From: Swingsia samuiensis
Lineage (GTDB): Bacteria; Pseudomonadota; Alphaproteobacteria; Acetobacterales; Acetobacteraceae
Assembly: GCF_006542355.1 (NCBI RefSeq)
Contig: NZ_CP038141.1
Coordinates: forward strand, 1,866,001-1,930,000
Length of the DNA: 64,000 nt
Reading direction: 5' to 3'
Part shown: piece after piece, positions 1 through 64,000 of the stretch
Layout of the letters: every line of letters starts with the position of its first letter
Numbering within the stretch: position 1 is the stretch's first letter
Notes under the pieces: model-generated
Database searches by the model: none
Told to the model about the DNA's origin: nothing
Seen by the model: the letters and a program-made list of their open reading frames with translations, nothing else
Translations under genes and position numbers: made by a program

Positions 1-215
1 GTGATTTCCGTTATATCCTGCGCTGGAACCAGCTTAACTCTCCTATGAGAAGAAACGTCTCATTAAAAGATGTTGGTGGGTCAGGCTTGTATCTTCTGTC
101 AGACCTATCCAGCGGTGTAACGGGGGAAGTTCATTACGTAGACTGTGGTTACAACATTGTTGGCATGAAAAACCCGGATGCTCCGGATATTGCTGTTGTA
201 AGCTCTGGGGACTGA
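1..215 (+). CDS. fabI: Enoyl-[acyl-carrier-protein] reductase (NADH), C-terminal part
   Basis: This is the 3' end of a gene cut by the window edge, read in the frame that starts at base 3 and stops with TGA at 213-215. About 70 residues remain. They contain the FabI C-terminal pattern: a YLLSDLS helix, then [12 protein letters not shown], then GMKNPDAPD. FabI reduces trans-2-enoyl-ACP in the last step of each fatty acid elongation cycle. The stop is one base before the aroC ATG, so the two genes are probably co-transcribed. The active-site Tyr and Lys and the nucleotide-binding part lie outside the window. Confidence 0.9.
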
Positions 216-216
216 T

Positions 217-1293
217 ATGTCAGATAACAGCTTCGGAAAACTATTTCGTGTTACGACGTGGGGGGAAAGCCACGGCCCGGCAATAGGCTGTGTGGTGGAT
301 GGGTGTCCTCCACGGTTGGAACTTTCTGAAGCTGATATTCAACCTTGGCTTGATAGACGTAAACCGGGCCAATCCCGGTTTACGACGCAGCGTAAAGAAG
401 CGGATCAGGTGCGTATTTTATCTGGTGTGTTCGAAGGGAAGACAACAGGTACACCGATTTCTCTCATGATCGAAAATACAGATCAGCGCTCCAAGGATTA
501 TGGTGAAATTGCTCAGCAATATCGTCCTGGGCACGCTGATATTGCGTATGATCTGAAATATGGCATTCGTGATTATCGTGGGGGAGGACGGTCTTCTGCA
601 CGTGAAACGGCGATGCGGGTGGCGGCGGGAGCGGTTGCTCGTGTAATGTTAAAAACACTGTTGGGAGCTGACGTAAAAATTAGAGCGGCGCTTACCAGTG
701 TTGGCGGTCAAATGATTGATCCTGTCCGATGGGATTGGGACGAAGTTGAGCGCAATCCATTGTGGTGCCCAGATCCACAAAGTGTTGAGCCTTGGGAGGC
801 CCTCATTGATTCGGTGCGTAAAGATGGATCATCCATAGGGGCAACGGTAGAGGTCGTGGCTGAAGGTTTGCCTGCCGGCTTAGGTGCGCCGGTTTATGGC
901 AAATTGGATGGTGACATCGCTTCTGCCTTGATGGGGATTAATGGGGTTAAAGGTGTTGAGATAGGAGACGGTTTTGCTGTTGCTGCTCTAAGAGGTGAGC
1001 AAAATGCAGACCCTATTAAGCCCGGCCCACAATTTGAATCGAATCACGCAGGTGGTATTTTAGGGGGTATCGCAACGGGGCAGCCTATTGTTGCACGTTT
1101 TGCAATTAAACCAACGAGTTCTATTCTTATCCCTGTCCCGAGCATAAATAGTGTGGGGGACGCGGTGGATGTGCGTACAAAAGGACGGCATGACCCTTGC
1201 ATCGGGATTCGTGCTGTGCCTGTTGCAGAGGCGATGATCGCCTGTGTGCTGGCCGATCATCTTTTAAGGCATTACGCACAGTGCGGGTGGTAA
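217..1293 (+). CDS. aroC: Chorismate synthase
   Basis: The 358-residue product has the normal length for chorismate synthase, which converts 5-enolpyruvylshikimate-3-phosphate to chorismate with reduced FMN in the last step of the shikimate pathway. Visible family signatures are the N-terminal TTWGESHG block, the RRKPGQSR segment, [17 protein letters not shown] in the middle and [11 protein letters not shown] near the C-terminus. The ATG follows the fabI stop by one base, with GGGGACT as a weak ribosome binding site. The gene ends in a GC-rich hairpin that includes the stop codon. It is well separated from the chorismate mutase at 10.8 kb, which uses its product. Confidence 0.97.
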
Positions 1294-1303
1294 GCACCAC
1301 CCG
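1284..1303. terminator. GC-rich hairpin spanning the aroC stop codon
   Basis: CGGGTGGT (1284-1291) and ACCACCCG (1296-1303) form a perfect 8-bp stem around the loop AAGC, and the TAA stop of aroC lies in the stem and loop. No clear T run follows on either strand. It sits between convergent aroC and the OsmC-like gene and could act as a weak bidirectional terminator or as a 3'-end stabiliser. Confidence 0.4.
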
Positions 1304-1314
1304 ACTCTGAAATC

Positions 1315-1746
1315 TTAATTCTCTAATTTTGCGTCTAACGTAATCTCAGCGTTAATGACTTTAGAGAGAGGGCATCCTGCTTCGGCTTTTTTCGCTGCTT
1401 CGAGGAATTGTGCTTCTGTCGCATTTGGAACGATGCCGCGAAGTGTGAGGTGAGCTTTCGTGATGGAAAAGCCCTCTCCATCCTTATCGAGAGAAATAGT
1501 CGATTCTGTTTTGAGAGAGGTTGCCGTTAAGCCTGCTTCTCCAAGAATAAGAGAAAGAGCCATGGCAAAGCAGCTGGCATGTGCTGCGCCGAGAAGCTCT
1601 TCAGGGTTTGTGCCAGCTTTGCCTTCAAAGCGTGTATTAAAGCCATAAGGTTGATCTTTTAAGGCACCGCTTTGTGTTGAAACAGTTCCTTTGCCTTCTT
1701 TTATGCTGCCGCTCCAATGAGCAGATCCTGTTTTTTTAATTGTCAT
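1315..1746 (-). CDS. OsmC/Ohr family peroxiredoxin
   Basis: The 143-residue product is a full-length OsmC-type protein. OsmC proteins reduce organic and inorganic hydroperoxides through two thiols. Cys59 in the AHASCFAMALS helix and Cys125 in AEAGCPLSK are the expected peroxidatic and resolving cysteines, with Arg39 and Glu50 placed to activate the first. The hydrophobic helix after Cys59 and the final INAEITLDAKL strand also fit OsmC. It faces aroC tail to tail and has its own promoter region toward nrdA. OsmC rather than Ohr is favoured because of the overall pattern, but substrate preference cannot be read from sequence. Confidence 0.92.
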   Translation of the reverse strand: MTIKKTGSAHWSGSIKEGKGTVSTQSGALKDQPYGFNTRFEGKAGTNPEELLGAAHASCFAMALSLILGEAGLTATSLKTESTISLDKDGEGFSITKAHLTLRGIVPNATEAQFLEAAKKAEAGCPLSKVINAEITLDAKLEN

Positions 1747-1898
1747 GATTTGGGGACCTTTCTGTTAAGACTCTGAATGGATCAAGTTAATGACTATTGG
1801 GTTGGTTCTGTCAAAAAATATATGTGTGAATTATGTGCGTACGGCCGGTCTGGTATGCGCTGTAATATGAAAAAATGATTGGCGGTTTTCTGCCGCAA

Positions 1899-1946
1899 GT
1901 ACCATATATAGGGTCAGATTGTTTGTTGTGACCCTAGATATTGAAT
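1899..1946 (+). promoter_or_regulatory. Tandem NrdR boxes upstream of nrdAB
   Basis: Two sites resemble the NrdR box consensus acaCwAtATaTwGtgt: GTACCATATATAGGGT at 1899-1914 and ACCCTAGATATTGAAT at 1931-1946. Their cores begin at 1902 and 1934, exactly 32 bp apart, or about three helical turns. That spacing is the hallmark of NrdR operators. NrdR is an ATP/dATP-sensing repressor of ribonucleotide reductase genes. The sites lie 118-165 bases before the chosen nrdA start. The rest of the 1747-2063 intergenic stretch holds one leader hairpin and no convincing open reading frame. The nrdR gene itself is not in this window. Confidence 0.8.
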
Positions 1947-1973
1947 GATGCCATTCACAGCTTATAGAATAAT

Positions 1974-1994
1974 GCAAGCAATCTTATTGCTTGC
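1974..1994 (+). repeat. Leader hairpin between NrdR boxes and nrdA
   Basis: GCAAGCAAT (1974-1982) and ATTGCTTGC (1986-1994) form a perfect 9-bp stem with a three-base CTT loop. It lies about 70 bases before the nrdA ATG and is probably in the transcript leader. It has no T run, so it does not look like a terminator. Its function is unknown. Confidence 0.6.
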
Positions 1995-2063
1995 GAAGCA
2001 GTGGGGGAATGTGGTTTTGGAAGACTTAAGAATTCAAAAAAAGATTGTTATTGGAGAGAACGA

Positions 2064-4028
2064 ATGACACTTCGTGATGTGATGATGGAGACGCCTGATA
2101 CGGCTGACCGCGTGCATGATGTGTTACCCCCCTCCAGCCATACCGTAGATGCAGAAGACACATCTGAGCCGGATATGTTTGATGATGTTGTGCAGCTTCC
2201 TGGGCATCATGCGGTGCGCGTTAATCGTTCGCGGGATGCCCTTTTAACAGATTTTGGAAAAGCCACACTTGATAATCGGTATTTGATGCCGGGTGAGCGC
2301 TATCAGGATCTTTTCGCGCGTGTTGCTTCTTATTATGGAGCCGATGCGGGTCATGCCCAGCGTATTTATGATTACATTTCACAACATTGGTTTATGCCGG
2401 CAACGCCAGTTCTTTCTAACGGAGGAACATTACGCGGGTTACCGATTTCGTGCTTTTTGAATGAAGCAGAAGATAGCCTTGAGGGTATTGTTAATCTTTG
2501 GAACGAGAATGTCTGGCTTGCTTCTAAAGGCGGTGGAATAGGGTCGTATTGGGGTAATCTACGCTCAATCGGTGAAAATATTGGACGGAATGGCAAGACT
2601 TCGGGTGTAATTCCTTTTATCCGAGTGATGGATAGCTTGACCTTGGCTATTTCCCAAGGTTCGTTACGGCGTGGTTCCGCTGCTGTTTATTTGCCAGTCT
2701 GGCACCCTGAAATTGAGGAATTCACTGAGATTCGTCGTCCGACGGGTGGGGATCCAAATCGTAAAGCTCTCAATTTACATCATGGCGTCTTGATTACGGA
2801 CGAGTTCATGCGTGCTGTTGAGAAAGACGAAGAATGGGCTTTGATTTCTCCTAAAGACCATAGCACGATCAGAAAAGTGTCTGCACGTGGCTTGTGGATC
2901 AGAATTCTGACGGCACGTATGGAGCAGGGTGAGCCATATATTGTTTATTCAGATCATGTGAATCGTGCTCGGCCAGAACATCATAAACTTGCAGGGTTGG
3001 AAGTAAAAACCTCCAATCTGTGTGCAGAAATTACCTTGCCGACCGGTATTGATCATCATGGTAAAAATCGTACGGCCGTATGCTGCTTATCGTCATTGAA
3101 TTTGGAAACATGGGATCAATGGAAAGATAATCCTCAGTTTATTGAGGATGTTATGCTGTTCCTTGATAACGTTCTGCAAGATTTTATTGACCGTGCCCCT
3201 GACGATATGGAGCGTGCAAAATACGCTGCTGAACGTGAACGATCTGTTGGCCTTGGAGTGATGGGCTTTCACTCTTTCCTTCAGGATAAAATGATTCCGT
3301 TTGAAAGTGTGATGGCAAAGGTTTGGAATCGGAAGATTTTCCAGCATATTCGTCAACAGGCGGATGCCGCTTCGCGGAAGCTGGCTGAAACGCGCGGAGC
3401 ATGCCCGGATGCGGCCGAATATGGCATTATGGAACGCTTTTCTCATAAACTGGCTATTGCCCCAACAGCATCAATTTCGATTATTACAGGGAATGCTAGC
3501 CCAGGGATTGAACCCATCAGTGCGAATGTTTTCTTACAGAAGACATTGTCAGGGTCTTTTTCTGTTCGGAATCGTCACTTGAAGAAACTTCTTCAACAGC
3601 GGGGAAAAGACACAGAAAAAGTTTGGTCTCAGATTACGTTGAATAAAGGTTCCGTTCAGGATCTTGATTTCTTAACTCAGGAAGAAAAAGACGTTTTCAA
3701 AACAGCGTTTGAGCTGGATCAGCGCTGGGTTGTTGAACATGCAGCGGATCGTTCTGAGTTCATTTGTCAGGCCCAGTCCGTTAATATCTTTTTACCAGCC
3801 GATGTGCATAAACGGGACTTGCACCAAATTCATTATCAGGCATGGAAGAAAGGGCTAAAATCACTGTATTATTGCCGTTCATTATCTATCCAGCGTGCTG
3901 ATGCAGTTTCTACACTTGCTTCTAAAAAAGATATTATGGAAGACGAGGAAGATATTCCAACCCCAACAGTTGCGCCGCGTGGTCCTGCAACAACAGGAGA
4001 TTATGACGAGTGCCTAGCTTGCCAATAA
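2064..4028 (+). CDS. nrdA: Ribonucleoside-diphosphate reductase, alpha subunit (class I)
   Basis: The catalytic subunit reduces ribonucleotides to deoxyribonucleotides. The ATG at 2064 was chosen because GGAGAG lies five bases upstream; the frame stays open to 2001 but that start lacks such a site. The product is 654 residues. Visible features are PATPVLSNGGT, the substrate-proximal Cys130, the NLCAE motif with thiyl-radical Cys320, the CC pair at 340-341, LGVMGFHSF, the PTASISIITGNASPGIEP loop, and the C-terminal Cys650/Cys653 pair that is re-reduced by thioredoxin or glutaredoxin. The N-terminal 60 residues show no ATP-cone signature, so dATP overall-activity inhibition through this subunit may be absent. 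It forms an operon with nrdB. Confidence 0.96.
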   Translation: MTLRDVMMETPDTADRVHDVLPPSSHTVDAEDTSEPDMFDDVVQLPGHHAVRVNRSRDALLTDFGKATLDNRYLMPGERYQDLFARVASYYGADAGHAQRIYDYISQHWFMPATPVLSNGGTLRGLPISCFLNEAEDSLEGIVNLWNENVWLASKGGGIGSYWGNLRSIGENIGRNGKTSGVIPFIRVMDSLTLAISQGSLRRGSAAVYLPVWHPEIEEFTEIRRPTGGDPNRKALNLHHGVLITDEFMRAVEKDEEWALISPKDHSTIRKVSARGLWIRILTARMEQGEPYIVYSDHVNRARPEHHKLAGLEVKTSNLCAEITLPTGIDHHGKNRTAVCCLSSLNLETWDQWKDNPQFIEDVMLFLDNVLQDFIDRAPDDMERAKYAAERERSVGLGVMGFHSFLQDKMIPFESVMAKVWNRKIFQHIRQQADAASRKLAETRGACPDAAEYGIMERFSHKLAIAPTASISIITGNASPGIEPISANVFLQKTLSGSFSVRNRHLKKLLQQRGKDTEKVWSQITLNKGSVQDLDFLTQEEKDVFKTAFELDQRWVVEHAADRSEFICQAQSVNIFLPADVHKRDLHQIHYQAWKKGLKSLYYCRSLSIQRADAVSTLASKKDIMEDEEDIPTPTVAPRGPATTGDYDECLACQ

Positions 4029-4060
4029 AGCAAGCAGCGGGTTGATTGAAAGAATGAAAG

Positions 4061-4093
4061 TAAGGACAGGCTCGTCTCTAGTGTTTGTCCTTA
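4061..4093 (+). repeat. Inverted repeat in the nrdA-nrdB gap
   Basis: TAAGGACA (4061-4068) pairs perfectly with TGTCCTTA (4086-4093) across a 17-base loop. It lies in the roughly 110-base gap between nrdA and nrdB. No T run follows directly, so it is more likely an RNA-processing or stability element than a strong terminator. Confidence 0.45.
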
Positions 4094-4142
4094 AAGAAAC
4101 TAAAGTGTCTTTAACCAAAGCGTGAAAGAGGGAATAGAGGGT

Positions 4143-5171
4143 ATGAGCGAACGTAAAACGACAGAAAACTCTAATCCGTCAGTAGATCAAAAATATGATT
4201 TGATGACAGCAAACCCCGTTTATAAGCCATTTCATTATCCATGGGCTTATGATGCGTGGTTAACACAGCAACGTTTGCACTGGCTGCCAGAAGAAGTGCC
4301 GTTAGCAGAAGATGTAAAAGACTGGCACAAAAATCTGACCGAGTCAGAACGGCATCTTGTTACACAAATATTCCGTTTCTTTACGCAGTCTGACGTAGAA
4401 GTTAATTCGGCTTACATGAAGTACTATAGTCAGGTTTTTAAGCCGACTGAAGTGCTGATGATGTTGTCCTGTTTCTCAAATATTGAGACGATTCATATTG
4501 CAGCTTATTCCCACCTTCTTGATACTATTGGGATGCCTGAGACAGAGTATTCAGCATTCCTGAAGTATAAAGAAATGAAGGATAAGTATGATTTCATGCA
4601 ATCCTTCAACATTAATAACAAGCGTGAAATAGCTAAAACCATGGCAGCGTTTGGTGCTTTCATGGAAGGTCTGCAGCTTTTTGCGTCTTTTGCGATTTTG
4701 TTGAACTTCCCACGCTTTAATAAGCTTAAAGGGATGGGGCAGATTGTTTCATGGTCTGTGCGTGATGAAACATTGCACTGTCTTTCCATGATCCGTTTGT
4801 TCAGAACATTCGTTCGTGAAAATAGTGAAATCTGGACAGAAGAGTTTCGGAAGGAGCTAACGCATATTTGTCGTGTCACTGTTGAGCACGAAGATGCGTT
4901 TATTGATTTGGCGTTTGAAATGGGAGCTGTTGAAGGGCTCTCTGCGGAAGATGTGAAGAAATATATTCGGTTTATTGCTGACCGTCGTTTAACTCAGCTT
5001 GGTCTTGATCCGATTTATCATGAGGAAGAGAATCCTCTTCCATGGATTGACCATATGTTGAATGCTGTTGAGCATGCGAATTTCTTTGAAAATAGAGCGA
5101 CAGAATATTCTCGCGCATCGACTTCGGGAAGCTGGGAAGAAGCTTTTGAAGATCATATTTTCGAAAGTTGA
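4143..5171 (+). CDS. nrdB: Ribonucleoside-diphosphate reductase, beta subunit (class Ia)
   Basis: This subunit carries the di-iron tyrosyl radical that starts catalysis in NrdA. The ATG at 4143 is preferred over an in-frame GTG at 4122 because AGAGGG at 4127-4132 is positioned to serve it. The product is 342 residues. With this start, Asp84, Glu115, His118 and Tyr122 fall at the same numbers as the iron ligands and radical tyrosine of Escherichia coli NrdB. The later ligands are Glu175 (MEGLQLF) and Glu209/His212 (RDETLH). The conserved Tyr122 marks it as a tyrosyl-radical enzyme and not a tyrosine-less relative. A terminator lies about 50 bases past the stop. Confidence 0.96.
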   Translation: MSERKTTENSNPSVDQKYDLMTANPVYKPFHYPWAYDAWLTQQRLHWLPEEVPLAEDVKDWHKNLTESERHLVTQIFRFFTQSDVEVNSAYMKYYSQVFKPTEVLMMLSCFSNIETIHIAAYSHLLDTIGMPETEYSAFLKYKEMKDKYDFMQSFNINNKREIAKTMAAFGAFMEGLQLFASFAILLNFPRFNKLKGMGQIVSWSVRDETLHCLSMIRLFRTFVRENSEIWTEEFRKELTHICRVTVEHEDAFIDLAFEMGAVEGLSAEDVKKYIRFIADRRLTQLGLDPIYHEEENPLPWIDHMLNAVEHANFFENRATEYSRASTSGSWEEAFEDHIFES

Positions 5172-5183
5172 ATCTTTGTATTC

Positions 5184-6020
5184 TTAAAAGACAAGCGCTT
5201 TTCCGTGGCGTAGAATTTGATCGGCAGCTTCTGTGAAGCTGCCGTTTTCTTTATGTAGGATTAAACCGGCATGAAGTTTAAAAACACCACGGCCTTCATA
5301 AATTGCTTTTATGAGAACCAGCTTTGATTCTTTGCCCTGTTTGGGCCAGAAGGGATAAACCTCTAAAGAACCACACTTATTTTCTAATAAAGCCTGACAG
5401 ACCTGATCTGTAATGGCCGTTGATACGATAAAGGTGAGAGATCCTTTAGGAAGAACCCATTGGGTTAAAGATTTCACCCATTCCTTGGGATCATTTTCGT
5501 AGGTGCTGAGAGCTAAACGCCTTCGGTGATCTGGAGATAAAGCACCATGAGGGCTATGCCAAGGGGGATTAGCCATAACATGGTGAAAGCGACCATTGGG
5601 TGTTGGAGCTATAGCACGTAAAGATTTCGGTAGATGGGGAATGTGTGCTTGAATAACGGAGAGGTTCTGCGCACTAGGAAGATGTTGATTTTGTAAAAAA
5701 TTGTAAGACGCCAATTCGGCTGTATCAGGGTCTTTTTCGATTCCTATCCCATGAATATTAGGAAGGCGGGCTGCCAGACAGAGAAGAGCGGCTCCCGCTC
5801 CACATCCTCCTTCCAGAATAGTCTCGCCAGGTTTTGCGCGAATTGACGCCGCCATAAGAACGGGTTCTATCCCCGTGCGGTATCCTCGTGAAAATTGCTG
5901 ATAAAAGATATGTCCATTAAGAAGCGAACTGTGTTTTTTATGTTCCATCGGTGATGAAGTACTCTCTGTTAAAAACTTCTCTCTTTGCAATGGCTTGACC
6001 ACCATCTCACAGCCGCTCAT
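5184..6020 (-). CDS. TrmN6-like N6-adenine tRNA methyltransferase
   Basis: This 278-residue protein is an S-adenosylmethionine-dependent methyltransferase of the COG4123 type. The SAM-binding motif is ILEGGCGAGAALLCLA, an acidic residue follows in IGIEKD, and the catalytic NPPW motif in VMANPPWHSP is typical of N6-adenine enzymes. TrmN6 in Escherichia coli methylates A37 of tRNA-Val; that target is family knowledge, not something the sequence proves. The RGYRTGIEPVLMAASI segment before the SAM motif is characteristic of the family. The gene is convergent with nrdB and its 3' coding end contains the nrdB terminator. It is divergent from the polyprenyl synthase gene. Confidence 0.85.
   Translation of the reverse strand: MSGCEMVVKPLQREKFLTESTSSPMEHKKHSSLLNGHIFYQQFSRGYRTGIEPVLMAASIRAKPGETILEGGCGAGAALLCLAARLPNIHGIGIEKDPDTAELASYNFLQNQHLPSAQNLSVIQAHIPHLPKSLRAIAPTPNGRFHHVMANPPWHSPHGALSPDHRRRLALSTYENDPKEWVKSLTQWVLPKGSLTFIVSTAITDQVCQALLENKCGSLEVYPFWPKQGKESKLVLIKAIYEGRGVFKLHAGLILHKENGSFTEAADQILRHGKALVF
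5222..5252 (+). terminator. Rho-independent terminator of nrdAB inside the convergent gene
   Basis: CGGCAGCTTC (5222-5231) pairs perfectly with GAAGCTGCCG (5235-5244) around a TGT loop, followed by TTTTCTTT. The orientation fits transcription from nrdB, which stops at 5171. The element lies within the last 25 codons of the opposite-strand methyltransferase gene. Confidence 0.85.
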
Positions 6021-6186
6021 ATGTTCATACTAATATTGTTTTATTAATTGGCCATCTTGCTAAGCATTTCTAACCTTTCGTTTCGAAGGGAGGAGAGGCT
6101 AAGGTGCCATTATATGTTACACCTTTTATATGAGGCCTTTGAGTATTCTTTTTAGGCATCATTATTGGGAACTGGAGTAAAGAGCC

Positions 6187-7242
6187 TTGGATTCTGCCAA
6201 ACCGGATACCGCCTTAACTGTAGATAAAGCTGTGGTAAAGGGAGCAGAAGGGGAGAGTGCCCTCTCTGCACTTGCGGCCTATTTGCATGAAGATATGCTG
6301 GCTTGTAACCGCGCTATTATCGAACGGATGGAAAGTCCGGTTCCCTTAATTCCACAATTAGGGGCACATCTTGTTGCAGCAGGTGGGAAACGTCTTCGGC
6401 CACTATTAACGTTAGCTTCCGCGCGTTTGTGTGGATATCAACCTGGTCCGAATCACCAACGACATGTTGGTTTGGCAGCGTGTGTGGAGTTTATTCATAC
6501 AGCAACATTGCTACATGATGATGTCGTGGATGAGAGCACGTTGCGTCGTGGCCTTGCTTCGGCGAATGCTGTGTTTGGAAATAAAGCATCTGTTTTGGTC
6601 GGGGACTTTTTGTTTGCTCGTTCCTTCCAGTTGATGACGGCAGATGGTTCTTTAAAAGTGATGGCCATTTTGTCCCAAGCATCCGCCACCATTGCTGAAG
6701 GCGAAGTGCTACAGATGGTGGTACAGAATGATCTTTCCACACATATAGATCGTTATCTGGAAGTCATTCATGGCAAGACAGCAGCATTATTTGCGGCAGC
6801 GTGTCGTGTTGGCGCGGTCGTAGCGGAGCGGCCCGAAGAGGAAGAAGAAGCATTGGAACGCTTTGGTACGAACCTTGGAATGGCCTTCCAGTTAGTTGAT
6901 GATGCACTTGATTACGCTGCAGACCAACAAGTGTTAGGTAAAACAGTTGGGGATGATATGCGAGAAGGGAAGATAACTCTTCCCGTTCTTGCAGCTTATG
7001 AAGCCGGGACAGCCGAAGATAAGGCCTTCTGGGAGCGTGTTATTGAAAAAGGCGAACAAACAGAAGCTGATTTGCCTCATGCATTGAACTTAATTGCCAA
7101 AACAGGTGCGATTGAAACAACCATCGCGCGGGCACAAACCTATGCAGATGCAGCGGTCGAAGCGTTGTCTATTTTTCCCGACAATGAATTACGGAAAATG
7201 TTGATTGAAACCGTGCAGTTTACAGTTAATCGAGGACGTTAA
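6187..7242 (+). CDS. Long-chain trans-polyprenyl diphosphate synthase
   Basis: This 351-residue prenyl elongase adds isopentenyl diphosphate units to make the ubiquinone side chain. The first aspartate-rich motif is LLHDDVVDEST (Asp111, Asp112, Asp115) and the second is LVDDALDY; GGKRLRP is the substrate-binding Arg block. The small residues before the first motif (TATLLH) fit a long-chain product, such as octa- to decaprenyl; the exact length is inference. The start is TTG at 6187, supported by GGAG nine bases upstream; no nearby in-frame ATG precedes the conserved domain. It is the ispB/ddsA counterpart. Confidence 0.93.
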   Translation: MDSAKPDTALTVDKAVVKGAEGESALSALAAYLHEDMLACNRAIIERMESPVPLIPQLGAHLVAAGGKRLRPLLTLASARLCGYQPGPNHQRHVGLAACVEFIHTATLLHDDVVDESTLRRGLASANAVFGNKASVLVGDFLFARSFQLMTADGSLKVMAILSQASATIAEGEVLQMVVQNDLSTHIDRYLEVIHGKTAALFAAACRVGAVVAERPEEEEEALERFGTNLGMAFQLVDDALDYAADQQVLGKTVGDDMREGKITLPVLAAYEAGTAEDKAFWERVIEKGEQTEADLPHALNLIAKTGAIETTIARAQTYADAAVEALSIFPDNELRKMLIETVQFTVNRGR

Positions 7243-7266
7243 CGCTTCGTAGAGTAGGCAAGATAA

Positions 7267-7295
7267 CAGCCTGAAAGAAGATTATTTTCAGGCTG
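7267..7295. terminator. Hairpin between convergent polyprenyl synthase gene and murI
   Basis: CAGCCTGAAA (7267-7276) pairs perfectly with TTTCAGGCTG (7286-7295). It lies between the stops of two convergent genes. Only short T-rich tails follow, so it is a probable shared terminator of moderate strength. Confidence 0.5.
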
Positions 7296-7299
7296 GATT

Positions 7300-8127
7300 T
7301 CAAGGTGCTGTTTTAAAAATTTCCCAATGCTCGAACTTTAGCTTTTGCATGGCGAGTTTGAGTTTATTTATATCTGTAGGTTGGCTTGTTGTGAAAACCG
7401 TTGCAGGTCGGATCGGTTGCTGTGTGGATACAGGAAGCCCTTCTAAAACAGTTTGTAATTGACGAGCGACGGCTGGCGCTGGGTCAAGCCATGTTATGCT
7501 TGGTTTAGCGAGTTTTTGTAAGGCTGGAAGTAAGAATGTATAATGCGTACAGCCTAATCCAATTGTATCGATTTCTTGGCCATGTGGATGGTGAAACAAG
7601 CTATCAAGTTCGGCTTGTATTTCCACATCGTCAATTGGATCACCAAGGAAAGCTCGTTCCGCTAAATCCGCAAGTTTGCGGGCTCCATGTATGATAAGAT
7701 GGCAATCGGATGCGAATTCACGGTGCAAATTAAGCACGTAAGGCCTTCGGGCTGTCGCCGATGTTGCTAGAAGGCCGATGGTCCGTGATTGGGATACTCT
7801 TCCTGCCCAACGAATGGGGGGAACGCAGCCGATAACAGGAACGGAAAGCTTTTCTCTTAAGGCCGGTAAGGCAATGGTGCTTGCTGTATTGCATGCAATG
7901 ACAAGCGCATTGGGAGAAAGCGCCTCACAGGCTTGAGAAAGCAAATCAATAATGCGAGGAGCGAGAACCTCATCGGCTTGTTCCCCATAAGGGAAGAAAG
8001 CCGTATCAGCGAGATAATCAAGTTGCAAATGGGGGTAAGAGTTGCGCAAAGTCTGCACAACTCCCATTCCGCCAATTCCGGAGTCAAAAACGAGGCACCG
8101 AAAAGAAGAAGGAGCTGGTATGCTCAC
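7300..8127 (-). CDS. murI: Glutamate racemase
   Basis: The enzyme makes D-glutamate for peptidoglycan. The catalytic cysteine pair is visible: Cys79 in VIACNTAST and Cys193 in GLGCTHYTF. The N-terminal FDSGIGG block supplies the conserved Asp and Ser. I chose the GTG at 8127 because AAAGG lies eight bases upstream, just after the pyrE stop. An ATG at 8208 is in frame but would add an Arg/Lys-rich 27-residue tail overlapping pyrE by 70 bases and without family similarity. The resulting length is 275 residues, close to typical. It is co-directional with and downstream of pyrE. Confidence 0.93.
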   Translation of the reverse strand: MSIPAPSSFRCLVFDSGIGGMGVVQTLRNSYPHLQLDYLADTAFFPYGEQADEVLAPRIIDLLSQACEALSPNALVIACNTASTIALPALREKLSVPVIGCVPPIRWAGRVSQSRTIGLLATSATARRPYVLNLHREFASDCHLIIHGARKLADLAERAFLGDPIDDVEIQAELDSLFHHPHGQEIDTIGLGCTHYTFLLPALQKLAKPSITWLDPAPAVARQLQTVLEGLPVSTQQPIRPATVFTTSQPTDINKLKLAMQKLKFEHWEIFKTAP

Positions 8128-8138
8128 GGTCGTAGCCT

Positions 8139-8882
8139 TTAAGCCTTCTTTGACTTGAATGCGATGGCTTCTTCTGCGCTTCCTACTCCGCCGTGTTTTT
8201 GGGACCATTCACATGGGTTTTCTAAGAACCGGCGTACTTCTGCACTATCTTTTTCTGAGAAATAATTTTCTCCAGCACACGCTTCCAGAACATCCCACCA
8301 TGTGCAGAGCGAGTGCAGGGAAATATTCATATCCGATAGCGTTTTATGTGCTCCCGGGAAAACGCCGTAGAAGAAGATAACAAATGTATGGTCTACAATT
8401 GCGCCTGCCTCACGCAAAGCATTAGCAAACTGGATTTTAGAGGCGCCATCTGTGGTTAGATCTTCTACCAAGAGGGTACGCATACCTTCTGGAACATCAC
8501 CTTCAATTTGGGCATTGCGTCCAAAGCCTTTTGGTTTTTTACGTACATACGCCATCGGCGTCATCATACGCTCGGCAATCCAGGCTGCGAAAGGGATTCC
8601 AGCTGTTTCGCCACCGACGATGGCGTCTAGGCTTTCATGGCCAATATGACGTTCAATTTTTTCAACTGCGAGCTGCATAATTTTAGCGCGTGCTCGAGGA
8701 TAAAAAATGATTTTTCGACAATCAATGTAAACAGGGGATTTCCAGCCAGAGGTTAAGGTGTAAGGCTCATCGGGTCGAAAATTAATAGCATTAATTTCTA
8801 ATAGAATACGCGCAGTTGTTAGAGCGGCATCGCGATCCCATGAGGTGCGGCCAGCTGTAGCGCTTTCTCCAAGTTGTGTCAT
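8139..8882 (-). CDS. pyrE: Orotate phosphoribosyltransferase
   Basis: The product transfers phosphoribosyl from PRPP to orotate, giving OMP in pyrimidine synthesis. The PRPP-binding motif LLVEDLTTDGASK is intact, and TSGWKSPVYIDCR and IVGGETAGIPFA match the family. The ATG at 8882 is preferred because GGAG is six bases upstream; an ATG at 8894 overlaps that site. At 247 residues it is somewhat longer than many PyrE proteins: the last 70 or so residues (WWDVLEACAGENYFSE onward) form an extra C-terminal segment that I cannot tie to a domain. The next gene in the operon is murI. Confidence 0.95.
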   Translation of the reverse strand: MTQLGESATAGRTSWDRDAALTTARILLEINAINFRPDEPYTLTSGWKSPVYIDCRKIIFYPRARAKIMQLAVEKIERHIGHESLDAIVGGETAGIPFAAWIAERMMTPMAYVRKKPKGFGRNAQIEGDVPEGMRTLLVEDLTTDGASKIQFANALREAGAIVDHTFVIFFYGVFPGAHKTLSDMNISLHSLCTWWDVLEACAGENYFSEKDSAEVRRFLENPCEWSQKHGGVGSAEEAIAFKSKKA

Positions 8883-9007
8883 CTTGATCTCCACGGATAT
8901 CTTTTCTTGTGGTTTACCGATCGAAAGCCCAGAAGGGTAGGGGGTATTTTACATTGTTATTATAGCTGTGATCGATCCAACTAATCTTCTAGCTTGCACT
9001 CTTGCTC

Positions 9008-9034
9008 AAGGAGGCTTACATGAAGAGAAGTTGA
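9008..9034 (+). promoter_or_regulatory. Strong Shine-Dalgarno with a four-codon mini-ORF
   Basis: AAGGAGG (9008-9014) is followed after five bases by ATG AAG AGA AGT TGA (9020-9034). A second in-frame stop (TAA) follows four codons after ATG's stop. The frame is the same as that of the 78-codon gene starting with GTG at 9059. It is either a leader mini-ORF that couples translation to that gene, or the remains of an older upstream start. Confidence 0.45.
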
Positions 9035-9058
9035 GAATTATTCTAAAGCAGGTTCCGA

Positions 9059-9295
9059 GTGAGCGTTGAAACCAGTAAAATTGGTCGCAAATGTGAGCGC
9101 GCAGTGATTACAGCGTATCAGGAGCTACGTGAGGTAGGCCAGCCTGATATGCAGGCTTTTGCCGCCTGCACAACGCTTTATAGAATACATCATCCAGAAT
9201 CTTCCTTAACAGAAGCAAGACGTTTGGTGGCCGAGTGGATCGACCATCATATTGTTCGGAAAGCTAAAGGAAAGACACCGGGCTGTAATTGCTGA
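9059..9295 (+). CDS. Small conserved-looking hypothetical protein
   Basis: This 78-residue protein starts with GTG at 9059; upstream AGCAGG is only a fair ribosome binding site. It is basic and probably helical, with the segment KCERAVITAYQELREVG followed by AFAACTTLYRIHHPE and a C-terminal KTPGCNC that puts two cysteines at the very end. No known domain is recognised. It lies alone between divergent pyrE and convergent gltA. The protein-like composition and lack of a competing frame support it being real. The 13 codons before the GTG are in frame but interrupted by two stops. Confidence 0.55.
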   Translation: MSVETSKIGRKCERAVITAYQELREVGQPDMQAFAACTTLYRIHHPESSLTEARRLVAEWIDHHIVRKAKGKTPGCNC

Positions 9296-9311
9296 GCAGC
9301 TAGGCTCAATA

Positions 9312-10616
9312 TTACCCTCTTTCATGAATGGGGGTAAATTTTCTTCTGTTAGATCCGATATAAAGCTGTCTTGGCCTAACGATTCGGGCTGTTGGGTCTT
9401 CAATCATTTCTTTCCATTGGCTTACCCATCCAACAGTCCGTGCAACAGCGAAGAGAACTGTGAACATATTTTCTGGGATGCCAAGAGCCTTTAAAATCAG
9501 GCCTGAATAAAAATCAACATTGGGATAAAGACCACGTTTGATGAAATATTCATCATGTGTGGCGACTTTTTCCAGTTCCATGGCGAGGTCAAGAAGAGGG
9601 TCTCTCTCAAGGCCAAGTTCAGCAATAACCTCCCGGCATGTTTCTTGTAAAATTTTGGCGCGAGGATCAAAATTTTTATATACGCGATGACCAAATCCCA
9701 TGAGACGCACGGTAGAGTTCCGGTCTTTTGCTTTTTCTAAAAAAGCGGGGATTCCATCGCGAGTTCCAATTGATTTGAGCATGTTGAGAGCCGCTTCGTT
9801 CGCTCCACCATGGGCAGGCCCCCATAACGCAGCAATGCCAGCAGAGATACATGCATAAGGATTGGAACCGGTAGAGCCGACTAACCGTACGGTGGTTGTT
9901 GACGCATTTTGTTCATGGTCTGCATGCAAAACCAGAATACGATCAATGGCACGGGCTAAAACGGGATTGACTTTGTAATGATTACCCGGCCGTGCAAAGA
10001 GCATGTGTAAGAAGTTTTCAGAAAAACTCATTTCTTCATCAGGATAGATGAAAGGCTCGCCAATAGAGTATTTGTAGGCCCATGCAGCAATCGTTGCAGT
10101 CTTGGCAATGAGCCGCCGGGCTGAAAGATCACGATCTTCAGGTTGAGAAATATTTAAACCATCATGATAAAATGCAGAAAGGGCGCTGACAGTGCCGCAT
10201 AAGATGGCCATAGGGTGAGCATCGCGGCGGAAACCATTAAAAAAATTACGTATTTGTTCATTTAATAGACGATGGGTGTTCATATCCTTTTTGAAGACAT
10301 GGTACTGCTCCAGAGTAGGAAGCTCACCATAGAGCAACAAGTAGGCTGTTTCGGTAAAATTTGCATGTGTTGCAAGTTCTTCAATCGGGTACCCACGATG
10401 AAGAAGAATGCCTTTTTCTCCATCAATGAATGTTATTTTGCTTGAACATGTCGCTGTCCCTATTAAGCCCGGATCAAAAGAATAGAGGCCCAAATTTTGA
10501 GGCATACTACGAAGATCAATAACATCAGGACCCATCGTGCCTTGAAAAGAAGGAGCCTGCATAGAAGAAGAGTTTGTTTCGATCGTGACGGTGTTTTTAT
10601 TCGTATTATGATTCAT
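9312..10616 (-). CDS. gltA: Citrate synthase (type II)
   Basis: The 434-residue enzyme condenses acetyl-CoA with oxaloacetate. The family signature is visible in [30 protein letters not shown] and [16 protein letters not shown], which contain the catalytic histidines and the Arg that binds oxaloacetate. VDFYSG near the C-terminus carries the catalytic Asp. The N-terminal extension with GLYSFDPGL is typical of the hexameric, NADH-sensitive Gram-negative type. In acetic acid bacteria citrate synthase (aarA) contributes to acetate tolerance; that role is known for relatives and is not shown here. It has its own promoter region (10617-10802), where I see nothing else convincing. Confidence 0.96.
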
Positions 10617-10802
10617 TTGAATGCGCCTATCTGGGGCCGTGTAAAAATTACTGAATGGACAAGTGGATGGAGTGATCGTGCAGGTTGCCCATGGAATGAT
10701 CGTATCTTAAAAAAGATTTTTTATGAAATGATAATGGCGTATTTATTAAAAGAAAAATTTAAACTCTTAGTGTGTTTTGAAATAAAATCATAAAATCAAG
10801 AA

Positions 10803-10831
10803 CAGCCCCTTATTATGAGGTAAAGGGGCTG
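10803..10831 (-). terminator. Terminator of the smc-phosphatase-chorismate mutase run
   Basis: CAGCCCCTT (10803-10811) and AAGGGGCTG (10823-10831) form a perfect 9-bp stem immediately past the chorismate mutase stop on the minus strand. The following minus-strand sequence is T-rich but broken (TTCTTGATTTTATG), so it is a moderate intrinsic terminator. Confidence 0.6.
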
Positions 10832-10844
10832 CCGTTTAAAATGG

Positions 10845-11159
10845 TTAGAGATTTACATGAGTGCTTGCGGCGATAGCCTCATGGTGGCGTATGACTTCTT
10901 TTATGACGAAAGCTAAAAACTTTTCAGCAAAATCTGGGTCTAAATGAGCATCACGCGCAAGGCGGCGTAAGCGTTCGATCTGACGTGTTTCACGTTGAGG
11001 GTCTGCTGCCGGAAGCTTTGCTTTTGCCTTAAGTTCGCCCACAGCTTTTGTGCAGCGAAAACGTTCGGCTAACATATGGATAAGAGCCGCATCAATATTA
11101 TCAATGCTTGTTCTTAAATTTTCCAGTTCGTGGAGTGCTGTCGAGTGATTAGAAGTCAT
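10845..11159 (-). CDS. Chorismate mutase (AroQ type)
   Basis: This monofunctional chorismate mutase of 104 residues converts chorismate to prephenate for Phe and Tyr synthesis. It is an all-helical AroQ domain: LRTSIDNIDAALIHMLAERF carries the first conserved Arg and Asp, KAVGELKA the next Lys, and the QIERLRRLA and EKFLAFVIKEVIRHH helices complete the fold. The ATG at 11159 is preceded by GGTGG at a good distance and overlaps the phosphatase stop by about 10 bases, which indicates translational coupling. The upstream in-frame ATG at 11177 is less well placed. No prephenate dehydratase or dehydrogenase domain is attached. Confidence 0.9.
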   Translation of the reverse strand: MTSNHSTALHELENLRTSIDNIDAALIHMLAERFRCTKAVGELKAKAKLPAADPQRETRQIERLRRLARDAHLDPDFAEKFLAFVIKEVIRHHEAIAASTHVNL

Positions 11160-11868
11160 TAATATCCACCCATGCAAGATGTCCGCCTTTTCCAGCGCCT
11201 AAATCCATAAAAATAGCTGTCCCCCCTAATCTGCCTAAGCATTTCCACGGGCGCCCATTTGTTGAGCGACGATCATGCCCAACATATACCGTCATGCCAT
11301 CAGGAATACGATTGATCCAGCTTAAACGGCGTTCAGGATAGCCATCAGGCTGCATCCGTCCAGTGGTTTCTCCGAACAACGCGCGTGATAGAGGAGCTGT
11401 AATTTCACCTAAACCGGGAAGAGGGGGCTGAGAGAGCATAGCGGTATGAAAACCACCATGAACAAAGAAGGTCCGCTCAATTCTAAGCCAGGTGGGGGCA
11501 GAGGCAATCGCTTTATAAATATTGGGGATTAAAGAGGCGTATTCTGGCTGGGCAAGCTGGCTCAGTGTTTCTTCAAGAGGGGGATCTTTACGCAAACGTC
11601 GTCCTTCTAGAGCGCGGCCTAATTTACGGTCATGATTGCCAAGAATGAATAAGCCTCGTTTGTATTCAAGCAAATCCAGCATAAGTTCCAGAACGCCAGC
11701 ACTATTAGGACCGTGGTCGATGAGATCCCCAAGCTGAATGATAAAGCGATCTGTTGCTGTGGCATGTTGGAAGGCATTGAGATCACCATGCACGTCTCCC
11801 ACTACGCGAATCCCGTAAGTTTGGATTCGCTCTATAATGGAATCAGTAAGAGGTGGCTCAGCAAAAAT
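11149..11868 (-). CDS. Calcineurin-like metallophosphatase (PPP/ApaH-like)
   Basis: All metal-binding motifs of the PPP group are present: GDVHGD, GDLIDHGPNS, GNHDRK, FVHGG and a late GHDRR. Such enzymes hydrolyse phosphoproteins or dinucleoside polyphosphates; the substrate is unknown here. The only conventional start in frame is GTG at 11802, but it begins directly at GDVHG and removes the first core strand. The frame stays open to 11886 and encodes a plausible helix plus strand (SIIERIQTYGIRVV) before GDVHG. The end given assumes an ATT start at 11868, which is inference. It sits between smc and chorismate mutase in one minus-strand run. Confidence 0.8.
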   Translation of the reverse strand: MFAEPPLTDSIIERIQTYGIRVVGDVHGDLNAFQHATATDRFIIQLGDLIDHGPNSAGVLELMLDLLEYKRGLFILGNHDRKLGRALEGRRLRKDPPLEETLSQLAQPEYASLIPNIYKAIASAPTWLRIERTFFVHGGFHTAMLSQPPLPGLGEITAPLSRALFGETTGRMQPDGYPERRLSWINRIPDGMTVYVGHDRRSTNGRPWKCLGRLGGTAIFMDLGAGKGGHLAWVDINDF

Positions 11869-11950
11869 GGTTCTATCTTTCGTTTTTTATATATAAAAAA
11901 GCTTATAGTGGCGCACGTCAATTTACTTATTACAGAAAAATGAAAAAGAG

Positions 11951-14900
11951 TTAGTGATTAACGAATGTCGTTGCCTGTCCAAGGTCAACAGACAAGACAC
12001 GACTAACCCCACGTTCCTGCATTGTGACACCATATAATCGGTTCATATGAGCCATGGTTAATTGATGATGAGTAACGACGAGAAAGTGTGTGCCTGTCTC
12101 TTTGGTCATGTCTGATAGAAGAGAACAAAAACGCTCAACATTGGCATCATCAAGTGGTGCATCGACTTCATCAAGAACGCAGATGGGGGCAGGGTTACAG
12201 CGGAATGTTGCGAAAATAAGCGAGAGAGCAGTAAGAGCTTGCTCTCCTCCAGAAAGAAGAGAAAGAGTTGAAAGCTTTTTTCCCGGAGGCTGTGCAAATA
12301 TTTCTAGACCCGCTTCTAATGGGTCGTCACTGCCAACCATCCCCAAATGAGCACGCCCTCCACCAAACATACGAGAGAATAAGGATTGAAAATTACGGTC
12401 TACTTCTGTGAAAACAGCAAGCAGTCGTTCACGGCCTTCACCGTTAATAGTATGAATGCCCTGTCGAAGCTTTTGGATGGCAGTGGTTAACTCGTCATGT
12501 TCTTTGGCGATTGTTTCTGCGGTTTGCTTTGCTTCTTGAAACTCAATTTCGGCTCTTAGATTGACTGGACCAAGGTCCTCTCGTTCTTTGGTTAGTCGAT
12601 TGATTTGGCGTCGGATGGAGGATTCGTTGTGTTCGGATACATCCAAGGGAGTTGAAGCAGAATCAGGAAAAGGAATTTCTTCTTGTAGTTTGATATAGGC
12701 GGCTTTGGCTTGCTCGGCTCTTTCTGAAAAACGAGCAATATTTGCTTGTGCAGCGGAGAGTGTTGCGTCAGCTTTGCGCCGCCGTTCTTGAATGGTTTGT
12801 TCAGCCGAATGAGCCGCTTTGTTTTTTAAAAGAGCCTCTTCATATTCTGCGCTTGTTTGAGCAAGAGCATTTGTAAAAGACGTATAATGCGTTTCAAGTT
12901 CGAGGATCTGACTTTGTGACTGTTGTATGGTTTCTTTTATGGCATTTTGACGAGAGTTAAGCTCGTCTGATCTGCTTTGTGTATCATGAATTTGTTGTTT
13001 TAAATCATCAATACGGCTTTCTTGAGCGGATATATCACCTGCTAAGCGTGTTTTTTGAATGGCCGTATGGGAAAGTTGATTTTCTATATTTTTCAGTCGG
13101 CTGCGTGTTTCTTCTAATTTAGAAGCATAGTGACTGATTTTTTGTTCTAAAAGGCTTAAATCAGGACATTCTGATAATGTATTTTGATGGTGTTCTCGTT
13201 CTTTTTGTAAGTTTTGGAGGAGTGTCTCTAATTCTTTCCGACGTGCTAATAAAGATGAAATATGAGCATTAGTTTGTGTTTTGAGCTGCTCAATTTGACG
13301 TAAATTTGTATGTAAAAGCTCTTTATTTTCTTGAGCTTTTAATAAGTCTTGAGACAGGATTTGTAATTGCTTTTCAGAATCAGCGTAAGATTTTTGGGCG
13401 TTTAAAGTAGTCGTGTTTAAAAGTTCAAGATCTGGTTTGTTTTGATTGTCGCTTACTCGACTAATTTCAGATTGGAGGTTGTTGCGTTCTTTTGTCATAT
13501 GCGTGATGTGTGATGATATTTCTTTATCACGCGTCTGAGCAGATTGGTGCTGTAAAAGAGCTTGATCTAAAAGACGTGTATGATTTTCAACTTCTTTTCG
13601 GCATGTTTTGAGAGCCAATGAAGTTGCTTCTAATTCTTTGCGTTGTAATGTGACTTTTTCTGATAATTTCTGAGATTTTTGAGAAAATTTTTCTGGATTT
13701 TCAAAAGCTGTATAGTCTTCTTCCAGCGAGGTCCAATCAGATTTAGCGTGTTGAAGGTTTTGCAACGCCTCTTCTAAACGTTTTTGACTTTCTTCCCATC
13801 GGCTTTGAGCAAGATCAGCACGTTGCTCCAGTTGAGCCATATGGGCTCGTTGTTTATTGAGACTATGTTCAATTTCAACACTTTTCTGCCGATATAACTG
13901 AAGGTCTTTTTCTATTTTTTCTCGCTGTTCACTTTGGTTCTGAAGAGTAACAACAAGGTCAGGTAAATCTGTTTCGTGTTGTGTGATTTGGAGAAGAATA
14001 TCGTTCAAACGGTTTTTTTGTTCCAGCCGGACGGCTCCTGTATCTGCTGCATGGGCTGAACGAATAAAGCCATCCCAACGCCATAAAGCTCCATTTTCAC
14101 ACACAAGGATTTGGCCGGGAGAAAGTTTTTTTTGTAAATCTTTTGCTAGGCTTTGATCTGCTAGTAAAAAAGCAGATTGAAGGCGCCGGTTCAATGCGGG
14201 AGGTGCCTCAATTAAGTTTGAAAGAGGCTCACCAAAAGCAGCTTCTGCTGAGAACGAAATATTTGGAAGTTCCCGCCAACGTTGGGTAGCTGGCGTTGTT
14301 TCATCAGCTAATGAGGCATTGAGGCCGTTTGCAAGAACTGCTGAAACAGCTCTTACAAGGTGAGGAGGAATATTCAAACTATCTTCAAGGGAGTTAGGCT
14401 GTTTTTCAATGGCATTCAAAGAAATCTGAAGGCTTTCTTGTTCGGTCTTTAGACGTATAATTGCATTTTCAATTTGAAAGACAGACTGTTGTGTTTGTTT
14501 TTCACCTTCTAAAAGAGCGAGCAAATCTTTTTCTGTTTTTTGGATATCGCTTTGTGTCTTGCTTAAATGTTGGGAATGTTTTTCTGTTGTTTCTCTAATG
14601 GAGGTTAATTCTTCCGCAGGGATAAGGGCTTTTTTGTCACGCTCAAGATTTTCTTGCGCGAGTGTAACTTTCTTTTTTGCCTCATTCATTACTCTTTGGG
14701 CTGTATCACGAGACCGGATGATCGCTTGGTAGCGTTGTATTTGCTCTTCTGCTTGAGCGCGGGCTTCTAACCACTCTGTATTGGTTTGGCTTAAATCGTT
14801 AGATTTAGAGATTTCTTCACGCTCTAACTCATTCAATTTATTCTTCAGAGTGTTATTATTTTTTTGAAGTTCATTTTTTGCGTTATCATCAAGTATATTC

Positions 14901-16480
14901 TTTTTGTTTTGATAAAAAAGATCATGATTTTCTTGTAGTTGGGTCTCAATATTCTTTAAACGATCCTGCAAGTCCTTTTCCATGCGTAAAATATTTTCAA
15001 AACGTTTGGTCTCTTCTTCAAGAGTACGTTTTGAAAGTTCTGATTGTAATAGTTTTTCTTGCAGATCTTTCTGATGTTCCGTGAATGTATTTTGAATATG
15101 AGAGCAGTAAAGATCAGCTTCTTCTGATTTGTGTTGAATTTCTAATATGGCATCTTCTTGTGGGAGAGTTTTATCAAGTTCGCTGATTTCTAATGCGGTT
15201 TTATGATAATTCTGGCTTTCTGTATCAATTCTATTCTGAATATTCTCTATTGTGAGAATGATATTTTTTAGTGCAGCACTTTCAGTGTCTCTTTGCTGGG
15301 TCGTTTGATCCAACTGCTTTACAATAGATTGCTGCTCCTCAGAAAGTTTCTGGGCTTCTTTTGCGAGCTGCTGTTCTTGTTCTGGTAATTCTTGGATTTG
15401 CTCTTGAAATAAGATTAGTTTTTGTTGCGTTTCATCATAGGAAGCGCGGTATTGAGTAAGGCGCTGTGTGTTTTGTAAAAGATCCGATTCAATTTGAGAA
15501 AGGTGATTTTGAGCTCCTTTCTCATTTTCTTGAGCCCGAAAAAGATCGGCTCGGAGTGTTTCTTGCTTGATTTTATGATGTTCAAGCTGGCTGCGTAATT
15601 TTTCAATATTTTCGTGCAGGTGGGGGGAGGCTTGGCGTGCTTCAAACTCAGCAATAGCCGCTTGCTCAGCATCCATTTCAGCAGCTTGAAGTTTTTCTTT
15701 TGCGCTTTTCAGATCTTGGAGGCTTTTTTCAACTGCTAGCTTTCCTTTAGCATGGAGAAGATGGTGAAGAGTATTTTCAGTTTCTCGTAAAAGTTCAGAG
15801 AGTTCTCGGTATTTGCGTGCTTGTGAAGTCTGAGTGTTTAAGCTGCTTAAGCGTTCTTCTATTTGCAGGCGTAAGTCTTCTGCTCGCGATAGATTGGCTT
15901 CTGTTTGGCGTAATTTTAATTCTGCATCATGACGTCTTGTATGAAGGCCAGTAATCCCAGCAGCTTCTTCTAAAAGAAGGCGTCGCTCTTCGGGTTTAGC
16001 TGCAATGAGTTGGCTAACACGATTTTGGCTAACAATCCCCGAACTGCGAGCTCCTGATGAGAGGTCTGCAAAAAGAGTTTGTATATCGCGTGCGCGGACA
16101 ACGCGGCCATTAATACGATATTCGCTGCCTGCTCCTCGTTCTATACGACGTGAAATTTCCAGTTCGTCGGCATCTTGAAAGGGAGAGGGAGCTAGTCCTT
16201 TTGTTCCACTCAGTCGCAACATGACTTGAGCAATGTTACGAGCAGAACGAGCCCCGGTCCCTGCAAAAATAAGGTCATCCAGCTCTCCACCACGTAAGGA
16301 GCGAGCAGATGTTTCTCCCATAGCCCAACGAAGTGCTTCGACGACGTTGGACTTTCCACAACCATTAGGACCAATTATTCCTGTGAGGCCAGGGAGAATA
16401 TTGACCTGAACCTCATCAGCAAAACTTTTAAATCCTGTAATAGTTAGGCCAAGAATGGTTGCGTTCTGTTGGGAGGACAT
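11951..16480 (-). CDS. smc: Chromosome segregation ATPase SMC, long-armed form
   Basis: SMC dimers form rings that organise and segregate the chromosome with ScpA and ScpB. The N-terminal head has Walker A at residues 37-44 (GPNGCGKS). The C-terminal head has the LSLLSGGEQALTALS signature and the Walker B VLDEVDAPLDDAN. A hinge, with ILVCENGALWRWDGF, lies at about 690-820. Both flanking segments are long heptad-like coiled coils, rich in Glu, Gln, Lys and Leu. The length of 1509 residues exceeds the 1150-1200 of well-studied SMCs, and the excess is shared by both arms. It follows the dsbA-like genes and precedes the phosphatase gene. Confidence 0.96.
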   Translation of the reverse strand: MSSQQNATILGLTITGFKSFADEVQVNILPGLTGIIGPNGCGKSNVVEALRWAMGETSARSLRGGELDDLIFAGTGARSARNIAQVMLRLSGTKGLAPSPFQDADELEISRRIERGAGSEYRINGRVVRARDIQTLFADLSSGARSSGIVSQNRVSQLIAAKPEERRLLLEEAAGITGLHTRRHDAELKLRQTEANLSRAEDLRLQIEERLSSLNTQTSQARKYRELSELLRETENTLHHLLHAKGKLAVEKSLQDLKSAKEKLQAAEMDAEQAAIAEFEARQASPHLHENIEKLRSQLEHHKIKQETLRADLFRAQENEKGAQNHLSQIESDLLQNTQRLTQYRASYDETQQKLILFQEQIQELPEQEQQLAKEAQKLSEEQQSIVKQLDQTTQQRDTESAALKNIILTIENIQNRIDTESQNYHKTALEISELDKTLPQEDAILEIQHKSEEADLYCSHIQNTFTEHQKDLQEKLLQSELSKRTLEEETKRFENILRMEKDLQDRLKNIETQLQENHDLFYQNKKNILDDNAKNELQKNNNTLKNKLNELEREEISKSNDLSQTNTEWLEARAQAEEQIQRYQAIIRSRDTAQRVMNEAKKKVTLAQENLERDKKALIPAEELTSIRETTEKHSQHLSKTQSDIQKTEKDLLALLEGEKQTQQSVFQIENAIIRLKTEQESLQISLNAIEKQPNSLEDSLNIPPHLVRAVSAVLANGLNASLADETTPATQRWRELPNISFSAEAAFGEPLSNLIEAPPALNRRLQSAFLLADQSLAKDLQKKLSPGQILVCENGALWRWDGFIRSAHAADTGAVRLEQKNRLNDILLQITQHETDLPDLVVTLQNQSEQREKIEKDLQLYRQKSVEIEHSLNKQRAHMAQLEQRADLAQSRWEESQKRLEEALQNLQHAKSDWTSLEEDYTAFENPEKFSQKSQKLSEKVTLQRKELEATSLALKTCRKEVENHTRLLDQALLQHQSAQTRDKEISSHITHMTKERNNLQSEISRVSDNQNKPDLELLNTTTLNAQKSYADSEKQLQILSQDLLKAQENKELLHTNLRQIEQLKTQTNAHISSLLARRKELETLLQNLQKEREHHQNTLSECPDLSLLEQKISHYASKLEETRSRLKNIENQLSHTAIQKTRLAGDISAQESRIDDLKQQIHDTQSRSDELNSRQNAIKETIQQSQSQILELETHYTSFTNALAQTSAEYEEALLKNKAAHSAEQTIQERRRKADATLSAAQANIARFSERAEQAKAAYIKLQEEIPFPDSASTPLDVSEHNESSIRRQINRLTKEREDLGPVNLRAEIEFQEAKQTAETIAKEHDELTTAIQKLRQGIHTINGEGRERLLAVFTEVDRNFQSLFSRMFGGGRAHLGMVGSDDPLEAGLEIFAQPPGKKLSTLSLLSGGEQALTALSLIFATFRCNPAPICVLDEVDAPLDDANVERFCSLLSDMTKETGTHFLVVTHHQLTMAHMNRLYGVTMQERGVSRVLSVDLGQATTFVNH

Positions 16481-16512
16481 ACGGGGCGAAAGATTTTCTT
16501 TACAGAAGGTAT

Positions 16513-17151
16513 TTAAGAGGCCTTAGCGACAAGGTCGGCAAATTTGTCATACGTCTCTGGGTCTTGGCCATAGTGGGTACTGTTGAAAAGGAAAAATGGT
16601 GTGCCTTGGATGTTATATTTTTCAGCATCTTGCTGAATTTGATTGAACATACTTTGCATGAAGCCTGTATCGTTCGCGATGCTTTTAAACTGATTTGCAG
16701 AGATGCCGGCTAGAGCAGACATTTGTTGCAAACGTTCCATCGGGTCACCGCCTGAGGCGAAAGCCCATTGCATTTGACTGGAGAACAAAGCTTCAAGAAA
16801 AGGAACATAGCGTTCTTGTGGCAATGAGCGTGCAACCATAGCCGCTGTTAGTCCTACGCGATCGCCAGAGAAATCATGGAATTGGTAACGAATCTTACCA
16901 GTATCGATGAGTTTCTCCTTAATCTTCGGGAATTCTTCGGTGGCGAAATGAGCGCAATGTGTACAGGTTAAAGAGAACCATTCTTGCACTAGGACTTTGG
17001 CGTTGGGGTTTCCTATAATACGAGGGCCCATTCTGGGGTCGCTTGTTACTGCAGAATTATCATCAGCCCGGGCTCCTGCTGCTGCGCTGAGGGCAACGGC
17101 AGGCACAGACTTTAAGAGAACGCGGCGAGGTAATGAAAAGCGACTATTCAT
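16513..17151 (-). CDS. DsbA-family periplasmic thiol-disulfide protein (copy 1)
   Basis: This 212-residue thioredoxin-fold protein has an N-terminal signal with a twin arginine (SLPRRVLLKS, then a hydrophobic stretch ending near GARA), so export by Tat or Sec is possible. The redox site is CTHC (Cys63, Cys66), followed by the DsbA-type helical insertion and a cis-proline strand GTPFFLF. It probably oxidises or isomerises disulfides in the periplasm. The ATG directly follows the stop of a paralogue with no gap. A DsbA-like gene next to smc is a recurrent alphaproteobacterial arrangement, as far as I know. Confidence 0.9.
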   Translation of the reverse strand: MNSRFSLPRRVLLKSVPAVALSAAAGARADDNSAVTSDPRMGPRIIGNPNAKVLVQEWFSLTCTHCAHFATEEFPKIKEKLIDTGKIRYQFHDFSGDRVGLTAAMVARSLPQERYVPFLEALFSSQMQWAFASGGDPMERLQQMSALAGISANQFKSIANDTGFMQSMFNQIQQDAEKYNIQGTPFFLFNSTHYGQDPETYDKFADLVAKAS

Positions 17152-17772
17152 TTAAAGAGCCTTTGTGATAGTTTGAAGAAATTCATCATATCCTAAGCCA
17201 ATATTAGGCGCAGGACGATCGTTAACACGAAAATATGGCGTTCCTTGGATATGAAGAAACGCATCGTCTTTATCTTGGCGATTAATGATTGCTTCTTTCA
17301 AGCTTTGATTATTTTTAATGTTCTCAAAGCTTGCATCAGAAATACCCGCAAGGATTGCATATTTTTTTAATTCGCTCACGGGATCGATATCTTGAGAGAA
17401 TGCCCACTGATCTTGATTTTTGAAAAGAGTTTCAAGGAAAGGGGCATACTGTTCCTCAGGTAAAAAGCGCGCCACCATAGCGGCTAGTAACGCAACCTGA
17501 TCTAAAGGAAAATCATGAAATCGAAAGAGAATTTTTCCTGTATCGATTAAATTAGTTTTTACAAAAGGAAAAATATGCGTTGCGAAATGTGCGCAATGTG
17601 AACAGGTTAAAGAAAACCACTCGTCTACAATCACTGGTGCTTTAGGATTTCCGAGCGTTCGAGGGGATAGGAGCTTATCATCTAAATGAGATGATGGGTG
17701 AGCCAAACTATGCTTAGCCATTGTTAAGATTACTGGTGATGCCAGCAGAAACAGACGGCGTTTTAAAAACAT
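17152..17772 (-). CDS. DsbA-family periplasmic thiol-disulfide protein (copy 2)
   Basis: This 206-residue paralogue of the following gene shares most of its core, for example EWFSLTC-HCAHFAT, and the pattern after it. Its redox motif is CSHC (Cys57, Cys60), and a cis-proline segment GTPYFRV is present. The signal peptide (RRLFLLASPVILTMAKHSLA) differs from that of copy 1. It lacks the Ala-rich linker of copy 1. The two genes abut as TAAATG, so they are translated together. The tandem pair most likely arose by duplication followed by divergence of active-site neighbours and signal peptide. Confidence 0.88.
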   Translation of the reverse strand: MFLKRRLFLLASPVILTMAKHSLAHPSSHLDDKLLSPRTLGNPKAPVIVDEWFSLTCSHCAHFATHIFPFVKTNLIDTGKILFRFHDFPLDQVALLAAMVARFLPEEQYAPFLETLFKNQDQWAFSQDIDPVSELKKYAILAGISDASFENIKNNQSLKEAIINRQDKDDAFLHIQGTPYFRVNDRPAPNIGLGYDEFLQTITKAL

Positions 17773-17806
17773 AGTTTGAACTCCTTATATTAATCGAAAA
17801 TGATTA

Positions 17807-18742
17807 TTAAGAATTATGGTCGTCATCTTGCTGGGAGTGTGGAAGGGACTTCTTCTCCCAGTTTTCAGGAACGCGCATGCGTAAAGCACGAATGTGACGT
17901 GCATCTGCATCCAGAACCCTAAACTCTAAACCACTTTCATGTGTCAGAACTTCGTCACGTGCTGGAACATGTTCTGCTAAGCGGAATACAAGACCACCAA
18001 CCGTTTCTATCTCTGCTTCTCGCTCAGCATCCGTGAGGACAGCTCCTAAACGTTCTTCAAGTTGTTTAATGGGCAGGCGGGCATCTATATCTGAAGAGCC
18101 ATCTGGCCTCTCGGTCCATAAGGCTGTAACGGGATCATCATGTTCGTCTGAAATATCACCAACGATGGTTTCAATCAGGTCTTCAATGGTCACCAGGCCG
18201 TCAATGCTGCCATATTCATCAATGACAAGTGCCATATGAATACGCCTTTGCCGCATCTGTAAAAGGAGATCTAGCACCGGGATGGTTGGCGCAATCATTA
18301 AGGGTTGGCGTAAGAGGTTCCGGATATCAAATGCTTCTGGGGAATCAACATAAGCGACTAGGTCTTTAACGTGAATCATCCCAGAAATTTCATCGAGCTG
18401 TTCACGGTACACCGGCATGCGTGAATGATTTTCGCGTCGCATGTGATTAAGCGCACTTTCAAGAGAGATATTTTCAGGCATGGCAATAATGTCTGCCCGG
18501 GGAATCATAACATCATCTGCTGTAATGTCCCGCAAGTTCAGGACATTCATGATAAGGGCGCTTTCTTGGCGGTCTAACTCGGGCGTATCTCCTGTTTCGT
18601 GAGCGAGTTGAGCAGAGTCCCGGACAAGAGTAGCAATGGAATCACGAAGCTTCTGATCTCGACCACGTCTATTGAAAAGACCAAAAAGCCCTCGTGAATT
18701 TTTTCGAGGTTCTTCAGAAGGCTCTAATATATCGTCACTCAT
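17807..18742 (-). CDS. CorC/HlyC-type CBS-domain protein
   Basis: The 311-residue protein has a short N-terminus, a pair of CBS domains (about residues 60-190, with DVMIPRADI, the first repeat around SRMPVYRE, and the second around MALVIDEYGS and GLVTIEDLIETIVGDI) and a C-terminal transporter-associated CorC/HlyC domain ending near RALRMRVP. Such proteins are linked to divalent cation handling; the exact role is uncertain. It lacks the DUF21 membrane part, so it is the soluble CorC form. The ATG at 18742 overlaps the ybeY stop as ATGA, which argues against the alternative at 18766. Confidence 0.92.
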   Translation of the reverse strand: MSDDILEPSEEPRKNSRGLFGLFNRRGRDQKLRDSIATLVRDSAQLAHETGDTPELDRQESALIMNVLNLRDITADDVMIPRADIIAMPENISLESALNHMRRENHSRMPVYREQLDEISGMIHVKDLVAYVDSPEAFDIRNLLRQPLMIAPTIPVLDLLLQMRQRRIHMALVIDEYGSIDGLVTIEDLIETIVGDISDEHDDPVTALWTERPDGSSDIDARLPIKQLEERLGAVLTDAEREAEIETVGGLVFRLAEHVPARDEVLTHESGLEFRVLDADARHIRALRMRVPENWEKKSLPHSQQDDDHNS

Positions 18743-19227
18743 GATCGTTTGATTCCCTGTTTCCATGGATCTCCAAAACCAAGCTGGCGCATTGTTCGTG
18801 TTTCAATGCCTTCCATTTCTCTTGCCTCTCCGGGGTGATGATGGTCATACCCGGAAAGGTGAAGGACACCATGAACGACAAGATGTGATAAATGAGCACG
18901 CATGCTACGCTGGGCAGAAACAGCTTCTTTATGAACTGTTTCATATCCCAAAATAATATCTCCTCCATGGAGAGGAGAAAGGGGCTCAAATGTTAATACA
19001 TTTGTAGGTTTGTTTTTATTGCGAAAACGCGAATTGAGCCTCTTAACAACGCGATCTGTCGATAAAAGAACAGTCGGCATTGGAGTATTTTCAAAGTCTG
19101 CCCCTTTTTGACGGGTAACAGCTTGAAACGCACGATAAATGGCACGTTTAGTATTAGGTATAGAAAACCGCCATCGCGGGTCTTCTATAATAATATCAAT
19201 ATCGGCGCGAGTACTTGGAGGTTCCAT
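18739..19227 (-). CDS. ybeY: Endoribonuclease YbeY (rRNA maturation factor)
   Basis: YbeY is a zinc-dependent endoribonuclease involved in 16S rRNA 3'-end maturation and ribosome quality control. The zinc site is HGVLHLSGYDH, with His119, His123 and His129. NVLTFEPLS and GDIILGYETV are typical strands. I chose ATG at 19227 because AGGA lies five bases upstream and the family begins about here; the longer frame up to 19329 overlaps phoH by over 130 bases. With this start the protein is 162 residues, normal for the family. It lies in the conserved miaB-phoH-ybeY-corC order. Confidence 0.94.
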   Translation of the reverse strand: MEPPSTRADIDIIIEDPRWRFSIPNTKRAIYRAFQAVTRQKGADFENTPMPTVLLSTDRVVKRLNSRFRNKNKPTNVLTFEPLSPLHGGDIILGYETVHKEAVSAQRSMRAHLSHLVVHGVLHLSGYDHHHPGEAREMEGIETRTMRQLGFGDPWKQGIKRS

Positions 19228-20359
19228 TGTTTTCCTGGCGGGCTCGATCTCGATAAGAATCACGAGGGAGCGGCGCTCTCTGATCATAGGCATCAACAAT
19301 ACGGGCAACCAAAGGATGGCGGACCACATCGCTTGAATGAAAACGGGTGATGCCGATTCCCCGAATTCCGTCTAATGTTTCAACAGCTTCTCTTAATCCA
19401 GATGATACACCGTTTGGCAAGTCAATCTGGCTAAGATCTCCTGTAACAGCCATGCGCGTTCCTTCGCCCATACGGGTAAGAAACATTTTCATTTGTGCAG
19501 GAGTGGTATTTTGGGCTTCATCAAGAATAACATAGGAGTGTGCTAAAGTACGACCTCTCATAAAGGCAAGAGGCGCAACTTCAATTTCCCCAATTCCCAT
19601 TCGACGAATAACCTGATCTCCCGGCATCATGTCATGGAGCGCATCATAGAGGGGACGCAGGTAGGGGTCAATTTTTTCTCGCATGTCTCCGGGAAGGAAG
19701 CCAAGCTTTTCTCCAGCTTCAACCGCCGGCCGAGAAAGGATAATACGATCCACTTGCCCTGCGAGCAGCATGGAAACAGCTTGCGCTACCGCAAGGTAAG
19801 TTTTTCCCGTCCCAGCTGGGCCAATCCCAAAGACCAGTTCTGTGCGTGCTAACATAGCCATATATTCTGCTTGGCCATGGGAGCGAGGCTCTATAATGCC
19901 ACGCTTGGTTCTAATTGTAGGAAGATCGACTACTCCACGTGGTGAGGGAGGAGTATTCTTGGAGTGGGAGTTAGCAACGACCTCTCTGCGGGTGTTCTTT
20001 GCAGTATGATCCCGAGTGTAAGGGTGTTGGGGGAGAGGGGAGCGAGGCAGGGCCGTTAATCGAATAATCCCATCGATTTGGGAGCTATCAATAGAACGGC
20101 CTTCTTCAAGTTGATTATATAAAGAGACAATAGCCGCCTGAGCACGCCCTACGGCTTCATTCTCACCTGAAATGGCAATTTTATTGCCGCGGCACGATAG
20201 ATGGACATCGAATCCGGCTTCAAGTTGAGCGAGGTGCCGGTCGTGGTCTCCAAGAAGGCGTTGGAGTAAAATGTTGTCATTAAAACGTAATGCAACAGTA
20301 CGGTTTCCGTCTGGTCCTTTAGAGGAAGGAGCAGAACTATGCGGAGGCGTTGTTAGCAA
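19196..20359 (-). CDS. phoH: PhoH-family ATPase (YbeZ-like)
   Basis: The 387-residue protein has an N-terminal KH-like RNA-binding region (residues about 20-85, with [18 protein letters not shown]), a low-complexity linker to about 155 and a PhoH ATPase domain with Walker A GPAGTGKT (180-187) and Walker B VILDEAQN. YbeZ/PhoH works with YbeY in RNA metabolism, which fits the gene order. The start overlaps miaB by seven bases and the end overlaps ybeY by 32, so translation is coupled. Confidence 0.94.
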
Positions 20360-21762
20360 GCGGCAGCTGTCTCCTGAACAATGACGCCGCCAAGTGAGTT
20401 TGTCCGGCGTGTTGTGATAGCAACTTTTACGATGGAACCGATCAGTTCTTCCGGGCCATCGAAGTGTACGGGTTGTAGATAAGGGGAACGACCGGAGAGC
20501 TGTCCAGGTTTCCGACCTTTTCCTGTTATCAAGACTTCTTGGGTTGTGCCCACAAGTTGTTCGTTAAAAGCGTCCTGCTGCTCGCGTAACAGAGCTTGCA
20601 ATTGTGCAAGGCGTCGGTCTTTTACATCTTCTGCCACTTGAAGAGGCTGTCCAGCAGCAGGAGTGCCAGGGCGTGGAGAATATTTAAAGCTGTAAGCACT
20701 CGCAAAGCCAATATCTCTGACGAGTTGCATTGTGGCTTCAAAATCCTCCTCTGTTTCACCGGGATGTCCTACAATGAAGTCAGATGAAAGAGCTAGATCT
20801 GGTCTGACGTCTCGTAAACGGCGGACGATATTGCGGTATTCATCTGCGGTATGGCCACGGTTCATGGCTTTTAAAACATTGTCTGAACCACTTTGGACAG
20901 GTAAATGTAAAAAAGGCATCAAGGCAGAGTTTGTGTGGTGTGCATCAATAAGTGATTGATCCATATCTCTTGGGTGGGACGTCATATAACGAATACGAGC
21001 CAGACCAGGAATTTGGGAAAGCACTTCAGCGAGATACGCTAAGTTAGCGCTTTTCCCAGATCCATCATCTCCATGATATGCGTTTACGTTTTGCCCCAGT
21101 AAGGTAATCTCTTTTACACCACTTGCGACCATTCGCTCCGCCTCAGCGAGGATGGACAGAACCGGTCGGCTGGTTTCAGCGCCTCGTGTGTATGGAACGA
21201 CACAGAACGAGCAAAATTTATCACACCCTTCTTGAACGGTAAGAAATGCGGTTAAATTACCGGCTGTTTGTGGCGCGGCCTCCGTAGGGAGGGCATCAAA
21301 CTTTTCATCTGTAGGGAAGTCTGTTTCAATAACAGCTCCACCGGCACGTGCTGCACGTGCCACCATTTCTGGAAGTTTGTGATAGGTCTGAGGGCCTAAA
21401 ACGAGATCGACATAAGGCGCTCTTGCCAGAATTTCTTTGCCCTCAGCTTGAGCAACACATCCTGCAACTGCAATGATTGTGCGTGGGTGACCTTGCTCAA
21501 TACGTTCGTCTCTAATTTTACGAAGGCGCCCAAGCTCTGAAAAAACCTTTTCTGTCGCGCGTTCGCGGATATGGCAGGTGTTTAGAATAATCATATCGGC
21601 TTCTTCGGCCGTTTCTGCCGGTCCATAGCCTAATGGACGTAAAACATCAGCCATACGCGCGCTGTCATAAACATTCATTTGGCAACCCCATGTAATAACA
21701 TGAAGGCCATGAGTGTTACGTGCGGGGGATGTTTTTGTAGATTCTGGCGAAGAAGCAGTCAC
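20353..21762 (-). CDS. miaB: tRNA-2-methylthio-N6-dimethylallyladenosine synthase
   Basis: MiaB is a radical-SAM methylthiotransferase that modifies i6A37 in tRNAs reading codons that start with U. The 469-residue protein has the N-terminal cluster cysteines Cys27 (WGCQMN), Cys63 (NTCHIR) and Cys102 (GCVAQ), the radical SAM triad Cys180/Cys184/Cys187 (CDKFCSFC), and a C-terminal TRAM domain ([19 protein letters not shown]). MiaB and not the RimO or MtaB relatives is supported by the pattern and the phoH-ybeY neighbours. It heads the run that continues into phoH. Confidence 0.96.
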
Positions 21763-21967
21763 AGTTTCGATCCGGGGTTGGCAAAATCACGGCTAGTCAT
21801 CAAGGGAGTGGCTTGTAAGGTCAAGCCTATAATTGAATTGATGCAGTTAAACATGACTGTCCCATTCATGCTTAAGAAGACCCAAGGATGGGTTATCACA
21901 CTCAATGTGATTGGTCATTATTAAAAGCAGAATATTCAAAGAACAAAAAATACGGGCAACTCCAAAA

Positions 21968-21991
21968 CCTTACTCTGCTTTTAGAGTAAGG
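21968..21991 (-). terminator. Hairpin overlapping the 3' end of the acyltransferase gene
   Basis: CCTTACTCT (21968-21976) pairs with AGAGTAAGG (21983-21991). On the minus strand it contains the last codons and stop of the acyltransferase gene and is followed by TTTTGG. It is a possible compact terminator with a weak T tail. The 21763-21967 gap between it and miaB holds a small inverted repeat (ATCACA/TGTGAT) and nothing else clear. Confidence 0.45.
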
Positions 21992-22938
21992 TCTTGTTGA
22001 GGGAGACCGCGGCGTAGGTCGATTGATCCTTGGCTAACGGCATCAAATGTTGCTTGAGAGAGTTCTTTGCGGGATAGAAAATCATCAGGGTTGAGAGGTG
22101 GGTGGAGGATCAGGGTTGCACGCATAGAGCGCCATTGACCAAGCGCCCACAGGTGGGGAGCAAACCCCATATCACCATACCACGCAAAAAGTTTACGTTG
22201 ATTTCGGCCAACCGGTAACCCCTCTAATTCGTCATAAACAAGAGAGACAGGCTGAATTAAAACAGGAGGCGGTTTGGGGGTATTATCTTGTTCTCGTTTG
22301 CTCGGTTTAGCGATGGCAAAAAATGAAGACATGAAAGGGAGTACTTGTGCGCCATCAGAAGTGGTGCCTTCAGGGAAAAGAATAATGTTATCCCCGCTCC
22401 ATAAGCGATCTGTCATGCTATGGAGTTCACGTCCGGTACTGCGTCGATTACGACTAACAAAAATGGTGCGTCCCAAGCGTGCGACCATACCAATCATAGG
22501 CCATGTGCCAACTTCGCCTTTTGAGATGAATACGGCCTCAAGAACACTGCCAATGCTTAGGATATCTAACCAAGAGGTATGGTTTGAAACGTAAATAACT
22601 GGCCTTTGGCCCTCTTTCACGTTTTGAGGTGAGAGCATTTTGCCCGCAGGCTTGCCAATAACTCGGATACGCAAACCAAAAATACGACTAACAACAGACC
22701 AGAAGACACGAGGAAATTTAACTTTTCCAGTCCCTGGGAGTTGGATCAAAATGTACTGAAAAATACTTGATCCCAAAGTCCAGAATACAATAACTCCGAG
22801 CCGGACAAGGAAGAAGCTCTTACTAAAAACAGAAGAAATTTGGTTTTCTTTTGTCGGGGGAGCAAAAGCATCACCGTCAAGCGCGGGTCTACTTTGGTTG
22901 CGGCGATTGGGAGCCTGAGAAGGAGTTCGGTAAGACAT
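21970..22938 (-). CDS. plsC: 1-acyl-sn-glycerol-3-phosphate acyltransferase (PlsC family)
   Basis: This membrane-bound enzyme acylates lysophosphatidate to phosphatidate. The catalytic HX4D is NHTSWLD (His120, Asp125), and ILFPEGTTSDG is the third acyltransferase motif. A hydrophobic segment at about residues 43-65 anchors it. At 322 residues it is longer than the shortest PlsC proteins because of a polar N-terminus and a C-terminal extension after the acyltransferase fold. Position next to miaB-phoH-ybeY-corC is common in alphaproteobacteria. An ornithine-lipid acyltransferase role (OlsA) cannot be excluded. Confidence 0.9.
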   Translation of the reverse strand: MSYRTPSQAPNRRNQSRPALDGDAFAPPTKENQISSVFSKSFFLVRLGVIVFWTLGSSIFQYILIQLPGTGKVKFPRVFWSVVSRIFGLRIRVIGKPAGKMLSPQNVKEGQRPVIYVSNHTSWLDILSIGSVLEAVFISKGEVGTWPMIGMVARLGRTIFVSRNRRSTGRELHSMTDRLWSGDNIILFPEGTTSDGAQVLPFMSSFFAIAKPSKREQDNTPKPPPVLIQPVSLVYDELEGLPVGRNQRKLFAWYGDMGFAPHLWALGQWRSMRATLILHPPLNPDDFLSRKELSQATFDAVSQGSIDLRRGLPQQDLTLKAE

Positions 22939-23009
22939 CGGATTTTAATGATACGAATTTTCATCATCAGAAACAATCTAGTTTCATCTTCTTACGTTAA
23001 TAAAATCTA

Positions 23010-25112
23010 ATGCTGCTCATAAAAGATACGCAGCTCTTTCTTAAAATTGGCGTTGTGGGTTTCTTGGTGAAAACAAGCCGTTACTTAATTATTTTTTGCT
23101 CTCTTGTTGTGAGTAGCCTGTCAGGCACTTGCTTTCCCTTCAGAGGTTACGCCGATTCTCTGAAGGAGGAGGGCACCGAAAAAACTAAAACCTTAGGATA
23201 TAAGGTTGCAATTGAGCCAACTAAAGACAGTGCTTTAGATGCAGCGATTGCGGCCTCATCACAGCTTTCAACATTGCAGGAAACCCAAAAAGTGGGAGCG
23301 TATGCTCTTACAGGACGGATTAATGGTGATTACGATCGTGTAGATGCCGCTTTGCAGTCACAGGGGTATTATGCCGGGGCGGTAGCGATTAAGGTACAGG
23401 TTGATGGCCATGAATTGGACGGCAGAAGCCCACAGCTACCAGAAGCTCTTCAAGCTGCCCGGGATAATCAGAAAATAAAAATTTCAGTTTCTGTTGAGGC
23501 CGGCCAGAAGTTTCATTTAGGTCGTATTATTTTAACCACCCCTCCCAAGGTTTTAGAAAAATCGGGCACTAAAAACGATAAAGGGCAACAAGTCTCAGTA
23601 AAAACGTCTGATCAGGCTGAAAAACAAGGGGAGCCAGTCACTTTATCCTCAGAAGAACAAAAAGCATTTAATTTAGTATCTGGGCAACCTGCCGTGGCAG
23701 GAGATGTGTTAGCCGCACAAAATAATTTGCTTAATCAGCTGCAAGAAGAGGGGTACGCCGTTGCGTCTGTCTCAACTCCTTTGGCGTATCTAAAACCGGC
23801 TTCCCATAGTTTGGATGTTGTGTTTCGGGTAGGGCGCGGGCCAAAGGTCGTTATTGGACCGATGAGTATGAGTGGATTAAAGAAAGTCCATGAAACATAT
23901 TTAAAGCGTCGTTTAACGTTACAAGAAGGACAGCTTTATCAACCGTCAAAAATTGAACAGGCGCGTCAGGATCTGACCTCAACGGGTGTCTTTTCAGCGG
24001 TTCAGGTGAAGAATGCTCCTCCTATTATTACGCTTGCATCAGGAAAATCTCTTGTTCCGGGGATAGTGCAGGCGATGCCTTTGGATTTTGATTTTCATGA
24101 GACCAAAAGACACACGCTAACAGCAGAAGCCGGATACTCAACAGATTTGGGTGGGCGTGCTGGCGTAAGTTGGACGCATCATAATTTATTTGGCAATGCG
24201 GAACAATTGAAACTAGCGGTTCTGGCAACGGGATTAGGTGGGTCGGCTCAGCAAGGCTTAGGGTATGATGCATATGCGGATTTCACGAAACCTGACTTTT
24301 TAAGAAAAGATCAAAGCCTCAATCTTCGTATCGAAGCCGTGCGGCAATTGCTTTATTCGTATCATCAGAATGCTATTTTGGCGCGAGGTGGTATAGGGCG
24401 GCATTTTGGTAAGTATTGGTATATTTCAGCGGGTTTGATGGGGATACAGGAACAGATCAAGCAGTTTGGTGATAAGAGAAATTATTTTATTGCTTCCATC
24501 CCCCTTGTCGCAACATATGATAGCACAGGTCTTTCTAACCCGATTGACCCTGCAACGCATGGGATACGTGCTTCTATTACAGCTAGCCCGTCTATGTCTT
24601 TTGAGCACAAAACATCGTTCTTTGCTCTTCTGACGGCGCAAGTTTCAACATATTATGACCTAGCCCGACTTGGATGGACGAAGCCGGGAAATAGTATCAT
24701 AGCGGTGCGTGGAATTGTTGGATCAGTGCAGGGTGCATCAACCTATGACATTCCACCTGATCAGCGCTTATATGCGGGTGGTCCTGCGACTGTTCGTGGT
24801 TTCCGTTACCAAGGTGTCGGCCCCCAGTATGGGGATACGAAATACGCAATTGGCGGAACATCCATGGATGCAGGAACTCTTGAATTTCGTCAAAGGTTAC
24901 CAAAAAATTTGGGGATGGCCGCTTTCGTTGACGCTGGCCAAGTAAGTACAAAATCAACGCCAGGGCATGGTACTGTTCGCGTCGGGTATGGAGCGGGTGT
25001 GCGTTATTATACCCCAATTGGCCCCGTACGTGTGGATGTGGCTCTTCCTGTTAACCGTCCTCCGCATGGTGGAAAATGGGAGCTTTATATTGGTTTGGGG
25101 GAGACATTCTAA
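23010..25112 (+). CDS. tamA: TamA-type outer-membrane translocation protein
   Basis: TamA is an Omp85-family protein that works with TamB in outer-membrane protein or lipid assembly. A signal peptide is followed by POTRA-like repeats (about residues 60-360, with IKISVSVEAGQKFHLGRI and VFRVGRGPKVVIG) and a 16-strand barrel with LYAGGPATVRGFRYQ and the C-terminal ELYIGLGETF, which ends in Phe as expected for BAM recognition. A Lys/Gln-rich insert interrupts the POTRA region near residues 180-220. The start is uncertain: ATG at 23010 has no ribosome binding site, and GTG at 23067 would give a cleaner signal peptide. Its stop overlaps the tamB ATG by one base. Confidence 0.92.
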   Translation: MLLIKDTQLFLKIGVVGFLVKTSRYLIIFCSLVVSSLSGTCFPFRGYADSLKEEGTEKTKTLGYKVAIEPTKDSALDAAIAASSQLSTLQETQKVGAYALTGRINGDYDRVDAALQSQGYYAGAVAIKVQVDGHELDGRSPQLPEALQAARDNQKIKISVSVEAGQKFHLGRIILTTPPKVLEKSGTKNDKGQQVSVKTSDQAEKQGEPVTLSSEEQKAFNLVSGQPAVAGDVLAAQNNLLNQLQEEGYAVASVSTPLAYLKPASHSLDVVFRVGRGPKVVIGPMSMSGLKKVHETYLKRRLTLQEGQLYQPSKIEQARQDLTSTGVFSAVQVKNAPPIITLASGKSLVPGIVQAMPLDFDFHETKRHTLTAEAGYSTDLGGRAGVSWTHHNLFGNAEQLKLAVLATGLGGSAQQGLGYDAYADFTKPDFLRKDQSLNLRIEAVRQLLYSYHQNAILARGGIGRHFGKYWYISAGLMGIQEQIKQFGDKRNYFIASIPLVATYDSTGLSNPIDPATHGIRASITASPSMSFEHKTSFFALLTAQVSTYYDLARLGWTKPGNSIIAVRGIVGSVQGASTYDIPPDQRLYAGGPATVRGFRYQGVGPQYGDTKYAIGGTSMDAGTLEFRQRLPKNLGMAAFVDAGQVSTKSTPGHGTVRVGYGAGVRYYTPIGPVRVDVALPVNRPPHGGKWELYIGLGETF

Positions 25113-28100
25113 TGCATATTGTTAAGAAAATTCTCCGAATATTAGCAATTATTATTGCTGTTTTATTAGGCGTGCTGGGGCTGGCGATTGGTGTTGTTCT
25201 TATCGGCATTAATGTTGGAGCGGGGCAGCGCTACATAGAAGAAAAGATTGATCCATGGACAGGCGGAATGGTTCAAATATCAGGCCTGTCTGGAACCTTG
25301 CCTCAAAATCTAGGGCTAGATACTCTTAAAATTAAAGATGCCAAAGGCGTTTGGCTGGAAATAGATCACCTACATCTGAAGTGGTCCCCGCTTGCATTAA
25401 TCGGCATGGACGCCAAAATCCACACGCTAAGTGCAGACCGTTTGGTTTTTTCGAGGCTGCCCTTTTCCTCACCTGAGCCACAAGCTCCGACAAGTTCTGC
25501 CCCTTCTGGGCCAACGAAATTAAAAATAAAAGTTGATCTAACGCATCTGCACATAGGACGTTTGGAAATAGGGGATGCCTTAATAGGTCAGTCAGCGGCA
25601 TTTACTGCGGATGGGAATGCAAATATCTCATCCATTGCACCGTTTATCGATGGTGTGACGCTGAAAAACCTTCCGAAGATGAAGATTGATTTGCACATCA
25701 AACGTCTTGATGCTGACGGAGACCTTAATCTTTCTGCTGCTACCCCAAGTCAACAGGTTCATTTAGCTTTAGATTATCATGAAGGCATAAATGGCTTTGT
25801 CAGTTCGTTAGGAAAACTACCTCAGCTGGATCCGATAGACCTTCATTTGGCGATGCAGGGCCCTTGGACAGGCGCTGTTACAGAGTTTGGACTGCATTCT
25901 GGAGCAATACAAAGCCACTTAAATGGAACGATAAATCTTGTTTCGAATAAGGCTGACCTGCATGTAACTGCTCATGCCCCCACAATGACGTTACAACCGG
26001 GTATTGGATGGAATGATATTTCTCTTGAGACCGATTTGCATGGCCCCTTTATTGCTCCTGTAGGAACAGGGAGTTTAAATATTGATAGTCTAGCTATTAA
26101 CGATATTTTGGTAGGCCATTTACATACTTCCTTTCAGGGAAGCGCTGGTAAGAAAGCAGAAGATACTGTTGCTTCGTTACAAACCGTTATTGATGGGTTA
26201 AGAATTCCGGGTAGTGCGCCCACTTTGTTGGCTGCTGCACCTATTAAAGTAAATGTTATATCTTATCCATTGCGAGATACGCAGCCCGTTGAGGCTGTTT
26301 TAGACCATCCATTGGTGCACTTAGGTGCTCAGGTTAATGTAAAACCTGCCGCGCATGGCCATGTGACCTTAGAACTACCTAATGTAAAGCCGCTGGCAGC
26401 ATTAGGAAAAACGGATCTGCAAGGAAAAGTAGCGTTGAAGGCAGATTTTGCTTTGCCAGCAAAAGCGCAAGATGACTTAACGCTTACGACTACAGGAAAA
26501 ATAGCAATTACAGGGGGGCAAGAGCAGGCAGTCCATTTGATAGGTAAAGAGGGAACCCTCTCTTTAGATTTAAAAAAATCAGCTAATAATATCATTACAG
26601 TCAAACGCTTGGCGCTGGATGGAAAAGCATTACATGTTTTAATGTCAACTATTGTCGATCTAGCACATCAAAACCGTATGCAGACCATTGCAAGTGTTGC
26701 TTTACCAGATTTGTCTCAGGTTGCACCAATGCTGTGTGGAAATATTAATCTAGACGCGCAGGCTAATGGTCCAACAGATGATCTTGCCGTAAAAACAGAT
26801 ATTAAAGGTGAGTTTGGAACCAAAGATGTTCCTAAAGGGCCATTGGCACTTAATGCTGATTTTCAACATTTACCTTCTGCACCTCAAGGAACGTTAAAGG
26901 TGCAGGGTGTATTGGATCGACGCCCTCTTATTTTAGCCACTCGTGTTGAGAAAGATCTAAAAGGTGTGATGCATGTTCAATTGGATCAGTTGTCTTGGAA
27001 TAGTTTGCTAGGAAAAGGAGCGTTGCGCTTACCTGTAGGGGCGAAAGTGCCTCTGGGTGATCTTGATCTAAAAATTTCCAACTTGGCTGATTTTCAAAAG
27101 TTTGTTGGACAACCGGTAAAAGGACGGTTGGCATTAGCCATTCATACAACGGAGGTGCCATCCGCTCCTCCGGTCGTTGCTTTAGGGTTGGATGGTTCTT
27201 TGGGGACACAACAAGTTACGATCAGCTCTCTTAATTTAAAGGGGAAAGTAACAAACCCTCTTGATAACCCTACGCCTGATTTAAGTGTGGCTGTTGCTGG
27301 AATTCGAACTCAAGATATTTCTGGTCAAGCAAAGGCAACGGTTAAAGGCCCACAGTCTGCAATGGCCATTACTCTACAAGGCGCGTTTCAAAATGTGATG
27401 GGTTCGCCGGCGAATATAGATACTGCATTGCTGTTGGACCTCTTAAAAAAGACAGTCCGTATTGATCGTTTGGCAGCGCTTGCAAAAGAAGAGTCTATCC
27501 GGTTAGGAGCCCCTGCCAAGGTCTCTTTTGGGGATATTATGGGGGTAGACCGTCTGCGTTTAACCGTCGCGCCTCGTGGAGTAGCGCCTGCTACTTTTGA
27601 TATTGGTGGAACGTTAAAACCACGATTAGCTTTGAATGCAACGATTGATCATGTCACGCCTGCAATAGCAAAGCCTTTTTCGCCTGAATTAGATGCTCTT
27701 GGTGTTATTTCTGCACAAGCAAATTTAACGGGAACGCTAAATAACCCAAGTGGGAAAGTGTCGCTTGTTGGCCGAGGCTTGCGTATGCGAAGGGGAGTGG
27801 CTGCGTCACTTCCTGCAGCAGAGATATTGGCCAATGTTGGATTGGCGGGGCAAACAGCTAGAGTTGATACAACCCTCAAGGCTGGCTCTAAAATTGCTTT
27901 AGCTGTGCGCGGTGTGGCTCCTTTATCAAAGGATGGAAATATCGCTTTAGATACAACGGGGCATGTAGATCTTTCTGTTGCCAATTCTGTTTTGGGCGCA
28001 AACGGGATGGAAACGCGTGGGCACATTGCTTTGAATATGCATGTGGGAGGGTCTGCTGCTCAGCCGCGGGCAACAGGACAGATTGGCCTTCATAACGTGG

Positions 28101-29254
28101 CATTCTCACAATATGCTCAAGGAGTGTATCTGACATCGATTAACGGAAATATTTCAGCCCATGGTGACAGCATAACTCTTGATCATATTTTAGCGCATGC
28201 AGGATCAGGCGATATAGCTTTAGACGGATATGTTGGTGTATTTCGCCCAGGTTTGCCCATGGATATTAAGGTTATATCCAAACAGGCACGCGTTCTGTCC
28301 AGTGATTTGATTACGGCTCTTATAGATACAGACCTGCATATTCATGGTCAGGCAACCACTCGTCTAGATGTTGACGGGAAAGTTGTTTTGCCAAGGGTTA
28401 TGATTAATATTCCAAACTCAATGCCTGCGTCTGTTCCTCAGTTGGATGTTGTGCGTCCCGGACAAAGTGCTCCTGTTTCGAATGGGACAAATCTGGTTAT
28501 TGGCTTGGGTTTAGATGTGATTTCCCCCGGACAGTTCTTCGTTCAAGGGCACGGTCTGGATGTTATTATGGGGGGAACATTGCATGTGAAGGGAACAAGC
28601 CAAGCACCAATTATGACCGGTGGATTTGAAATGAGAAGGGGTAATTTTAATCTGGCGGGCATTAACCTGAACTTCACACATGGAATAGTGTCTTTTAACG
28701 GAGCAGGGGTAAATCATCGGCTTGATCCAACTTTGGATTTTAGAGCTGATCGGAATGGCAAAGGCGGCTTGGCCAGTTTGTTGGTGCATGGGTATGCCAG
28801 CGCGCCTAAAATTGATTTTACGTCTGTTCCAAGCTTGCCCCGTGATGAAATTTTGTCCCTCTTGTTATTTGGGACAGATTCTCATTCACTATCTACGACA
28901 CAGCTTGCGGAACTGGGGGTGGCTGTGGCTCAGCTCGCTGGAGGCTCAACGTTTGATCCATTGGGAAAAGTACGGAACGTTTTAGGGTTAGATCGTTTGG
29001 CCGTTGGTGGTGGCAGTGGGGTGAATAAGGGGGGAAGCAGCATTGAAGCCGGAAAATACGTTATGAAAGGCGTATATGTAGGGGCAAAACAAGCTATGTC
29101 TGGAACCGGAACGCAAGCCCAGGTTCAAATTGATTTAACGCAACGACTAAAGTTAAAAACAACGGTGGGGACAGGGGGGCAAGTGAATGGCTTTACCACG
29201 CCAGAAAATGACCCGGGCTCAAGTGTGGGCCTCTCCTATGGATTTGATTATTAG
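25112..29254 (+). CDS. tamB: TamB-like translocation and assembly protein
   Basis: This 1380-residue protein belongs to the AsmA-like TamB family, thought to form a long lipid-carrying beta groove between inner and outer membrane. It has one N-terminal membrane anchor (about residues 4-33), a long beta-rich repetitive middle with many short hydrophobic strands and Gly/Asp turns, and the conserved C-terminal DUF490 domain (from about residue 1040: GQIGLHNVAF to SSVGLSYGFDY). The ATG at 25112 overlaps the tamA stop as TAATG; the frame open to 25076 lies inside tamA. Its stop overlaps the convergent TPR gene by four bases. Confidence 0.94.
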   Translation: MHIVKKILRILAIIIAVLLGVLGLAIGVVLIGINVGAGQRYIEEKIDPWTGGMVQISGLSGTLPQNLGLDTLKIKDAKGVWLEIDHLHLKWSPLALIGMDAKIHTLSADRLVFSRLPFSSPEPQAPTSSAPSGPTKLKIKVDLTHLHIGRLEIGDALIGQSAAFTADGNANISSIAPFIDGVTLKNLPKMKIDLHIKRLDADGDLNLSAATPSQQVHLALDYHEGINGFVSSLGKLPQLDPIDLHLAMQGPWTGAVTEFGLHSGAIQSHLNGTINLVSNKADLHVTAHAPTMTLQPGIGWNDISLETDLHGPFIAPVGTGSLNIDSLAINDILVGHLHTSFQGSAGKKAEDTVASLQTVIDGLRIPGSAPTLLAAAPIKVNVISYPLRDTQPVEAVLDHPLVHLGAQVNVKPAAHGHVTLELPNVKPLAALGKTDLQGKVALKADFALPAKAQDDLTLTTTGKIAITGGQEQAVHLIGKEGTLSLDLKKSANNIITVKRLALDGKALHVLMSTIVDLAHQNRMQTIASVALPDLSQVAPMLCGNINLDAQANGPTDDLAVKTDIKGEFGTKDVPKGPLALNADFQHLPSAPQGTLKVQGVLDRRPLILATRVEKDLKGVMHVQLDQLSWNSLLGKGALRLPVGAKVPLGDLDLKISNLADFQKFVGQPVKGRLALAIHTTEVPSAPPVVALGLDGSLGTQQVTISSLNLKGKVTNPLDNPTPDLSVAVAGIRTQDISGQAKATVKGPQSAMAITLQGAFQNVMGSPANIDTALLLDLLKKTVRIDRLAALAKEESIRLGAPAKVSFGDIMGVDRLRLTVAPRGVAPATFDIGGTLKPRLALNATIDHVTPAIAKPFSPELDALGVISAQANLTGTLNNPSGKVSLVGRGLRMRRGVAASLPAAEILANVGLAGQTARVDTTLKAGSKIALAVRGVAPLSKDGNIALDTTGHVDLSVANSVLGANGMETRGHIALNMHVGGSAAQPRATGQIGLHNVAFSQYAQGVYLTSINGNISAHGDSITLDHILAHAGSGDIALDGYVGVFRPGLPMDIKVISKQARVLSSDLITALIDTDLHIHGQATTRLDVDGKVVLPRVMINIPNSMPASVPQLDVVRPGQSAPVSNGTNLVIGLGLDVISPGQFFVQGHGLDVIMGGTLHVKGTSQAPIMTGGFEMRRGNFNLAGINLNFTHGIVSFNGAGVNHRLDPTLDFRADRNGKGGLASLLVHGYASAPKIDFTSVPSLPRDEILSLLLFGTDSHSLSTTQLAELGVAVAQLAGGSTFDPLGKVRNVLGLDRLAVGGGSGVNKGGSSIEAGKYVMKGVYVGAKQAMSGTGTQAQVQIDLTQRLKLKTTVGTGGQVNGFTTPENDPGSSVGLSYGFDY

Positions 29255-30837
29255 TGTTGTGCAGCTGCTTCTTGGAGAAGGTCTTTCACTTGAGAGATGA
29301 CGTCTGACCAATCCCTAAAGTGAGTTTGCCTAACGATACGCATGAAAGGATACCAAGGGCTGTCCTCACGGCCTTGCTGCCAGCGCCAACAATTATTGAA
29401 TCGATCCATCATGATGACAGGTTTTCCAAGACCGCCAGCGAGGTGCACCATGGAAGTGTCAACGGAAACGATAATGTCTAAACACGAGACCAAAGCCGCT
29501 GTGTCATCCATATCAAGGCATTGCGGCATATAGTCTATGAGGGGGCTTGGGAAATCTGATATCTGAGAAGCGGGCTCATCTTTTTGTAAAGAGTAAAAAG
29601 TTATTCCTTTAAGCTTTGCTAAAGGGGCGAGCAATGCAAGTGGCATCGATCGTTGGCGGTCGAGCATATAAGCGTTCGTGTGTTCTGGGCGTGCTCCACC
29701 CGCCCATACAAGCCCAACACGAAGTTGACGATCGGGGCGTAATATTTTCTTCCACTGAGCAACTTTATCTGGAGAAGGGATTAAGTAAGGAACGGGTACG
29801 CCCATAGGAGTTTGTGTTGCCGAAAACACTCTGGGAAGGCTAATGAAAGGGCAGTGGTAATCATACTCTGGTGTTTCTCCGCCATGTTGAACGACGGACA
29901 CTCCTTCCATCCGTTGGCATAAATCAGCGAGCGTTGATGTTCCCCAAATATGTACGATTGCGCCTGTTCTTCCAAGAAGAGGAATATAGCGAAGGTACAT
30001 AAGAGTATCCCCCAGTCCTTCTTCTTGAGTAACAAGTACACGTTTGCCTTTTAAATTAAGGTTAGGAGTTATGTTGGGAAGGAGAGTTGCTTTGGGTAGG
30101 CTGGTATGACCAGGGACACCGAAACGCCATTCATGCTCTGTCCATCCTTGAGCCATTCTACCGCTTTTCAGCATAGTGATGGAGTGGTTTAGCCTAAGAA
30201 CGGGCTCATGGGGCGCTAAGGGGATTGTTTCTCTATAAACGTTTGCAGCCTCTTCTAAGCGGCCAATGTTATTGAGTATGCAGGCCATATTGCAACCAGG
30301 CCCCCATTCTTCTGGAGAAGCCGTGCGAAGATATTGCATGATTGATAAAGCCTCATCGAACCGTCCTGCTTCAGATAAGACCATGGCTAGAAAATTAAGT
30401 GTTTCTAGATTGTTGGGGCGAATGCCTAAGCTTTTTTTAAGTGCTATCTCTGCTTCTTGAAAGCGTCCCAAATGCATTAAAACCAGTCCTTGAGCGTCAA
30501 GTAAGCGAGGGTCTCTAGGGGTTAGTTTTTGCGCTTCTGATAGGACATGCAGGATATCTGGCCGACGACGCTGCAGGACGGCTTCGTCAATGAAGGTAGT
30601 AATGGCATGTCCGCCAACAGGAGGGCTGGCATTGTTAAGTTCTTGAGCTGTATCTGAGTATTGATTTAATTGAAAAAAGGCACGGCTGCGCATTAAATGT
30701 ACAGCAGGAGAGTTCTTGAAATTTTTAAGGGTTTCAAGTGCTTGTGAGGCGTTACCCTGTTTGATGAGGGTTTGAATTTTATTTAATTCGTGGTCTGTTG
30801 GGGTGGATAAAGGCTCAGTATTGTGGTGAGCTAACAT
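29251..30837 (-). CDS. TPR protein with C-terminal glycosyltransferase-like domain
   Basis: The 528-residue protein begins with roughly eight tetratricopeptide-like helix pairs (about residues 15-250, for example LDAQGLVLMHLGRFQEAE and NFLAMVLSEAGRFDEALS). It continues with a GT-B-like domain (about residues 270-520) with GKRVLVTQEEGLGDTLMY, RVGLVWAGG and VSVDTSMVHLAGGLGKPVI, followed by WYPFMRIVRQ. The last blocks resemble the nucleotide-sugar site of GT9/GT41-type proteins. A role in glycosylation of envelope or protein is possible; no acceptor can be named. No signal peptide is seen, so it is cytoplasmic. It is convergent with tamB. Confidence 0.8.
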   Translation of the reverse strand: MLAHHNTEPLSTPTDHELNKIQTLIKQGNASQALETLKNFKNSPAVHLMRSRAFFQLNQYSDTAQELNNASPPVGGHAITTFIDEAVLQRRRPDILHVLSEAQKLTPRDPRLLDAQGLVLMHLGRFQEAEIALKKSLGIRPNNLETLNFLAMVLSEAGRFDEALSIMQYLRTASPEEWGPGCNMACILNNIGRLEEAANVYRETIPLAPHEPVLRLNHSITMLKSGRMAQGWTEHEWRFGVPGHTSLPKATLLPNITPNLNLKGKRVLVTQEEGLGDTLMYLRYIPLLGRTGAIVHIWGTSTLADLCQRMEGVSVVQHGGETPEYDYHCPFISLPRVFSATQTPMGVPVPYLIPSPDKVAQWKKILRPDRQLRVGLVWAGGARPEHTNAYMLDRQRSMPLALLAPLAKLKGITFYSLQKDEPASQISDFPSPLIDYMPQCLDMDDTAALVSCLDIIVSVDTSMVHLAGGLGKPVIMMDRFNNCWRWQQGREDSPWYPFMRIVRQTHFRDWSDVISQVKDLLQEAAAQH

Positions 30838-30905
30838 GAAAGCCTCTTTTTTGACCGCGTGTAAAATGTAAGCTTGATTTTAATAGATATTAAGAAATGG
30901 AATAT

Positions 30906-30948
30906 TAAAAAACTTCACTCCCCCTTATTATTTGTAAAGGGGAGTGAA
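30906..30948 (-). terminator. Rho-independent terminator after the SDR gene
   Basis: TTCACTCCCC (30914-30923) pairs with GGGGAGTGAA (30939-30948). On the minus strand the stem is followed by a run of six T residues. It lies 30 bases beyond the SDR stop and before the start of the TPR gene. Confidence 0.8.
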
Positions 30949-30976
30949 TTTAAAACTGAAAAATAGATCTTAGACC

Positions 30977-31777
30977 TTACGAAGACCAGTTCTTTTCAAA
31001 GTCAGCATAAAGAGTTAGCCCACCGTCAACAAATAAGGTCTGTCCGGTAATATAGGTGCTGTCTTTTGCTGTTAAAAAAGCCACTGTATCAGCGATTTCA
31101 CGGCTTTCACCTGGGCGTTTCATTGGAATGTGGCTCGCTACATTCTTGTATTGCTCAGGGTCATTGATCCAAGACATATTAATTGGCGTAACAATCGCTC
31201 CAGGAGCAACTGCGTTTACGCGAATGCCTCGGCTCGCATATTCTAGAGCTAGTGTGCGAACAATATTGCCTACAGCGCCTTTGGAGGCAGAGTAGCCAAG
31301 GTAGTGAGGTTTAGGAATAATTTGATGGACTGATGAGTTAACGACAATCGCAGCTTCCATCTTGTTTTCCAGCCAGTATTTAATGGCTTCACGACATGGC
31401 AGCATAACGCCTGTAACGTTAACAGATAAAACACCTTCAAAGTCTTCTGTTTTAATTTCTTCTGAAGGAGAGGGGATTTGATACCCTGCATTGCAGACAA
31501 GAATATCCAAGCCACCCATGCCATCAATGCTTTTTTGCATTAAGCGACGGACATCGTCTTCTTTAGAGATATCACCCGCTGCGATAACGTGTTCACCACC
31601 ATCGACTTTTGGGAGTTTATCACGAACGGCAATCAGTTTCTTCTCATCACGTCCGTTTAAAGCAACTTGTGCGCCTTCTTCTGCATAAAGAAGAGCAATT
31701 GCTTCACCGATACCTTGAGAAGCTCCCGTAACGAGAACTTTTTTGCCAGCAAAACGGTTTTTATAAGGAGTAGTCAT
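30977..31777 (-). CDS. Short-chain dehydrogenase/reductase, glucose 1-dehydrogenase-like
   Basis: The 266-residue protein is a classical SDR: NAD(P)-binding TGASQGIGEA, CNAGYQ, catalytic Ser in NSSVHQ, Tyr and Lys in YSASK, and PGAIVTP after the active site. The Arg in ALNGRDEKK after the second strand suggests NADP preference. The C-terminal extension with GQTLFVDGGLTLYADF is like glucose 1-dehydrogenases, and cytosolic NADP-dependent sugar dehydrogenases are common in acetic acid bacteria; the substrate is inference. AAGGAG lies eight bases before the ATG. It is preceded by carD but separated by 130 bases. Confidence 0.88.
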   Translation of the reverse strand: MTTPYKNRFAGKKVLVTGASQGIGEAIALLYAEEGAQVALNGRDEKKLIAVRDKLPKVDGGEHVIAAGDISKEDDVRRLMQKSIDGMGGLDILVCNAGYQIPSPSEEIKTEDFEGVLSVNVTGVMLPCREAIKYWLENKMEAAIVVNSSVHQIIPKPHYLGYSASKGAVGNIVRTLALEYASRGIRVNAVAPGAIVTPINMSWINDPEQYKNVASHIPMKRPGESREIADTVAFLTAKDSTYITGQTLFVDGGLTLYADFEKNWSS

Positions 31778-31859
31778 AGAGTTTTCTCCTTCACTAGAAA
31801 GTTACAGATCAACTAAATAAGCCAATACAGTGTGAACTGTATAGCCTCTCGTAGGAAAT

Positions 31860-31902
31860 AATATCCATGATTTATTATTAAATTAAGGTAACCATGGATA
31901 TT
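31860..31902. repeat. Inverted repeat downstream of carD
   Basis: AATATCCATG (31860-31869) pairs perfectly with CATGGATATT (31893-31902) over a 23-base AT-rich spacer. It lies just past the carD stop. No T run follows on the minus strand, so its role as terminator is unsure. Confidence 0.4.
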
Positions 31903-31910
31903 AATGGAAC

Positions 31911-32498
31911 TTAAGCAGCTTTCATTGCTTCTGTTAGTTTTTGCAATACTTCGTTTGGATCAGTATTTTCTAAAACAGCAACTTCTGCAACAAAACGTTC
32001 TTGAGCCGCTTCAAAGAGTTTCCTTTCTGAGAAGCTTCCGTCTAAACTGTCAACGTTTCTACGGAGATCACGTAAAACTTCAGCAATCTGAATAAGGTCA
32101 CCAGAGTTGATTTTCTCTTGATAAGCGATCGCACGACGAGCCCACATGCCTTTACTGACATGAGGCTTTCCTTTGATAACGGTCATGGCTTTGTCAACAA
32201 TTTCCCGCGTGACAATTTTGCGCAGTCCAGCCTTGCGTGCTTTTGCAAGTGGGATACGCAATGTCATTTGATTGCCAGGGAAAGAAATTTGTACCATTTC
32301 GATCATGGTATCTGCGACTTCAACCATACCGATCTTATCAACACGGCCCACTCCATGAGCGGCATAGACAATTGAGTCTCCCTCACGGAATGGGTCTGAA
32401 GCTTGTTCTGGATCATTTTGACGGGCGGTATTTTTGGCTGCTTTACGCGCCATTTCATCAGTCATACCGCCCCGGGGAGGAGTCTTAAAGGTGTTCAT
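31911..32498 (-). CDS. carD: CarD family transcription regulator
   Basis: CarD/CdnL proteins bind the RNA polymerase beta subunit and stabilise open promoter complexes, often at rRNA promoters. The 195-residue protein has an N-terminal Tudor-like RNAP-interaction domain (about 37-95, with GDSIVYAAHGVGRVDKI) and a helical DNA-binding C-terminus (about 100-195, with GMWARRAIAYQEKINSGDL, IAEVLRDL and ERKLFEAAQ). The basic N-terminal 35 residues are a low-complexity tail. The gene is monocistronic as far as spacing shows. Confidence 0.94.
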   Translation of the reverse strand: MNTFKTPPRGGMTDEMARKAAKNTARQNDPEQASDPFREGDSIVYAAHGVGRVDKIGMVEVADTMIEMVQISFPGNQMTLRIPLAKARKAGLRKIVTREIVDKAMTVIKGKPHVSKGMWARRAIAYQEKINSGDLIQIAEVLRDLRRNVDSLDGSFSERKLFEAAQERFVAEVAVLENTDPNEVLQKLTEAMKAA

Positions 32499-32546
32499 GT
32501 ACAGTATAGTAACATAAAAACCTTATCCTGTCCTGCTTTTATAATA

Positions 32547-33425
32547 TTACGGTTGAACCCCTTTGGTCGGTTGAATAGCTGGGGGTGGCTCTATTCCAAT
32601 CGGTTGAAGGAGATCGCGTTCGATCGTCCGTGCGATTGTTTTCATGGGAAGGGCATGCGGGCCGGGCTTGAAGGGTTCTTGAAGGTTGCGTCCACTCCGA
32701 TCGAGTGTTTGAAAAAGAAGACCAATAACACTTGACCCAAGAGGAGTAATCCATCCAAGGGTTTGAACAGCTGAAAGAGGAAGTAAAATACAGAACAGAT
32801 GGGTCGTGATTTCTGGTAAAATAGAATATTGTACTGGTAATGGTGTATTTTTAATACGTTCCAAGCCACCTTGTGCATTGGCAATATCAGATAAAATACG
32901 ATCAACCGTTCCGTGAACGGCACCATCAATATTTTTTTCTTTTACTTCGCGGCTTACAGCAAGACCAATTTCATAGAGAAGGGCATTCGCTGGATTAGAG
33001 AAAGAATAAATTTTCTTTTGTAGGTCCTGCGATAATAAATGATTGAGGCTATCGGCTTGGAGAGGTTCGCCGCGCAGGGCTGCTCTTAGAACATGAGGGT
33101 ATGCCGCCATTGATTGGACGATCGTGGGGGCTCCATCAAGAAGGGATGCGGCTTCTCGACCAAAAGAGCGGCAATTATTTGTGATGGCCCCCCATAGAGT
33201 GCGCCCCTCCCACCAACGAGCATAGGCTGCATTGTTGCGCATACCTAAGAAAAGCGCCAAGGCAGACCCCATCAGAGAAATAGGTAAAGCTGGCTGCTCC
33301 ATCCATACTTGATGGTAAACTTGGAAAAGGACGACAACAAACACATCCCACAACGCTAGGATAATGAGAGGAGGAGCAGATTCCTGCAACAGAATGGCTA
33401 AGCCATGTTTGCGTTGAACGATCAA
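32547..33425 (-). CDS. Bestrophin-family channel protein
   Basis: The 292-residue membrane protein has the bacterial bestrophin (UPF0187) pattern: an N-terminal membrane pair, GMRNNAAYARWWEGRTLWGAITNNCRS with conserved aromatics and Arg, and a later hydrophobic pair (SILPEITTHLFCILLPLSAVQTLGWITPLGSSVIGLLFQ) ending in NLQEPF. Bacterial homologues form pentameric ion channels. No ligand or regulator can be read. The Pro-rich C-terminal tail (GIEPPPAIQPTK) is cytosolic. The gene is divergent from the class III alcohol dehydrogenase gene. Confidence 0.9.
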   Translation of the reverse strand: MIVQRKHGLAILLQESAPPLIILALWDVFVVVLFQVYHQVWMEQPALPISLMGSALALFLGMRNNAAYARWWEGRTLWGAITNNCRSFGREAASLLDGAPTIVQSMAAYPHVLRAALRGEPLQADSLNHLLSQDLQKKIYSFSNPANALLYEIGLAVSREVKEKNIDGAVHGTVDRILSDIANAQGGLERIKNTPLPVQYSILPEITTHLFCILLPLSAVQTLGWITPLGSSVIGLLFQTLDRSGRNLQEPFKPGPHALPMKTIARTIERDLLQPIGIEPPPAIQPTKGVQP

Positions 33426-33548
33426 ATTTGTAGTTCCTAAGGGTTAGAAGTTTAGAGGTTATGAGGTGAGATTTTTTTTACATATTACACCGTGATCGGC
33501 TATGTGTATGGATAAGAAGTTTTTATTACAGCTTGTAGGGTGAAGACG

Positions 33549-34664
33549 ATGGATGTGATAGCAGCGCTTGCTATAGAATCAGGTAAACCATTGATTGTAG
33601 ATAAAGTTCAACTCGAAGGGCCTAAAGCAGGGGAAGTTCTTGTTGAAATCAAAGCAACAGGCTTATGCCATACAGATAAATATACGTTATCTGGCAAAGA
33701 TCCTGAAGGGTTGTTCCCAGCTATTTTGGGCCACGAAGGTGCAGGAATTGTGCGTGAGGTTGGGGCTGGTGTAAAGCATTTACGCCCTGGGGATCATGTT
33801 ATTCCACTATATACGCCTGAATGTCGTGAATGCCCATCCTGCTTGTCGCGCAAAACCAATCTGTGCACCTCTATTCGGGCGACGCAGGGTAAAGGTCTTA
33901 TGCCGGATGGAACGTCTCGTTTTTCCTATAAAGGGCAGCCAGTTCATCACTATATGGGATGTTCCACATTTGCGAACTTCACCGTTTTGCCAGAAATTGC
34001 TTTGGCAAAAATTCGTCCCGATGCTCCGTTTGATAAGGTTTGTTATATTGGCTGCGGCGTAACAACAGGCATTGGTGCCGTTTTATTTACGGCTAAAGTT
34101 GAAGCAGGTTCAACCGTTGCTGTTTTTGGACTTGGTGGCATTGGATTAAATGTCATTCAAGGGGCGAAGATGGTAGGCGCTAACCGTATTATCGGGATAG
34201 ACCTTAATCCAGAGCGTGCAGAAATTGCCCGTAGTTTTGGCATGACGGATTTTGTTAATCCAAAAGACTTAGGACCTAATGGAGATCTTGTCGGTCATTT
34301 GATTGAGATGACTGGTGGTGGTGCAGACTATACTTTTGAATGTGTGGGTAATGTGACGTTAATGCGCCAAGCCCTTGAAAGCGCACATCGCGGTTGGGGT
34401 GTATCGTGTGTTATCGGCGTTGCCGGTGCCGGACAGGAAATTAGTACACGTCCATTTCAATTGGTGACAGGGCGCCGTTGGATAGGTTCAGCTTTCGGTG
34501 GGGCACGTGGTCGAACGGATGTGCCAAAAATTGTGGATTGGTATATGGAAGGCCGCGTAAATATTGATGCGTTGATTACACATAAATTACCTTTGTCAGA
34601 AATCAATTATGGTTTTGAGCTGATGGAGAAGGGTGAAAGCATTCGTACGGTTGTGGAGTTTTAA
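33549..34664 (+). CDS. S-(hydroxymethyl)glutathione dehydrogenase (class III ADH)
   Basis: This glutathione-dependent formaldehyde dehydrogenase oxidises S-hydroxymethylglutathione to S-formylglutathione. The catalytic zinc ligands are Cys40, His62/Glu63 and Cys169; the structural zinc has Cys92, Cys95, Cys98 and Cys106. GLGGIGLN is the NAD-binding Gly motif. The ATG at 33549 is favoured by AGGG eight bases upstream over GTG at 33540. It has 371 residues, the typical length. The next gene, S-formylglutathione hydrolase, starts two bases after the stop, completing the detoxification pathway. Confidence 0.96.
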
Positions 34665-34665
34665 A

Positions 34666-35511
34666 ATGACAGTCACAACATTAAGCGAACATGCTTGTTT
34701 TGATGGTGTCGTACGGTTTTTGGAGCATCAATCGTCGGAACTTGGGGTGGGTGCAAAATTGGGTGTTTTTCTCCCGCAAGAGGCTTTGTCAGGGAAAGTC
34801 GTTCCGGTCATTCATGTGCTTGCAGGGTTAACGGCAAATTACGAAACCTTCCTAATAAAATCGAACATTATCCGCTTTGCAGCTCAGCATGGTATTGGGG
34901 TCGTTGCCCCTGATACTTCCCCTCGAAATACGGGAATTGAGGGGGAAGATAAGGATTACGATTTGGGGAGCGGTGCTGGATTTTACGTGGATGCAACAGC
35001 AGAACCATGGTCCAAGCATTATCGTATGGAGAGCTATGTTGGAAAAGAGCTACCTCTTTTAACGGAGAGCCTTTTTCCTTTTGACGCAACGCGGCGGGGT
35101 ATCATTGGGCATTCTATGGGTGGAATGGGCGCGCTTATTCAAGCTTTGCGCTACCCAGAGCGTTGGAAAACGGTCTCGGTTTTTGCGCCTATATGCGCTC
35201 CAAGCCGTATTCCATGGGGTAAAAAAGCTTTTGATGCTTATTTTGGAGGGGATCTACAAAAATGGGAAGAATATGACCCCACGATTTTATTGGAAAATGG
35301 GTATAAGCCCCCTTCGACAATCTTATTGGATCAGGGGTTGAAAGATCAATATTTAGCGGACTTAAAGCCGGATGCGTTAGTCGCCGCTGCCCAACAGACA
35401 GGGCAGCGTTTGCAGGTTCGTACACATGAGGCATATGATCATGGCTATTGGTTTATCCAAAGCTTTATTCATGACCATATTGAGCATCATGTAAAAGGTT
35501 TAAAAGGATAA
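34666..35511 (+). CDS. fghA: S-formylglutathione hydrolase
   Basis: This serine hydrolase splits S-formylglutathione to formate and glutathione. Ser150 lies in the nucleophile elbow GHSMGGMGA, His259 in AYDHGYW, and the acid lies in the DQGLKDQYL segment. The long LAGLTANYETFLIKS oxyanion region is typical for esterase D-type enzymes. The ATG at 34666 follows the dehydrogenase stop by one base; the longer frame lies in the upstream gene. The length of 281 residues is standard. It is convergent with hisI, and I see no clear terminator in the five-base gap. Confidence 0.96.
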   Translation: MTVTTLSEHACFDGVVRFLEHQSSELGVGAKLGVFLPQEALSGKVVPVIHVLAGLTANYETFLIKSNIIRFAAQHGIGVVAPDTSPRNTGIEGEDKDYDLGSGAGFYVDATAEPWSKHYRMESYVGKELPLLTESLFPFDATRRGIIGHSMGGMGALIQALRYPERWKTVSVFAPICAPSRIPWGKKAFDAYFGGDLQKWEEYDPTILLENGYKPPSTILLDQGLKDQYLADLKPDALVAAAQQTGQRLQVRTHEAYDHGYWFIQSFIHDHIEHHVKGLKG

Positions 35512-35516
35512 AATCG

Positions 35517-35930
35517 TTAAGCTTTTTTATATAGCTCTTCTGCACTGATTTCTGGTTGAGAAGTGTCTTTTAAGCCGCTTGGGGTGACGCCGTGGTAAAA
35601 GCAGCTGCGGCGTCCAGTATGGCAGGCTACTCCTTTCTGATCTACAATGAGCAGGATTGCATCCATGTCACAATCTATACGTGCCTCAAGGAGGTGCTGT
35701 TGCTGGCCGGACGTTTCTCCTTTTCGCCAAAGCGTTTGGCGACTACGAGACCAGTAACATATTCGACCTGTTGATAGCGTTTCTTTTAATGCATCTGCAT
35801 TCATCCATGCGAGCATTAAAATATCGCCATTAGGCGCTTGTGCGATAGCGCTAATTAAGCCTTTGTCATCAAATTTTGTTTGAGAAATGATGTTGTCAAT
35901 TGTGTTGGATGAAGGGGCTGTATAAGTCAT
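35517..35930 (-). CDS. hisI: Phosphoribosyl-AMP cyclohydrolase
   Basis: HisI opens the adenine ring in the third step of histidine synthesis. The 137-residue protein carries the zinc and magnesium site motifs: [16 protein letters not shown], then DCDMDAILL, then [13 protein letters not shown] with the zinc-binding cysteines. It has no fused HisE pyrophosphohydrolase domain. The ATG at 35930 overlaps the ygfZ stop as ATGA. The frame open to 35963 overlaps ygfZ more and is less likely. Confidence 0.95.
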
Positions 35931-36742
35931 GAACGCATCTCCAAGGGGAACCATTCGGGCCATAAGACGGAAACAGGTGTTTCGTTATAAGTAAGGTTTG
36001 GGGCATCCCAAGCTTCTTTGCGAAGCAGGGCAAGAGCTTGGTTTCCGCTGCGTGTGCGAATATCTCCCACTTCTTTATCTGCGATCATCAGCGTTCCTCC
36101 CGCCTCAGGGAAATGGCCTTCAGTGAGTGTAACAGGTAGGAGGCGGCGTTTGAGTAGGCCACGATAGTGTGTGCGGGCTGTTAATTCTTGTCCCATATAA
36201 CAGCCTTTAGACCAAGAAACTCCGTGCAACAGATCCATGTTAGCTTCTAAAGGAAGTGTTTTTTCACTTATGAAATCGACATAATCGGGCAAGCCTAGGT
36301 TTAGGCGATGTTTTATCCATTGTGTGGTGTTTGATGGAATGGAGGGGGATTGATCCTGAGGAAGAATTGCTCGCCAACCTGCGTTAGGTAATCGTGGGTC
36401 AGAAGCGGTTAAGATGATGTCTTTAGGAGGAGGGGCATCATGGCCAACGATAACCAGAAAGTCCGTTAATTTAATTTGAACATAAGCTCTTAAGCGGAAC
36501 CGTGATAAGTGTTTTATCAGCATCTCTGCATGAGATGAGGGGCAGTCCATAAGAATTTCAGAAGATGTACTATAAAGGAAAAACTCACTAAGCCATCGCC
36601 CTTGGGCGGTGAGGAGTGCACTCCATATACAGCGATTTTCTGTAAGGGATGTGAGGTCGTTGGTGACTAACCCTTGTAGAAAAGAGGTTCGGTCTGTGCC
36701 TGTGATGGCTAGGACGGAGCGGTCGGGGAGGAGTTCAATCAT
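35927..36742 (-). CDS. ygfZ: YgfZ/GcvT-domain folate-binding protein
   Basis: YgfZ proteins help assemble or repair iron-sulfur proteins such as MiaB, with tetrahydrofolate as cofactor. The diagnostic motif [17 protein letters not shown] with the conserved Cys is present at about residue 185, and the N-terminal LQGLVTNDL matches the family. The length of 271 residues is normal. It overlaps hisI by four bases. Confidence 0.93.
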
Positions 36743-36923
36743 AAATTTCTATATTAAGTTATTTAGAACATATTTTGGACGGTAAGATGATTTATGAAAT
36801 ATATCATAGATGGGGTATTTATTAAATGAGGAGAGAGAAAATTATGCATTGCGATCGCAGGAAGAGTAGAAGATAATAAAAAAATTACTTTATATCAGCC
36901 TTAAGAAATTGTTTGGGAGTTGA

Positions 36924-39248
36924 TTGGCATTGTCTGGCTCAGAAATCATCGATCCGGCGCGTAGCCCAGCTAATATTCGTCGACGAATTTGGCAGTTTTT
37001 AGGGCCGGTTTTGGGGGTTGTCCTAGTCATTGCAACAATCAGCGCTATAAGTTTACATAATTATAGATCCACACGAAATGGGGTTATTTCGTTGTCATCT
37101 GATTTGCTTCGAAATTTGCAGCGTTATATTGCTCAGGAGCTGAATAATTATATTTCTCCGGCTATGGAAAGCGCTGGAATAGCGAATGATATGTTTCTGG
37201 ATCCGATAACGGATCAAGTGCCACAAACATTTATGCTGTATGGGCGCTCCATGCTGGCCCATATGCCGCAAGTTGACAGCTTCTATCTTGCAAATGATCA
37301 GGGGCAGTTTTGGTTGGTCATTCGTCATGGCGACGGTTACGATCAAACACATTTGCAAAAAGAAAATGGTCAAATGGTCTACCGCCATGTGTACGTAGAT
37401 CAAAAGGGCACTTTCAAAGGAACTGGGTTTGATCCTGCATCTGCTCCACCATCATCTAAGCCATGGTTTCGTGGAGCTGTTGAGCGTGCGGGAAAAGGGG
37501 ACGAAGCCCTATATTGGACAGATCCTTACGCCTATATGGCCACACACCAGTTTATTATAACGGCATCCATAGCTTTCCGTACGAGCGATGGTCACCAAGC
37601 TGTTTTTGCAATTAATATTTCGTTGAATCGATTAACTGACTTTCTTAACCACTTGCAGGTGGGGCGTAGTGGGCAGGCCGTTATTGTTGACATGCAGGGC
37701 CATATTATTGCTGGCCATAATGCGGAAGCGTTGCGAAAAAGTGTTGGGTTTGATCCATCGAAGGTGAAGCTTGACCCTGACACACAGCCTGTTTTTGTAA
37801 GAGCGCTAAATGAATTTCGAATTAAGGGATCAGGCCCTGGTATCGTTAATTCTCGCGGCCGTAATTATGTAACAATCGCGACGGAAACAACGTCTATACA
37901 TCGTCACTGGGTATTATTGATTAATGCTCCTGAAAGTGACTTTTCGGCTTTCGAAGTAAACGATCGTAAACAAACCATAATCTTCTCAGTTCTGGTTGTA
38001 AGCCTTGCGTGTGTGCTCGCGTTGGGGTTGATCCTTCGTGGGCGTCAAGTGGATGGTCTTAAAAAACTACTGGATCAGACGCGGGAACAAATCAGAGGAG
38101 AAGATGCGGCGATATATGAAATTGCAAATACGCCGGATCTTTTCGATAGCTCAACAGATGTTCCTATTTTAACTGAAACATTGACGTCCGCTACTGGCGC
38201 CCGCAGAGCAAGTTTGTGGCGGTTATTACCCGATGGCGAACGGTTGCTGTGTGAAGATATGTTTGACGCTGCTAAAGATGTTCATAGTACGGGTATAGAA
38301 ATTCTTCAGCGGGATAATGCGCAGCTTTTTGATGTTTTGAAAGAAGGATATCCGCTTGTAATTGATGATGCGGCTTCAGATGAACGAACAATGCTCTTTC
38401 AGCGCGTTGTGATGAAACTAGCAGATACGAACAAGTTAGTATTTCACCCCATAATGCATGGGCATCAACCTGTTGGTGTCGTTATTTTGGAAGATCCAAG
38501 CCACATTAATTCCATGGATCATATTATAGCCATGGTGTCTTCTGTTGCGTTGGTACGTTTCTCTCACGCGATAGAAAAGACGAGCGCAATAGAAAATGAT
38601 CGTGAGGATTTGCATCAAGATCTTCAAGAAACCCGTTATGACCAAGGTTTCTTGGTTCACATGCCAGAGGAAAATAATGACCAGTTTGTTCCGTCAGGTG
38701 TATATCCACAAGTGCCGGTAATGGTTATTATTTTTTCGGATCCTTATATTGTAACGCAAAAACAAGCCGTAGCCACGGGGATGTCTATTGTTTCAGCCTT
38801 GGCTGAAAAAGTGCAAGATATTGTTCGGGATGCGGGTCTATTTTCGGCACAAGTGATTAGCAATCGTTTGGTTCTTATTGGGGAATGTTCCATGGAACCA
38901 GATCCGAATATGGTGTTGCGCCTTGCAGATGTGGCGATTTCCATCCGAGAAGCTAGCCTTACCCTTTTGGCGAATGCAGATATGGCCCCAATATTTAGTA
39001 TTGGTTTAGATATTGGTCCCGTAATGGCGGCAATGCTTGGAAAAGACCCTGCCGTTTTTAATATATGGGGAGAGGCCGTTAATACGGCTGAATTGTTGGC
39101 AAATAGCGTTCAAGATGCAGGAACAATTAAAGTTTCTGAACAGTTTTACATGAAATTAAGGGATCATTTCCTCTTTCGGTCTAGAGGAAATTTTTACTTG
39201 CCCGGAACAGGGGTAACGAGAAGCTTTATTTTGGCAGGGCGTCGATGA
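36924..39248 (+). CDS. Membrane receptor with CACHE, GAF and degenerate cyclase-like domain
   Basis: This 774-residue protein has a first membrane helix (about residues 22-45), an extracytoplasmic double-CACHE-like sensor (about 46-345, with KPWFRGAVERA and ALYWTDPYAYMATHQFIIT), a second helix (about 350-372), a GAF-like domain (about 400-545) and a class III cyclase homology domain (about 596-770). In the last, one metal Asp (606) and Asn720 are kept. By my alignment the second metal Asp is Asn647 and the transition-state Arg is Leu724, so the domain is probably not catalytic. The start TTG at 36924 (or 36930) follows GGGAG. Its TGA overlaps the ATG of the MlaE gene. Role unknown; it probably regulates or assembles with the transporter. 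Confidence 0.75.
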   Translation: MALSGSEIIDPARSPANIRRRIWQFLGPVLGVVLVIATISAISLHNYRSTRNGVISLSSDLLRNLQRYIAQELNNYISPAMESAGIANDMFLDPITDQVPQTFMLYGRSMLAHMPQVDSFYLANDQGQFWLVIRHGDGYDQTHLQKENGQMVYRHVYVDQKGTFKGTGFDPASAPPSSKPWFRGAVERAGKGDEALYWTDPYAYMATHQFIITASIAFRTSDGHQAVFAINISLNRLTDFLNHLQVGRSGQAVIVDMQGHIIAGHNAEALRKSVGFDPSKVKLDPDTQPVFVRALNEFRIKGSGPGIVNSRGRNYVTIATETTSIHRHWVLLINAPESDFSAFEVNDRKQTIIFSVLVVSLACVLALGLILRGRQVDGLKKLLDQTREQIRGEDAAIYEIANTPDLFDSSTDVPILTETLTSATGARRASLWRLLPDGERLLCEDMFDAAKDVHSTGIEILQRDNAQLFDVLKEGYPLVIDDAASDERTMLFQRVVMKLADTNKLVFHPIMHGHQPVGVVILEDPSHINSMDHIIAMVSSVALVRFSHAIEKTSAIENDREDLHQDLQETRYDQGFLVHMPEENNDQFVPSGVYPQVPVMVIIFSDPYIVTQKQAVATGMSIVSALAEKVQDIVRDAGLFSAQVISNRLVLIGECSMEPDPNMVLRLADVAISIREASLTLLANADMAPIFSIGLDIGPVMAAMLGKDPAVFNIWGEAVNTAELLANSVQDAGTIKVSEQFYMKLRDHFLFRSRGNFYLPGTGVTRSFILAGRR

Positions 39249-40054
39249 GTTTCTTAGACAAAATTCCTTTTGTAAGAAACTTTTTGCAGCGTTTGGGAGC
39301 CGTTTCCCGTTCGCAAATGCGATTTACGCTTATGTTGATCGGTGTTTCATGGGGGGTCATGCGTGAAGCAGCTTTTCCAACATCATGGCGAAGGACGGTA
39401 AGAATTGAGTTTTGGTCGACGCTTAAGCAAGCAATTGGCGGTGGTTTACTCAGTGTTCTAGTAACGGCAGGGTTAACGGGTTTTGGAATTGTTGCTCAAG
39501 CTGTTTATTGGCTTGGTTTTGCAGGGATGGCACAGCTTACAGGGTCTATTTTGTCGACTGTGCTCGTAAGAGAAATTGCACCTATTCTTGTGGGTGTTAT
39601 TTTGCTCGGACGTTCGGGGATGTTGATTTTAACTGAGCTTGGTATGCTGAGTACTGGTGGTCAAATGAGGGTCTTAATGGGGATGGGGATAGATCCCTTT
39701 TTCGCTTTCATTTTACCCAGAAGCCTTGCAATGACAGTTGGAGGTTTTACTCTAGGGGTTATATTTAGTTCAGCAGCACTTTTAGTGGGATATGTTGTTT
39801 GTAGAGCTGAAGGCGTTATTACAATGTCGCTTTGGTCCTTTCTCGACCAAGTGACAAGTAGCATGCATTTAATTGATTATATTTCTATTTTTGCAAAATT
39901 TGTTTTTAGTGGATTTGCCGTTGGTATTTGTTGTTGTTTATCAGGGATTGATACGACAACAGATGATGATCTCGCTTCTTTGATGCCTCGAGGTTTTGCG
40001 CGTGGAATGTTATCGATTATGATTATCAATGTTGTTTTAAGCGTTTGGTTATAA
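39245..40054 (+). CDS. mlaE: MlaE-family lipid ABC transporter permease
   Basis: This 269-residue membrane protein has the MlaE pattern: the LVREIAPILVGVILLGRSG segment, ELGMLSTGGQMRVLMGMGIDP as the coupling region and ILPR as its end. Five or so membrane segments follow the N-terminal amphipathic part. MlaE forms the inner-membrane core of MCE transporters that move phospholipids between membranes. The usual Glu of the VTEQ coupling loop is Gly here, notable because the partner ATPase is also degenerate. The ATG overlaps the receptor stop by four bases. Confidence 0.93.
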   Translation: MSFLDKIPFVRNFLQRLGAVSRSQMRFTLMLIGVSWGVMREAAFPTSWRRTVRIEFWSTLKQAIGGGLLSVLVTAGLTGFGIVAQAVYWLGFAGMAQLTGSILSTVLVREIAPILVGVILLGRSGMLILTELGMLSTGGQMRVLMGMGIDPFFAFILPRSLAMTVGGFTLGVIFSSAALLVGYVVCRAEGVITMSLWSFLDQVTSSMHLIDYISIFAKFVFSGFAVGICCCLSGIDTTTDDDLASLMPRGFARGMLSIMIINVVLSVWL

Positions 40055-40060
40055 TCGGTT

Positions 40061-40789
40061 ATGTCAGAGAATAACGACTACCAGAATGAACGACAGATTA
40101 TAGATCCTATTCTAGAATTAATTGATGCGCGCCCTCAATTTGATGAGGGTGGCTTATCCTCTGTACGTTATAACTTACGTCTCAATCCGGGAGATTGTGT
40201 TTTAATTGAAAGCAAGGATGTTCAGCAGGCTGCTAAATTTACGGATATGTGTCTTGGGCTTGTTGACCTAACAGAAGGACAAATCCGGTGTATGGGTTTG
40301 GATTGGGCAGATTTGGATGAAAAAAGGCAAGCTGCGTTAAGAGGGCGAGTAGGCCGGATTGTTTCTAATGGCGGATGGATAGACCTTTATGGAACACACA
40401 TGAACATTCTGTGGCCTCAATTATACCACACAAAAATACCGGAGAAGGTATTAATACAGCGTGCCGTGAAATTAGGGATAAAATTTGGTTTGCCGGGGCT
40501 CCCTGTTGATGTTCCTAATAAATTGACGGCATTAGATCGTTCTCGCGCAGATTGTGTGAGGGCTTTTCTGGGCAATCCTTCGCTTTTATTATTGGAAAAC
40601 CCAATGGGGAATGCTTCAGAAGATTTGAATATAGCTTTTTTAGAGATGTTGACTGAAGTGCGTAATCAAGGATGTGCTGTTATTTGGTTAGCCCCTGATG
40701 ACAAGGGGTGGAAAAACTATAAAAAGGATACAACTTTTCAGTTGCGTCTTATGGATGATGGATTGGTTTCTGCCAAGAAGAGGTCGTGA
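40061..40789 (+). CDS. MlaF-like ABC protein lacking ATPase motifs
   Basis: This 242-residue protein is in the MlaF position and follows the ABC fold: GDCVLIES for the P-loop strand, VSNGGWIDLYGTHMNIL for the Q-loop region, LTALDRSRAD in place of the LSGG signature, LLLLENP for Walker B. All catalytic elements are changed. No GxxGxGKS/T exists (residues 50-60 are ESKDVQQAAKF), the Walker B Asp is Glu179, the catalytic Glu is Asn180, and the switch His is replaced (Pro212 by eye). It should neither bind nor hydrolyse ATP in the normal way. The frame is intact and coupled to its neighbours, so it is not a decayed gene. A structural or regulatory role in the transporter is inferred. Confidence 0.82.
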   Translation: MSENNDYQNERQIIDPILELIDARPQFDEGGLSSVRYNLRLNPGDCVLIESKDVQQAAKFTDMCLGLVDLTEGQIRCMGLDWADLDEKRQAALRGRVGRIVSNGGWIDLYGTHMNILWPQLYHTKIPEKVLIQRAVKLGIKFGLPGLPVDVPNKLTALDRSRADCVRAFLGNPSLLLLENPMGNASEDLNIAFLEMLTEVRNQGCAVIWLAPDDKGWKNYKKDTTFQLRLMDDGLVSAKKRS

Positions 40790-41745
40790 TGTTTCGGATA
40801 CGTCGTGTAGATAGTGCTCGTCCTCTTTTTAAAAATCGGTATGCAGATGAATGGGTAGGCCTTCTTGTTCTTGGTGCGCTCATTTTATTTGCAGGAGCTT
40901 TGACAGAAGCTGGTTTGCTCAAAAAATGGCTTACACCAGAAAAGAAGATTCATTTTGTTTTGCCAGAGAGTGGTGTAGCAGGCCTTGCGATTGGTAATGA
41001 TATTGAAATTATGGGTGTCCATGCTGGAGAAATTCGTAATCTGGATTTGAACCAGGAAGGACATATGTATGCAGAAGGTGAGATAGAGCCTCAGTTTATT
41101 CCTTTCATTCGTCAAGATAGTTCTGCTGTAATTCGACACCGTTTTGTCGTTGCGGGTGCAAGTTACATTGAATTGAGCCGAGGTGCAGGCCAACCTCTTG
41201 ATTGGGGGTATGCTGTTCTAAATGCGACGGTTGAACCTAACCCTGCCGATGTCATTACCAAAACAGTAATTGATCTTCGTGGTCTTTTGCTGCCTGCTAT
41301 GAATAATGTTCAGCAAATGACGAAGCAGCTGAATGATATGCTGACAGATATGCACTCAGGGAAAGGAACTGTGGGTGGTCTTCTCTATAAAGATACGGTT
41401 CTTCAGCATGCGAACCAAGTTTTAGAAAATCTGAACGATACGATTGCGAAGTTGAAACCTGTAGAAAATCAATTAAACATCGTTATGAAGAATGCAAACG
41501 GCACCGTTGAGAATGTCCGTGCGACGACGGCATCCTTGCGGAAAGATATGCCACAAGTTCATCAGACGTTAAGTCATGTTAATGATGCTACAGCCCAGCT
41601 TCCTACTTTATTAACCCAAGCAGAAGCGAGTGCGAATAGCTTGCGGAAGTTAATGGATCAAATAAGAGGGCTTTGGATCCTTGGGGGAAGTGGAAGTGCA
41701 AAATCTTCGTCACAGCGTCTTCCAGCACAAGCGGTAAAACCATGA
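40789..41745 (+). CDS. mlaD: MlaD/MCE-domain protein
   Basis: The 318-residue protein has one membrane helix (about residues 23-45), an MCE domain (about 52-130, with GVAGLAIGNDIEIMGVHAGEIR and AGASYIELSRG) and a long helical tail (about 150-290) typical of MlaD-like substrate-binding rings. It is anchored in the inner membrane and faces the periplasm. The ATG at 40789 overlaps the previous stop as TGATG and is preceded by AAGAGG. A longer tail than Escherichia coli MlaD suggests a PqiB/YebT-like or LetB-like needle is not formed, as only one MCE domain exists. Confidence 0.93.
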   Translation: MFRIRRVDSARPLFKNRYADEWVGLLVLGALILFAGALTEAGLLKKWLTPEKKIHFVLPESGVAGLAIGNDIEIMGVHAGEIRNLDLNQEGHMYAEGEIEPQFIPFIRQDSSAVIRHRFVVAGASYIELSRGAGQPLDWGYAVLNATVEPNPADVITKTVIDLRGLLLPAMNNVQQMTKQLNDMLTDMHSGKGTVGGLLYKDTVLQHANQVLENLNDTIAKLKPVENQLNIVMKNANGTVENVRATTASLRKDMPQVHQTLSHVNDATAQLPTLLTQAEASANSLRKLMDQIRGLWILGGSGSAKSSSQRLPAQAVKP

Positions 41746-42503
41746 GATATACAGTTTGTGGAGCTTTTTTCTTGCTTCTTGCGAGTTGCTCATCTGGAAA
41801 TTCCGGCAAACAGCCTGATTCTCAATATGAAGATGCAATGGAGACTGGCCGGAGTGTTTTTGATATGGGACACCCCGATCAGGCCGAAATGCAATATCGA
41901 GCAGCAATGAAGCGTGCTTTGCTGCGAGCCGATCCTCAGCAAATACATGATGCAGGGTTTAATTTGGCAACCTCTCTTGTCCGAGAGAAGAAACCGGCAC
42001 AGGCCATACAAGAAGTAGATAAAACGTTAGCTACGCTTAGCTTGTATAATTATAATAATAATTTGGATTTTTATCTCATTAAAGCCGCCGCCGCCGCACA
42101 ACAGAAAAATTGGGTGATGGCAGAAGGTTTTTCTTTAAAAGCTTTGAAATCATCGGATGGGTCAACGCACGATCAAGCGGCTTATCTCGCTGGAATAAGT
42201 GCTGATGCTCTAGGAGATAGAAATTTATTAGCCCAAATGAAAGAGGCGCTAAGTCCGGCTAAAGGAAAAACGACAATTAGTCTGGATTATCAAGAGTTGT
42301 CGGCTCGTCTGGATGTTAAAGATCATCATTATTCGCAGGCTTTAACGCAAGCTATGCAGCTGGTGCAGGAGCGACGAGATGCCTTGGATTATGACGGGAT
42401 GCGCAATGCATTACTGATTGGGGCGTATGCAGCAGAAGGAATGGGTAATATGCAAGAAGCTGCAAATTTACGGCAACAGGAAAATTTAAGCGCGCAGAAA
42501 TAA
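41742..42503 (+). CDS. TPR-like lipoprotein of the Mla operon
   Basis: This 253-residue protein has a signal peptide ending in the lipobox LLASC, so it is a lipoprotein. The mature part is Ala/Gln-rich and helical, with TPR-like pairs (AMETGRSVFDMGHPDQAEMQYRAAM, and ALTQAMQLVQERRDALDY). The ATG at 41742 overlaps the mlaD stop as ATGA; the longer open frame lies in mlaD. It replaces the usual MlaB/MlaC position, but it has no similarity that I recognise to MlaC (DUF330/VacJ partners) or to MlaB. It could link the transporter to the outer membrane. Confidence 0.85.
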   Translation: MRYTVCGAFFLLLASCSSGNSGKQPDSQYEDAMETGRSVFDMGHPDQAEMQYRAAMKRALLRADPQQIHDAGFNLATSLVREKKPAQAIQEVDKTLATLSLYNYNNNLDFYLIKAAAAAQQKNWVMAEGFSLKALKSSDGSTHDQAAYLAGISADALGDRNLLAQMKEALSPAKGKTTISLDYQELSARLDVKDHHYSQALTQAMQLVQERRDALDYDGMRNALLIGAYAAEGMGNMQEAANLRQQENLSAQK

Positions 42504-42520
42504 GAATTAGAAAAAGTTTT

Positions 42521-42560
42521 AGGGCATTTTATGATGATAAAATGCCCTAGGCTTTTTATG
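42521..42560. terminator. Bidirectional terminator between Mla operon and bioB
   Basis: AGGGCATTTTAT (42521-42532) pairs perfectly with ATAAAATGCCCT (42537-42548) around a GATG loop. A T run (TTTTT) follows on the plus strand and a similar T run on the minus strand, so it serves both the Mla operon and bioB. Confidence 0.8.
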
Positions 42561-43596
42561 CGTGTAAAGCTTCCGTTGTGGTGTTTGTCGCCACTTGAGG
42601 GCGTAGAGATCCCATATCTTCTTCGGATTGAACCATTGGTGTCATTCCAAGAGAAGATAAAAGCTGTCTATCTCGATGCTCTGCCGGATTGGGTGTTGTG
42701 AGGAGTTTCTCTCCACAGAAAATAGAATTTGCTCCAGCAAGGAAACACAAAGCATGAGCTTCATCAGTCATGTTTTCACGGCCAGCAGCTAAGCGAACGT
42801 GGCTTTGAGGCATCATAATACGTGCAGTGGCAATCATTCGGACAAAAGTAATCGGATCAACTTCTTCCGCATCTCCTAGCGGGGTACCTTCAACTCTTAC
42901 CAATAAGTTGATAGGAACGCTTTCTGGATGTTTAGGGAGGTTAGCAAGAGTGGCTAACAAGCCAGCACGATCTGAAAGATCCTCTCCCATCCCTACAATG
43001 CCACCACAACACACGTTAATTCCGGCATCGCGAACATTGGCGAGTGTATCTAACCGCTCTTGATAGGTCCGTGTTGAAATGATGGTGTCGTAAAATTCTT
43101 CAGACGTGTCGAGATTATGATTGTAATAATCAAGCCCAGCGTCTTTTAAGCGTTGCGTTTGATTTGTGTTAAGCATCCCTAACGTAACGCATGTTTCAAG
43201 CCCGAGGGATTTGACGCCTTTAATCATATCACACACAGCGTCTAAATCATGCTCTTTAGGTGAGCGCCACGCTGCTCCCATACAGAATCGACCTGCACCT
43301 GCAGCTTTGGCGGCGCGTGCTTCGGTTAAAACTTTTTCAACTGCCATGAGACGTTCAGCTTTGACGCCTTTTTCATGTCTTGCACTTTGAGGGCAATAGG
43401 CACAATCCTCAGGGCAACCACCTGTTTTGATTGAAAGGAGTGTAGAAATCTGCACTTTTGTCGGATCAAAATACCGATGATGTAAGGTTTGCGCTCGGAA
43501 CATGAGTTCAGGGAAAGGGAGGCGAATCAAGGATTCGACTTCCTCTTTTGTCCAATCATGGCGGATGTCTGATTGTGTGACTTTTGGTGCCGTCAT
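42556..43596 (-). CDS. bioB: Biotin synthase
   Basis: BioB is a radical-SAM enzyme that inserts sulfur into dethiobiotin. The 346-residue protein has the 4Fe-4S triad Cys61/Cys65/Cys68 ([12 protein letters not shown]) and the conserved [18 protein letters not shown] and LAAGRE blocks for the second cluster and substrate. No bioA, bioD or bioF gene is in the window. It is divergent from the ferritin-like gene; no BioR or BirA operator is obvious in the 43597-43697 gap. Confidence 0.97.
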
Positions 43597-43697
43597 GTTG
43601 TAATCTCCAACGTTATTGCGTCACACCTACCCAAAATGGTTCTGACGTGCCATCTCATTATCACGCATATGAGCAGGGAAATGGACGAGGCAAAGTA

Positions 43698-44519
43698 ATG
43701 AAACACTGGCGAATTGAGCAGATGGATTGGAATTCTTTTGATCCATCTAAGGTAGATCCGAATATTATTCCACTAGTAAAGTCAGCATCAGTGGTGGAAA
43801 AAAACGGTTTGGACTATGCAGAGTACCTCAAACATGTGTTTGTAGGGGACCCAGATTTTAGTGAGGCCGCAGCAAATTGGGCTGTTGAAGAGGTCCAGCA
43901 TGGGGATGCTTTAGGGCGCTGGGCCATGCTTGCTGATCCTGAGTGGGATTATGAATCTGCTGTGACGCGGTATCGTGCTTCCTATACGATTGAAGCCGAT
44001 GTGGACGCGTCTATTCGTGGCTCGCGGACAGGAGAATTGATCGCGCGCTGTATGGTGGAGACAGGGACATCGTCTTTTTATACGGCACTGGCTGATGCAA
44101 CGGAGGAGCCGTTGTTAAAAGCAATTTGTAAGCAGATTGCCGCCGATGAATACAGACATTTTAAACTCTTTTATGACCATATGCACCGTTACTTAAAACG
44201 GGAGAAACTAAGCGTATGGGAAAGAACTCGTATTGCTTTGGGCCGTGTGACCGAAAGTGAAGATGATGAGCTTGCATCGGCTTATCATACGACGAACGAA
44301 CCTGTTGGTGTGCCGTATGATCATAAACGGTGCATTGCGGCCTATATGTCAAAAGCGATGGGTTTTTATCAGCCGAAACATATTGATCGTGTGACGGCCA
44401 TGATTTTTAAGACCATTGGTTTTACACCACATTCGCGTTGGCAAAAACTTGCCGCTAAGGGTGTGTATCGTTTGATTAAGTGGAGACAGAAAAGCTTTAT
44501 CCGGCAGGCTGCGGTATAA
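43698..44519 (+). CDS. Ferritin-like di-iron carboxylate protein
   Basis: This 273-residue helical protein has the six di-iron ligands in ferritin-like order: Glu34, Glu65 and His68 (ExxH), Glu121, Glu151 and His154 (ExxH). The C-terminal 100 residues are extra, basic and contain GFTPHSRW and a Lys/Arg-rich tail. Relatives include acyl-ACP desaturases, rubrerythrins and MiaE-like hydroxylases; the substrate is not evident. The ATG at 43698 has GAGG seven bases upstream, and the longer frame overlaps bioB. It lies next to bioB and before a secreted Dabb protein gene. Confidence 0.75.
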   Translation: MKHWRIEQMDWNSFDPSKVDPNIIPLVKSASVVEKNGLDYAEYLKHVFVGDPDFSEAAANWAVEEVQHGDALGRWAMLADPEWDYESAVTRYRASYTIEADVDASIRGSRTGELIARCMVETGTSSFYTALADATEEPLLKAICKQIAADEYRHFKLFYDHMHRYLKREKLSVWERTRIALGRVTESEDDELASAYHTTNEPVGVPYDHKRCIAAYMSKAMGFYQPKHIDRVTAMIFKTIGFTPHSRWQKLAAKGVYRLIKWRQKSFIRQAAV

Positions 44520-44535
44520 GGGCGAGGGGCTGTAA

Positions 44536-45156
44536 ATGATTATGCAAAAAAAGACATTTCGTCAGAGTTGGTTAAAGATTGTATTAGGAACGTCTTTATT
44601 GATTTTGGCGCAACACGGAGAGGCTTCGGCCGCTCCGTATTATTTGCCAATTGCTGGGTATGGCCCCACGGCACCGAATGCACTGAGTGCTGAAGGTTTG
44701 TCATTGCAGCAATATGCTCATCAAGTTGGATATGCAAAATTTACAGCCCCAGATTGGCAGGAGGGGAATGTTCGTCATGTGGTAATGCTTCGGTATAAAG
44801 AAGGCACCACAATGGACCAACGCAATGAAGTGACACGCCGCTTTTTACACTTGGCACAAGATAGTCGACGCCCGAACGGGAAGGCCGTCATTAAATCGAT
44901 TGAATATGGTGATCAAAGTACGGGGTCTGGCTTAAGCTACGGGTTTCAACAAATTTTTGTTGTAAGCTTCAGGTCGGAAGGAGATCGGAATTATTTTATT
45001 GGAAAGCCTGTCGTCACCGATCCTCAGTATTTTGACCCTGCACATGAAGCTTTTGTGCAGTTTTCTGCACCTTATATCGAGAAAGTTTTAGTGTTTGATT
45101 ATAATGTTCGTGCTGTGATGAATAAGGATGTTTCATCTAAAAAGCGGAAGCATTGA
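44536..45156 (+). CDS. Secreted Dabb-domain protein
   Basis: This 206-residue protein has a signal peptide (hydrophobic core IVLGTSLLILAQHGEASA) and a stress-responsive alpha/beta-barrel (Dabb) domain at about residues 78-190, with RHVVMLRYKEG, a GLSYGFQQIFVVSFRS strand pair and DPAHEAFVQFSAPYIEKVLVFDY. Dabb proteins are small dimeric barrels, some binding hydrophobic ligands. Export of a Dabb protein is less common than a cytosolic form. It follows the ferritin-like gene by 16 bases and probably shares its transcript. The role is unknown. Confidence 0.8.
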   Translation: MIMQKKTFRQSWLKIVLGTSLLILAQHGEASAAPYYLPIAGYGPTAPNALSAEGLSLQQYAHQVGYAKFTAPDWQEGNVRHVVMLRYKEGTTMDQRNEVTRRFLHLAQDSRRPNGKAVIKSIEYGDQSTGSGLSYGFQQIFVVSFRSEGDRNYFIGKPVVTDPQYFDPAHEAFVQFSAPYIEKVLVFDYNVRAVMNKDVSSKKRKH

Positions 45157-45207
45157 GGACGTGAAGAATAAAATAAACTTCATTTCATAAATGTCTCTTT
45201 GACGGAA

Positions 45208-45257
45208 TGATCTTTTTGACCTCATGATGGAGCATTACTCAAGATCAAGAGGTCAAA
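45208..45257 (+). promoter_or_regulatory. Overlapping hairpins covering the ribosome binding site of the peptidase gene
   Basis: TTTGACCTC (45215-45223) pairs perfectly with GAGGTCAAA (45249-45257), whose AGAGG is the ribosome binding site of the peptidase GTG at 45259. The adjacent TGATCTT (45208-45214) can pair instead with AAGATCA (45241-45247). The two stems cross, so they exclude each other or form a pseudoknot. A translational on/off switch is suggested by inference. Confidence 0.45.
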
Positions 45258-45258
45258 T

Positions 45259-47343
45259 GTGAGATTAAATTCATTCAAGAGAAAAAATCTTAAGCTGGGC
45301 GTAAGTAGTTTAGCGCTGGCTGTCAGTATGATCTCTTTTAGCGCTCAAGCAGCAGGTTATAATGCGGGGTGGGGCTTTGATGAAGCTGGAATGAATCGAG
45401 CTGTTAAACCGGGGAATAATTTCTTTGAATATGCGAATGGGACATATTTGAAAAATTTGCAGATCCCTTCGGACATGAGCAGTTATGGCCCTTTCCGTAT
45501 TTTATATGAATTGTCTCTTGAGCGCCAAAAAGCGATATTGGAAGATGCTGAAAAACATACTTCTGAAAAACCAACAGATGATCTTTCAAAGATTGGTACA
45601 TTTTACGCCAGTTATCTTGATCAGGGTGCTGTAGACCGGTTGGGCGCGAAGCCTCTGGCGCATGATCTTGCGGCTATTCGGGCCGTTAAAACACCGACTG
45701 ATTTTGCAAAAGCCTTTGGATCTTCAGCGCATTCATTCGGTTTCAGCACGTTCCAGTTTGGTGTGGAACAGGACCAAAAAGATCCCTCTCGTTATATTTT
45801 AATGCTGGATCAAGGAATGAGTATTGGGGTGGAGGGAGGTTTAGAGCTTCCTGATATTAGTTATTATACAAACCCCAAATTGAGTGAAAAGAAAAAGGCG
45901 TATCAAGCTTATATTGCAAAGATACTTACGTTGGCAAAATGGCCAGATGCTGCACATAATGCACAGGCCATTGTTGATTTAGAAACGACTTTGGCAAAAG
46001 TGGAAGTGCCAAGGGATCAAACACGTGATCCGTTGAAGATGTATAATCCAATGTCGGTTGCGAAGTTAGGGAGCATTGCGCCTGATTTCGATTGGATGAG
46101 TTTTTTTGCAGCGGCAGGCTTACCTAAAGAAGGCTTATCTGAACGGCTGGTTGATGTAAGAGAGCCTCAGGGGATTGCAGCCATAGCGCGTGTTTTAAAA
46201 CATACAGATAATAATGTGTTACAGGCGTGGCTTGCTTTTCGTTTAGTGGATAATGCTGCTGGCTTCCTTTCACATGATTTTTCAGATGCCGCATTTGATT
46301 TCCATGGAAAAACGCTATCTGGGATTACGCAGCAATCACCGCGTTGGAAACGCGCTGTAAATGCGACAAATAGTTCGATGGGGTGGGCGTTAGGGAAAAT
46401 ATATGTATCCCGCTATTTCCCGCCATCTGCGCAAGAGCAGATCACCGCTCTTGTCCAAGAGGTGAAAGCATCCTTCCACGAAAGATTAACGCATAATACG
46501 TGGATGGATGAACCGACCCGTAAAGCAGCGCTAAATAAGCTGGATCATTTTGCTATTCAGGTTGGGTATCCCAAAAAATGGTGGGATTATAGCCATTATG
46601 TGGTGCAAAAAGGCGATGTATATGGCAATGCCATTCGAGGGATCGCGTTTAACTGGCAGCATGAGTTAACGAAGCTTGATCATCCAGTTGATCGTGATGA
46701 GTGGGATATGACACCACAAACGGTCAATGCCTATAATGATCCAACCATGAATGAAATTGTTTTCCCCGCAGCAATTTTACAGGCTCCTTTCTTTGATCCT
46801 AAAGGAGATATGGCGGTTAATTACGGTGCGATTGGTGGCGTGATTGGTCATGAAATGAGCCATGGTTTTGATGATCAAGGCCGTCATTATGATGAGCATG
46901 GGCGTTTGCATGATTGGTGGTCAAAAGCATCCAGTGATGCTTTTCAAAAACTGGCCGATCGTCTTGGAGCGCAATATGACGCTCAGGAACCTTTACCGGG
47001 TGTTCATGTGAACGGTAAAATGACGATGGGTGAAAACATCGCTGATTTGGGAGGGATGAACTTAGGTCTACAAGCCTATCGTGACTCGCTGCATGGAAAA
47101 CCAGAGACGACGGTTCATGGCTTAACAGGGGATCAGCGGGTATTTTTGGGATGGGCTCAGGTCTGGCGGGAGAAAGATCGTCCCGATGCGCTACGCCGAC
47201 AGATGCTCTCAAATGAACATGCTCCCGCTGTAACACGGGTTAATATACCAGCGCATAACATTGATGCATGGTATGATGCTTTTGGCGTAAAAGCGGGTGA
47301 TAAACTTTATCTCGCTCCTGATCAGCGCGTAAAAATCTGGTAA
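45259..47343 (+). CDS. M13 family zinc metallopeptidase (PepO-like)
   Basis: This 694-residue peptidase of the neprilysin family has a signal peptide (AVSMISFSAQA), the N-terminal M13 helical domain and the C-terminal catalytic domain with HEMSH (His531, Glu532, His535) and GENIADLGG (third zinc ligand Glu592). It probably degrades peptides in the periplasm. It starts with GTG at 45259; AGAGG is six bases upstream. The C-terminus DQRVKIW is the usual M13 end, where a substrate-binding Arg or Trp is typical. The ribosome binding site may be occluded by a hairpin. Confidence 0.95.
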   Translation: MRLNSFKRKNLKLGVSSLALAVSMISFSAQAAGYNAGWGFDEAGMNRAVKPGNNFFEYANGTYLKNLQIPSDMSSYGPFRILYELSLERQKAILEDAEKHTSEKPTDDLSKIGTFYASYLDQGAVDRLGAKPLAHDLAAIRAVKTPTDFAKAFGSSAHSFGFSTFQFGVEQDQKDPSRYILMLDQGMSIGVEGGLELPDISYYTNPKLSEKKKAYQAYIAKILTLAKWPDAAHNAQAIVDLETTLAKVEVPRDQTRDPLKMYNPMSVAKLGSIAPDFDWMSFFAAAGLPKEGLSERLVDVREPQGIAAIARVLKHTDNNVLQAWLAFRLVDNAAGFLSHDFSDAAFDFHGKTLSGITQQSPRWKRAVNATNSSMGWALGKIYVSRYFPPSAQEQITALVQEVKASFHERLTHNTWMDEPTRKAALNKLDHFAIQVGYPKKWWDYSHYVVQKGDVYGNAIRGIAFNWQHELTKLDHPVDRDEWDMTPQTVNAYNDPTMNEIVFPAAILQAPFFDPKGDMAVNYGAIGGVIGHEMSHGFDDQGRHYDEHGRLHDWWSKASSDAFQKLADRLGAQYDAQEPLPGVHVNGKMTMGENIADLGGMNLGLQAYRDSLHGKPETTVHGLTGDQRVFLGWAQVWREKDRPDALRRQMLSNEHAPAVTRVNIPAHNIDAWYDAFGVKAGDKLYLAPDQRVKIW

Positions 47344-47414
47344 GGACGTGACAAAAGGTGGCGTGGGGCTTACGAAGGCCTCACGTTTTTCATTTATTAA
47401 TTGGGTTTTTCATT

Positions 47415-48146
47415 ATGACACAAATGACAATTGGACATCTGTATACGTCTCTTCATGCAGGGTGTGCGAGTGCCGTAGCCCGTGTGCTTGAGGCTCATGA
47501 GGTGGACGTGGAGTTTGTTGATTTAGATGAAGAAGACGTAATTGATTCGATTAAACAAAAAGAAGTTGATGTTCTTGTTTCAGCCTGGTTCCCGCGAGAT
47601 GATAAATTGTCTCAGTTGAATACAAGGGTCATTGGAGATTTGTATCAACCTCAAGTCGTTTTTGCTGGTTTGTCAGATCTTCCTCCTGTGAAAGAAATCA
47701 CAGAGAAGAATGTTGAACGTATTATTGTTACCGATGATAGCCATGATGTTCTTCAAGAAGCATTGAAGAAATTACCATTGTTGGCGGAACTTCCACTTGA
47801 AGTTGTCGGAGAGGCAGCATTAATCGATCGTTTGAGAGATGCGCAGGAGAGTAATGAAAAAGTACTTGTAGTGGTAACGCAACCGCACGCTGTTTTTCAT
47901 ACGTCCTTATTAACCCCTGTGGCAGATCCAGACTTTTTATTAGGGAAAGAAATGTCCGCTCGCATCGTTATCCGCGAGGAGGTTGCCCGTCACGCTGATA
48001 GTGATCTTTTGGATGAACTTTCTGAGATGATGTTGGGTAATAAGGTGATGAGCGCTTTGGATTATATTATTGGGGTTGAAGGGCAAGATCCTGATGATGC
48101 TGCAGAGGCGTGGCAAAGAGGAAGACTAATTCCACGTGATGCTTAA
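47415..48146 (+). CDS. OpuAC-like substrate-binding-fold protein without signal peptide
   Basis: This 243-residue protein begins TIGHLYTSLHAGCASAVARVLE and has VLVSAWFPRDDK, resembling the aromatic box part of glycine-betaine-binding OpuAC proteins. No signal peptide is seen from the ATG at 47415, and the alternative GTG at 47358 adds only a short hydrophobic segment. It is acidic (many Asp/Glu). If truly cytosolic it may sense a ligand and not feed a transporter; no OpuA ATPase or permease is adjacent. The start has only a weak ribosome binding site. The assignment rests on fold-level similarity. Confidence 0.55.
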   Translation: MTQMTIGHLYTSLHAGCASAVARVLEAHEVDVEFVDLDEEDVIDSIKQKEVDVLVSAWFPRDDKLSQLNTRVIGDLYQPQVVFAGLSDLPPVKEITEKNVERIIVTDDSHDVLQEALKKLPLLAELPLEVVGEAALIDRLRDAQESNEKVLVVVTQPHAVFHTSLLTPVADPDFLLGKEMSARIVIREEVARHADSDLLDELSEMMLGNKVMSALDYIIGVEGQDPDDAAEAWQRGRLIPRDA

Positions 48147-48202
48147 AAGAAAATAGACCTTTTTGTGTGTATTGTTTTAGAAAATTGATGGGGAGAGGGA
48201 AA

Positions 48203-48874
48203 ATGAAAAAAAATATATCTTCAGGTTTAGTGGCTGGTGCTTTCTTTTTCTTAGCAGGCTGTGCAACCGAATCTTCTCGCTCTGTGGAGGTGCCACAGGT
48301 TGCTTCAGTAAACAGCGTTTATACCGGGGTTCGCCAACCTGTTTCTATCGGACAGTTTGATAATCGCTCAACATATATGCGCGGCATATTTTCTGGTGGA
48401 ACAGATACATTAGGAAGCCAAGCCAAAACACTTTTGGAAACTGATCTACAGCAAACGAACCATTTTGATGTATTGGATCGGGATAATTTGGCCCAGCTTA
48501 CTCAAGAAAATGGCTTCTCGCATACGAAGGCTCAAATCCACGGAGCTCGGTATGTTATTACCGGTGATGTAACAGAATTTGGCCGTAAAGAAGTAGGAGA
48601 CCAAGAGTTATTCGGTCTTTTAGGGCGCGGAAAAGCTCAGGTCGCTTATGCCAAGGTTAATTTGAACATTGTTGATACGGCTACGTCTTCGGTTGTTTAT
48701 TCAACGCAAGGGGCAGGTGAGTACCAGTTATCAAATCGAGAAGTTGTAGGGTTTGGTGGCTTTTCTACTTACGATTCAACATTGAATGGAAAAGTACTGG
48801 ATTTAGCTATTCGTGAAGCCGTTAATCATCTGGTGAAAGCCATTGATGGTGGTGCTTGGACACCTTCTCGATGA
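48203..48874 (+). CDS. CsgG/HfaB-family lipoprotein
   Basis: The 223-residue lipoprotein has a lipobox (FFLAGC) and a CsgG-like domain with IGQFDNRSTYMRG, KTLLETDLQQTNHFDVLDRDNL and ARYVITGDVTEFG. CsgG forms the curli export pore; HfaB and related proteins act in holdfast anchoring or other envelope assembly. No curli subunit genes are present, so its role lies with the next two lipoproteins. The ATG at 48203 is preceded by a strong GAGAGGG. Its stop overlaps the next gene's ATG. Confidence 0.88.
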   Translation: MKKNISSGLVAGAFFFLAGCATESSRSVEVPQVASVNSVYTGVRQPVSIGQFDNRSTYMRGIFSGGTDTLGSQAKTLLETDLQQTNHFDVLDRDNLAQLTQENGFSHTKAQIHGARYVITGDVTEFGRKEVGDQELFGLLGRGKAQVAYAKVNLNIVDTATSSVVYSTQGAGEYQLSNREVVGFGGFSTYDSTLNGKVLDLAIREAVNHLVKAIDGGAWTPSR

Positions 48875-49296
48875 AAATGTGTGCATTTAAATATCTCTTT
48901 TTCCCGTATTTCCTTATTGCGGGGTTAGTTTCTTTAACGGGGTGTTCTGGAGGGGAGCGCCCTTTGTATTATTGGGGGGATTATCAGAAACAACTTTATT
49001 CATACTTTGAGAAAAAGACCTCTCCTGAAGAACAGATTATTGATTTGGAAAAAAACATTCAAAAAGCTCAGAGTAAAAATTTGAGTTTACCTCCAGGGTA
49101 TTATGCTCATTTGGGATTGTTATATTCTGAGACAGGGCAATACGAAAAAGCTCAAACAGCTTTTTTAACGGAAGAGAAGATTTTTCCAGAATCAAAAACA
49201 TATATGGATTTTCTGTTAAAATCCTCTGCAAATCTGCCTCTATCGACCCAACCATCCGGGGCAAAAACACCTTCCTCTTTAAAGAGCGGGAGTTAA
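48871..49296 (+). CDS. DUF4810 lipoprotein
   Basis: The 141-residue lipoprotein has the lipobox LTGC and the DUF4810 pattern LYYWGDYQKQLY, EEQIIDLEKNIQKA and PPGYYAHLGLLYSETGQ. The last element is TPR-like. The family is found as the middle member of a lipoprotein triad with CsgG and DUF799. The ATG at 48871 overlaps the stop of the CsgG-like gene as ATGA. Its specific role is unknown. Confidence 0.85.
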   Translation: MKMCAFKYLFFPYFLIAGLVSLTGCSGGERPLYYWGDYQKQLYSYFEKKTSPEEQIIDLEKNIQKAQSKNLSLPPGYYAHLGLLYSETGQYEKAQTAFLTEEKIFPESKTYMDFLLKSSANLPLSTQPSGAKTPSSLKSGS

Positions 49297-49300
49297 AACT

Positions 49301-49921
49301 TTGCGAAAACTAAATGGCTTTTTGTTACTTAGTGCTTTTCTGTCTGGATGCGCTGGGCAGGCTCCTTATGATTATACGGCCTATCATAGGAGCAATCCTT
49401 CATCGATTTTGATTATGCCTCCTGTTAATCATACCGTCGATATTAAAGCGCCTTATGGTGTGATGTCTCAGTTGAGCATGCCTTTAGCGGAAGCAGGATA
49501 TTATGTATTTCCTGTGAGCGTTGTAGATGAGACGTTTAAGCGTAATGGTGTTACCACCCCGGATGATGCAGCCGGGATCCCGTATCAAAAATTACGTCAA
49601 ATCTATGGAGCAGATGCCGCTTTATACACCTCAGTTGAGCGATATGGTACTTCTTACATGGTCGTTGCAAGTAATACGACTGTTGCGCTTAATGCACGGT
49701 TGGTTGATCTGCGGAATGGTGTAACGATTTGGGAAGGGAGCAGTAACTTCATTAATGAGAATAATGGTTTAATAGGGGCTCTTTTAAATCAAATTATTTC
49801 ATCAGCCTCGGATGCTTCTTTTCCTGTCGCAGGTGCTGCAGCGAATCAATTGTTAGATGCCCATTCGGATAGAGGTATTTTGTTAGGGCCGAGGGCTCCT
49901 AATTATGGTCAACAAAAGTAA
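49301..49921 (+). CDS. DUF799 (GNA1162-like) lipoprotein
   Basis: The 206-residue lipoprotein starts with TTG at 49301, eight bases after GGGAG. The lipobox is LSGC. The motifs SSILIMPPVNHTVDIKAPYGV, LRQIYGADAALYTSVERYG and LVDLRNGVTIWEG match the DUF799/GNA1162 family. GNA1162 is a neisserial outer-membrane lipoprotein and vaccine antigen. The gene is the third member of the triad, and a 17-bp inverted repeat follows it. Confidence 0.85.
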   Translation: MRKLNGFLLLSAFLSGCAGQAPYDYTAYHRSNPSSILIMPPVNHTVDIKAPYGVMSQLSMPLAEAGYYVFPVSVVDETFKRNGVTTPDDAAGIPYQKLRQIYGADAALYTSVERYGTSYMVVASNTTVALNARLVDLRNGVTIWEGSSNFINENNGLIGALLNQIISSASDASFPVAGAAANQLLDAHSDRGILLGPRAPNYGQQK

Positions 49922-49964
49922 AATCAACTTTTTTTCTGTTTAAAAATGAAAAAAAGTTGATTTT
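49920..49964. terminator. 17-bp perfect inverted repeat after the lipoprotein triad
   Basis: The arm at 49920-49936 (beginning AAAATCAACTT) is perfectly complementary to the arm at 49948-49964 (ending AGTTGATTTT), with an 11-base spacer. The inner stem is a seven-base T:A run, so the stem is AT-rich. It begins at the last base of the TAA stop. A terminator is the simplest reading. Confidence 0.6.
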
Positions 49965-50016
49965 ATATTGGTTAATATTTGCCGCATAGAATGACTTAAG
50001 CAACACTGGGTATTTT

Positions 50017-51465
50017 ATGCGTCATTTTCAACGATATTCTTTATTTGTATCAGCCTGTGCCTTTGTATCGTGTATCGGGTACCAGCCTGTATTTGCACAG
50101 GTTATGGATAGGAATATTGGTAGTGCACCAAGTATCTTGGTGGAAACTCCATTGACACATAGCGCTCCATGGAAAACGAGTGTTCCTGCGTTTTCTACGC
50201 CTGAAGAAATCTATTCCAATCCACTGTCGATTTGGCTTCGTGCAAGAGGAATAAATTTTCTTCTTGATAATACAAATGAATTTGCGGGCGCTATCACTTC
50301 CCCCACAAAAGGGAATACGCCGGGTTTTGAAAATTATAACCAAGGGGCAAGTGATGCTGGGCAATATGCTATGCAGCTTGATCTTAACTGGGAAAAATTA
50401 GCGGGTTTGCGTGGTTTTGCAACTCATATGATTACAGTGGGTCGTTACGGAACAACCGCTAACAGAATGTTTGGGGATTGGTTAAACCACGCATCAGAAG
50501 ATTATGGCGGTGGTGGGAACGTTGTCGTTCACTTGGTATATATGTACGGAGAAGAGACTTTATTGGGTGGTCGTCTGGCGATTGCTGCTGGACGAATGGC
50601 TGAAATCTCCGATTTTGCAGCAAGTTCATTATTTTGTAACTTTCAAAATGGAAGTATGTGCGGGCGCCCTAAAGGTATAACAGACACGAATTACGCAGCA
50701 GGTTACCCAGCTTCAACGTGGGGGTTTCGTGTTCGTGGGCGTCCTGCACGGTCGCTTTATATTCAAACTGGTGTTTATCCGATTGAAAATGGCATTTATC
50801 AAAACTATCAACATAGAACAGGATTTAAATTTAATGGTGCGAATATTATTGGTTACACAGCACCATTGGAAGTAGGGTTTGAGCCTGTTTTAGGGCACGG
50901 TACTTTACCCGGGCATTATAAGTTTGGAGCGCAGCTTTTCAGCACTCCTCAAAGTGATAATTTTTATGATGAGGCAGGAATGCCTTATGTTTTAACAAAA
51001 GACAAACAAAAACAACACAGTGCATCTTGGTCAACGTGGGGAATGTTTGACCAAAGAATTATACATTATCGTGCAAAAGATTCAGGTTTAACGGCGCTTA
51101 CTGGTGTGATCTATAATGATCCGCAGACATCTCTTCGAAAATATGAAGTTTATGCTGCGCTTATCAATCGTGGATTTATAGAATCAAGACCTTATGACAG
51201 CCTTAATCTATCATTTACATATACGAAAATAGCGAGTGGAGTGACGCGCTCAGAAGGGTATTTTTTAACAAAGGGAGAAAAATTACCAAACCATGCAACG
51301 GGTGTTCAACGCGATGCCATGGTTTTAGAGTTGAACTATGCTATTCACGTCATGCGAGGGGTTATTTTTACGCCACTATTTGAGTATTATATAAACCCGA
51401 ATGCGCAGAATAATTTAAAAGATGCGGCATTGTTAGGCTTTAAAAGTCATATTCAGTTTATGTAA
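50017..51465 (+). CDS. OprB-family carbohydrate porin
   Basis: This 482-residue outer-membrane protein has a signal peptide (about 1-27, ending FAQV) and the OprB-type pattern: WLRARGINFLLDNTNEFAGA at the start of the barrel, QLDLNWEKLAGLRGFATHMITVGRYG, GRMAEISDFAASSLFCNFQNGSMCG with the two Cys, and FRVRGRPARSLYIQTGVY. It ends with aromatic-type residues FM. OprB porins are glucose-inducible or sugar-selective; several copies are usual in acetic acid bacteria. It is followed by an unknown periplasmic gene. Confidence 0.93.
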   Translation: MRHFQRYSLFVSACAFVSCIGYQPVFAQVMDRNIGSAPSILVETPLTHSAPWKTSVPAFSTPEEIYSNPLSIWLRARGINFLLDNTNEFAGAITSPTKGNTPGFENYNQGASDAGQYAMQLDLNWEKLAGLRGFATHMITVGRYGTTANRMFGDWLNHASEDYGGGGNVVVHLVYMYGEETLLGGRLAIAAGRMAEISDFAASSLFCNFQNGSMCGRPKGITDTNYAAGYPASTWGFRVRGRPARSLYIQTGVYPIENGIYQNYQHRTGFKFNGANIIGYTAPLEVGFEPVLGHGTLPGHYKFGAQLFSTPQSDNFYDEAGMPYVLTKDKQKQHSASWSTWGMFDQRIIHYRAKDSGLTALTGVIYNDPQTSLRKYEVYAALINRGFIESRPYDSLNLSFTYTKIASGVTRSEGYFLTKGEKLPNHATGVQRDAMVLELNYAIHVMRGVIFTPLFEYYINPNAQNNLKDAALLGFKSHIQFM

Positions 51466-51505
51466 ATATGTTTCGAAAATAGAATTAGATTGTAAATGGG
51501 ATGGT

Positions 51506-52243
51506 ATGAAACGACTTTATAAAGGGGCTTTGTTGATTGCAGCTTTGTCTTTTGCAAATGGCTCGTTTGCAAAAGATGAGGTTATTAATGTGGTTGGGGA
51601 TAGGGCTATAAAAGTAGCCCAATATAGCGATATTGAGCATGTTTATGAAAAGTTTAATCAATTTCCGTTAAAAGATCGCGTAGGATTCTCTTTGCGGTTT
51701 ATTGGTGACTTATTACCAAACCACGATATCCCTTCATTAGCCGATTTGGTTATTCATAGTCGCCATGGAGATATCCCATTATTTTTAGGAAAAGATAGAG
51801 ACTTACATTTCCCTCGGAGTGCGGAGTTAAAACAAGAGAACCCACCTATTTTACAGAAAAAATACATTCATAATCGAGTTCGTATGGAACTTTCGATGGT
51901 AATAAAAAAGGCAGATATAAAAGAGTTCAGTGGTGCTGAAGCTAGGCGGTGGCTTGGGCAGGTTGATAATTGCATAGAAGATGTAACGGGCGTGGTTTTT
52001 TCTTGGTTTATGCCAGATGCTCATTACTTTAAAATAGATCTTGCCCCTAATTCTCAGCTTATTGCTCAAACTCAAGGGAAAACTCAAACGTTAGATGAAA
52101 ACCGCAGTTTAGAACCCATAACGGTTTCTTTACGTCCACAATCATACCCTAAAGAGACAATCTTTTATTCGAACAAACCCTTCCGGCGGATAAGAGTGAA
52201 AATTCCAGGAGATGCGTACGTTACTTTTATTCCTCAAGAGTGA
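51506..52243 (+). CDS. Unknown exported protein after the porin gene
   Basis: This 245-residue protein has a signal peptide (ALLIAALSFANGSFA) and a soluble mature part without a recognised domain. Visible points are RVGFSLRFIGDLLP, the paired basic segment KYIHNRVRMELSMVIKK, a single Cys near residue 154, and a beta-rich C-terminus ending RRIRVKIPGDAYVTFIPQE. The gene follows oprB by 40 bases and probably shares its transcript, so it may assist sugar uptake or barrel function. That association is inference. Confidence 0.6.
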   Translation: MKRLYKGALLIAALSFANGSFAKDEVINVVGDRAIKVAQYSDIEHVYEKFNQFPLKDRVGFSLRFIGDLLPNHDIPSLADLVIHSRHGDIPLFLGKDRDLHFPRSAELKQENPPILQKKYIHNRVRMELSMVIKKADIKEFSGAEARRWLGQVDNCIEDVTGVVFSWFMPDAHYFKIDLAPNSQLIAQTQGKTQTLDENRSLEPITVSLRPQSYPKETIFYSNKPFRRIRVKIPGDAYVTFIPQE

Positions 52244-52313
52244 GTGAGGGTTTGACAGATTGGGTAGGAGCTAGCATCAAACAAAAGATTTTTTTAGGGT
52301 ATTAGGGATATCC

Positions 52314-53258
52314 ATGTCAGTTCATGCTTTTGTTTTTCCAGGTCAGGGTAGTCAATCTGTTGGAATGGGAAAATCTCTTTATGAGACGTTCTCTGCCTCA
52401 CGAGCTGTTTTTCAGGAAGTTGATGATGCTCTAGGTCAACATCTTTCAAAGCTGATGTTTGAAGGAGATGCAGACGAGCTTACAAAAACAGAAAATACAC
52501 AACCTGCCTTATTTGCCGTTTCTTTAGCCGTTGTGAGAGCGCTTGAAACAGAAGGTGGCTTCTCTTTACGAGAAAAAGCTCGCTTAGTAGCGGGTCACTC
52601 CTTGGGGGAGTACTCAGCATTAGCATCGGTAGGTACTTTAGGGGTTGCTGAAGGGGCGCGGTTACTGCGTTTGCGAGGGCAAGCGATGCAAAGAGCTGTT
52701 CCTGCGGGAGAAGGTGGGATGGCTGCTCTTTTGGGCGTAGATGCGGAGCAAGCTAAACTCATCTGTGAAGAAGCGGCTCAAGGACAGGTTTTAGAAATAG
52801 CGAACGATAATGGCGGGGGACAAATCGTTATTTCTGGGCAGATGGCTGCGATTGATCGTGCCGTTCAGCTTGCTAAAGATAAAGGAATCAAAAGAGCGCT
52901 AAAGCTTCCTGTGTCAGCGCCGTTCCACTCGTCGTTAATGGCACCTGCTGCACGGGAAATGGAAGAGGCTCTTGCTCAAGCAAAGCTAAAGAATCCAGAA
53001 GTTCCAGTCGTTGCGAATGTTACGGCACTCAAAGTAACAGACTTTAATACAATTCGTGAGTTATTGGTTCAGCAGGTGACAGGAAGCGTACGTTGGCGTG
53101 AAAGCGTTATGGCCATGGTTGAAGATGGTGTTGAGAAGATGCATGAGCTCGGTTCTGGGAAAGTGTTATCTGGTCTAGCTCGGCGTATTGCTCCTGATGT
53201 GGCGGTAGATAATGCAGGCAATCCAGCTGAATTAGAAGCTTTGTTGAAGGCACTTTAA
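52314..53258 (+). CDS. fabD: Malonyl-CoA-ACP transacylase
   Basis: FabD transfers malonyl from CoA to acyl carrier protein for fatty acid synthesis. Ser96 lies in the GHSLGEYSA elbow, Arg121 binds the malonyl carboxylate, and His205 (APFHSSLM) is the base. The GQGSQ motif is at the N-terminus. The length of 314 residues is normal. It heads the fabD-fabG-acpP-fabF-mltG cluster. Confidence 0.97.
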   Translation: MSVHAFVFPGQGSQSVGMGKSLYETFSASRAVFQEVDDALGQHLSKLMFEGDADELTKTENTQPALFAVSLAVVRALETEGGFSLREKARLVAGHSLGEYSALASVGTLGVAEGARLLRLRGQAMQRAVPAGEGGMAALLGVDAEQAKLICEEAAQGQVLEIANDNGGGQIVISGQMAAIDRAVQLAKDKGIKRALKLPVSAPFHSSLMAPAAREMEEALAQAKLKNPEVPVVANVTALKVTDFNTIRELLVQQVTGSVRWRESVMAMVEDGVEKMHELGSGKVLSGLARRIAPDVAVDNAGNPAELEALLKAL

Positions 53259-53266
53259 GGAATAAA

Positions 53267-54010
53267 ATGATGTTCTCTCTTTCTGGTAAATTAGCATTAG
53301 TAACAGGCGCGTCTGGAGGAATAGGCGCAGCAATTGTTCGGCATTTACATGCTCAAGGTGCTACGGTTGTTTTGAGTGGTACGCGTGAAAGTGCGTTAAA
53401 AGAGTTAGCGGATAGTTTAGGTGAACGTGTTCACATCGCTGTAGCTAATCTTTCAGATGCTTCTGAAGCGGATGGATTGGTCGCTAAAGCTGAAGAAATT
53501 GCGGGTATGCCTTTAGACATTCTTGTAAACAACGCTGGTTTGACGCGCGATACCCTTGCTATCCGCATGAAAGACAGTGACTGGTCTCAAGTGATGACAG
53601 TTGATTTAGAGAGTCCGTTCCGTCTCGCACGTTCTGCCTTAAAAGGAATGCTCCGTCGCCGTTCAGGGCGAATTATTTCAATTGCTTCTGTTGTCGGCAC
53701 GACAGGAAATGCGGGGCAGGCGAATTACGCAGCTGCTAAAGCTGGAATCGTGGGCATGAGTAAATCTCTTGCTCAAGAAGCGGGGCCTAGAGGGGTTACC
53801 GTGAATGTCGTAGCGCCTGGTTTTATTGAAACACCAATGACGGATGTTTTGCCAGAAAATATCAAAGAAAAGCTGGTAGGCTCTATACCTCTTGGTCGAA
53901 TGGGGAACCCAGAAGACGTAGCTTCAGCCGTGGTTTATTTGTCTTCTGAAGAAGCTGGATGGGTTACAGGAACGACGTTGCATGTGAATGGCGGAATGGC
54001 CATGGTGTAA
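53267..54010 (+). CDS. fabG: 3-oxoacyl-ACP reductase
   Basis: FabG reduces 3-ketoacyl-ACP with NADPH. The Rossmann motif TGASGGIG (13-20), NNAG, and the catalytic Ser141, Tyr154 and Lys158 (YAAAK) are all present. The protein has 247 residues. AAGGA lies five to eight bases ahead of two adjacent ATG codons, so initiation may be at either; I use the first. The next gene, acpP, is separated by 211 bases that include a strong hairpin. Confidence 0.96.
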   Translation: MMFSLSGKLALVTGASGGIGAAIVRHLHAQGATVVLSGTRESALKELADSLGERVHIAVANLSDASEADGLVAKAEEIAGMPLDILVNNAGLTRDTLAIRMKDSDWSQVMTVDLESPFRLARSALKGMLRRRSGRIISIASVVGTTGNAGQANYAAAKAGIVGMSKSLAQEAGPRGVTVNVVAPGFIETPMTDVLPENIKEKLVGSIPLGRMGNPEDVASAVVYLSSEEAGWVTGTTLHVNGGMAMV

Positions 54011-54096
54011 TGTTTAATAGTCAAGACTTGGCGTTTTAGGTAAAATTGTGCTAAGCGCCCCGTGCTTTGCTTGGCTGATGAATGTTTGATGTCTCC

Positions 54097-54141
54097 TTCG
54101 GTCGGCAGCAGCATTTCTCTGGAGAGAAATAGCCGACCGAA
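54097..54141 (+). repeat. Two-tier hairpin between fabG and acpP
   Basis: TTCGGTCGGC (54097-54106) pairs perfectly with GCCGACCGAA (54132-54141). Inside, ATTTCTC (54113-54119) pairs with GAGAAAT (54124-54130). An asymmetric bulge separates the two stems. No T run follows. It lies in a 211-base gap and could act in mRNA processing or in setting high acpP expression. Confidence 0.65.
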
Positions 54142-54221
54142 AATGGTTTGCAAAAGACCATCAAACTGGTAGGCAGCAGTTTAGTTTTACAACGCCCACT
54201 ATGGGCAAAAGGAATGAACAG

Positions 54222-54461
54222 ATGAGCGACATTGCTGATAAGGTGAAGAAAATCGTAGTTGAACACCTCGGCGTTGACGAAAGCAAGGTTACACCAGATG
54301 CATCATTTATCGATGATCTAGGTGCAGACAGCCTTGATACAGTTGAGTTGGTAATGGCTTTTGAAGAAGCTTTTTCTGTTGAAATTCCTGAAGATGCAGC
54401 AGAAAAAATTGCCACAGTAAAAGATGCTATTGATTATATCGAAAAACAAAAAGCTGCTTAA
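54222..54461 (+). CDS. acpP: Acyl carrier protein
   Basis: ACP carries growing acyl chains on a phosphopantetheine arm. The acidic 79-residue protein has Ser37 in the canonical [10 protein letters not shown] attachment site. The ATG at 54222 is eight bases after AGGA; the frame open to 54201 would add a basic tail that the family lacks. A strong terminator follows. Confidence 0.97.
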
Positions 54462-54468
54462 AGAATGA

Positions 54469-54498
54469 AAAAAGGGTCAGTCTTTACTGACCCTTTTT
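54469..54498 (+). terminator. Rho-independent terminator after acpP
   Basis: AAAAAGGGTCAGT (54469-54481) pairs with ACTGACCCTTTTT (54486-54498) around a CTTT loop, with the T tract in the right arm. It lies directly after acpP and before fabF, so fabF probably has its own promoter or depends on readthrough. Confidence 0.9.
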
Positions 54499-54591
54499 AT
54501 TCTATTGTGAGATGAAGCTAAAAACGATATATTTCTTACAAAAGAATTAAAAATCGAAAAATAAAGCTATAATGTGAGGCTAGAAGCATCG

Positions 54592-55875
54592 ATGAGCGGG
54601 ACAACAACAAACGGAAGACGTGTCGTCGTCACGGGTATCGGTGTCGTGAGCCCATTAGCGGTAGGCGCAGAACGGACTTGGAAACGCCTAATTGAAGGCC
54701 AGTCTGGTATTCAGCGGATTACACATTTCGATCCTTCTGAGTTGCCTGCCCAAGTTGCAGGGCAAGTCCCTGAAGGCCCAACAGATGAAGGCGGTCTGAC
54801 CTTATCAGATTGGATCCCCACTAAAGATCAGAAGAAGATGGATCGGTTTATCCATCTAGGATTGGTTGCTGCGATTCAAGCAGTTGAAGACTCGGGATGG
54901 AAACCAGAGAGCGAAGATGATCGCTGTGCTACAGGGGTTATGATTGGCTCTGGTATTGGCGGCCTTCAAACGATTTATGAAGGCTCGTTAACGGTTTCGA
55001 GTGGGAAAGCCCGTCGTTTATCACCATTTTTTATCCCTTCGGCATTAATTAATCTGATTTCTGGCCACCTTTCGATCCGGTATGGATTTAAAGGTCCCAA
55101 CCATGCTGCTGTAACCGCTTGTGCAACAGGCGTACATGCGATTGGGGATGCTGCTCGTCTCATTCAGTATGGGGATGCAGATGTCATGATCGCTGGCGGT
55201 GCAGAAGCGGCTATCTGTGCTTTAGGAATTGCTGGTTTCTGTTCAGCAAGAGCCTTATCGACTGGCTCTAATGAGGACCCTACAAAAGCGTCTCGTCCAT
55301 GGGATAAAGACCGTGATGGTTTTGTTATGGGTGAGGGAGCTGGCGTGGTCGTTTTAGAAGAATACGAACATGCTAAACGACGGGGCGCCAAAATTTATGG
55401 CGAAGTCGCCGGCTACGGTTTGTCAGGAGATGCTCATCATATTACGGCGCCAGCAGAAGGGCATGAAGGTGCTTTCCGCGCGATGAAGGCAGCTCTTAAA
55501 AACAGTCATATGGCTCCATCAGACATTGATTATGTGAATGCTCACGGGACATCAACGATGGCTGATGACCTTGAGTTAGAGGCTGTAGAGCGTTTCTTTG
55601 GTGATCATGCGAAGAATTTAGTGATGTCTTCTACAAAATCTTCTATCGGGCATCTTTTAGGCGCTGCTGGCGCGGTAGAGGCAATTTTCTGCTTACAAGC
55701 TATTCGTGATGGGGTCGTTCCTCCAACGTTAAATCTAGAGAACCCTGCCCGTGAGAGCGTGATTGACCGGGTTCCTCTGAAAGCGCAACAAAGAAAAATC
55801 AATGTTGCCTTATCAAATAGCTTTGGTTTTGGCGGGACGAACGCCAGTATTGTATTGAAACGTGTTGAAGATTAA
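54592..55875 (+). CDS. fabF: 3-oxoacyl-ACP synthase II
   Basis: FabF condenses acyl-ACP with malonyl-ACP. Cys177 lies in the nucleophile segment VTACATG; the two catalytic histidines are in NAHGTST and GHLLGAAG. The GFGGTNAS end motif is present. I prefer ATG at 54592 over GTG at 54574 because family proteins begin close to RRVVVTGIG. It is 427 residues, the typical length. mltG follows by 18 bases. Confidence 0.96.
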   Translation: MSGTTTNGRRVVVTGIGVVSPLAVGAERTWKRLIEGQSGIQRITHFDPSELPAQVAGQVPEGPTDEGGLTLSDWIPTKDQKKMDRFIHLGLVAAIQAVEDSGWKPESEDDRCATGVMIGSGIGGLQTIYEGSLTVSSGKARRLSPFFIPSALINLISGHLSIRYGFKGPNHAAVTACATGVHAIGDAARLIQYGDADVMIAGGAEAAICALGIAGFCSARALSTGSNEDPTKASRPWDKDRDGFVMGEGAGVVVLEEYEHAKRRGAKIYGEVAGYGLSGDAHHITAPAEGHEGAFRAMKAALKNSHMAPSDIDYVNAHGTSTMADDLELEAVERFFGDHAKNLVMSSTKSSIGHLLGAAGAVEAIFCLQAIRDGVVPPTLNLENPARESVIDRVPLKAQQRKINVALSNSFGFGGTNASIVLKRVED

Positions 55876-55893
55876 TGTGGGTGTATTAAACTA

Positions 55894-56940
55894 ATGCCAG
55901 AAGACCAATTGGAAGAAGATGAAGAAGTAAAAAAGCCACTTCTTCCTCCTAAGTTTGGTCGTAAGGCATTATTTTTTTTAGCCCCAGTATTTGTAATTAT
56001 CGCTGGTATGGCTGGTTATGGTCATTATACTGACCCCGGCCCATTACCAGAGAATAAAGTATTTGTTGTGCCTCACGGCAGTAATTTAACTGTTGTTGAG
56101 GCTCTGCAAGGGGCTGGAATAGTCTCTCCAACGTGGACATCGCGTGTTTTTTTTCGCGGCGCAGCTTTTATAACTCATAAAGAGGGGTCCATACACGCGG
56201 CGGAGTTTCAATTTCCTGCGCATGTTTCTATGGCGCATGTTTTAGAAATTTTGCGTCATGGAAAGCCTATCTCGCATCAATTAACTATTCCTGAAGGAAT
56301 TACGTCTAAAAAAATTGTAGACATAATAAATAATGCGCCTTTTTTATCTGGAAAATTGACGGAAATTCAAGAAGGAACAGTTTTTCCTCAAACGCTAGCG
56401 TATGTTTTGGGAACACCCAGACAAAGCATTGTGGAGCGCTTGCATAGCATTATGGAGAAAAATCTTAATGATGCTTGGAATAAGCGAGATATGCTTGCGT
56501 TGGATGGATTAGTTCAAACACCACAAGATTTGTTAATTATTGCTTCGTTGATTGAGAAAGAAACAGCTCTGCCGAATGAAAGGCCAAGGGTTGCGCGTGT
56601 TTTTTTGAATCGTTTAAAACTTGGCATGCGGTTACAGACCGATCCAACTGTGATATATGGTTTAAGCGATGGGAGTGGGGTGTTAGATCATCCCCTTACG
56701 CATGCTGATCTGATGACCCCTAATCCTTATAATACATATTTAGAAACAGGATTACCGCCAGGGCCAATTTGTGCGCCCAGTAAAAGTTCTCTATTCGCAG
56801 CAGCCCACCCTGCTGATGGTAAGGAATTATATTTTGTTGCAAATGGGAATGGAGGACATAATTTTTCAGAAAATTTAAAAGAACAAAATAATAATATCCG
56901 AGCCTATCACCATAAAGTTTTGTCCTCAGGTAGTCATTAG
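55894..56940 (+). CDS. mltG: Endolytic murein transglycosylase
   Basis: MltG cleaves nascent peptidoglycan strands in the periplasm. The 348-residue protein has a cytosolic acidic N-terminus, a membrane helix (about 25-43), an N-terminal LysM-like part (about 55-125) and the YceG domain with catalytic Glu221 in IASLIEKETA and the downstream QTDPTVIYG and TYLETGLPPGPICAP. The position after fabF is common in proteobacteria. Confidence 0.95.
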   Translation: MPEDQLEEDEEVKKPLLPPKFGRKALFFLAPVFVIIAGMAGYGHYTDPGPLPENKVFVVPHGSNLTVVEALQGAGIVSPTWTSRVFFRGAAFITHKEGSIHAAEFQFPAHVSMAHVLEILRHGKPISHQLTIPEGITSKKIVDIINNAPFLSGKLTEIQEGTVFPQTLAYVLGTPRQSIVERLHSIMEKNLNDAWNKRDMLALDGLVQTPQDLLIIASLIEKETALPNERPRVARVFLNRLKLGMRLQTDPTVIYGLSDGSGVLDHPLTHADLMTPNPYNTYLETGLPPGPICAPSKSSLFAAAHPADGKELYFVANGNGGHNFSENLKEQNNNIRAYHHKVLSSGSH

Positions 56941-56942
56941 CT

Positions 56943-56970
56943 TCTCCCCCAATCTATTAATTGGGAGAGA
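56943..56970. terminator. Imperfect hairpin between mltG and SYLF gene
   Basis: TCTCCCCCAAT (56943-56953) pairs with ATTGGGAGAGA (56960-56970) with one C.A mismatch. It lies between two convergent genes. No T run follows, so it is a weak terminator candidate. Confidence 0.4.
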
Positions 56971-56984
56971 GCCCTATCAATCGC

Positions 56985-57833
56985 TTATCGGTGACGATGT
57001 TGAATAGGTGCTAAAGATTGACTGGTAATGCTTGATCTCTGCGTAGACGGCGCATTGTCTTGTACTGGGTCAATATTCGTTTCTGACGTGTTGGCGGAAG
57101 CCGTTGAAGCACTCGCATTGGATGCCGCAGGTAGTTTAGCGGCGTTCATCATAGCGCGGCGCAAAGGGTCTGCGGCAGGGTTATTCACCCTCATCGTTAT
57201 AATAATATCTTCAGGGCCAACACTTTGGTTGTAGTAGGCACGGTTTGCACCACTATCCGATGTTAGCTTTGAACCACCTATCGCTGCACCTGCATACAGT
57301 CCTTGGGCTTTTTGAGCTGCGTAGATGTCTGTATTTTTTGCTCCAGCGGTACTGTCTTCAAGGCCTGTGCCAATGGATGCGAAAGAAGCAGAGGCCGAAG
57401 CATCAAACTTGAATTGGCTATCTAATAGAGCCTGAATGCCACGCTTGGACATAATGAAGAAGATGAGCTCTTCATTTTGAACCCCTAGTTGCAGGCCGAA
57501 AGAACCAGAGTGTAGGCGGTAAAAAGCAGGGTCTGACCAAGAACCACGAGCATCACGGCTCATAAGCACGCATCGACCGCCCGAACCACCAAAAGCGATA
57601 GACATATTAAAGATCGATGGGCAGATCATGACGGCTTTTGCTTGGGCCAACAGCTTCTGGGAGCGAGAGTTGGCGGTTGTCTTAGCAAATAGATCCTGCA
57701 CAGCCAGCGTCGCATGATCAACTGTGATTTGCTGATCACTTGCTGTTGTTTGAGGTTCATTCGAGCAGGCGGTGAGTACTGACAATCCAACAGTTAGAAG
57801 AGTTGTTGAACGAAAAAGACCAGATAAGGTCAT
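56985..57833 (-). CDS. SYLF/Ysc84-domain lipoprotein
   Basis: The protein, 282 residues from ATG 57833, has a signal peptide with lipobox LTAC and a SYLF domain (about residues 65-220, with AKAVMICPSIFNMSIAFGGSGG, DPAFYRLHSGSFGLQLG and LYAGAAIGGSKL). The domain binds lipids in eukaryotic relatives and occurs in bacterial envelope proteins. The C-terminal 50 residues are Ala/Ser/Asn-rich and low in complexity. AAAGG lies seven bases before the ATG; the earlier ATG at 57884 lacks a signal-like start. Confidence 0.85.
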   Translation of the reverse strand: MTLSGLFRSTTLLTVGLSVLTACSNEPQTTASDQQITVDHATLAVQDLFAKTTANSRSQKLLAQAKAVMICPSIFNMSIAFGGSGGRCVLMSRDARGSWSDPAFYRLHSGSFGLQLGVQNEELIFFIMSKRGIQALLDSQFKFDASASASFASIGTGLEDSTAGAKNTDIYAAQKAQGLYAGAAIGGSKLTSDSGANRAYYNQSVGPEDIIITMRVNNPAADPLRRAMMNAAKLPAASNASASTASANTSETNIDPVQDNAPSTQRSSITSQSLAPIQHRHR

Positions 57834-57909
57834 GGGATTACCTTTTAACATATTTAATTCATGCGAGTGTAACAGACATTCCAAGAATACGTATAATGTC
57901 GGAATGCGT

Positions 57910-58698
57910 TTAAAATTTAACGTTCACTGCTTGGGATAAGGCTTCAGAAATACCGGGTGCTGCAGCCAATATGGTAGCGCCTCCTGTTAATCCACCTGTC
58001 TGAAGGAAGGGTGAGGTACGTGCTCCTGCCTCTTCAAGGATAATGAGGGCAGCTGCAACATCCCATAGTTGAATAACGATTTCTAGGTATCCATCGCTTC
58101 TGCCACAGGCAACATCAGCCAGAGCGAGCGCGCCAGAACCACCGGAGCGAGGCATGGCACCTAACGACATGATTGCATTAATTTTTTCTTGAAATAACTC
58201 TGTTGAAACACGGCTCGACCATCCCATTTCAATCATGGATTCTTGTGGATTAGAAATAGGGGATGCTTGAATGCGTTTTCCATTAAGAAAAGCACCATAG
58301 CCTTTGCGGGCTGTAAAGACTTCTTGGAGAGCAGGAGCATTAATAACGCCGGCCACCGGGGTATCTTGTTCTAAAAGGCCAAGAGAGACACACCAGCGGT
58401 CTCTGCCTCGGGCAAAATTAGATGTTCCATCAATGGGGTCAATTACCCAGCGGAAACGACCTTGGCGTGTAAGGCCGCCTTCTTCTCCTTGAAAGCCATC
58501 CTCTGGAAAGAGCTCTTGAATACGTTGGCTCACTAAAGCTTCGACAGCACCATCTGCTTCTGTAAGATAGTCTTGTCTGCCTTTAAGTGTTCCAGTCGGG
58601 CCACCTGGAGGAGGACGCATGGATAGAGCGAGTGCTGCCGCATCACTGACAACACTTCGAGCGGCTTCTAAGCGAACAGCAATTGGGTCAAAACTCAT
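57910..58698 (-). CDS. Inositol-monophosphatase family phosphatase
   Basis: This 262-residue protein has both metal motifs of the family: WVIDPIDGTSNFARG and WDVAAALIILEEAG, with the GEEGG Glu upstream. Members dephosphorylate inositol, histidinol phosphate, PAP or fructose-bisphosphate. The closest relation by eye is SuhB/HisN-like; a histidinol-phosphatase role is possible, as is a role in inositol lipid synthesis near the GINT1-like gene. The 58699-58977 gap to that divergent gene shows no clear element beyond AT-rich sequence and AGAGGAGG before its ATG. Confidence 0.85.
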   Translation of the reverse strand: MSFDPIAVRLEAARSVVSDAAALALSMRPPPGGPTGTLKGRQDYLTEADGAVEALVSQRIQELFPEDGFQGEEGGLTRQGRFRWVIDPIDGTSNFARGRDRWCVSLGLLEQDTPVAGVINAPALQEVFTARKGYGAFLNGKRIQASPISNPQESMIEMGWSSRVSTELFQEKINAIMSLGAMPRSGGSGALALADVACGRSDGYLEIVIQLWDVAAALIILEEAGARTSPFLQTGGLTGGATILAAAPGISEALSQAVNVKF

Positions 58699-58977
58699 AT
58701 ATATCCTATTTCGTATGATGAGTTGTTTGAGAGAACGTTATGATTGTCATAAGGTATTCTGCTGACAACTCCTTTAAGAAGAAGTAGCATAATTTCGTTA
58801 GCGATTGTGTATTAATACGCATCATTGCTTTTAAGTCTTCATCTTAAGCGTTATCTGCTGTGCTACGTTAAGTCTCATTTTTGGGATAAAGATCACAAAG
58901 TTATATGACGATATGTCATTTGGAGTGCATCTTTTCTTTGATATTGTGATGTTGTTTTATGCTTAGAGGAGGTCAGT

Positions 58978-59865
58978 ATGCCGTTTTTGCGTACAGATCA
59001 TTGGCGATGTGCTATTATCCATGCTCCATTAGCTGAGTTGCTTCGTGCGGGAAGCTTGAATGGATTTCAGGTCACAACTTTACCTGATATTGGCGACCAT
59101 CGGTTTTTGGCTGATCCATTTGGTATTTGGCGTGATGGGCGGCTGTATATTTTTGCAGAAGCGTATGATTATCGGAACCCTAAAGGGGTTATAGAAGTAC
59201 TGATTTATGATCGTGATGGCACTTTGTTAACACGTGAGGAAGTGCTGAGCGAAGAATGGCATTTGTCATATCCATATGTTTTTGAACATGATGGTGAAAT
59301 TTTCTTATTACCAGAAGCACATGCCTCTGAGCGTTTATCCCTCTATCGGGCTAAAAATTTTCCGTTTGCTTGGGAACGTGTTGAGGAATTTAATTTTCCG
59401 ATAGGGGCTGTGGATGCCACTCCGCTTCATTATGCAGGGCGCTGGTGGATGTTTTGGACACCTCCTGAAAAATCAAGCCGACAGGATACGTTGAATATTT
59501 CTGTAGCGGATAATTTGATGGGGCCTTGGAAATCATTAGGGCTTTTTTTGAAAGACCGAGCAGGGGCACGTCCTGGAGGATCCCCTGTTGTGGTTGATGG
59601 CGAAATCTTTTTGCCTACGCAGGATTGTCGGGAGACATATGGCCGGGGAATTCGTCTTTTGAAGGTCGAAGGGCTGGACGGGGACTATCCGAAGGTAACT
59701 CCGGATGTACCTTTAGAGCCCCCAGCTGTTTTACGTAATCGCTTTCCTGATGGTTTCCACACGCTTTCTGCTGCTGGTCAGGTGACGTTAATTGATGTTA
59801 AGCGGATTGGGATTGGTCCAAAACGGGACTTGATGAATATGAAGCGTCGTCTTTTAAAACGTTAA
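58978..59865 (+). CDS. GINT1 N-terminal-like beta-propeller protein
   Basis: This 295-residue protein resembles the N-terminal domain of plant glucosamine inositolphosphorylceramide transferase (GINT1), a GH43-like five-bladed propeller. Seen features are HRFLADPFGIWRDGRLYIFAE, LSYPYVFEHDGEIFLLPEA, IGAVDATPLHYAGRWWMFW and RPGGSPVVVDGEIFLPTQD, repeated acidic and aromatic blade motifs. It has no signal peptide, so it is probably cytoplasmic. Homologous bacterial domains often sit with sugar or lipid transferases. The start ATG follows AGAGGAGG. It is tail to tail with the GT4 gene, sharing 68 bases. Function on a glycolipid is inference. Confidence 0.7.
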   Translation: MPFLRTDHWRCAIIHAPLAELLRAGSLNGFQVTTLPDIGDHRFLADPFGIWRDGRLYIFAEAYDYRNPKGVIEVLIYDRDGTLLTREEVLSEEWHLSYPYVFEHDGEIFLLPEAHASERLSLYRAKNFPFAWERVEEFNFPIGAVDATPLHYAGRWWMFWTPPEKSSRQDTLNISVADNLMGPWKSLGLFLKDRAGARPGGSPVVVDGEIFLPTQDCRETYGRGIRLLKVEGLDGDYPKVTPDVPLEPPAVLRNRFPDGFHTLSAAGQVTLIDVKRIGIGPKRDLMNMKRRLLKR

Positions 59866-60931
59866 ATCCCGGGATTTGATTAATGGCTTCGTGACCGTGT
59901 TTTATAAACGCTTCAGGGCCGAAGCGTTTAAAGACACGTTGTCTTGATTGCCTCCCCATCAACTGTAATTTTTCAGGTGTTTGGAGCAGTTTTGCAAGAG
60001 CGGCGGCTAAAGCCGGGGCGTTATTAAAAGGAACGATTATTCCTGAACGGCCATCATCGACAGTTTGTGGAATTTCTCCTGCAGGTGTTGCGATGATCGG
60101 TAAGGCACATGACATTGCTTCATGTGCTGCAACACACATTCCTTCCCAATGTGAAGGTTGTACATAGAGATGAAGGCTGGAGAGAAAAGAAAAAGGCTCA
60201 TCACAATGCCCAACAAACTGCACGGGCAGTTTCTTTTCGGAGACTATTTTCTCTAGCTTTTCACGTTCGGGTCCATCTCCTGCGAAAAGTAGCTCAAACT
60301 TGGGGAGGTTGGGGTGGTCTTTGAGGAGATGAATGGCCTCACAGAGTATGTCATAGCCTTTAACGGGATGCAGCCTGCCTAAAGAACCGATGCGAATGGG
60401 TTCCTGATCGTTATATGGTTTGGCAATGGGGGCAGAGGGATCTGCTCTAAAAATGGGCCAATAGGTAAGGTTATTTTTTAGATTAAGGGCTTTGCGTGTA
60501 AAATCTTCTACACTGGGAGAGTCTGCTATCCATAGAGCCGTGCGCTTACATAAGAGTTTGAGTAAAAGCGCATTGCTTGGTTTGAGACGAGCCGAATGTT
60601 GCCAATGAACGATGGGCAGGTTCATTTTATTTGCGACTATTTGCCCCAATAAGGCGGCTCTCGTTAAAGAAGTCCAAATAAGATCAGGTTGAAATTCTTT
60701 TAATTCGTGCTTGAGCCACTGAAGGGCTGAGAAATGATCTTTAAGGGAACCTGTCCTTACTCGATAAGGAATATGATGGCGCTCAAGGTGCGGTATTGCT
60801 AGGCCATTTCGTTTCTCTAGTCCGAAAACGGTAACATCTCCGCCGCGTGCACGAATAAGAGAAACAATATTAGGGATTGGAAGTTGAGCTCCCCCACATT
60901 CAAGGGAGTTTATAATATAAGCTATTTTCAT
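59798..60931 (-). CDS. Family 4 glycosyltransferase
   Basis: This 377-residue GT-B glycosyltransferase has the donor-binding E-x7-E-like segment EGMCVAAHEAM, RIGSLGRLHPVKGYD and FAGDGPEREKLE. It probably transfers a sugar to a lipid or LPS intermediate at the cytoplasmic face. The last 20 or so residues are a Ser-rich tail antisense to the GINT1-like gene. Its ATG overlaps the previous stop by four bases, so it is the last gene of the lptF-lptG-hydroxylase-nucleotidyltransferase operon. The specificity is unknown. Confidence 0.88.
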   Translation of the reverse strand: MKIAYIINSLECGGAQLPIPNIVSLIRARGGDVTVFGLEKRNGLAIPHLERHHIPYRVRTGSLKDHFSALQWLKHELKEFQPDLIWTSLTRAALLGQIVANKMNLPIVHWQHSARLKPSNALLLKLLCKRTALWIADSPSVEDFTRKALNLKNNLTYWPIFRADPSAPIAKPYNDQEPIRIGSLGRLHPVKGYDILCEAIHLLKDHPNLPKFELLFAGDGPEREKLEKIVSEKKLPVQFVGHCDEPFSFLSSLHLYVQPSHWEGMCVAAHEAMSCALPIIATPAGEIPQTVDDGRSGIIVPFNNAPALAAALAKLLQTPEKLQLMGRQSRQRVFKRFGPEAFIKHGHEAINQIPGFNVLKDDASYSSSPVLDQSQSA

Positions 60932-61683
60932 AAGGAACGCTGCGAAAGAATGTTTTGAACTAAATAAAAATCGGAAGGCTTATCAACGTCCACAGCAGCT
61001 CTACCATCAGAGAGTGGGACCAAGCGAATTTTTGCCCCGGTTAATTTTTCTATACGTCGATATAGGGACTGGCTATCAAGACGTCTAGTCAGAGCACGGA
61101 GAAGTGTTCCCCATCCCAATGTTTTTGCCATTTTCAAAGGGTGTTTTCGGTTTTTTTGCAAGTCTTTCCAAAGGGCAACAACAGCAGAAGCTTTGTCTGT
61201 TTTCATTAAAAAAAGATTACACCCTGAGAAAGTCATATCGGACAAATGGATATATGTTCTTTTGGTGTGTGGAACATCACGTTCGATCGTAGATTTGAGG
61301 GCGATTGCTGCAGCGAGATCACAATCAGGCGCGTTATTTATAAATTCTGAAATCCATTCAGAGCGTAATAAGGCGTGGTCTGCTGTTGTTATCAAGCATG
61401 GGGTGCCGAGGGTTTTTAACCCGTCATAGACGCTTTCGCTAGGGGATGGGAGTGAAGGTAAGATATGCAGAGCAGGGAAATCTGATTTTATAAGATCAGG
61501 CGCTTCGATGCTAACAGTAATAGACCCGAGTTCAGTTGCTGCCTGAAGGGCATTCAGAACGCGCGAAAGCATAGACTGCCCATGGATAGGCAGCAATGCT
61601 TTGTGGGAGACACCCCCTAATTTTGCTAAGGGGTCGTGTTCTCCATCACGGGAGCCAGCTAAAACGAGAACAGGAAGCTTCAC
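60928..61683 (-). CDS. MobA-like nucleotidyltransferase
   Basis: This 251-residue protein has a nucleotidyltransferase fold: LVLAGSRDG, then the Lys in HKALLPIHGQSMLSRVLNAL, and the metal-binding TTADHALL. The C-terminus is basic with VDVDKPSDFYLVQ, typical for MobA-like NTP transferases. A sugar- or alcohol-phosphate nucleotidyltransferase that supplies a donor for the adjoining GT4 is plausible; molybdopterin guanylyltransferase is less likely given the context. Overlaps with both neighbours are four bases. Confidence 0.75.
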   Translation of the reverse strand: MKLPVLVLAGSRDGEHDPLAKLGGVSHKALLPIHGQSMLSRVLNALQAATELGSITVSIEAPDLIKSDFPALHILPSLPSPSESVYDGLKTLGTPCLITTADHALLRSEWISEFINNAPDCDLAAAIALKSTIERDVPHTKRTYIHLSDMTFSGCNLFLMKTDKASAVVALWKDLQKNRKHPLKMAKTLGWGTLLRALTRRLDSQSLYRRIEKLTGAKIRLVPLSDGRAAVDVDKPSDFYLVQNILSQRSL

Positions 61684-62480
61684 GCTGCGTGGCTATTTTG
61701 ATTTGCAGATTGTCGAGCTGAGTCAGGGCGGTCTTTCGGAGGAGCGCCAGTTAACTTCATGACCCAAGGAAAGCGTTTGGCCTCTTCGAGATCATAACCC
61801 AGATTAAAGACGTTTTTGCTACGCAGACGCTCCCGGGATTCTTTATAAAAGCTTCCAAAAATACGGTCAGGAACGTAGTTGGTAATACCATAATTACCGT
61901 TTTCATCATGAAAATGATGCAAGACATGAAGCTGTTTTATATGAGCAACCCATTTCCATTTGGGTTTATAAGCTAAATGTTGAATGCAATGGAAGAATTC
62001 GTAAATACAGGTCATAACGAGTGCTGTTGCAAAAGCAGATAATGCGCCTCCCCATCCATTAATCAGATATCCAACAGGCATTGTAATGATTGCCATTGTT
62101 GGAACGGTATTTAGGGGAGAACCAAACAGCACATCAAGCAGGTGAGGGTCTTGGTGGTGGTCAAAATGAATGCGTTTCCAGAGGCTTGCGGTCCAATGGT
62201 TCCGGTAAAGCCAACGGCCATGCAGAATGTAACGATGGATAAGGTACCAAGCGAGCGGGTAAATTGCGATAACCGTTGGGATGGTTAAGAAGCTTTTCCA
62301 TAGAGGATGAGACAGATACACCCCGCTAATCGTTGAGGCGATAATGAGGGCGAAATAAAATAAAATAGTTGGATAAGTAAGGTAAGCGAACCACAATTGA
62401 GGGAGAGACATTTTCCCCAGATCAAAACTACGGCCCGTTCGAATAGCTGACATATTATGCCATGGTTTAGACTTGCTCAT
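61680..62480 (-). CDS. Fatty-acid 2-hydroxylase-like membrane di-iron enzyme
   Basis: This 266-residue membrane protein has four histidine boxes: HRYILH (82-87), HFDHH (105-109), HCIQH (164-168) and HVLHHFH (185-191). The last continues as GNYGITN, as in the FA2H/Scs7 group (HHFxH..GxGIT). Four membrane helices lie between them. FA2H/Scs7 enzymes hydroxylate fatty acids at C2, often in ceramide. Acetic acid bacteria contain 2-hydroxy C14/C16 acids and 2-hydroxyacyl ceramides, so this is a candidate. A sterol desaturase or sphingoid C4-hydroxylase role is the alternative. The ATG overlaps the lptG stop by four bases. Confidence 0.8.
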   Translation of the reverse strand: MSKSKPWHNMSAIRTGRSFDLGKMSLPQLWFAYLTYPTILFYFALIIASTISGVYLSHPLWKSFLTIPTVIAIYPLAWYLIHRYILHGRWLYRNHWTASLWKRIHFDHHQDPHLLDVLFGSPLNTVPTMAIITMPVGYLINGWGGALSAFATALVMTCIYEFFHCIQHLAYKPKWKWVAHIKQLHVLHHFHDENGNYGITNYVPDRIFGSFYKESRERLRSKNVFNLGYDLEEAKRFPWVMKLTGAPPKDRPDSARQSANQNSHAA

Positions 62481-63577
62481 ATTTCCTCCATTCGCAAAAG
62501 CCAGGTCATTCCTATAAGTGCGCCTAATAGCGGTTCCGAGCCAGCCGCTAAAGGTGCAGCAATTGTCCCGGCATTGCCAAGAGCAGAAATCATTCCTTGC
62601 AGGATTATCAAGCCCAGCCCTCCCGCCAGAACATAGATTGGAAGAGGGGTTCGTAAGCCTGCTCTTGGGGGAATATAGATCACTGGGAGGGCAAATAGAA
62701 GCATTACCGCAACCTGAAAAGGAAGAATTATGCCATTTAACACAGCCATTTTATAATTTGCCCGTGGAAGACTGGCTGGAGCACCTTGATGAATAATAGC
62801 GAAAAGCTGTTTAGGTGTAAGGATAGCGTTGTCTCTGCTTAGAGCCATAATCATGGTGGGTGTGAGCGGAATGATAAAATGATCGTTCCCGGGAGTTACG
62901 TTTGCAAAAGACTGATCGTCGGTGAGACTTAAGTTTTGTGTTCCAGTAGGAACCCAAGCTTTATCTTTATAAAAAAGCGTATCTGCATGTTCTGTCTGGG
63001 TAAGAAGACCGTTTTCATCGCGGTGATAAATCGTAACGTTTCTTAGGAAAGCCCCCCCTTTGGCATATTGCCCAATACTGATAATGCGAAGGCCTGCGCG
63101 GAGCCATAAAGTATGTTGGTCAGGGTTGTTGGGGTTTTCTGCGTTAGGGTCTGTTTTGTTCCACCATGATGTGAGGGCTGTTTCACAAGGGGGAACAACC
63201 CAATAATTAATGATTGAGCCACTTAATCCAACGATGAGTATGGCGGGGATAAACTTTTTATAAAGCCCGCTGGTTGACAAGCCTGCTGCTCGCAGGGCTG
63301 ATATTTCGCTTGAGAGTGTAATTTGAGTTAAAAAGAACAGTCCGCCGACAAGAAAAGAAAAAGGAATAACTTCTACATATAAGCTTGGCAGATGAAGAAA
63401 GAAGAAGGTCAGGATCCCTTTAAAGCCGAGATGCCTGTTTAAAATAGGAGTTGTTTGCTCGAGAAGGGCTAAAATTTCGAGCAACGAGATGAGCACACCT
63501 TCACAGATGAGAAAGCGCCCAAGCAAGGATCGATTAAGGTAATAATCAAGCACAGAGATGAAAGGGAATTTGTTCAT
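62477..63577 (-). CDS. lptG: LPS export ABC permease LptG
   Basis: LptG is one of two membrane subunits that extract LPS from the inner membrane with LptB. The 366-residue protein has three N-terminal helices (LLGRFLICEGVLISLLEILALLEQ onward), a beta-jellyroll periplasmic domain (about 135-250) and three C-terminal helices ending RMEEI. The ATG at 63577 overlaps the lptF stop as ATGA; the open frame to 63643 is antisense-like read-through in lptF. It is followed directly by the hydroxylase gene. Confidence 0.9.
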   Translation of the reverse strand: MNKFPFISVLDYYLNRSLLGRFLICEGVLISLLEILALLEQTTPILNRHLGFKGILTFFFLHLPSLYVEVIPFSFLVGGLFFLTQITLSSEISALRAAGLSTSGLYKKFIPAILIVGLSGSIINYWVVPPCETALTSWWNKTDPNAENPNNPDQHTLWLRAGLRIISIGQYAKGGAFLRNVTIYHRDENGLLTQTEHADTLFYKDKAWVPTGTQNLSLTDDQSFANVTPGNDHFIIPLTPTMIMALSRDNAILTPKQLFAIIHQGAPASLPRANYKMAVLNGIILPFQVAVMLLFALPVIYIPPRAGLRTPLPIYVLAGGLGLIILQGMISALGNAGTIAAPLAAGSEPLLGALIGMTWLLRMEEI

Positions 63578-64000
63578 GAACGGCGAACCACTTTTCTGCG
63601 AACCCATGACCCTCGGGAACGACGAAGCAATGTTGCAGGGCATCCAATACAGAAGATTGCAGTAGGAAGCCAGATCGCTACCCAGATAGGCAATCGACCT
63701 GTGGCGGCAAGGCTATGGCCAAAAAGAAGAATTTGGTCAAATCCGATGAGAATGCCAGCAACGGCAATTAAACCAAAAATAGACCGACGTCTGCGGGAAC
63801 TAATCCCTAGAGCAACAGCAATTGCAGAGATAAAAGGGATGCTGATGGCATGGGCAATACGGAAATCCAGCTCAGCTCGGATGGTTCTATACTCAATTCC
63901 TGGGACACCATGGCGCAGATCATGTGCAAGCTCAAGAAGAGTTAATTCACGTTCATCTGCACCGCGTGAACGGAAATTTTGTTTTTGATCAGGGCGGTCG
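63574..64000 (-). CDS. lptF: LPS export ABC permease LptF, C-terminal part
   Basis: The gene runs off the window edge; 141 codons and the TGA at 63574-63576 are inside. The reading frame gives the end of the periplasmic domain (TLLELAHDLRHGVPG), then RIAHAISIPFISAIAVALG, a second helix (GLIAVAGILIGFDQILLF) and a third (LPIWVAIWLPTAIFCIG), ending in a basic RRSRGSWVRRKVVRRS tail. This is the helical C-terminal part of LptF/LptG permeases. Since lptG follows, it is lptF. The stop overlaps the lptG ATG. Confidence 0.88.
   Translation of the reverse strand, partial: DRPDQKQNFRSRGADERELTLLELAHDLRHGVPGIEYRTIRAELDFRIAHAISIPFISAIAVALGISSRRRRSIFGLIAVAGILIGFDQILLFGHSLAATGRLPIWVAIWLPTAIFCIGCPATLLRRSRGSWVRRKVVRRS

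Follow-up and report, generated by a model that had tools for sequence, protein, structure and literature searches.

Among described MCE systems, the locus reported here is best compared with the MlaFEDB transporters of E. coli, Acinetobacter and Pseudomonas, which combine an MlaE-type permease, a subunit of nucleotide-binding domain (NBD) fold at the MlaF position, and MlaD, which carries an MCE domain. PqiABC and LetAB are also MCE systems, and their inner-membrane proteins, PqiA and LetA, are not of the MlaE type and have no NBD subunit. In E. coli, the MlaF variants K47A and E170Q do not complement (PMC7367683). In vitro, roughly 20% of the ATPase activity nevertheless persists in E170Q, so that a protein which has lost only the catalytic Glu may still be active (PMC7784689). 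E. coli MlaE is outward-open, unlike most nucleotide-free ABC transporters (PMC7790496). One survey reported a long MlaD in 85% of MlaD homologues, and the same source describes a minimal MlaEFD system in Veillonella parvula, a three-gene core without MlaABC that has a long MlaD, and MlaE and MlaF closely similar to those of model diderms (PMC10665443). The chimeric Mla-Pqi system Mpc consists of MlaE, MlaF and MlaD homologues and an extra component, MpcA, proposed to be a membrane bridge. The authors call its ABC transporter well conserved, MpcF being an ABC ATPase and MpcE having a STAS domain at its N terminus, and describe PqiA and LetA as being without an ATPase domain (PMC12436622).

The window (the whole stretch of 64,000 nucleotides that was analysed) contains five genes in one order between positions 36924 and 42503, encoding a Cache-GAF-cyclase sensor, a permease (MlaE2), an NBD-fold protein (pF, P0001), a long MlaD (MlaD2) and a TPR lipoprotein. 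In its core this operon resembles MlaFEDB, with an MlaE-type permease, an NBD-fold subunit at the MlaF position and an MCE-domain MlaD. Unlike MlaFEDB, its NBD is without an ATPase motif, its MlaD is long, a sensor and a TPR lipoprotein are added, and neither MlaB nor MlaC was seen in the operon. It shares the long MlaD and the MlaE, MlaF and MlaD core with the V. parvula system, from which it differs in its apparently dead NBD and in the added lipoprotein and sensor. It has in common with Mpc the three homologues and an additional component, and with PqiABC and LetAB an inner-membrane protein that has no ATPase domain; PqiC is an outer-membrane lipoprotein, as the lipoprotein of this operon is predicted to be. 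We propose that the operon joins energetics like those of Pqi and Let to parts of the ABC/MCE type. Its features are as follows.

36924 to 39248, forward strand: sensor, with dCache_1, GAF and class III cyclase-fold domains (Pfam)
39245 to 40054, forward strand: MlaE2, an MlaE-type permease whose gene overlaps the sensor gene by 4 nucleotides (PF02405, 119.9 bits, cutoff 22.5)
39635 to 39697, forward strand: coupling-helix region of MlaE2, residues 131-151, diverged from canonical MlaE
40061 to 40789, forward strand: pF, a putative pseudo-ATPase of ABC NBD fold with the ATPase motifs lost (alignment and model)
40211 to 40234, forward strand: former Walker A of pF, residues 51-58, SKDVQQAA (GGSGTGKS in the MlaF of the same genome)
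40361 to 40369, forward strand: former Q-loop, residues 101-103, VSN (alignment and family tallies)
40415 to 40432, forward strand: new conserved motif PQLHHT, residues 119-124, PQLYHT in the pF of the window (alignment)
40484 to 40504, forward strand: new conserved motif FGLPGLP, residues 142-148 (family alignment)
40523 to 40537, forward strand: former ABC signature, residues 155-159, LTALD (LSGGM in the MlaF of the same genome)
40583 to 40603, forward strand: former Walker B, residues 175-181, LLLLENP (LLENP where the MlaF of the same genome has FFDEP)
40694 to 40696, forward strand: former switch His, Pro212 (APD where the MlaF of the same genome has THD)
40786 to 41745, forward strand: MlaD2, a long-type MlaD with a transmembrane segment, an MCE domain and a helical tail (PF02470, 36.7 bits, cutoff 25.1)
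41742 to 42503, forward strand: lipoprotein with weak, sub-cutoff TPR similarity (Pfam and homologues)

The frame of pF is open throughout its 242 amino acids. It starts 6 nucleotides past the end of mlaE2, and mlaD2 starts, with GTG, 4 nucleotides inside its end, which bears out the view of the sequence-only reading that the frame is intact and coupled to mlaE and mlaD. The same reading had reported that GxxGxGKS/T is absent at residues 50-60, that the signature reads LTALD and Walker B LLLLENP with Asn180, and that the switch His is missing. An alignment of pF with the intact MlaF encoded in this genome, which served as the reference for the motif readout, showed each of these losses, the P-loop GGSGTGKS being replaced by SKDVQQAA. 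Two further losses can be added: the Asp of Walker B has become Glu179, next to Asn180 at the place of the catalytic Glu, and the Gln of the Q-loop is gone, LFQ having become IVS. With the required residues absent, pF would be unable to bind or hydrolyse ATP. In searches with pF, no Pfam family was matched at E ≤ 0.1 and NCBIfam gave only sub-cutoff ABC matches, the FtsE model scoring 45 bits against a cutoff of 264.85 and the MlaF model (NF008809/PRK11831) 16.6 bits against 441 (E 0.0038).

The fold is nonetheless predicted with confidence to be that of an ABC NBD. An AlphaFold2 model built from 20 sequences reached a pLDDT of 89.7 and a pTM of 0.87, and in a Foldseek comparison it was matched foremost by LolD, YbbA, MacB and FtsE (for LolD, E 8e-16 and TM 0.78/0.83), with MlaF structures at ranks 44, 47, 49 and 50. 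The pF profile aligned to the canonical MlaF profile at 98.9% in hhalign, and NCBIfam models matched at E ≤ 0.001 by 20 pF members were FtsE (20), DevA (19), MlaF (17) and LolD (17). Its sequence thus places pF at least as near to FtsE, LolD or DevA as to MlaF. In the model a strand runs to residue 50 and a helix starts at residue 54, so the loop for the phosphates would be short and leave little room for a P-loop.

The same losses run through the whole family. Our alignment of pF proteins, the window included, has 87 rows, 82 of them distinct, with some genomes represented twice; one row is a fragment from a broken operon (L148, genome G174) that does not reach the Walker A and signature columns, which therefore have 86 rows. 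At the position of the Walker A Lys none of these 86 has Lys and 61 have Ala; LSGG occurs in none of the 86. The third P-loop position is Asp in 61/87 rows, and Glu stands in the Walker B Asp column in 85/87. At the catalytic Glu position the 87 rows have Asn (26), His (22), Asp (12) or Glu (11) among others, Glu being absent from 76; the Q-loop column keeps Gln in 15 of 87, and the switch column keeps His in a single row and has lost it in 86. Some members are less degenerate than others, seven of 20 still being matched by the Pfam ABC_tran model at E ≤ 0.01. We rely on the Lys-column tally because the strict pattern GxxGxGK[ST] overlooks some true Walker A motifs, such as that of a protein from genome G218. 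Conservation has moved instead to ALRGR(I/V)GR, immediately ahead of the former Q-loop, and to N-I-L-x-P-Q-L-H-H-T and FGLPGLP, between the former Q-loop and signature; the second His of PQLHHT is kept in 85 of 87 rows. In NBDs, the region between Q-loop and signature faces the permease.

All 25 other sampled genomes of the genus gave a close pF match (E ≤ 4.4e-92) with the same motifs lost, and close matches were found in three further genera of the host's family. A profile search of 397 genomes of this family returned matches at E ≤ 1e-20 in 138 genomes and in 39 of 102 genera. On reading, the G218 match (E 2e-21) was recognised as an intact protein of the LolD type that is not part of such an operon, and it was dropped, leaving 137 genomes and 38 genera; at least one pF protein was read for each of the 38 genera and those of the remaining genomes were counted by profile match. 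In a class-wide sample of 385 genomes pF was found in six (E ≤ 1e-67), four from the host's family and two from others, and the next match below them, to ordinary ABC proteins, had an E-value of 2.8e-24. A scan of GTDB contigs yielded 40 named loci, among them Gluconobacter, Neokomagataea, Saccharibacter, Swaminathania, Ameyamaea, Endobacter and Skermanella, as well as metagenome-assembled genomes labelled Desulfosarcina, Desulfobacterales and Deltaproteobacteria. No protein without Walker A at the MlaF position was described in the titles and abstract openings of the open-access literature among the matches listed.

The gene is under strong purifying selection, with a median dN/dS of 0.064 (81 of 276 pairs in the usable range), as compared with 0.033 for MlaE2 (104 usable pairs) and 0.041 for MlaD2 (90). 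The chance that pF reflects a sequencing error or a recent pseudogene is negligible: isolated decay was observed in two relatives, G174 and G317, while the open frame, the same losses in the 25 genomes of the genus and the purifying selection rule out either origin. An intact Walker A at this locus in close relatives had been named beforehand as the mark of a sequence error, and Lys is found in 0/86 rows; nor was an ancestor with intact motifs at the same five-gene locus present among the aligned rows, which were themselves found through pF. Since pF is conserved across many species, it is to be regarded as a working component that is not an ATPase, rather than a broken gene. The proposal that it is a pseudo-ATPase thus fits the family-wide loss of motifs, the selection, the confident ABC fold and the intact operon.

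Three frames are split in G174 (L148), those of the sensor, MlaE2 and MlaD2, and its pF is shortened; G317 (L150) has a split sensor frame. The operon is missing from most sampled genera of the family, and this, together with its breakage in G174, indicates that it is dispensable somewhere.

Where pF occurs, it is accompanied by the same neighbours. All five genes were present in each of the 19 GTDB loci tried out of the 40 named. Of 40 further loci that were fetched, two were set aside (L141, the false match to LolD, and L148, the broken operon of G174), and the remaining 38 had MlaE2 in 38 cases, MlaD2 in 38, the sensor in 37 (all but L142) and the lipoprotein in 35, a contig end cutting off the other three. 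The two sets overlap in some genomes, and both were obtained by way of pF. A search independent of pF, with an MlaD2 profile, matched nine of 398 genomes; six were strong carriers (E ≤ 3e-109), all of them with pF, and three were weak matches outside the known carriers.

With MlaE2 and MlaD2 both above their Pfam cutoffs, the operon has the two components that define an MlaE/MlaD MCE transport system. MlaE2 is above cutoff for the MlaE family only, and the operon therefore has no inner-membrane protein of the PqiA/LetA type. In a tree MlaE2 forms a clade of its own, apart from canonical MlaE (support 99/97); the deeper branching of the divergent permeases has supports of 43/7, and the tree tool flags long-branch joins there. 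The lipobox of the lipoprotein reads LASC with Ser at +2, from which sorting to the outer membrane is predicted. A C-terminal tail of MlaD2, W[LI][LI]GG...P (positions 41674-41745 and homologues, A3), is kept in 20/20 sequences, and it is possible that it acts as a docking motif for the lipoprotein.

The first gene of the operon also appears to encode a degenerate enzyme. Its cyclase residues were placed by alignment to a mycobacterial adenylate cyclase, at positions which we take to be those of two metal-binding Asp, a Lys and an Asp for the substrate, and an Arg for the transition state. In the sensor of the window the first metal Asp is kept (D606), while Q643, N647, E717 and L724 stand at the Lys, Asp, Asp and Arg positions, so that the residue set of a class III nucleotide cyclase is incomplete. 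Among 20 sensor sequences the first metal Asp is found in 15, the Lys in 13, the second metal Asp in four, the substrate Asp in one and the transition-state Arg in two. The domain looks catalytically dead; residual nucleotide binding is possible in view of the metal Asp residues kept in 15 and four of the 20 sequences. In four other sensors the dCache and cyclase domains were above cutoff and GAF was matched as well, in one case below cutoff. Two apparently dead enzymes, sensor and pF, are thus encoded in one conserved operon.

The cell also has a complete MlaF, as a check proposed in the sequence-only reading brought out: a second mlaE-mlaF pair with intact motifs lies at 886.7-888.3 kb of the same genome, which rules out the notion that there is no other MlaF in the cell. 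The genome further has two short MlaD genes and a pair that reads as PqiA-PqiB. Hence the earlier designation "MlaF-position" is right as to position, between MlaE and MlaD, and misleading if taken to mean the MlaF of the cell, pF being the NBD of a separate, paralogous system. Each of the 47 genomes searched for MlaE, 34 that have pF or remains of it and 13 that do not, gave a match; G174 apart, where the best match was in two pieces, these matches were of canonical strength. At all 20 canonical loci fetched (18 come from genomes that bear pF), the MlaF has Walker A, an SGG signature and THD; a DEP pattern was matched in 18 of the 20, the two misses being among pF-bearing genomes. In the coupling helix, two Asp residues of canonical MlaE (present in 16/21 and 19/21 canonical sequences) are replaced in the MlaE2 of the window by Gly139 and Arg142, and these are the prevailing residues in the family, Gly in 54 and Arg in 46 of 58 MlaE2 sequences. 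A coupling helix that is conserved in a form of its own favours co-evolution with pF and speaks against the use of canonical MlaF. Because it has diverged and is conserved, MlaE2 and the canonical system probably have no ATPase in common.

Taken together, we consider it reasonably probable that positions 36924-42503 encode a distinct MCE transport system, in which the NBD subunit has become a non-catalytic structural or gating subunit of an ATP-independent, sensor-linked lipid bridge. According to this model, an MlaE2 dimer would carry two docked pF subunits; unable to take up ATP, these would keep the dimer in the outward-open conformation that nucleotide-free E. coli MlaE is known to adopt, so that MlaE2 would stay open towards MlaD2. 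A long tube of MlaD2 might then lead lipids to the TPR lipoprotein and the outer membrane, the flow following the lipids' own gradients and needing no ATP. The conduit would be opened or closed, or its assembly set, by a periplasmic ligand that binds the Cache domain and acts on pF by way of GAF and the pseudo-cyclase. Gene order is what suggests control by the Cache-GAF-pseudo-cyclase protein; passive flow, the contact between sensor and pF and the length of MlaD2 are likewise presumed. The sequence-only reading had left three choices, passive transport, transport driven by another ATPase, and regulation of the complex by pF. Of these, passive or sensor-gated transport fits best.

The diverged coupling helix of MlaE2 makes drive by another ATPase less likely, although canonical MlaF, present in the same cells, could still bind MlaE2. 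In the most direct form of this idea, canonical MlaF would drive MlaE2, and pF, by competing with it or as a regulator, would hold the system inactive until it is required. An intact MlaF does exist in the same genome and in all 18 pF-bearing genomes whose canonical locus was fetched, and there is a precedent in the mycobacterial Mce systems, which share an ATPase encoded elsewhere. Against it stand the Asp-to-Gly (54/58) and Asp-to-Arg (46/58) changes in the coupling helix and the presence of pF in all six genomes found through MlaD2 (loci found through pF being uninformative on its absence), and we consider such an arrangement unlikely. We also give little weight to the idea that the operon is a signalling or envelope-scaffold device and no transporter, in which MlaD2 would sense the state of lipids or the membrane and the pseudo-enzymes would relay it. 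Two degenerate enzymes in one operon and a sensor gene in 56 of 57 loci (some genomes being in both sets) would suit such a device, but MlaE2 and MlaD2 are above their Pfam cutoffs and have lower dN/dS values than pF (0.033 and 0.041, against 0.064), as expected of a conduit. More improbable still is some unusual mode in which pF would bind and use ATP or a different nucleotide. In its favour, the fold is still that of an NBD, Glu occupies the Walker B Asp column in 85/87 rows, and some pseudo-enzymes with lost motifs later proved active; yet the phosphate loop is replaced, between a strand ending at residue 50 and a helix starting at 54 in the model, the third P-loop position is Asp in 61/87, and signature, Q-loop and switch are lost as well in the pF of the window.

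Loci outside the pF family were surveyed as well. With a broader MlaD profile, matches at E ≤ 1e-12 were obtained in 177 of 398 genomes, often over short MlaD-sized frames; 24 of the best of these loci were read with 1.5-kb flanks, and of 20 longer stretches that were fetched two lay at places already read, leaving 18 new ones. In family f188 (L189-L209) an MlaE and a long MlaD go together with an MlaF-position protein that has no Walker A in 20 of 21 loci, no such protein being recognised in L191, and a further locus of this family (L187) also has an F-position protein without Walker A. The f188 profile matched canonical MlaF at 94.4% and pF at 93.0%, with ten column-shuffled controls at or below 1.6%. 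In six loci of f197 and f192 (L210-L213, L215, L221) the P-loop is kept and Walker B has DN or DH for DE in all six, possibly an ATP-binding, poorly hydrolysing stage. Five loci, four of f193 and one of f229 (L214, L216, L217, L219, L226), have MlaE, MlaD and a lipoprotein-like frame, and no ABC protein was detected on the coding strand of their 5.4-kb stretches; the permease was confirmed by Pfam in L219 and is assigned by its place in the tree only in L226. Seven of the 18 new stretches have a canonical MlaF, and at L229 (G789) both the P-loop and DEP are present.

Two more arrangements were observed. At L228 the operon of MlaE and long MlaD, with its Walker-less protein, is followed by a TPR lipoprotein gene and a HATPase_c_2 (anti-sigma-like) gene. 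In G1114 (L178/L186) a CHASE2-domain protein (Pfam, 1.5e-13) comes after a Walker-less F-like protein, MlaD and a lipoprotein-like frame, and MlaE was not seen beside them.

With these loci in mind, one may tentatively suggest that a branch of ABC-type MCE systems gave up ATP hydrolysis, perhaps more than once, that its NBD became a nucleotide-free gate or clamp, and that the stages of this change coexist. The stages, which we propose with similar hesitation, would be represented by L229, with Walker A and DEP, by f197 and f192, with the catalytic Glu replaced, by the Acetobacteraceae type (pF, with its Cache-GAF-pseudo-cyclase sensor) and the f188 type, with all motifs lost, and by the five loci that have no adjacent NBD.

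What is found at this locus is, by sequence, a conserved pseudo-ATPase in an otherwise complete MCE operon, of predicted function. In TAP and CFTR catalytic residues have been lost in one NBD site and the other site works; to our knowledge, the degenerate ABC pairs described all keep one working site. A pF homodimer would have none, and the pF system would thus be an ABC transporter with a homodimeric NBD without a working site. For MCE systems, the need for ATP and the direction in which lipids move are an open question in the field, and a natural MlaE-MlaD pair with a conserved non-catalytic NBD makes it possible to test directly whether an ABC-type lipid permease needs ATP in order to work or to be gated. 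With a pseudo-cyclase encoded alongside, control of the system may have passed from hydrolysis to a signal.
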